Shown: positions 1-64,000 of the stretch, piece by piece
Layout of the letters: each line of letters starts with the position of its first letter
Position numbering within the stretch: the stretch's first letter is position 1
Assembly (NCBI GenBank): GCA_916610825.1
Contig: OU744446.1
Coordinates: 31,138,445 to 31,202,444, forward strand
From: Haliclystus octoradiatus
Lineage: Eukaryota; Cnidaria; Staurozoa; Stauromedusae; Haliclystidae
Direction of reading: 5' to 3'
Length of the DNA: 64,000 nt
Made by a program: the position numbers and the translations under genes
The notes under the pieces: generated by a model
The model's database searches: none
The model's input: the letters and a program-made list of their open reading frames with translations, nothing else
Told to the model about the DNA's origin: nothing

Positions 1-56
1 ATACTGTCTGACTTCACCTATTTCCTATAGTGATCCCTCTTGTCATTCCCACTGTA

Positions 57-262
57 CCCCTGCAAAAAACAGTTCAGGAGTTCATAAACAGTTCATGAAC
101 GTTAAATGGCTCCAATTTTCCTCAACTGTTCATGACCTGTTCATGAACCCTCGCATACAGTTCATGACCAGTTCATGAACAGTTCATGAAAATTTGGGGT
201 CATTCAACGTTCATGAACTGTTCATGAACTGTTCATGAACTCCTGAACCGTTTTCACAGGGG
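57..262. mobile_element. GTTCATGAAC-family element, full-length copy 1
   Basis: This 206-bp inverted-repeat element has the left end CCCCTGCAAAAAACAGTTCA and the right end mirroring it (TTTTCACAGGGG). TA flanks both sides (55-56 and 263-264). Terminal arms of about 65 bp contain tandem AGTTCATGAAC units, then GTTAAATGGCTCC. It has no coding capacity. It lies 3' of DPH6 exon 13 on the minus strand. Confidence 0.85.
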
Positions 263-429
263 TAGTTCCAAGTTTGAAAAAAGTAAATGATTGAAAATAG
301 CTTACGTTCAGCATCAAATATCTTCTTATAGAATATATAGACTTATACGTATTTAAATCTTTTTCATTATTCTTTACCATTTAACCTCTGCTACCAGAAT
401 CTGTATTAAAATTTGTTGGTGTCACTTAC

Positions 430-3400
430 AACAATTGACTGACTGTAAGGTCCGATATTAGCAGGTGCCCAATCAGATATGGTTTGTACATGCATTGATA
501 GTGGCTTTATTTCTTCTTGTGAGTTCTTCAATGCAATACAACTGATTCTGAATATCTCATCTGAATGATCCGGATATGATTGTAAACAAACCCTAACAAG
601 AAGACAATCATAACAGCGAAATCAAAACAAATTCAAAATGGGTCTCACAAAACATTTTGCAACACATTACAGTACTATTGTTAACATTAACTAATCGAGT
701 TAAAAGCTAGGTGTTTTCATAAATGGCACAAAATAAACGCTCATAAATCAGAGCAATACATAACCTTGGAGCATCAACTCAATATTCTTTTCCTTGCCTA
801 AATAGTGTTATGTTTACTATATTAATAAAATTAATATTTTGCATTTGAGTCCCTTTTACACAATCAGTAGTGGCTTCGGAAATCTAAAATCTGAAATGTT
901 GCTTACAAAGCAATTTCTGTGATGTTTCTATACGAGACAAAAATCAGCTTTATGGATCACTCCATTTACTCGAGAGCATTTAATGTTCGTGAACTGTTCA
1001 TGAAGGTGTTAAGGTGTTCATGAACAGTTCATGAACTCAACAATTTATTTGCAGGGGTAACTTTTCACACAATCAAGACTGAGCTAAGCACATAAAGACT
1101 ACAGGGTTGACTTGGGTCAGTCCAAGAAGAATATAAAAAACAAAATGCACCATTCTCTAATCCACCCTACTATGGGATTGTGTAGCTTCCAAGATGTAAG
1201 TGAATTGGTAACTTGGGATCTGTACAATTTCCAAGTTAAATGGCAGCGAAACGATAGTGTTAGCCTTCTGCCCAGAACAATGTTTCACCATTTATTATAT
1301 TGAATTACTGAGTGGCTCTTAATACATAACAATATTCATCTCAACATTATGACCATCCAATAAGAATTGTTCATGTGAAATATAATGTTTGCTAAAATAT
1401 TATTCTAAAAAAAGAAACAAACCTTGCAGGGGGAGCAACTTCAAAGAAACTACCATAAACAGAATTGATAATTGGATATTGAGACATATCAGCAACATAT
1501 AAATATACCATTAAAACATTCTCAATCGTAGAACCCATTTCCATGAGCATATCTAAGAAACAACATAACAACATGTAACTTTACATTTCTCCAAAACCAC
1601 AGGCATAACAGTGCAAATTGAATACAAATTGATGTTCAGATCAGGGCCACCAAATGAATGCCAAATGGGGCAATTCCCCTGGGGTGTGAGTAAAGCATAG
1701 CCCCTGCGAAAAACAGTTCAGGAGTTCATGAACAGTTCATGAACAGTTCATGAACGTTAAATGGCTCCAATTTTCCTGAACTGTTCATGAACAGTTCATG
1801 AACCCTCACAGACAGTTCATGAACAGTTCATGAACGGTTCATGAACAGTTCATGAAAATTTGAGGCCATTTAACGTTCATGAACTGTTCATGAACTGTTC
1901 ATGAACTCCTGAATTGTTTTCGCATGGAAGGGTCCGCGAGATTTTGTTGCTGCATTTTAATTTTGAATGTGGGATTATATTTGGCAAAAATGTTTTAGAT
2001 AGGAGCAAGAGCAAGTTTTAAGGGGCAGGCAATACTATACATCTGGGTGTTCATACCACTTAATTTAATAGAGGATGTAAAAGAAGGTTATATCATTCTA
2101 GAAAAAAACTAACACTTTGTGGCAGTCTTCTTAGCATAAACTCTTGATATCAAACAAGACACTTATCAAAATAAAATTATTACCTTTCAATTCTGTGAAT
2201 GTTCTCTTAGAGTGTTCTTCGACGGAATTATTATTCATCTTCCAGCATAATATATTAGATACAAATGCATAGTCAGCATTTTGCGCTAAATCATGACAAC
2301 AATCATTTTTTGGTTGCTCTAAACAAGAAGACAATAATAAATTAATAATAATAATGTTTTGTTGAAAATCACAACTGCAAAAACTTGCAGATTTCCAGGC
2401 TCTTTTTATAAATTATAATCTTACTCTCCGTCATTGCCATGACAAGTAAAATATTTCCAATCTTGCGAAAATAGCAGGTTTTACAGATAACTGCACTATG
2501 AGATTTGAAAGTATTAAAAATAATTAATCAGTAATATGTCAGTACATTTTCATTTGCTTTGCCTTTTTCATACAAGACTAGCATTGCTATTGCCATAGTA
2601 GAGTTAACGAATAAATCATGCACAAGTTGGCCATATATTGTCATGCATAAAGTTATATTCATAAACAGATTACACTATTACACAAACAAAATTATTACAA
2701 ATTGTTTTTGATGTCATGATCTGAGCTAACAATACAGTTATTATCCATCAAAACTCACATTCATGAAATCTTAACTCATTGTAAGACAGACTAGAAAGAA
2801 TTCAATAGGTAAGGAAATTTGAAAGTAGTTTCTTATTCAAATACTGTACCATATTTACACAAATTTTACCAGTTGCATACTGTATCAATATCACTCTAAA
2901 TATGCTTACATTTTGCTGGGCAACCTTCAGATACATGTTGTTAAAATACGGAAAGTTTAACCAAATCGAATTCACAACAACTTGACAGAATTGATTACAG
3001 TATATGAATTTCAAAAGAGGTAAATTAAGGCAAATGAAGAACCAAAAGACATTGGCGACAATTTCTATGAAAGCAGCTCATGTTAACGTCCATTTCACGT
3101 TCATGAACAGTTCATTAATTTTTCCATGAACTGTTCATGAATGTTTGTAAACAGTTCATAAACTTGGTGATCCCTGCGAAAAAATTAGTTGGTTTCATGA
3201 ACAGTTCATGAACGTTAAATGGCCATTTTTTTTTTAACTTTTCCCATGAACAGTTCATGAAAATTAAGCCATTTAACTTTCATGAACTGTATTCACAGAG
3301 GATGCATGGAATTTGAATGAGTACACCATCGTAAAAAAGATTCAGAAACGACCTTGTATGTTCACCAGCCACGCTAAATTACATTTATTTTAATATGTTT

Positions 3401-6400
3401 ACAATGATTACCTTGTATTGTTAATTGATTATTACAATGAATAACATGTTATCATGCCCAAAAACCAGACAGTATTGATCAAAAATATTAATTTAATTAC
3501 CTGTATCGATTTGATTAATGATTTCAACTAATTGGCTGTTGTGACCATCATCCTGTCAAAGCAGATCAAAGTATTAAATCAAATTGAAGCGCAATGATCA
3601 ATTAATCCAATTGATTTTCCCCCATAATTATTTAAATGAATAGATTCTTGTTTACTAAGTACCAAGATATTATATGTCAGAAATCAAATATCTTTCCCTT
3701 GCGAAAAATAATTCAGGAGTTCATGAACAGTGAAATGGACATTCTTGAATGCTAAATGGCCCCGATTTTCATGAACAGTTCATGAACCTTCAACAGTTAA
3801 TGAACCTTCCACAACAGTTCATGAACAGTTCATGAAGACTAGGGCCATTTAACGTTCATGAACTGTCCATGAACTCCTGAACTGTTTTTCACAGGGGTTA
3901 TCGCCTACTGATATTACCAAATTGTTAATATGAAACTCATTAATATGAAACTGTATTTAATATCATTTTTTGATAGAAGAACTATTGAAAATGAGTGGAA
4001 TTACCTTATCAATTATTGTGATCTGATCATTTTCAATATTTCTAGCATCAATTAGACATGGTTTAGTTAGCGTCATCATTGGTAATCCTTTGAGACGTTC
4101 TAATAATGTTAAAGTTGGATCCTACAAACAAAAAACAATGAAATAATAACTACAAACGATCATCTCATAGTTGGCTGAGCATTCTCCATGTTACTTCGGT
4201 AACAGTAAAATAGCAACAAATTGACCACTATAGACAAGTAGGCTTTAAATGCAGGGTTGATTCAAAATAATTATCATGTTTATTATTAAAACTTATATAC
4301 AGTTGACCGCAGCATAGAAGTGTCCTTTATTTTACACTGGGTATAAAACCTTGTAATTCATTCAACTAATGCACATGATTAATTAAATGACTATGATAAA
4401 GTTTCAATTGAATAATTGAAAGAAGTGTTTGTGTCAAACACAAAAGTAGGATAGTTTTTTTTAACAATACTGTCCACTGTTGTCCAAATGACTATCACAT
4501 GTTCGTAGAAAATGTTAAAACATATTTGACTGTATCATCTTCCCATATACAAGCATCACACCTCCCCATATCTATCTATACACACCAAACCTTTATCTTT
4601 TAAATTCATTTCAAGACATCTCAGGTATCCAACTTGAGCAAAGGCATCATCAGAATGGACAACTACCTCAGTTTTGACTCTATAAACAATAAATAGTAAA
4701 TACACATCAGTGTTCTCTTAATTTACTGTATCAAAGGAGAGACGTTTTATTGTAATGAAACAGCTTGGACCTGTGAAAAAGTATATAGGTAATTTGTAGG
4801 ATTTCGAATGTGATTCAAAAATTTTGGCAATGCAAAAAGTCAGAATTAAGGGGAGATAATAGCTGACATATAAGTTTTGTAATCAACAAAAATTATTTTC
4901 TTTTCTTTAAAAGAGGTGCAGGTTTTGGTTTCATCTTAACATATAAAAGAGAATTTCCAAAACTGTATGTTATTGTTCATCCATCAATTTGTCATTTTTC
5001 AATCAAATTTTTTGTAACTGATATCATACAGCTGCTGATTTTTTGACCAGGTTATGGAGGAAGTTCTTTTTATAGTTTTACTTCATCCATCCGTTTTATA
5101 GCAAAACAAAACAAATCTTCATTATAGCTTTCTTTAGCGGTTCTGCGCCGCAAAATAACAAAAACAAGGGTCCTCCCCATACAATTCTCATAGCCTTGGC
5201 TTTTCATCACAGGCACTGAAAACGTCATCATCAATATATTATTCTTTTTCGGCTCTCAGCCAATCGGAGGACAATTTGTACATGTGGACAACTTAATTGT
5301 CAATTTTTTGTTTTGTTTTTCGTCATTGAATTCGAAATATTGTGTTCTTTTTGAGAATATGAATGTAACATAAAGTAAAATTGGCAATCACTTTCTGATC
5401 ACCAAGCAACACGGTTAACCCATTGCTAGTATTGTATGTTAATGGCAATTAGCATTTAAAATGTTATGATCATGTCGACATTGTGATTTCACTCAAAAGT
5501 TTAGGAAGCCAAAATTAAAATATTTACCAGAATGAAAATATTTTGTCAAACAATGTGATTACATTTATAACATACAAATATTAACTATCAACTATTACTA
5601 CATCAATCATCATCAAAGTCCAACAAAACCTGGCAACCTATTCTGCGTTCAGAAAGATAATTTCTTCATTTAGTCCGTATGCGTATTGGCGTTGAGTATC
5701 GCATATTAAGTGTTTGTACTGAATTCATAATAAGTAGACATTAAGTAGTACATAGTGTTTCATTTATAATGAAATAAACACTAAACTACTTGCCAATTGT
5801 TTGCATATTTCATTAACCAATCACAACATACACCAAAAAATGGTAATGAAAAGAATAATCAATACAATGAACTAGGCGCTAACAGAAGGACTATACAACG
5901 GAAAAGCTTGTTTGCACTAGAGGTGTATGTTTGGATTTTAAAAAAATTGATCACGGTTACGAATGCGATAGTGATCCAAATTCGATCCGATTATCTTCAT
6001 AAAAATTGGGGCCATTTTATGTTCATGAACTGTTCATGAACTCCTGAACTGTATTTCGCAGGAGTGGTTCTGTGACGAAGGCTACTCTTTTTCTTGCAGA
6101 ATAAATACAGTTAGACAATGCTTATGGTATTCATCATACTTACAGTTCAATTTTCTTTACGAATAGTGGGCAATCCAATGTCAAAGTCTCATATTCACCT
6201 CCTTCGCCACAAACATGACAACCATATTTTTCTTCCTAGAAATTAAAAGTTATGTTTGTATACAGAACCATAGGTAATATTATGCAGCAGTTTCAACTTT
6301 AATTCCAGGTGAAGTTATCACAACATGGGTTTTTAAAATACTGTATTAAATTACATTATTTGTTCTAAGCCAATCAGAACCAATTAGTTTCTATATATAT

Positions 6401-9400
6401 ATTTTTAATGATAATAACTTTCTAATTTCAGTTATGTTATTAAAAGTAAAATATATTGTAGCAGAGACATATTCTGTTATTTAAATTGATATTATGGAGA
6501 AAAAATACATTTTTTCATGAACAGGCATAAATAGTTCATGAAATAGTCATGGTCAAACTGTTTGTGAACTTTTGTGAGCCATGAACTATTGAAACGCCTA
6601 TGAATTGTTAATGAGAATTCAGTGGATGTGAAGTAACAATCTGAAGACATTATGGTTACCTGGAAATGATTGTATTCTATCGAATTAAACCTGTATTTGA
6701 AGCCGATCATGTCAATGGTACATCGTGGAGGCATCTTAGCCCTGGACAAACAATAGCAGCTTTCACACAACAAATCTGTGTGAAACATATCCCGTGTTCA
6801 TGAACAGTTCACAAGGTCCATGAATAGTTTATAAAGTTCATGAACTCTGTAATTTTTTTCGCACTGTGTTATTAAATTCAGAATGTTTAAATTACAAATG
6901 ATTAGTAGAGGTAATCATACTGTTTCGAGTTCAATTTGGTATTAATTTGCACAAGTGGATTTTCCAAAAAGATCAAATTGCAAAACCTGTTTTTGAATTA
7001 CACAAATGTAAATTTGAATTCTGGAATTGAACGAGAAATCGTATGATTACCTTTCAATAATTTCAATAAAAATTTCAAGGGAAATAACGGCGCTAAAGGA
7101 TTGGCCGAAGAAGTGGGATTCGGATTCGTCGTCAAAATAATGAATAATTTATTCCATAACTCAAACTTCTTGATACACACTTTATTGTATAATTAATAAA
7201 GTGCATATGAAATGATAAAAATTGGTGTTAAGGTTTTTACAGACAATAAATCTGCATGTTCATCTTACTACGATGACAATATTTGATTTTTTAAATTGCA
7301 AGTGACAGGCAATGTTTTGATGGCTTAAACATGAGATATTTGCACTAATTTTGGGACATGTCCTGGGTGTTAATTAGAGGATAATACGTAATACGAAGCT
7401 GGAACTCAGGTAAAATATGACAGAAATAGATTTGAGATGAATTTTGAGACAAAAAAGCATAGGCTTCCAGTGGAGCTGCGTAGCAACACGATAATCCTGC
7501 TGATGTGAGGAGAATGTGCTAGAAAGTGGTAAAAGTAAAAGTTACAACTTTGGAGGTATATATAGCTCTTTCTGGAATATGTCCTACTATAAGTAGCTAG
7601 CAGGATCGGGATGAACAGTTAAATTTTTGATGAAAAAAAAGTTGAACGATTCTGGCTTTAGTTTTGCCTGTAGCAATTAAAACGTAGGATGTCGACCGAA
7701 AATCACGGTCAAACTCTCTGGAGGTTAATAATATTGTTCCTTTTTTGGTCTAAAAAGTGGGAAACGAGAATCTCCAAAATACTATGTTCAAGGCAATTTT
7801 GAAGGGAAAGAGTTGCGCTATGCAAAAACGCAACAGTGACATGTACGGATAGCAAAATTCTGTATTATCCAATCCCATTGTGTCATCAAAGGCGATATAT
7901 ACACTTGGGGATAATAGCTTGTCTCTTAGCCAATCATCGAGTAATTTTATCATCTACATTATTACTCCTGCGAAAAACAGTTCATACTTATGAGTTCATG
8001 AACAGTTCATGGACGTTAAATGGTCCCAAATTTCATGTACTGCTCACAAACTGTTCATGAACAGTCTGTAAAGGTTCATAAACTGTCCATGAACAGTTTG
8101 TGAAGGTTCATGAACTGTCCATGAACAGTCTGTGAAGGTTCATGAACTGTTCATGAATAGTTTCGCGGGGATAGCATTTAAAAATGTCCAATGTTTGATC
8201 TATGAAGTAAGGTAGATTTCAATGTGCTGGAAAAATAATAAGCCTTAGGAAGAAACATATTCAATTAGGAATGGCCAATGACAGTAGTTTCCATTTCATT
8301 AATTCAAATCACCAAACACTTTCTTAAATATGACACTATTTCATTATGATAGGGTATACCGAAATATCCAATTGTTCCATATAAGAATATTAGCTCAATT
8401 AAACAAACCGCTATCGAAGTAGGCCCCTACTGTTTTGAGAAATGACTCTTGTCCTTATTTGAGTTACTAAAAATACAATTTTGTTCAACATACCAGATTA
8501 CATAAATGAGAATACATTGACGATAAATCCTTTCCAAGGTGTTTCTGTGGTGAAAGTCCTGCAAATTTAAATGTATTTACAAGTCAGGGTCTTCAGGGAA
8601 GCTTCTAGAATTGTGACCCCTTCTCTTGAAAGTCATATAGTGTTTAAAGTCATGTTTATAACTGCCCAGAGAAATGATTGTAAACGAATTTGGAAGTAAC
8701 TCTCTATATCAATTTCAATTTATTTCAAAGTCCATTCCATTGGTACGCCGCAACTCACTTTATAATGCAATTCTCTCTGGGCCATTCCAGCTGTCATTCT
8801 GCAAAAGTACTCATTTGATGGTTAGCTGACATTTGTGGGATCTAAGTCATATACCATCAGAAGAGGTGTATTCCAATCTGAGCTAATCCCAAATGTAGGC
8901 CTAATACCATATTGTTTATATATATTCTAAGGACAAGAGATAATTTTCAGATATGCATCGTATTTCCAATCAAGCGTGAAAATGCACCTTAATAATTTCT
9001 ACTAAGGGGTTTGTTTATTGAGTAAATGCTTTGAAACACAAAGGAGAGTTCCATAGACCTTCAAATATCAAAATACAAAACTGAAATTGGACACTGCTAT
9101 CATACCTAGGGAGGCCACTTTGATTAAAATAGCATCAACTTGATTGTCAATCATGCTGCTCAGCAAATCCCGTTGATTAAGTCTCCATAAAAATGCAACA
9201 CACTTCAGACCTAAACGTGTACACCTAAAGAAAGTTGAATAAATAACAGAAAACAGGTTTACCTTAATTACCTAATTCATCAACCATATTTTCATCTTAT
9301 TATTCTACCATAACGTCTATCCTAGCAAATTGAGTAGGCCTAGAATTTGTTCAAAAGTTTAATTTCTATTAGAAATCTATATTAGATTTAAGATAATCAA

Positions 9401-12400
9401 ACATAGATTTGGTGGCTAGATGCTAAAATCATCTCATGAAGCTTACTATTACTAGCCTACTAATTGAAAACTGAATAGTTTTATATCTATTAAAATTACA
9501 GAGGCAAACTCACACATGCTCAACTCTGATTCGTTGATAATTGGATAAAACTGCTCCAACAGAAACGGCATCATAATCGATTTCATCCTGCAAAGATGTT
9601 GAATAATTATTTAATGAGATGGGATACCAGTGACACACAAAGAAATATTTTGCTAGCCAGGCGTCCAGACAATGTGTGTTGGTCACTACTTTAGATAGAT
9701 AAACTAAGGTTGATGTTACACAACAATTTGATTCCTAAACTTACTGAGTTTTAATGGAGATTGCCTTGCATTATAGAAGACAATACCAAATCCAAGATGA
9801 AAGTAAGTTCGCTTAGAGAATCTATCAAGACTGTTAGAAGCCTGACTAAAACCCCTGCGAAAAAGTTCATGAATATAAAATGGCATAATTTCTGTGAACT
9901 GTTCAACTGTTCGTAACAGGCTTATGAAAAAGTTCATAAAATATAGATTGTCTCTTGCTCTAGACAGTTTCAGAGGGGTGGGAAAACATGTTTTCCAAAT
10001 TTAAGCATTTTTTCTGTCCGAGCAGAGATTTCTAGATGACCTTTAAACATTTATTCTTTGTATCACGGCAAGAGACATTTCAAATATTGCGAGTCACTCA
10101 ATCTTAGCAAAGTAAAAAGACTTTGACATGAATGGATATGAATTTAGCCTGTTTTCCTTACCTTTATTCTAGATAATAGTGAATATAAATCCTCAACCTC
10201 GTCTTTGGTGACAGTATGATAAATTGAACCGGTTGATTTGGCTGAGCCTAAGATTGGTTCACGATACAAAGGTAATTGGATTGCTTCAGAGTACAACTCA
10301 ATTGCATTATGACCAACCGTCTGATACATATAGCTATCCAGTTCATCTAAAAAAATATACAACATTTATCAATAAAATCATTGATATTACAAAGTTGTAG
10401 GTAATGATGTACATAATCCACTGGTGTCTGTAACTTGTGTGCGTGCATGCTTCATGCTTTTTCCAGAAATATGCATAACTTATCACCTTTTTGACTACAA
10501 CCTCCGCTTACGAGTTTTAGCATCTCGATGTTATAAAAAAATTTCTGGCTTGGCTAAATTTGGCAGTCGCTGTCATGTCATAATTTGACGGAGGCTTTAT
10601 TCCAGACCGAGTTCCAGTAAATTCTAAGAAAGTCTGTATCATCAATGTGATACATATATTGAATTGAAATTAATAAAAATAAGTTTTCAATTTTTAATTT
10701 GAAATTGGTTTATATGTTTGATACTATATATAAACGGTAAAACGGGCCTATCATAAAACATTATAGCTGTCATTAATATCATTAATTTAGCGGCCTTTAA
10801 TGAATGTTCAATAAATCAGATTATTAATAAATTAATTAAGTCTGGAGTAAAGTCCCTATCAATTATGACATGACAGCGATTGCCAAATTTAGCCAAGCCA
10901 GAACTTTTCTCATAACATCGAGACGCTAGAAATTGTAACCGCAGCTTGTGGTCAAAAGGTGATAAATTATGACGTATTTCCTGAAAAGCATGCAGCATGC
11001 ACGCAAGTTACAGACATCAATAATCCAAATCTATTAAGCTAATGTTTTCTATTTGGAATGCAACCTAACCGGCCATTCATATCTAGTTTAGGTAGGCCAT
11101 GTGCTGATCAAGACATTTGCAAAAATGTTTATAGTCTATTGAGCTCAAATTTTTAGATTGCAAAGCCTCTTTGATTATATATTCATTCCATAAATTTTAT
11201 AATTAGTCATGTTTTAGAGAATTTCTAAATTCATATAACATCTAATTCAGGATGCCTCTCAGGGAGTGTTTATAAGAGTCAGGCTAGCCCAGGTGACAGC
11301 AAGACAAACTGTCTTGCCGCCTGTTTATATGCAAATATCATCCCACCTTCAACCCGGCATATTTTATAGGATTGCCTTGCTTTCTAGATTTGTATCTGAG
11401 CTTCATTTTTATGTCTTCAAATTTTTCAATGAAAATAACAAATAAGAATTTATAGCTGAATTTAAGCATTATATTATTGACTGATTAATATTGAGTGTTA
11501 TACTAAAGCAAATGGTGACTGTTGACTGATATTTTTTAAGGCTATCTATTTGGCGCACTTGAGCAAATGAAGCAAAACAAACCCGGGCTGACCAGCCAAA
11601 GTCTGTTTACATGGAGAATTCCTGTCTCAGCCAGGTAGGATCAGGTGAGATACCACCTGGGAGTGCTAGCCCAGAAACCCTATTATAAAGTCACCGCAGA
11701 GAAACAATAAAGAACAATAATAGAGAAAAAAATAGAGAACAATAATAGATGTGGATCTCATTAAGATGTGTCGCCTCACCTTGCCGGGCTGGTCTACCTT
11801 ATGTAAGCACCCCATTAATATTTAAATAAATAGATAATTTACAAGTACATTCTAGTCCACACTGTTAAAATTCCCTAAGGAGATGATCATATTTGATAAC
11901 TTGATCACTTCGATCTAACTCTAGCAAAATCATTAAAATAATTGATAGCGATACCTTCTTCCACTATCACAAAGTAAAAAACCTGTTTTATGCAATATAA
12001 ATTGTTTTATATGTTTTTTCAAATAAATGCTACTGTGTACTTTGGTTTGTACATTTTGAAATCGGGGAAATGTCTGAAAAACATTATTTTGAGATTCTAA
12101 TGTCAAGAATAATATTATAGGCCTACTGACATAAAAATCAATCCTGAAAATAAATAGTTGTATAACTTGTGTTATCTAAATAACTCATTGAGAATGATGA
12201 TGGAGTGCTTAACTATATACAGGAAATTGTCAAGTGATTGTCAAATCCACTGTGAAAAACAGTTTATGAGCTCATGAACAGTCAAAGAGTTCATGAACTG
12301 TTCATAAACGTCAAATGGCCTCTATGAATTTTTTTATGAACCTTTCATGTTTATTCATGAATTTTCATAAATAGTTCATGAATTGCCATATTAATCTTCA

Positions 12401-14164
12401 CAAACAAGTTCATGAACTGATGAACAGTGGTCAATGGCATCAAGATAAGAAGCAGATATTTTTATACCTAGCTTTTGAGGATAAAGATTAGCCAATGCAA
12501 CAATATCATGACCATAAGCAACACATTTCATAAGATTGAAAAGGCTGTCTTTACCACCACTATTCAAATATAAATAAAGACTTAATATCAAGACATTTTT
12601 CAAATATAAAACATATATACATGTGTGTAGGTTATCTCTACTAAACCTGGCCAGAAGCTAAAACGTTACAACATCAATAATTGATCAAACTTGAAGTTTA
12701 TACAAAACAAGTTCAGTTCCACATTCTATAACCTGGGTAACGTAAGGAATGTAAACGTTGGAGTGCCGGTCTATCTTTAGAAAACTCAATCTCTAGAAAA
12801 CACTACAATTTAACTTAAATTTCAATCATATATGGCCAACAAGGTGTCCCAAAGATATGGACATATCTGTTCTGGAAAGTGGACAAAATCTTTTTCGTGA
12901 GGAAAAAGTTACGATTTTGAATGCACTTTCAAAGGAGCATTATTTGTGAGATATGGTACTTTCGACATACGGAAAATTGTTGTCATCAAATGGAATGTTC
13001 CTATTTATTTTGCATGGGCTAAATCTATTCCGGATAAACATTTTTTGGTGTCATGTGCACTTTAAACCAGCAAAGACTACCTAAGTACCTTAATCTTACT
13101 ATTTATATATTTACATATTTTTATCCGCGTATCTTTATTCTTTATTCTTTACATATAGTTTTCATTAATTTTAAAATGCGTTTGCAGCATAATAAAGTCA
13201 TGAATACAAAAACAGAACAGCACTCTACTGACACTGACTGGCACACTGGCAACACACTGTTCTGTCTGTCTATCGATCTGCACACAAGTGGGCTCTCCGT
13301 ATGCCATGGTAATAACGTATGCACGCACACCAAATTTTTGCAACTTCACACGTTAGTGGCATAATGCAATGGACATTTCAAAATCAAAGCATTCAACCAA
13401 CAGCACTTGGAATCCAGATTGGAAAGAATGCATTAATTGCGCGGCCAAGGTGGTATTTTTTCTTGGAAAATGTGCGGCTGAAAGCCAAATATTGGTGTAA
13501 CTTTGCGCGGGTGGATCACATATGTTGTCAAATATTAGATATAACAACTAAATAATCATGGAGATTATGTCATTTTCTTAGAAAATACGGATAAAATTAT
13601 GAAATGCGTGGCTGGAATTGCAGCCACGAAAATGATTGCGCGGCCAAGATTTTACCCGGAAACAGCAAACTTTTCAGTCTGGCTTGGAATTGATTCAACG
13701 TTGAAATTGAATTTTTTAGCTGCACATGTCAAGTTTGAACATGAAAACAGTGTGTTTGCTATTAGGCCTATTCGAGGTTGGGACAATTCAAAATAGGTAA
13801 TCAGGATTGATTTCTTAAAATGGGGGTTTGGGGTGCACCCAACCCCTAGCCCTAGGAGAAATATTTGAATTGAATTCTGATGTCTCAAATTATAGCAAAT
13901 TTCGTTATAACTTCAACAGTTAACTCAAATATGCTATAAAATCTTTTAATGTTTTTATTTTTGTATAACGACTAGCAAACAGCGAATGTGGCATCACATT
14001 CACACATGCCATTCCGGATTACGGTCATTCCGTGATCGTGATTTCGTTCACCGATCCGTCATCGTCAATTCGTCATATTCCCGAAATTTCCCTATGGCCT
14101 ATATCAGTCATTCAAGTTTAGTAGTTGTAATCCAGGCCTACCTCACTAAAGCAACAACTTTCAT
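430..14164 (-). CDS. DPH6: Diphthine--ammonia ligase with C-terminal RidA-like domains (partial, C-terminus off window)
   Basis: This enzyme performs the last step of diphthamide synthesis, the ATP-dependent amidation of diphthine on the eEF2 histidine, in the cytosol. Thirteen minus-strand exons were assembled, with GT-AG sites and matching phases: 14142-14164, 12468-12559, 10162-10346, 9514-9587, 9106-9224, 8494-8558, 6144-6235, 4586-4679, 4005-4121, 3501-3552, 2184-2318, 1423-1552 and 430-592 (1341 nt, 447 codons). The PP-loop SGGKDS (residues 8-13) is split between exons 1 and 2. HDIVALANL, DELDSYMYQTVG, LSNYQRIRVE and CGEGGEYET (about 195-203) are family signatures. Exons 11-12 look RidA/YjgF-like (VYLYVADMSQYP, ending near APPAR). 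Exon 13 ends in WAPANIGPYSQ, the start of a second RidA unit. The known human protein is about 267 residues without RidA domains; the yeast protein carries them. The start is the only in-phase ATG found for MKVVALVS. Exon 8 uses the donor GTGTGT, because the earlier GTTTGG breaks the frame. Confidence 0.9.
981..1057. mobile_element. GTTCATGAAC-family element, partial
   Basis: This contains GTTCATGAACAGTTCATGAAC and a right end GCAGGGG followed by TA. The left end is lost. It lies in a DPH6 intron. Confidence 0.7.
1701..1927. mobile_element. GTTCATGAAC-family element, full-length copy 2
   Basis: This begins CCCCTGCGAAAAACAGTTCA, with three tandem AGTTCATGAAC units in each arm. The right end is slightly decayed (TTTTCGCATGG). 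It lies in the DPH6 intron between exons 12 and 11. Confidence 0.85.
3085..3303. mobile_element. GTTCATGAAC-family elements, two adjoining decayed copies
   Basis: A partial copy (about 3085-3165) is followed by a short copy starting CCCTGCGAAAAAATTAG (3172) and ending TATTCACAGAGG. Confidence 0.65.
3696..3897. mobile_element. GTTCATGAAC-family element, full-length copy 3
   Basis: The left end CCCTTGCGAAAAATAATTCA and the right end TGTTTTTCACAGGGG are mirror images. About 200 bp, in a DPH6 intron. Confidence 0.8.
4700..6007. other. DPH6 intron between exons 8 and 7
   Basis: No repeat or exon was recognised. The frame at 5797-6039 has no domain features and runs into the 6008 repeat fragment. 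Confidence 0.35.
6008..6066. mobile_element. GTTCATGAAC-family element, right-end fragment
   Basis: GGGGCCATTTTATGTTCATG is followed by AACTGTTCATGAACTCCTG and TTTCGCAGGAG. Only one arm remains, ending 78 bp from DPH6 exon 7. Confidence 0.7.
6510..6870. mobile_element. GTTCATGAAC-family sequence, decayed
   Basis: Scattered TTCATGAAC-like units occur at both edges (6515-6600 and 6795-6860), ending TTTTTTTCGCACTG. The unrelated interior suggests an insertion or two fragments. Confidence 0.45.
6871..7964. other. DPH6 intron between exons 7 and 6
   Basis: Several short open frames occur (6998, 7750, 7836), none with domain or splice support. No repeat was identified. Confidence 0.35.
7965..8170. 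mobile_element. GTTCATGAAC-family element, full-length copy 4 with internal tandem units
   Basis: This begins CTCCTGCGAAAAACAGTTCA after TA (7963-7964) and ends TTTCGCGGGG. The middle holds about three imperfect 35-bp tandem units with CTGTCCATGAACAGT and GTGAAGGTTCATGAA. It lies in a DPH6 intron. Confidence 0.8.
8741..8890 (-). mobile_element. Diverged SINE copy
   Basis: The reverse complement reads GGGATTAGCTCAGATTGG (A box region), CATCAAATGAGTAC, TGGAATGGCCCAGAG and GAATTGCATTATAAAGTGAG, matching the SINE at 28140 in order. The B box region is altered and the tail is missing. Confidence 0.7.
9852..9978. mobile_element. GTTCATGAAC-family element, shortened
   Basis: The left end CCCCTGCGAAAAAGTTCATG and the right end CAGTTTCAGAGGGG are kept. 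The repeat units between them are mostly decayed. Confidence 0.65.
10421..11019. mobile_element. hAT-like foldback element, copy 1 (599 bp)
   Basis: Arms of about 190 bp (starting CTGGTGTCTGTAACTTG) are inverted around an AT-rich centre. ATAATCCA flanks it exactly on both sides (10413-10420 and 11020-11027). An 8-bp duplication indicates a hAT-type transposase. It lies within the DPH6 intron between exons 2 and 3. A second copy is at 27720-28792. Confidence 0.8.
11256..11815. repeat. Probable degenerate MITE
   Basis: The left end GGGAGTGTTTATAAGAG with GCTAGCCCAGGTGA resembles the reverse complement of the right end (CACCTTGCCGGGCTGG, then TTATGTAAGCACCCC). Internal segments repeat TGCTAGCCCAG. 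The boundaries are approximate and no duplication was found. Confidence 0.45.
11820..12245. other. DPH6 intron remainder
   Basis: AT-rich; nothing recognised. Confidence 0.3.
12246..12440. mobile_element. GTTCATGAAC-family element adjoining DPH6 exon 2
   Basis: CTGTGAAAAACAGTTTATGA opens the copy and CAAGTTCATGAACTGATGAAC closes it, 28 bp from the splice donor of DPH6 exon 2 (12468). Internal units are partly decayed. Confidence 0.65.
12560..13412. other. First DPH6 intron, no recognised element
   Basis: Overlapping open frames on both strands at 13053-13364 come from low-stop sequence and show no domain. Confidence 0.35.
13413..13690 (+). repeat. Dispersed repeat, copy 1
   Basis: This is related along its length to 28793-29046. 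ATTGCGCGGCCAAG occurs twice within it. It lies in the first intron of DPH6. Confidence 0.7.
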
Positions 14165-14497
14165 GATATTTTTACAACAATCAAGTACCACGACCAATCC
14201 CAACTTGGACGCTGAATTAATATTTAATAGGCTAATAAACGTTTTTCCGAAGACCGAAATAATAAAGGCGAAATTGTCATTGACAAAATTTTGCAATTAT
14301 TTCGAAAGCCTCTTTCAATCGCCTCGTCCCTCCTCTAATTTGCCTCTGTTCCATGTTTTAAACTATATCTTTGATATGAGTTCATAAATTTGCACAGCTG
14401 TTTGGAGAAATTTCTGTTTATATATTTTGATTGCAGCTCAATTCAATTCAAGCAATGATATATTCCCGCTGGTTATTAATAATTCAACCAGGGTGAG
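14165..14497. promoter_or_regulatory. Divergent intergenic region between DPH6 and CSGALNACT
   Basis: Only 333 bp separate the DPH6 start codon (minus strand, 14164) from the CSGALNACT start codon (plus strand, 14498), so the 5' regions are probably controlled by a shared bidirectional promoter. A TATA-like stretch, TTTATATATTTT, lies at about 14417-14428 in the plus direction. The bases just before the CSGALNACT ATG (AACCAGGGTGAG) could also be a 5'-UTR splice acceptor, in which case that gene's promoter is elsewhere. No CpG-rich core is evident. Transcription starts are not visible from sequence. Confidence 0.4.
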
Positions 14498-16042
14498 ATG
14501 AGGAATCGTACTGCGAGACAGACTTGCGCTTGTATCGTCGTGTGTGTTGTGGTTTTAGCACTGTTTTCATGTCGTTTAAAAGGAGACACTTCCGATGTAT
14601 TAAACGATGAAATTTATACTAGCAGGTTGCGATTGTCAATTAACTCGACAACGAAAAATGATGATTGTTCGGATTTATTGGTTAGAAATACAAATCTACG
14701 ATTAGAAGTAAATCAATTACTAGATGATATCAAATTATTAAATATAAAACTTGAAAGATTACAATATTTAGAACGGTTGCTAATTTCTCAAGATTTAGCA
14801 GTTGATAAAACACCGCTAACAGAAGATAATTTCTTGGGTTCATTTCGTCCAAGTAATGAATTTGAAGTAGTACCATTTGACACATTATCTGGTACAGGAT
14901 TATATGGTGGATCGACTAGTGTTGCTAAGAAACCTGCTGCCTATCCATTTGGAAGAGGCAAACAAGAATGGGATGAAGTCAGAAAGTTTGCTGTGAGGTC
15001 TTTAAACGATGACGTAGAAGGTCTGGTAGAACCAGTTAGTTTAGATCAAATACATACCTCAATTACTCGTACTGATAAATTACTTGGCACTGTTTATGAT
15101 ATGTATTTCAGTACTAGTTTACCGAATATATTCCGAAGAATAAAAATAGCTCGACCATTTAGTTCGTTAAAATTACTTGGTAAGCCAGAATCACTTGATG
15201 AAAACAAAGAGTTAATTCATTTTGTCATGGCACTTTCTGGCAGATTAGCAAAACTGAAAGAATTTTTGAAGAACTTTGTCTCGGTTGGAGTTGAAACGGA
15301 TAACCGAGTATATCTCACAATAGTTTATTTCTTTACTACAAATGAAGAGACAGTAACAATTACAGATATGTTAGATAGGTCTTTCAAGCATATATCATTC
15401 AAAGATTATAATATTATTTTTATTAATGGAACATTTAGTCGAGGTACTGGTTTACAACGTGGTATTGAAAGTTGGAAAAAGGGAAACGTATTAACATTCT
15501 TATGTGACGTAGATGTTTATTTTTCACAAAAATTTCTCGACAGATGTCGCTTCAATACTTCACCGCGTAAAAAATTATATTATCCAATTGTATTTAGTTT
15601 ATATAATCCAAAAATTGTATTTGGAGATTTTGAGAAAATTCCTTCGTACAAACAATTGCAAGTTAAAGACGATTATGGATTTTGGAGAGATTTTGGATTT
15701 GGAATGGCATGTTTCTACAAACAAGACTTCTTAGAAGTAACAGAATTTGATCATACGATTAAAGGATGGGGTATAGAAGATGCCAAAGTGTACCGTAATT
15801 TTATCAAAAGTCCTTTAACTATGATAAGAGCGTTTGATCCCGGTTTGTTTCATTTATATCATGGAAAAATGTGCGATGAAAGTTTACCCTATCAACAATT
15901 CCTTTCCTGTCTTCATAGTAAAGCAATTTCTGAAGGATCTCATAAACATATGGGTATGTTAGCATTTGGTAATTATTTATTAAAAAATGAAAGTCCTGAT
16001 TGGGCAGAATTATTACAAGAATATTTAAAAGGTGCGAAATAG
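14498..16042 (+). CDS. CSGALNACT: Chondroitin sulfate N-acetylgalactosaminyltransferase, single exon
   Basis: This is a Golgi type II membrane glycosyltransferase that adds GalNAc from UDP-GalNAc to initiate or extend chondroitin chains. It has 514 residues; the known vertebrate paralogues are about 530-540. A short basic N-terminus is followed by a membrane anchor at about residues 10-25 (ACIVVCVVVLALF) and a coiled-coil-like stem at about 55-95 (LRLEVNQLLDDIKLLNIKLE). The catalytic domain has the metal-binding DXD as DVD at 337-339, GWGIEDAKVY from 423, and the metal/acceptor region FHLYHGKMC near the C-terminus. The ATG precedes the anchor directly, and the reading frame is open throughout with no intron. 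I cannot say whether it corresponds to vertebrate CSGALNACT1 or 2, so no number is given. Vertebrate genes of this family have introns, so this one is an intron-loss or retrocopy candidate. Confidence 0.9.
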   Translation: MRNRTARQTCACIVVCVVVLALFSCRLKGDTSDVLNDEIYTSRLRLSINSTTKNDDCSDLLVRNTNLRLEVNQLLDDIKLLNIKLERLQYLERLLISQDLAVDKTPLTEDNFLGSFRPSNEFEVVPFDTLSGTGLYGGSTSVAKKPAAYPFGRGKQEWDEVRKFAVRSLNDDVEGLVEPVSLDQIHTSITRTDKLLGTVYDMYFSTSLPNIFRRIKIARPFSSLKLLGKPESLDENKELIHFVMALSGRLAKLKEFLKNFVSVGVETDNRVYLTIVYFFTTNEETVTITDMLDRSFKHISFKDYNIIFINGTFSRGTGLQRGIESWKKGNVLTFLCDVDVYFSQKFLDRCRFNTSPRKKLYYPIVFSLYNPKIVFGDFEKIPSYKQLQVKDDYGFWRDFGFGMACFYKQDFLEVTEFDHTIKGWGIEDAKVYRNFIKSPLTMIRAFDPGLFHLYHGKMCDESLPYQQFLSCLHSKAISEGSHKHMGMLAFGNYLLKNESPDWAELLQEYLKGAK

Positions 16043-16737
16043 ACTACCAAATGTATATGTAGACTGTAGATGCCCAGTCAGGTGCCCATATTTTTATTCA
16101 GAATTTACTTCTCTTTGTAGGCTGCATTATAAGCCTGCACCCAACACAATTATCATTTAGCTATACCTTACTGATGTATGGTTGGGCCTAGTTTAAATTT
16201 ATTTATACAAATGGCAATAGGCCTATATTTTATTAAAAAGATGTATATTTTAATGTAGGCCTATGTATGTGTCTATTGGCTAGGCATATTGTAATATGTC
16301 TTATTACACTATTTATTGATATGATTCTAATGTGATTTCTTTCCTTAGTCTATTTTGATACAGTATTTGCCATTTGATGAAATCAAACAAAGCTTTGCCT
16401 ACTACTGCATTGACAAGAAGCTTTCCCAGATATCAGAGGGGCAGGGTGGCTCTTATAATTTGGATATTAGGATAGGAACACAGCCGTAAATCCTGTGAGG
16501 TGCGGTGTGACATTCCCCAATAATAAGTTTTGGCTTATATTTCGGGAAATCTTCAAGTTATCACATAACTGACGCTCCTAAATGTGCAAATCCACACCTC
16601 TTTTCGAAAACAAAGAAACTGGCCAACAAATTATGCATGTGATGTGGTTTTAATTTATCTTAGTGCTCTAGTGTCATAAGACAACTTAAAATCATTCGTT
16701 GAATATGTTGTCTAAATTTTACAAAGCTGCTTAATTG
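16043..16737. other. Intergenic, 3' side of CSGALNACT
   Basis: This AT-rich stretch probably holds the CSGALNACT 3' UTR. No canonical AATAAA is seen near the stop, and no exon or repeat was recognised. Confidence 0.4.
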
Positions 16738-16797
16738 TAGCCTGCGTCCAGACTAAAACGTTTCAGGTGTAAAACGTTTTAGTCTGGACGCAGGCTA
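16738..16797. repeat. 60-bp perfect hairpin
   Basis: Two 26-bp arms (16738-16763 and 16772-16797) are exact reverse complements around the 8-base loop CAGGTGTA. The outer end reads TAGCCTGCGTCCAGAC. A related, degenerate hairpin beginning GTTAGCCTGTGTACAGAC lies at about 17918-18000. This looks like a terminal-repeat-only remnant of a DNA transposon. Flanking duplications are not clear. Confidence 0.75.
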
Positions 16798-17163
16798 TTG
16801 AATTGCTGCTTACTGCCCATCATATTGAGGCATATATCATAGTGAGCGGGACTTAGATCAGTCAAGATATTCTCCCTGAGAAAATTTGTGAAAAATGCAA
16901 CGACACAATAAACTCAATGGTTAAAAATTTCAATACCAGATATTGAAACTTTCTTGTTGTTTTTAGTAACAAATCAAAATATTTATGAAAATGTGACACT
17001 ATTTTTTCTAATTAAGGCCTAATATACTGAATCAACATCTATTCTTTCAATATGACTCACAAAATGGCAACATGAAATGTTATCAAATGAAGAGTTCATA
17101 CATCATTGTCATATTCATTTCGAGAGGGCAAACCTGTTAGATGCAAAGGAATTCTCTTCAACG

Positions 17164-17542
17164 GCAAATCTACAATCTGTGTAGTAGTATAGTCCCACAG
17201 AAAAAGTCAAACAATCATATGGACACTTTGACAGGAGGATAGTTATTGGAAATAGTCTAGAATTATTCAACACAATATTCTGAACAAATTAAAGTCAAAA
17301 AATATTTTAATATGTGCACCGGAACTAGTTCCAGGCTCTTATTGTTAAAACTCAGATACACATAAAAAAAGCCTGGAACTAGTTCCGGTGCACATTTTAA
17401 AATATTTTTTGACTCTAATATGTTCAGAATACCATGTTGAATAATTCTAGACTACTCCCGATAATTATCTTCTAGTCAAAGTGTCCATGTGATTGATAGA
17501 TTTTTCTATGGGACTATACTACTACACAGATTGTAGATTTGC
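17164..17542. mobile_element. 379-bp foldback MITE with 10-bp target duplication
   Basis: Nearly the whole element is one inverted repeat. The left arm starts GCAAATCTACAATCTGTGTA, and the right arm ends with its reverse complement. The arms meet at about 17350 around a short loop containing CTTATTGTTAAAACTC. CTCTTCAACG occurs immediately outside both ends (17154-17163 and 17543-17552), an exact 10-bp duplication. A duplication of 9-11 bp is typical of Mutator-like elements; the superfamily call is inference. There is no coding capacity. Confidence 0.8.
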
Positions 17543-18025
17543 CTCTTCAACGGGACTAAGGACTCTCATAAGATTAATTTGAATACAAAAAATAAGAGCT
17601 ATAAGCAAATTAAATACATTGAAATTAATAAAACTGTTAACATCAAGTGTTTACAGCTAGTTATTTGTCATTTATCACCTTACTTGATTTAGTGTTTGAT
17701 TTGAGCTGTCAGGTTGTAATCATTATGGACAGGTGGCTGCTGCATACAGGTGGCCACAGGTGACTGATATTCATTCATTTTATTCGTCAAAAAAATGATT
17801 TGTTTCATATGCTCATTAGCAATTTGCCAACATTTCCTGGTCGCTTTTAAGGACCATACATTTGCTTATAATTATTGTGTTGATATTATTTTTGCTGTAT
17901 ATCATATCGGTTATAGTTAGCCTGTGTACAGACAGACTGGTCCTCTTAAGAAAAAATCTGTCAGGCTAGGTTGTGATTAGGTTTTAATCTGCACACAAGC
18001 TAATCATTTGCTGGGATGTTAGAGT

Positions 18026-18074
18026 CAGAGCCATCTATTTACAAATAGTTAATATTTGTAAATAGATGGCTCTG
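18026..18074. mobile_element. 49-bp hAT-like element: two terminal repeats only
   Basis: Perfect 22-bp arms starting CAGAGCCATCTATTTAC (18026-18047 and 18053-18074) surround a 5-base loop. GTTAGAGT flanks both sides (18018-18025 and 18075-18082), an exact 8-bp duplication. CAGAG ends and 8-bp duplications are hAT hallmarks. No internal sequence remains. Confidence 0.8.
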
Positions 18075-18082
18075 GTTAGAGT

Positions 18083-19354
18083 ACCCTGAGAGCCCTGAAG
18101 GCATGTCGGATAAATGATTGAACATGACTCAATCAACTATACTGACGAATCAAATCCAGTAATCGACCCAGACGTGGCACATTCAAATGTTGTGGCCTTT
18201 GAAAAATTATTACATCGAAATGTAAATTAATTAATGCCATGCTGTGGCTTTTAAATGACATCATTCACACATGACACATGAGATGATCCCAATCCTGTCG
18301 CAACGGATTTTTCCGTGTTGCCAATGTTGCTCCAAACATTGCAACACCCCATAACTTTTAAAATGTTATTGTGTTAGAGGAATTACAGCGTCCTGTGTTG
18401 AATGCATCTATTCTTGTTCCTTGTGATGATATGATTATAAAACTGTTTCAAGTTTATTTACACTTTTTAAACTTTATACAAATGAATTGACCATTGAATA
18501 AACAAAATATATTATTTGAAAATGTTTACATTTGTGTTAAAATTTCATAGAAATCCTTTCACGTGCTTTTTATGTGTAGTGTGAGACTTTGAACTCTACG
18601 TCAATCTGTCCCACCCGCTATTGTCACCAACTTGAGACGCCTAGCAACAGCAAGTTGGCAACTCAAAATTGTGGAATTCTGTTGTCAAAAATAATGTTAA
18701 GGAATAAAGTCAATTCTCCTTTATGCGGGAGGAATTAATATGTAAACCTTATCACAATAAGTTCGATTCATCCTGGTTTTCACTCAGTGAGTTTTATTTG
18801 TTATCGTATTGTTCAAGATGGAATCACTTGACTGCACAGAAGGCGTTGTCTAAAATCTAAAATTTTACATTCAAAAGATATATGTGACCAAATATCTACA
18901 GCTATTAGAGAGCTATATAATATTTGAAAACAAACAAACCAAATCGATAGTGATTGCCAAGCTATCAAAATTCACATGACTAGCATTATCATAGCAACGA
19001 TTTTGCCAATAACAGAAGTGTTTACTTCAGCAAAACAATTTTAGGGGTTACAGCTGTCTTGCAACATTCTATTAAACCGTCTAGACGTCAGTATAAATTA
19101 TGCAAATTTTGTTACGTCACCATCGACTATAAGCTGTGAGAACATTGATTGGTCGATAGATAATCACTTATATTTGAAGCATGGGTCTAGTCATAATTTA
19201 ATGTTAATTATTCTTTTGAAACGCCCTCTTGTGAATTTATTTCGAAAGCCAACTTCAAAAGTTTCTCACATTGTATTAGCACACTATCGAGGTAGGGCAA
19301 AGTCGTAGTAGTAGCAGTTTAATTTGCAAAAGTCTACCTTCAAATTACTTCATC
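18083..19354. other. Intergenic and upstream region of the tetraspanin
   Basis: No exon or clear repeat was found in this 1.27-kb stretch. The proximal 200 bp before the tetraspanin ATG presumably includes its promoter and 5' UTR, but no TATA box or other core element is convincing. Confidence 0.35.
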
Positions 19355-21625
19355 ATGGACGGAAAAATGAGCATCATCAAATATCTTATGTTCTTCTTCA
19401 ACTTGTTATTTTGGGTAAGTTTGTTTTACGTGTAACCATCCCCAAAATATTGATGATGAGAAAACTGAGAATTCATGAGCGTTGGATTATCAGAGAGTAG
19501 TAAAAAAAATTTATCGGATTAGGCCTTGTATATGCTGTAAAATAACCCCAACTATGATAAGGTTGCATGCCATTTTATTATTTCGAAGAACCCCTCTTGT
19601 AATTTCGTCTGTTCACAGACTGGCTTCAAGTTATTGTGCCTTCGGTTAGATTTCTTCTCGAAAGACATCACATCATCTATCTTCTTTCATTCTTTGTTCG
19701 TAAATCTTGAAAACATATGGAGCAGACTCTGATGACTTGCTAAATAAATATTGTGCACTTTAATCTTCCACTGATTCATATCAGTGGTTGATATCAAAAA
19801 TCAATCGAAATAAGATTTTTGGAAGCTACAGAGCATTATCTCCGGGCGTTGCTCTTCTCTTTGTTCCCTGCCAACATTTTCATTTGTACTCGCTCACGCG
19901 ATTACCAGTGCAAGTCACGAGGCTCCTATTTTTTATAATTTCGATTTATTTACACATAAAATAAAAATACGTAAATTTTTATACTAACCCCTTGGTGTAC
20001 GTACTACTTCTATGAACTTGACATCCGTCAGAACTTTTCATTAAAACACGTGCGTTAAACCAACGTGTCTTTGCATAAGACTTTCGCGTTCTGTTAAAAA
20101 TTTGAAGAAGGGTTCACGCCCATTAAGCTTATTGATAATTGTTTAGTACAAGATAAAACTATATTGTAATGATTCTTTCATTTTTCGCTATGCTTGTATT
20201 TAACATTTTCATTTTTCGCAATGCTTGTATTTAACAAAATGCTATGCTCTCTTTCAAATAACAGATAAGTGGAATCGTTCTCATCGTTATTGGTTCATAC
20301 CTCCGTGATAAATATGGGGAATACTTGACTTTCGCTGATAACAAATACTCTGATGCTGCCGTTTTCTTGATCGTTATTGGTGTTGTTGTTTTCATTATTG
20401 GATTCCTTGGTTGCTGTGGTGCTATCAAAGAGAATTATTGTATGGTAACATCTTTTGCTGTACTTTTAACCATCATTTTCATTTTGGAATTGGCTGCTGG
20501 TATTCTCGGATTCGTCTACAAGGGTAAAGTGGGATCAGTTGCTGATAAAACATTGAGAAGAGGACTCGACGAGTACGGTCAAGAAGAAGGTGCAACAAAT
20601 TTCTTTGATTTCGTCCAACGGGAGGTAAATAACTATTTTCACGACTGTTTGGCAATCAACCAGACCCTGTCCTGTGATCCTAAATCTCGACTTGTTTTTC
20701 TGTCTTTTAGCTTCATTGTTGTGGATTTGACAATGCCACTGACTGGTTGAACCGTAAAGGAAACATGTCTACACCAGCAACAGCCGCCCCTGCTACTACT
20801 GCTGCTGTTCCTGTTAATGCTACAGGAACGACTGCTGCCCCTGCAGCTAACAATGGCACAAGTGCCCCAACCACCGCTGCTCCAAAAAGCGACATTCCAG
20901 ACACATGCTGTACAACACCACCTTGCACCACCGCCAACTCATATGATGTTGTAAGTACTTTCAACTTCATCGTTATCTGCATACTTTTCATCTGCACTGT
21001 TTAATTCAACACATTTAAGTTCGATTTAAAGTTTGAAATGCTGCCACTAATAAGCTGATTTGTATCAAACAGACGGTTTATAGTATTGTGTTATGTTGTT
21101 GTACACTAGAGTTGACTTGATATTCTTGCTTGCTGTTTAGAATCCTTTTCTCGAATCCCAATTTTATCTGATGAGCTACTCGGAGCTTCATCACTTTAAA
21201 CATTCATTGCTTACTTTTTCTTTAGGGTTGCCACTACAAATTTGAAACCTTCTTAAAGGACCAACTCTTGACCATTGGCGGTATAGGTGTTGGTGTTGCC
21301 TTCCTCCAGGTAGGTCGCTTTCTTCCATTTTGTAAATCATCACCAGATTGTTATGCCTACAGTGTGACGTTACGCCAATCCAAACGTCTACAACTCTTGT
21401 GATTATCAGCTCCAAATTAACCAATTGGCACTCTACAGTTTAAATGACTTGATTTTTAGCATACAGTACCCAGTTAGATACAATAAACGTATGTTTGCTG
21501 TGTTTGAAGTTTACAATGTATTATCTTTCTTGCTAATTCCAATGTGTTTTTGTTTTCAGATTCTTGGAATTGTCTTCGCTTGTTGCTTAATGCGATCAAT
21601 CAAAGGAGAATACGAAGTCGTTTAA
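19355..21625 (+). CDS. Tetraspanin with mucin-like large-loop insert
   Basis: This is a four-pass membrane organiser. The exons are 19355-19414, 20265-20624, 20711-20950, 21226-21309 and 21560-21625, every boundary in phase 0, giving 269 residues. TM1 spans the exon 1/2 join (SIIKYLMFFFNLLFW then ISGIVLIVIGSY). TM2 is AAVFLIVIGVVVFIIGFLG, followed by the cytoplasmic CCGAIKENYC typical of tetraspanins. TM3 is VLLTIIFILELAAGILGFVY. The large loop has the diagnostic CCG (143-145), CC (206-207), PPC (210-212) and GC (221-222). TM4 is encoded by exons 4-5, and the tail is MRSIKGEYEVV. Residues about 161-200 are an Ala/Thr/Pro-rich insert with N-glycosylation sequons (NAT, NGT) nearby. The start ATG follows CATC and gives a short cytoplasmic N-terminus, as usual. 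The orthologue is not assigned. Confidence 0.92.
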
Positions 21626-22486
21626 AGTCAATCTGCACATTTTGATAAACTATTTACCATCTTCCTCTTACAAATGATGAGAAGAACAACAACGCACCAT
21701 TACTCTTGTGTAAATTAGCAAAAGGATTCTGAAAGAGAAAACCTACACAGGACTGTGCAAATACATTCTTCTGTGATGGCATATTTTTGTAGACATATTC
21801 ACAACAACTTTTCATAGATTATGATCTTTTAGATAGATATAGGTCTTTTGAAATGTGACAATTTCTGTTCATCTCAATGATATTAGTCTTGTTCACATCT
21901 GCTACAAAAGCCATAGGTCTAGTAAGTTAATTAATTTAATTCCAATTATTATTATTACAATTTCTGTCTTAACTTTGTATGTACATTATTATGTAATGAA
22001 CATTGAACAAATATGGATTTCACTGACTTTTAATTATTCTCAAAGATTCTCTTCACTGGAACTATTTGACTCGATTTTTGTACATACTCCATATGAACAA
22101 TGAAATGATCACAAATCTCATTTTATCCAACATAAGATGTCGGAATCGTTTAACCTTTTTCATCAAATATTTAACGTTTTATCATTTTCTTGCACATAAA
22201 ATATCACATCGGCAGAATTTTCTTGTTGCTACTCAACGATACTGGAAATGGGATATGAGAATCTCAATACAAAATATCACATTTAAAAGAAATGTTCAAT
22301 CCACCAAATCCGTTGTATAAGAAATGCTAAATATACAGTTTAATTCCAACTTTGTTTTCGCAATATATTTACTCCAATTATATCATGATGCTATAGTCGC
22401 TACATAAGGGGGGATGGATGCTCTGTGCCTGTGAAAATTTGCATTACTGCATTTGTGATAGTCATTTGTTTGTCTGTAAATAATAT
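21626..22486. other. Tetraspanin 3' flank
   Basis: This is AT-rich sequence after the tetraspanin stop. The two short open frames here (near 21855 and 22066) have no domain features or splice support and are treated as chance. Confidence 0.4.
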
Positions 22487-23183
22487 CGGTAAGCAGAATA
22501 TTCAACAGGCTGCAGGGCGTCATGCGCAGTAGAACCCTGTCCCGTCTGATAATTTTGGCCACATCTGAAAACATCTCGCACTTTACTTCGTTTTGATTTG
22601 AATTTCAAATTTTGACTTGACTTTGAGATTTCTTATGGCCAGAAAAAATGGCGGTCTTGTCGGAAATTGATGAGATTGAAGATTCAACATAAAGACTTTC
22701 GACAATCGTCATATAATATATTTTGTGTAGAAATGAAGTTCTTATCCTGCTCATCGTAGAATTCCAGTATAATTGATGTTTTCTTTGCTCGTCAACGCTG
22801 TTGATATATAGATCTATAGCCCAATATAATGAGCTGAAAATGTAGACTAACTTAATCATTATCAAGAGACGTTGGCTCCTTTTTATGTAGCCTGAAATTC
22901 GGACAGGGTAAGAGAAGATGTTTGAAGAATTAACATACAATAAGGTGTAACCTAACTCAGCTTTTAATAGTTAGATTTCAATATCACAAGCTTTTGATTC
23001 AAAACACGATTAGACAAATAGCCTGACATTAAAAAGTAAGTTCTAAGGAATTCTCAATCAACTAGGCCCAATAATGATAGCTCGCCTAGTGAGTCACTGT
23101 CTATATTATAATGTGATATATTTTGTCAACTTAAGTTAACATTGAAAGGTGAATAAAATAAATTTCCTGGCCTCCACTTACAT
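22487..23183 (-). repeat. Left arm of a 698-bp inverted duplication
   Basis: This stretch is the reverse complement of 29222-29919 with very few differences. The open frame in each arm encodes the same 111 residues apart from one Gly/Ser change. The outer part is relatively GC-rich (CTGCAGGGCGTCATGCGC) and contains AAAATGGCGG, as seen at many gene starts, but the frame closes after 14 codons. A diverged copy follows at about 23735-24135, so the sequence belongs to a repeat family rather than being only a local duplication. Confidence 0.8.
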
Positions 23184-23734
23184 ATAGCTTTGTACGAAGT
23201 TTATAAATAGTGTAGTGCATGATTAACTAACCTGTAGAGCCATATAGATCTATGTGCCTAGTATGGCTGCCTAGTGTGTGTAGACTGTTAAAGAGCTAAA
23301 TCAAATCAAATGTCTTCTGATAAAGTGTTCCACCATAGTATAGCTTAACATGTTTAACAGCTATTGCGAACGTGGTAACTGCGAATTTCTGATTTATGGT
23401 CCACCGTGGTTTTATGATAGAATAGTAGCATGATAGTTTCAAACAGAAAAACGAGGGAGCAGTAATATTAACCCCATTCCATAACGGCCCTCAACTCCAC
23501 GCAGTAATATCAGACCACCAGAAGTCATTGTTCAAAGTATGACCCTTATATTAACATTTTCCAGGTAGATGTCTAATTTTTGTGTATATCCGTTGATGAG
23601 CCCTGACATAGATGCTTGGTTGGTTGGATATCTATCTCTATCGGGTAGTAGCCTACATTATGCTTTTGTAAATTTTATTCTTGTAACATGAACTAATTGA
23701 TCTTACTTATTGACATTGATTGAGGGATTCAACA

Positions 23735-24135
23735 TAAAGATTGATGGTCAACCATTTGGTGCATTTAGGTAAAATTTAAGTTGCGGGAGGCAAGGAAGAA
23801 ACTACTTAAGCGAGACAAAGAGTCGAAATGAAGCATAGAATAATAAACAATGCATAAAATTACGAACTTTGAATTTTAGCAGAAATGTAAATAACAACGC
23901 CACAAGAAAGTGATTTAGTGATTTAGCAAGATCCTCAAAGACTTTGGACAATCATCATATGATATATTTTGTGTGTGTGACTGTGTTAAGTTCTTATCCT
24001 GATATTTGTAGAATTTTAGTATAGTTGATCAATGTTATATCTTCTCAATTCGAGAAGAGACGATTGGACGATTGCTCCTTTTCATATAACCTAAATACGG
24101 ATTAGAGTAAAGGGAATCTTCGACAAACTAGAATA
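23735..24135 (-). repeat. Diverged third copy of the inverted-duplication sequence
   Basis: Blocks such as GATTCAACATAAAG, GACAATCATCATATGATATA and TTAAGTTCTTATCCTG match 22680-22915 in the same orientation with many substitutions and gaps. Confidence 0.6.
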
Positions 24136-25254
24136 CAGTCAATTACATGCGATGCATGTTGTAGAGCCGTCATGCCAATTTATTATCATCAATTGGTAGT
24201 CTTGCATGGGGAAAACGTGTCAACCAATACAATATTTAATTAATGATTACGTTGTTAACCCTATATACAAACACACTAATGAGGCTACAGCATTCTCCAT
24301 AAGTAACACAAATATCAAAATTCTAATTCATCAAAGATAATATAAGATACTTACACATTAAGATATGATTTACATATTTAATTAATTACAGTAGCTAAAT
24401 TATTTCCTTGTACACAATAGTTCAGTTATTGAGAGTCGATGATGGCATTATTTAGATGTGTAGAAACAGAATATCACAATATCTTTGACAGGTTATGCTT
24501 TCAATTTCTTCTTTTCATTATCATCGCTAAATAATTTCATAGTCCGAATCCAAAATTGAGCACAGATCGAGCCTATTACATTTATTCTGAGTTCATGATC
24601 ACTGGATAGGATTCAGCAAACATGAATCAGATAATGATATTCGCATCGGATTCAGCCAATCACATTCTGTGTAGGTATTTAATTTATAATAACATCAAAT
24701 TTGTAGAATCATCATCGTCAATAATCATCATTTATTCAGAGCATTAAGTTTTTACAGTAGCACAGGTTTTTTCTAAATTGTAGAAGAAGAAACATACCTT
24801 TCCTAAATATGATTACATGCACTGTATAATTATTCTGGATTTAAAAAAGGCGAAAGAAGGAAGGTTTTTAATTTTATAGCCCTACTCTGTCACAAATTTA
24901 ATCAGATCAGATTTATCAGAAACAGTCAAGAGCAAAGGTGTGAATCCGATCGGAGTTTCTACATATTGACAACGGGAACTAACAGTCTGTAATCTGCATC
25001 CAATCTAAAGATATATTTAGTTGAAACTTGAATGATAAAGTATATCATGATTTCATTCTGAGTTTTACTTTACAGTTTCTCACTTTGTTCCAGCTATACC
25101 TATAAATTGTAGCAATTCGTAATTCTAAAGGCAAGTAAGTACACTGGGAATTCTCATTTATTTCTGTTTACTACAACTCTCGTAAATTGACGAAACTCGA
25201 TAAATTTCAAAATGAACTAAGAACTAAATACTATCTCAGGAATGTTTGACTACA
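24136..25254. other. Intergenic stretch with no recognised feature
   Basis: This is AT-rich sequence without an exon, hairpin or repeat that I could identify. Confidence 0.35.
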
Positions 25255-25445
25255 CAGTGAAACCTGTATATGACAGCCATCAATGATAGGTAGATAAATT
25301 GACAAAGCTATATGCAGGTGGCCTTTATAAGCAGGGTCGTTTCAATAGAAAATACTATTTAGGCAAACCAAGAATGACCACTGTGGACAGGTGGCTGCTT
25401 TATAGTGATAACCATTAACCTTTATAGCAGGTTATCGGACTTGAT
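25255..25445 (-). mobile_element. Degenerate pogo-like MITE
   Basis: This copy starts CAGTGAAACCTGTATATGAC and carries GTAGATAAATTGAC and AATAGAAAATACTATTT, matching the reverse complement of the 177-bp elements at 27531, 46070 and 58413. The far end is decayed. Confidence 0.6.
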
Positions 25446-26825
25446 ATCTTTGTCAAGCTGTGATTCATGTTTCGATCAGCGCAACATGTTACTGTCTCCT
25501 TACGAGTTACTAAGTTAGCACGAACAATTAAATCCAATCACGTAACTCAAACTAGCAACTGATTGACCTTTTGCTATTTGGGAATATGGGACACTTTTTT
25601 GTAAGAAGTTTCTCTTGCCTGTGTACCGCAACTCTCAGTTCCATGGAGTAGACTCAGTAGAGGCTACTACCTCTAAGTCTTCTTATTAAACAACACTGAT
25701 TAAAATAGCTGTCTATGGACCTCATGGGAGCAGGGATTGCCATTACCGCTCCTCACAATATTACAATGCTGATGCGTCGCCAAAGCAGTTTTCCCACTCA
25801 TAAACTCTAATGTTATCTCTCCACAACATGACGTTGGTTTGATTTTCAGCACAAGAAATTTCTCAGATCGTAGACTCAATTAATGTCTATATTCATTCAT
25901 TGAGGTATTCATCTCACCAGCGGTCCCACATTATATACTGTGCAGTGTCATATAGTTGTCACAATGTCCCTTTACTTTTGAAGTCTGGTGTATAGGACAC
26001 TTAAACCCTAGATATGTTATACAGCTATCTCATAATGGTTGCTTTGTTATCATTTGGTTACGGATACCTAGTTGATAATTAAATGTTTATCTCAGACGGC
26101 CACTTTGCTCAGGTAATCTATAGAAATGTCGATATGTAAAGTCAGATATACCTGGCGCCTTATTAGGAATAGTTACTTGATATTTCATCTGGTGTATGTA
26201 TGGCTTACCAGTAAATGTAGAAGTAACACATTGATCCAATATTGTTGTCTCGCTGATATTGATTATAGGTGGTCGCTTTCCTGAGGTAACTAATATTAGT
26301 GTTACGTAAGACTGAGCCTGTCCTGCCTGTACATCTGAACCTGTAGGCACAGGTTATAGAAATAAGTGCTATAATTTGAAGGTATATTGGTCCTTCATTT
26401 CCGATGGTCACAACGCTCAGGCAATCTGTAGTTCACATTATGCCAGTACGGTCGGGTTTACATTGACAACCTAGTCCTTATGGTTTAAATTCTTCCTATT
26501 ATTGATTTTCTAAGGATTCTCAGAAAATTAAAAATATTATTTCGAAATAATGATTTGACATCCATTTGCATTGTATGAAAATGTCATATTTTGGTATTTT
26601 GGACTTATTTTGAATAAATATCCTTATTTTATAGAAGTTAAATACGTTGTGGGCAGTCCAGGGAGAGCGAAACACCATCAAATCACCTTACATATTCCAC
26701 CCCAATTGGCCCTGTGGTACCACATATTAATAATCACTTGAAAAAAACTTGTATCATGATTGGTGGATTTGTACCACGTGTTTAGCAGTTATGTCAAGAC
26801 AACCCACGAAATTCCATGGCAACCC
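25446..26825. other. Intergenic stretch with no confident gene
   Basis: A minus-strand open frame of 87 codons (26087-26350; PTGSDVQAGQAQSYVTLILV near its start) reads like plausible protein but has no recognised domain, splice context or neighbouring exon. It could be an old gene or repeat fragment. Nothing else is visible. Confidence 0.3.
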
Positions 26826-26899
26826 CTAAAAGCGTGCAGGTATAGGTCTATACCCGCACGTGTGCAGTTATATATAGACCTATACCTGCACGGTTTTAG
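26826..26899. repeat. 74-bp hairpin
   Basis: The arms CGTGCAGGTATAGGTCTATA (26833-26852) and its exact reverse complement (26873-26892) surround a 20-base loop. Pairing extends outward through CTAAAAG/GTTTTAG with one mismatch. It is probably a MITE remnant. Confidence 0.65.
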
Positions 26900-27530
26900 C
26901 CAAAAAACTAGAACATATGTTTTGAAAATGGCGATGAGCTGCGACAGATTGAATATTTTTTCATAAAATCAACTTAAATGTATACTCTGTAATTGAAACT
27001 TCAATTGAGAAATTAAAAAAAGTAACAGCTTGGGATTTGCTATAATTAGATGTAACTTTTACTATATATTTCTAATATTGCAAACATGTTGAATTCTTAG
27101 CGTTATATTTTTAAATGATATTCGTAACAAATTTCATTAAAATTCTATTTAATGAAAAAGCAATGACCCATTGAATTAGAAAACAAATCATTGTTTTAGT
27201 GAAATTGATGAGAGATAATTGATGTTCCAGACAAAGGTTATGTTACATGATTATTAAAATGATTACATCACTCTTTGTTCGTGGGCCATCAAAATTTAGA
27301 CCTACTCGTTCTCTAACAACAAAACTCGAAATCCATATCGTAAACAAACTTGTGGATCTAAATTCCGATAACCCACTCACAAGAGTGATCCCTTAATAAA
27401 CCATGGTGCTGCTTCAGATGCTACATTACGTAAAATTGCTCAATTTTGCCAAATAGGCAAATTGCTCTTTATCTGTCACATAGATTAATGTTAATATTTA
27501 GGCAAAATTTGTTTTTCCAAATTTATTGTA

Positions 27531-27707
27531 CAGTCAAACCTGTTATAACGGTCACCTCTATATAGCGGCCACCTGTCTATAGTGGTCACTCTTTCAATCT
27601 CTAAAATAGTATTTTCTATAGAATCAAACCTGTATATAAAGGCCACCTGTCTATAGTGGTCAATTTATCTACCTCTATTAGCTGGCCATTATATACAGGT
27701 TTCACTG
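27531..27707. mobile_element. 177-bp pogo-like MITE, copy 1
   Basis: The ends are CAGTCAAACCTG and its near reverse complement (CAGGTTTCACTG), flanked by TA on both sides (27529-27530 and 27708-27709). The interior repeats GGCCACCTGTCTATAGTGG in both halves. CAGT...AACC ends with TA duplications are typical of pogo/Tigger elements in the Tc1-mariner group; this assignment is inference. It has no coding capacity. Confidence 0.75.
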
Positions 27708-27719
27708 TATAGCCTATAT

Positions 27720-28792
27720 TCGGTGTCTGTAACTTGCGTGCGTTATACGCCATAATCTGTAACCTTTTTGACTACGACCTTCGCTTACAAATTTTAGCGT
27801 TCGATATTATGAAAAAGTTCTGGCTTGGCTAAATTTGGTAGTTGCTTTCATGTCTTAATTGACAAGGACTTTATTCGATACCAAGTTCCAGACTTGAATA
27901 ATCTATCAACAGATTAAAAAGTAGAGCCGTATAGCTAACAATTTTCCATAAATTGTTGAACTTGATTTGGCAGGAAATCCATCACACGAAAACGCAATTA
28001 TTTGCAGGGGTTAGAAAGTCCTGAAATGTTTAAGTCTGTATCAATATCATCAATGTGACACATACATTGCTTTGAAATTAGTAAAAATACAGTAAAAATA
28101 AGTTTTAAATTTTTAATTTGAAACTGGTATATATGTTTACGGAGGATTAGCTCAGGTGGCAGAGCAACCGAACTTCAGATCGGATCATATCTGATCGACC
28201 GTGGTTCAAATCCCCCTAATGTCAACTCAGCCTTGACTTTATCTGAAACATCAAATGAGTACCATCTGAATATGGCGGATGGAATGGTCCAGAGGGAATT
28301 GCATTGTGAGTAGCTGCGGCGCATCATTGCGCATTGACAATCAAGACCTATCTGCCATGAAATCTGTTGAAATTGATCTGCAGTGTCGCGGCTGAGATCA
28401 ACAAAGAGCGTTTAAAATCATTGCTCTCAGCGAAAAAAGCCACTCATCTAGAAATAGAGGAGTGGTACGGGTGCCTTCGGTAGGGCGACACCGTCTACAT
28501 TACATTTTTTTTTATATATGTTTAATACTGTATATAACCACATGTCATAAAACGTCATAGTTGTCATTAATATCATTATTTAGCGGTCAAATGATGAATG
28601 TTTAATAATCAAAATATTAGTATATTTATCAAATATTATATTAAGCCCTGAGTATTAAGTCCCCAACAATTTGCCAAGTTTAGCCAAGCAAGAACTTTTT
28701 TCATAACATCGAGACGCTAAAGTTCGTAAGCGAAGGTCGTAGTCAAAAAGGTGATAGATTATGAAGTACTTCCTGTAAACGCACGCAGCACC
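27720..28792. mobile_element. hAT-like foldback element, copy 2, interrupted by a SINE
   Basis: The left arm (GGTGTCTGTAACTTGCGTGC, about 27720-27890) and the right arm (about 28647-28792) are inverted and related to the element at 10421-11019. The interior blocks also match (ATCAATGTGACACATA, GTCATTAATATCATT, TTTAGCGG). A SINE split it later at 28140-28512. The last bases of the right end are lost where another repeat begins. Confidence 0.75.
28140..28512 (+). mobile_element. tRNA-derived SINE
   Basis: The head is tRNA-like, with an A box TAGCTCAGGTGG (fits TRGYNNANNNGG) and a B box GGTTCAAATCC. The body is unrelated to tRNA and ends in a T-rich tail (TACATTACATTTTTTTTT). The 12-bp duplication TATATATGTTTA flanks it exactly (28128-28139 and 28513-28524), showing target-primed insertion into the older foldback element. 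A diverged minus-strand copy lies at about 8741-8890. Confidence 0.85.
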
Positions 28793-29046
28793 CAGATTGA
28801 AAAGAATGCATTGTGCACGGCCAAGATCGTATTTTTTCTCGGAAAATGTGCGGCTGAAAGCCAAATTGTGGTGTAATTTTGCGCAGGTGGATGATATATG
28901 TAGACACATTTTAGATATAACTTCTAAATTTTCATGGAAAATATTTCATTTTCTTTCAAAATACGGATACAATTATGAAATGCGCAGCTGGAATTTCAGC
29001 CGCGGCCAAGATGTTACCCGCAAACAGCAAACTTTCCAATCTTGCG
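28793..29046 (+). repeat. Dispersed repeat, copy 2
   Basis: This matches 13413-13690: CAGATTG.AAAGAATGCATT, GGAAAATGTGCGGCTGAAAG, AAAATACGGATA and CAGCAAACTTT occur in the same order. It directly abuts the broken right end of the foldback element. The open frames inside are incidental. Confidence 0.7.
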
Positions 29047-29221
29047 CAGCACACCTGTAGACAAGTTACATACACCGGCCTTTGTTGGAGAATTGAACAT
29101 GAACACACCAGGCAAGAGGCATACAGATACATGTTAGTTAATCATGTACTACAGTAGTCTACAATATTTATAGGCTTAGGCTACATCCTTACACTTACAA
29201 GTTACAACTTACAAGTCTATA

Positions 29222-29919
29222 ATGTAAGTGGAGGCCAAAACTTTCCTTTATTCACCCTTCAATCTCAACTTTAGTTGACAAAATATATCACATTATAATA
29301 TAAACAGTGACTCATTAGGCGAACTATCATTATTGGGCCTAGTTGATTGAGAATTCCTAACTTACTTTTTAATGTCAGGCTATTTGTCTAATCGTGTTTT
29401 GAATCAAAAACTTTTGATATTGGAATCTAATCATTAAAAGATGAGTTAGGTTACACCTTATTGTATGTTAATTCTTCAAACATCTTCTCTTACCCTGTCC
29501 GAATTTCAAGCTACATAAAAAGAAGCCAACGTCTCTTGATAATGATTAAGTTAGTCTACATTTTCAGCTCATTATATTGGGCTATAGATCTATATATCAA
29601 CAGCGTTGACGAGCAAAGAAAACATCAATTATACTGGAATTCTACGATGAGCAGGATAAGAACTTCATTTCTACACAAAATATATTATATGACGATTGTC
29701 GAAAGTCTTTATGTTGAATCTTCAATCTCATCAATTTCCGACAAGACCGCCATTTTTTCTGGCCATAAGAAATCTCAAAGTCAAGTCAAAATTTGAAATT
29801 CAAATCAAAAAAACGAAATAAAGTGCGAGATGTTTTCAGATGTGGCCAAAATTATCAGACGGGGGACAGGGTTCTACTGCGCATGACGCCCTGCAGCCTG
29901 TTGAATATTCTGCTTACCG
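29222..29919 (+). repeat. Right arm of the 698-bp inverted duplication
   Basis: This is the near-identical inverted partner of 22487-23183, about 6 kb away. It ends about 950 bp before the first recognised ICE1 exon, so it may include or replace part of that gene's promoter region. Confidence 0.8.
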
Positions 29920-30869
29920 TAAATATCTAACAAACAACATCTTTTGTTTGCAAAGAGAGGCTTTTTATTTTATGGCCTCGCTCAAACCATGCTTGCTAAG
30001 TAAAATGGCGGTAAACTTTTACGAAATTGTTACGTTTGAAGATGGACCAAATCGTTCTTTTTATTATCAATTCAAATGTTTTGGTTTCAAATGCTAAAGG
30101 AGATAATTGCATAAAGCATGTTATAGATATTTAAAGTTTCCAGATTTGGTATTTCTACATCATGCGCCTTTCAAGTTAAAATGTAAGATGTTACTCCATC
30201 TCCATCTCGCTAGCTCACCCGAACTTAATAACATGACAATGTTGTATGTTGTATATTTGTCAAGTAATTGTATGAGATGAGATGAAATTGGTGGTTTTAT
30301 AAGTAGATGCTGTTGCTGGGTGCAACTTCTGCCTACTTACGCTCATAACTTTATCAATTTCCTAGCTTTAATTAATTTAATAATGATTAGGCTAATGAGA
30401 AGTGTAACTCAACTGTGCAAGGAAGACACATGACATTCTTTGGTTGTAACTGCAAGTTTCACAGTATTAAACGATCATCAGACAACACATATAGTAACTA
30501 CAATCACAAACATACACATTACCACATAGCTAGCTAGAACTAGAAGTAGACAAATTGCAGTTTCTAATATTGTTATTTTAATTACAATGGTTCTCTTATC
30601 TAATTGTTATTCCATTGTTATTCCATTGCTAAGTTTTAGCATTAGCAGCTTTAAAATTTGATAGGTAAAATTTATTCTATTTTATGGTTTTCAATTGGCG
30701 CAAATAATGTAGGCTTGATATTTTAAGGCATAGGCAGAGGACTATATTTTGAGGCAAGAGCAAGGCAGAGTATTATAATATTATTTCAGAGAATTGATCC
30801 AAGAAGATTATTTCAAGGTAGACATCTAGTCTTTGACTTTATTTCTGATATGTTGAATTATATTTTTAG

Positions 30870-60766
<29,897 letters not shown>

Positions 60767-61582
60767 TGTAAATTGTAAATAACTATATAAAATGTATATA
60801 TAATATAATATAAGAACGTTGAATTTTTGGAACAACATTGATTGATGTTATTTTTCTATATAAAATTGTGATCTATATAGATTTGAAATGACGGTTATTA
60901 TATAATTTATACCCATGTGAGAACGCTTGACTAGGGGGTAGATGGAGTCGGGGATGGAGTGAGATTGTTCAAACCCCAAATTAGAAAGCTCCTGACAGAA
61001 AAACCTGAAAACGGAATAGTTGATCGATCCGGAATTCTTCATAGATTGAAATTCATGAAATCGGTAGATAAATTAACAAAAGTGAAGATAGATAAATACG
61101 ATCTTGAGTACATTTACATAGATTTGAGTTGTATCCTATAGACTCCGATTCTCCCACAAGTAGGAATTTGTGCTCCAATTCAGATCATGTTAGAGAGTGG
61201 ATGCTCCTGTCGAAACTGAGTCTTGACTCCGGCTTATGTAAACTTCTTATGATTGCATTGCAGATCAATTTCCAGAGATCTTCATCGTCAAGGCATTCTA
61301 GTTTATTTTATCTTTTTTCATCATTTATATGCATATAAAGATGGATTTTTTATAGCACTGAGAGATATTTAAAACAGCTGAAAAGATGTAAATTTGTGGT
61401 TAAACGATTGTTTTTTTTAGTCGAAGTTTGTTGAAAAGTTTTAAAAGTTCTTAGGCTAGCAAAAATACTTCTTCATTAAAAACAATCACCGGGAAGATTA
61501 CAGGCATATTATTAAAAAATCACTGAAGCCTTCACTTACTATTAACTGATGTATAATTATATGGTCAAAGTACTATACAACA
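60767..61582. other. Intergenic between ICE1 and the fibrinogen-related gene
   Basis: The short open frames at 60959 and 61129 have no recognised domain. No canonical polyadenylation signal is obvious close to the ICE1 stop. Confidence 0.35.
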
Positions 61583-61802
61583 AACAGATTGTGAAAATAC
61601 AGTACAAGAAATCATAACAACTGTAACTCCGCTGTCAAATTTTACAGGTAGTAAGAAATGTGGATAGATAGATACTTCGCTAAAAATTCAACTAACAGAT
61701 TGTGAAAATACAGTACAAAAAATTATAACAACTGTGACTCCGCTGTCAAATTCTACAGGTGGTAAAATTAAGAAACATGGATAGAGATATTTTGCTAAAA
61801 AT
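61583..61802. repeat. Tandem duplication, about 2 x 111 bp
   Basis: AACAGATTGTGAAAATACAG starts at 61583 and again at 61694. ACTCCGCTGTCAAATT and CTACAGGT follow in both units. Several substitutions and small gaps distinguish the units. Confidence 0.8.
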
Positions 61803-62313
61803 AGACCATCGCAAAAACATTTATATATTGTTGGCCTGAATTTAATTTCTAAACGGTCTCAGAACTGTAAATTATGAATACAGCATATTGCTACAATCAT
61901 GAATACCATATATGTACAATGATGTGTTGAATGTCTTCGGCGAGTCAGTTTTTCATTCATGGGTAACCGTCAGGAGACCGTCGAGCTTCCGTAAGGCACC
62001 TCCATAAACAGTCACAAGTGGACGTGCCGCTTTGTTATGGTGCATCTCCAAATAAATGTGCTACAGTTTCAGAGATTATGAAGATTTTGTCCCTAACTGG
62101 TCCTTTACGGCACCCTATTTTAGAAAGTTATGGCCGGTACGAGCCATTATGTTCAATTTGCAAGACAAACCAAGACCAGCACTGAGACTTGGTCATTGTT
62201 TCTAATGTTATGTTACGCAAAGTTTTATGAATATTGATGATGCAAAGCATTTCCTACGAATAACATGGATATAGAATTGTGTCGCTTAGTCGTCTGTTTC
62301 GCTTGTAGCCATC

Positions 62314-63833
62314 ATGCCGCGAGTTATCATTCACCGATTTTCAGGATTTCTGATTACGCTTTTGATAGCAAATAGCATGTTGCTTCATTGCATATATTCA
62401 AGTCCTTTACTTGCTACTTATTCTATCTATATTAATAAATCTTTGATCGCTGATCCAATTTTAACAACTTCATCTGATTCTGTAACAGACTGTTTAATAA
62501 ATTGTTTGAACACATTTTTATGTTTGTCTTTAAATGTCATGAAAGATACGGTAGTAACTGGGAGTACTGCAATTACATGCTACTTATTTAATGTTACCCA
62601 TCACAATCTTCTGCCATTGAATTTCGTTGAAAATAATTATGTTAACCACTACACAATTACTGAGGTAAGAATAAACATTTTTGTAAAACTGGTAGATACG
62701 AATTCTGCATGGATAACCTGAGTCATTTTGATCTGAGTCTAAAACTAAATTTGGCAAATCAATGTAATAATATAAATTCAACATGATCATGATCACTATA
62801 GAATTATTATATAAAATTCCTCGGAAACGTAATATGGAATATGGACCTCCCTATAACCAATTCCCACATTGAACCCAGCAGCCCAGGTAACACATTTTTA
62901 GTAGAATATAAATATGTCTATGAAAATATCATTGTATAAATGCTATTACTCGATGAAATTTTTCTAAAATATCTGTACAATTTTTCTATTTTTATTTAGA
63001 CGTACATTTGCTATTCTAAATGATAATGATAATGATTGTTTTATTATTTTTAGTCGAGTTTTGAAAGTTGTGTAGCCGCGAAACTGGCAGGACTATCAAG
63101 TAATGTCCACACATTATTGAAAAATAATGGTTTTAAAATTGATGCATTTTGTGACATGGAGACAGATGATGGAGGTGAGATGTAAATGCACCAGGGGCTG
63201 TGGGAGCTGCAGGATTCTGGGTGTCAATGATGTACAATAACAACATATTGGAGAGCATATATAAATGTCGTCTGGGGAAAAAATAGACTTATAATACTAT
63301 AATAGGCTTCCTTTGCATTAGTTTGATGTACTCTTTCGTATTCCAATGAGATCATCTCACGAGGATACAATGAGTGAATAAAGCCCGGATAAAGCCTCGA
63401 AATTATTCAAGTGAAATCAGAATATTAGGCCTATAGGTATTTGAAAAATATGAATAGTAACGCTGTTGTGTAGCTGTGTGTTAGAAAATGATTTTATATT
63501 CCGTTTTGCAAACAAATCAAAAGTGCAATTATTCTTAAACCTGGTATTAACCAATTTTGTTCTTGCCAGGCTGGACAGTTATCCAGAAACGTTTCAACGG
63601 GATTGTTGATTTTAGTAAACCATGGGTTGATTACAAGAATGGATTTGGTGATGTAAATGGTGAATATTGGTTGGGTCTTGATGCAATGCATGAATTAACT
63701 AAAAATGGTGATTCTACTTTACGATTTGACATGTGGGATACTGATGGTGTTTATGCTTACGTTGAGTATAGCAATGTAACAATTGGTAATGAGACTGAAG
63801 GCTACATACTTGATTTTGAAGAATTTGCTGGAG
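62314..63833 (+). CDS. Secreted fibrinogen-related protein with N-terminal PAN/apple-like domain (partial, continues off window)
   Basis: The exons are 62314-62664, 63054-63174 and 63570-63833 (phases 0, 1, 1), and the last ends in a donor GTAAAA. Residues about 8-30 are a signal peptide (FLITLLIANSMLLHCIYSSP). Residues about 50-100 carry the spaced cysteines of a PAN/apple-like module (DCLINCLNTFLCLSLNV, then CYLFN). Exons 2-3 encode the start of a fibrinogen C-terminal domain: the first Cys before DMETDDG, then GWTVIQKRFNG, the FGDVNGEYWLGLD signature and RFDMWDTDG. The second half of that domain, with the calcium and ligand pocket, lies beyond the window. Such proteins act as secreted lectins or immune recognition factors in many invertebrates; the ligand here is unknown. 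The ATG gives the signal peptide directly. Confidence 0.82.
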
Positions 63834-64000
63834 GTAAAATAAAATACGTGCAGGAAGAACAATAGTGAAAACCAGATATCTCTTGATCCGGATATTGCAT
63901 ACCAGTCGAATCTCTAATTCCAGCAATGATCCCAGAGGAAATAATAACCAGCTGATAGGAGTCACTATAATTTAATCAAAATTTTGAATCTTACGTATTG

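Follow-up and report, generated by a model that had tools for sequence, protein, structure and literature searches.

In a 64-kb window of the Haliclystus octoradiatus genome (the whole stretch of DNA that was analysed), inverted repeats recur whose arms are built from a 10-bp palindromic core, GTTCATGAAC, repeated with an 11-bp period, and since these arrays can be read as nuclear receptor half-sites, the question arises whether the arms serve the receptors of the host or the mobility of the repeats themselves. We find that the repeats are a high-copy, geneless family of small inverted-repeat transposons, and that their units resemble docking sites of the mobilising enzyme more than receptor sites.

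Copies, tips and target duplications

The preliminary description had counted about 13 copies, which comes close to the roughly 14 copies and remnants that we recognise, partly by eye: about 11 of them, one doubtful, lie within 57-12,430 and three more at 48.4-57.1 kb. They are listed below by position in the window, with no strand assigned.

57..262: full copy of 206 bp, flanked by a TA duplication, with six exact cores
984..1057: remnant, right end alone; unit array followed by TTTGCAGGGG (by eye and from array and right-end searches)
1701..1928: full copy of 228 bp, flanked by an AG duplication, with 11 exact cores
3098..3301: one or more decayed copies; no exact duplication around the end pair 3171-3301
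3696..3897: full copy of 202 bp, flanked by a TT duplication, with four exact cores
6001..6064: copy of which the right part survives (end search)
6515..6610: doubtful remnant; scattered imperfect units, no tip (by eye)
6790..6867: right part of a copy, decayed (partly by eye)
7965..8171: copy with diverged right tip; TA duplication by eye; a 32-bp tandem array inside
9852..9978: decayed copy, 127 bp, without an exact duplication
12247..12428: decayed copy; three mismatches in the left tip, right tip recognised by eye
48425..48592: diverged remnant whose left end is ill-defined (by eye)
48751..48880: diverged remnant keeping the left tip, right end ill-defined (partly by eye)
56966..57055: diverged copy, short, whose right tip was recognised by eye

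On both strands of the window, AGTTCATGAAC with at most one mismatch occurs 99 times against 2.3 expected, the 20-bp end with up to three mismatches occurs 8 times in the window against 0.01 expected, and three of the window's five end pairs carry an exact 2-bp duplication (TA, AG, TT). The names given earlier to the surrounding host genes fared less well, as DPH6 depends on an exon with SGGKDS (12391-12657, minus strand) that fits by eye only and has no Pfam or PDB sequence support, and the large ORF at 53699-56653, formerly read as ICE1, has no Pfam match.

Genome-wide, there are 1,553 exact 20-bp ends (none of the reversed pattern) and 6,283 exact two-unit sites. Among the 40 of 2,573 candidates that were scored, copies on other large contigs or far off on contig C1 agree at 97-98% across 203-204 of 206 bp; such young copies speak for the explanation that we prefer below. 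The inverted-repeat ends described before are real, with 12-bp tips on both sides in 49 end pairs. In the 35 best-bounded copies (66-545 bp long, 6,111 bp in total), the conserved tips are CCCCTGYGAAAA...TTTTCRCAGGGG and begin with CCCC; their bases agree by 77-100% per position over 70 ends, end statistics that are biased upward because all but one of the 21 sampled stretches were picked around exact ends containing AGTTCA.

The two flanking base pairs are identical in 35 of the 49 adjacent end pairs (2,000 shuffles of the flanks gave a mean of 5.9 and at most 14), an exact duplication is absent from the other 14, and agreement over 5 or 6 bp was found in none of the 49. Together with the fixed tips, these duplications rule out a plain satellite. 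They do not bear out the TA flanks that had been reported for intact copies: the target duplicated on insertion is 2 bp long and almost unconstrained in sequence, namely TA (7), TT (6), TG (6), AA (5), AT (5), CA (2), CT (2), AG (1) and TC (1). We therefore see hardly any chance that the copies were made by a known TA- or AT-specific family such as Tc1/mariner or ISL2EU. TA is the commonest duplication and precedes 377 of the 1,553 exact ends, and PHIS transposases are abundant in the genome (150 of 414 candidates were scored, and all 150 match), but 28 of the 35 duplications are not TA, 30 are not AT, and AT precedes only 214 of the exact ends. Tc1/mariner with its TA-specific insertion was rejected on these counts, and ISL2EU, a PHIS family, additionally on its tips, since its target duplication is AT and most of its tips start with GG (PMC4482050), whereas those found here begin with CCCC.

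A transposase with matching tips was not found. None of the 30 PHIS or CACTA matches on C1 (26 of 150 for PF13359 and 4 of 36 for PF02992) lies within 10 kb of the at least 168 distinct exact ends compared on this contig among the matches listed, the nearest being 11,005 bp from an exact end, again among the matches listed. Two loci with widely or closely spaced exact ends, L039 (5.4 kb apart, without an ORF of at least 100 aa) and L040 (0.6 kb apart), contain short copies or unpaired ends, and the TA-flanked end pairs at 33253537-33256861 and 34224028-34228667 on C1 enclose no listed PF13359 or PF02992 match.

The unit arrays as putative transposase sites

As had been noted, the core is its own reverse complement. 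The description of the arms as tandem units holds insofar as arrays stand on both sides, but they are not always long: exact cores number from none in one bounded copy to 21 in another, and in the shortest three of the bounded copies (66-77 bp), the tips are accompanied by two or three units matching with no more than two mismatches. Among the distances between exact cores in the 35 bounded copies, 11 bp is the commonest (51), followed by 38 bp (16).

The first core lies at base 23 or 24 from the tip in 51 of the 70 ends (elsewhere in 19), and 34 of the 35 copies have a core no more than 40 bp from each end, compared with 6 of 70 flank controls; other modules, in contrast, can be missing (GTTAAATGGC occurs in 28 and CCTCACAGAC in 15 of the 35 copies). 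Mismatch rates are 0.043 for the first unit, 0.058 for the second, and 0.064 for both the tip and CAGTTCAGGA, with thresholds that favour the units, which puts the preservation of the units roughly on a par with that of the tips and not clearly above it. The locking of the unit position to both tips points to transposition, and the fixed first-unit distance, the units near both ends and the optional nature of the other modules fit subterminal transposase-binding sites as in Galileo, where THAP-domain binding sites are located within the tandem repeats of the terminal inverted repeat (PMC3688188). A palindromic end motif is also known from piggyBac, where it is contacted by two cysteine-rich domains (PMC11707139).

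Hence, the repeats are probably a cut-and-paste MITE family with foldback-like repetitive arms, whose units are putative sites for a transposase or helper protein. Copies of 66-545 bp are too short for a transposase, and as geneless DNA transposons they would be moved by cut-and-paste. The core, recurring from each tip inwards at intervals of roughly one helical turn, would then be the site for a symmetric (dimeric) DNA-binding domain belonging to the transposase or to a helper protein, and several dimers seated on the units could pull both transposon ends together. The arrays would lengthen and shorten mostly in whole 11-bp units, through slippage or unequal exchange. If the units are indeed transposase sites, copies with 0 to 21 exact cores form a natural series for how many recognition sites transposon ends need, and also for how such arrays become satellites.

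One could argue instead that the units bind nothing particular and have spread by slippage and hairpin-driven repair within a MITE whose tip suffices for the transposase. Slippage could build such arrays too: whole-unit indels are common, since among 236 pairwise indels 8 nt or longer, 116 are multiples of 11 compared to about 21.5 by chance (the pairs are not independent), and one bounded copy holds a 70-bp array of 6.3 repeat copies with 98% identity. Copies of about 200 bp furthermore fold much more stably than random sequence (-96 to -130 kcal/mol for three copies of 202-206 bp, mean -37.5 for random 206-mers). Against this, units near both tips are retained almost without loss and at most ends begin at the same offset from the tip while other modules vary, and we regard this alternative as unlikely.

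Nuclear receptor half-sites as probable by-products

The receptor-like half-sites that had drawn attention to the family are literally there. The 35 bounded copies contain 83 AGTTCA pairs in DR5 arrangement, with none in 100 dinucleotide shuffles, the spacing is maintained in that at least one DR5 occurs in 27 of the copies, and 39 AGTTCA DR2 pairs stand alongside, so that direct repeats of RGKTCA, which in retinoic acid response elements are spaced by 1, 2 or 5, are present with two of these spacings. Spacerless AGTTCA/TGAACT repeats exist as claimed, but with both halves exact merely 9 times in the 35 copies. Any hexamer in an 11-bp array forms a DR5, which makes the DR5 an automatic consequence of the period, and we have dropped the argument that this spacing is improbable in itself.

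It could be imagined that the arms are RAR/RXR response elements whose DR5 and DR2 sites are kept across introns by selection, and Alu elements offer a precedent, as DR2 sites have been spread by these repeats and some recruit RARs (PMC1785376). We nevertheless consider this very improbable: besides the arithmetic of the period, RGKTCA appears in 1.3% of random palindromic 11-bp arrays, AGGTCA occurs just twice in the 6,111 bp, the units differ little from the tip in mismatch rate even under thresholds in their favour, and they are locked in position relative to the tips. We are equally sceptical of a transposition signal that doubles as a RAR/RXR DR5 and DR2 site, which would place thousands of receptor-ready arrays across an invertebrate genome and either supply a regulatory network ready for use by hormone receptors or allow a host receptor to serve the transposon as helper protein.

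The interpretation first given to these repeats is thus partly supported overall, while a receptor function of the half-sites is unsupported. Under transposase docking, the DR5 and DR2 half-sites would be by-products of unit sequence and period, and host nuclear receptors may bind some of them without selection for binding.

Classification and comparison with known systems

With terminal inverted repeats, a fixed 2-bp target duplication, short length and high copy number, the family has the features of a MITE, and its inverted-repeat arms composed of tandem repeats are foldback-like. It is thus of a known kind, a foldback-like MITE, in an unusual combination of features. A foldback of the Mutator or P type was rejected, as the duplication is only 2 bp instead of about 7-10 bp. 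In the P superfamily, target duplications measure 7-8 bp, compared with the 2 bp found here. CACTA/EnSpm and relatives (CMCT) duplicate 2-5 bp (PMC12730594), which the family fits, but their tips are mostly CA..TG and not CC..GG as here. piggyBac was discarded as well, since it duplicates TTAA (PMC2872659) and nine kinds of 2-bp duplication occur here. The CCCC tip with a 2-bp, nearly free target matches the full definition of no superfamily compared here, which makes the missing transposase worth finding.

A literature search for literal strings returned only GTTCATGAAC or CCCCTGCGAAAA among the matches listed, none by title about this element, and neither the two-unit strings nor the 14-base tip occurred among those matches; further literature searches led to elements of a similar kind and not to this family, although absence is unproven.

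Of the known systems closest to the family, Galileo shares inverted-repeat arms with internal tandem repeats, which contain extra THAP transposase sites (PMC3688188), but its arms exceed 1 kb, whereas the family described here measures 66-545 bp as a whole and its unit is an 11-bp palindrome. Tetris, a foldback element of Drosophila virilis, is similar in that the cited account reports no transposase found and arm tandem repeats able to seed satellite arrays, and differs in its 8-10 bp duplication, its placement near Mutator and its 220-bp repeats (PMC4079207). The piggyBac-type MITEs (coral CMITEs) resemble the family in their CCCT-rich tips and in the piggyBac palindromic repeat near each end (PMC2872659, PMC11707139), but insert with a TTAA duplication instead of 2 bp of nearly free sequence. 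Lastly, the Alu DR2 elements are likewise a repeat family with many RGKTCA direct repeats; they are SINEs with ChIP support for some copies (PMC1785376), whereas here putative sites are arrayed in a DNA transposon and known from its letters. Should receptors bind them, the family would be an invertebrate counterpart to the Alu DR2 case.

Copies of the element in the window and the genome

The inverted-repeat element that recurs across the window (C1:31138445-31202444, C1 being contig OU744446.1; genome 261.9 Mb, 33 contigs) is well supported as a MITE family with foldback-like arms. The window holds about 14 copies or remnants, close to the roughly 13 counted in the preliminary description, whose gene names (DPH6, ICE1) were not confirmed. 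With at most one mismatch, AGTTCATGAAC matches the window 99 times (2.3 expected), and the 20-bp end matches eight times with at most three mismatches (0.01 expected). An exact 2-bp duplication flanks three of the five end pairs detected there; copies other than those below are decayed or truncated.

Element copies and end pairs in the window
57-262, element copy, duplication TA
1701-1928, element copy, duplication AG
3171-3301, element end pair without exact 2-bp duplication
3696-3897, element copy, duplication TT
7965-8171, element copy, TA flanks, by eye
9852-9978, element end pair without exact 2-bp duplication

Exact ends number 1,553 in the whole genome (812 + 741; reversed-pattern control 0). 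Since cores, the 10-bp palindromes of the 11-bp arm units, occur with at most one mismatch in three of eight arbitrary 5-kb stretches on six other contigs, 25 of them in one stretch, the copies are clustered. Copies 97-98% identical over 203-204 of 206 bp (40 of 2,573 candidates scored) lie elsewhere in the genome, which suggests that the element moved recently.

Other repeats accompany it in the window. Two mutually inverted arms of ~150 bp (10430-11030) appear by eye to be another inverted-repeat element, near-identical 121-aa ORFs (22605-22970, -; 29431-29796, +) represent a dispersed repeat in two copies, a 249-bp tandem duplication (36168-36666) has two copies that are 96% alike, and an ORF at 45053-45757 (-) matches reverse transcriptase (PF00078, E 1.3e-7). 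At 38838-43566, ORFs (39569-40642, 41884-42642) take turns with four long arrays of TAA; by eye, the ORFs resemble a reverse-transcriptase element whose end is GIY-YIG-like. A Pfam search of one ORF from this region gave no match, and a similar mix is found in L041, a stretch outside the window. At 43780-44290, 500 bases are N.

Target site and anatomy of the copies

Our sample (262,020 bases) comprised the window and 20 stretches from C1, each 9.9 kb long and surrounding exact ends. These stretches were picked by exact 20-bp ends, so that one end per locus appears more conserved (upward bias). With 12-bp tips (at most two mismatches), the sample yielded 85 ends in forward and 82 in reverse orientation, among which 49 adjacent pairs span 24-1,200 bp. 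In 35 pairs both ends are flanked by the same two bases (2,000 shuffles: mean 5.9, maximum 14); agreement over 3, 5 or 6 bp was found in none and over 4 bp in one. The other 14 pairs, some of which may be chance pairings or decayed copies, were left out of the copy statistics (n=35 bounded copies).

The target is 2 bp long, nearly free in sequence and biased towards A+T. The TA flanks initially ascribed to intact copies do not hold generally, as TA makes up only seven of the 35 duplications (TT 6, TG 6, AA 5, AT 5, CA 2, CT 2, AG 1, TC 1) and precedes 377 of the 1,553 exact ends (AT 214).

Together, the bounded copies span 6,111 bp, in which there are 163 exact cores GTTCATGAAC, most frequently spaced by 11 (51), then by 38 (16) and 21 (14), with linker base A in 30 cases, T in 20 and G in one. 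The common order is tip, CAGTTCAGGA, units, GTTAAATGGC with a short spacer, units, optionally CCTCACAGAC, and then the mirror image, where CAGTTCAGGA differs by one base from a unit's CAGTTCATGA and is confusable with it when two mismatches are allowed. Thirteen copies of 193-249 bp diverge by 13.3% on average (3.9-26.4%), and among the 236 pairwise indels that measure 8 nt or more, 116 are multiples of 11 (~21.5 expected; pairs not independent). Folding energies range from -32 to -155 kcal/mol in twelve copies of 85-249 bp; three copies of 202-206 bp fold at -96, -109 and -130 kcal/mol, whereas 25 random 206-mers average -37.5, with a minimum of -61.5. Within one bounded copy outside the window (L027:4051-4595, duplication AT) lies a tandem array of 70 bp (6.3 units, 98% identity), possibly a satellite starting within a MITE.

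Arm units and receptor half-sites

The bounded copies contain 271 occurrences of AGTTCA (44 per kb, both strands), versus 0.6 per kb in window 13001-48000; AGGTCA (2), GGTTCA (28) and GGGTCA (2) are also present. AGTTCA pairs are DR5 (83), DR2 (39), DR13 (31), DR15 (9) and few others, with at least one DR5 in 27 of 35 copies. As 100 dinucleotide shuffles of these copies contained no DR5, the proposed repeats and their spacing are borne out; the spacerless AGTTCA inverted repeat is likewise present, but just nine times. Because the period is 11 and the half-site 6, every hexamer in an array forms DR5. RGKTCA arises in 1.3% of random palindromic 11-bp arrays (1.7% without palindrome), and the match to receptor half-sites is a mild coincidence. 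DR5 and DR2 are probably by-products of the units, which receptors may or may not bind; from the sequence, the receptor (RXR/RAR) idea appears a fair hypothesis on a by-product.

Unit position was scored with at most two mismatches for the first core and CCTCACAGAC and one for GTTAAATGGC. Of the 70 ends, 51 have their first core starting at base 23 or 24, 12 at base 15 or 16 and seven elsewhere. Near-tip units are almost never lost, since 34 of 35 copies carry a core no more than 40 bp from each end (same offsets outside the elements: 6/70); GTTAAATGGC is present in 28 copies and CCTCACAGAC in 15. Mismatch rates of tip (54/840, 0.064), CAGTTCAGGA (42/660, 0.064), first unit (25/580, 0.043) and second unit (29/500, 0.058) do not clearly point to additional selection on the half-sites, in a rough comparison where thresholds lower module and unit rates and locus choice lowers the tip rate.

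The units are probably binding sites of the transposase or a helper protein. Several transposase sites within repetitive arms have been demonstrated for Galileo (PMC3688188), and arrays of such sites are required by several transposon systems, although an additional site may also be inhibitory, as in piggyBat (PMC11707139).

Transposase matches and known families compared

The 2-bp duplication does not match that of TTAA, TA-only or 7-10 bp duplication families. The genome contains at least 150 matches to PF13359 (150/150 scored, of 414 candidates) and 36 to PF02992. None of the 30 on C1 lies within 10 kb of 168 distinct exact ends (nearest 11,005 bp), which is weak evidence because the end list, complete to 11.6 Mb, is further on restricted to ends after TA or AT. 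The middle 35% of C1 (13.3-27.2 Mb, limits set post hoc) holds 10 of 108 TA/AT-preceded exact ends versus 17 of 30 PHIS or CACTA matches. Twelve PF13359 matches on several contigs share an identical score of 180 bits and a 525-aa open frame with no stop, and their PHIS family looks recently active. L018:12-566, also outside the window and some 4 kb away from one of the bounded copies, is an open frame that contains a THAP domain (PF05485, E 8e-12) and may be either a host gene or part of a transposon.

Among known families, ISL2EU is described with an AT duplication and tips usually beginning GG (PMC4482050), and the CMCT families with a duplication of 2-5 bp, a range that includes the 2 bp of our element, but with mostly CA..TG ends (PMC12730594). 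As a MITE family our element is ordinary in kind; the combination of palindromic 11-bp units with a nearly free 2-bp target is unusual.
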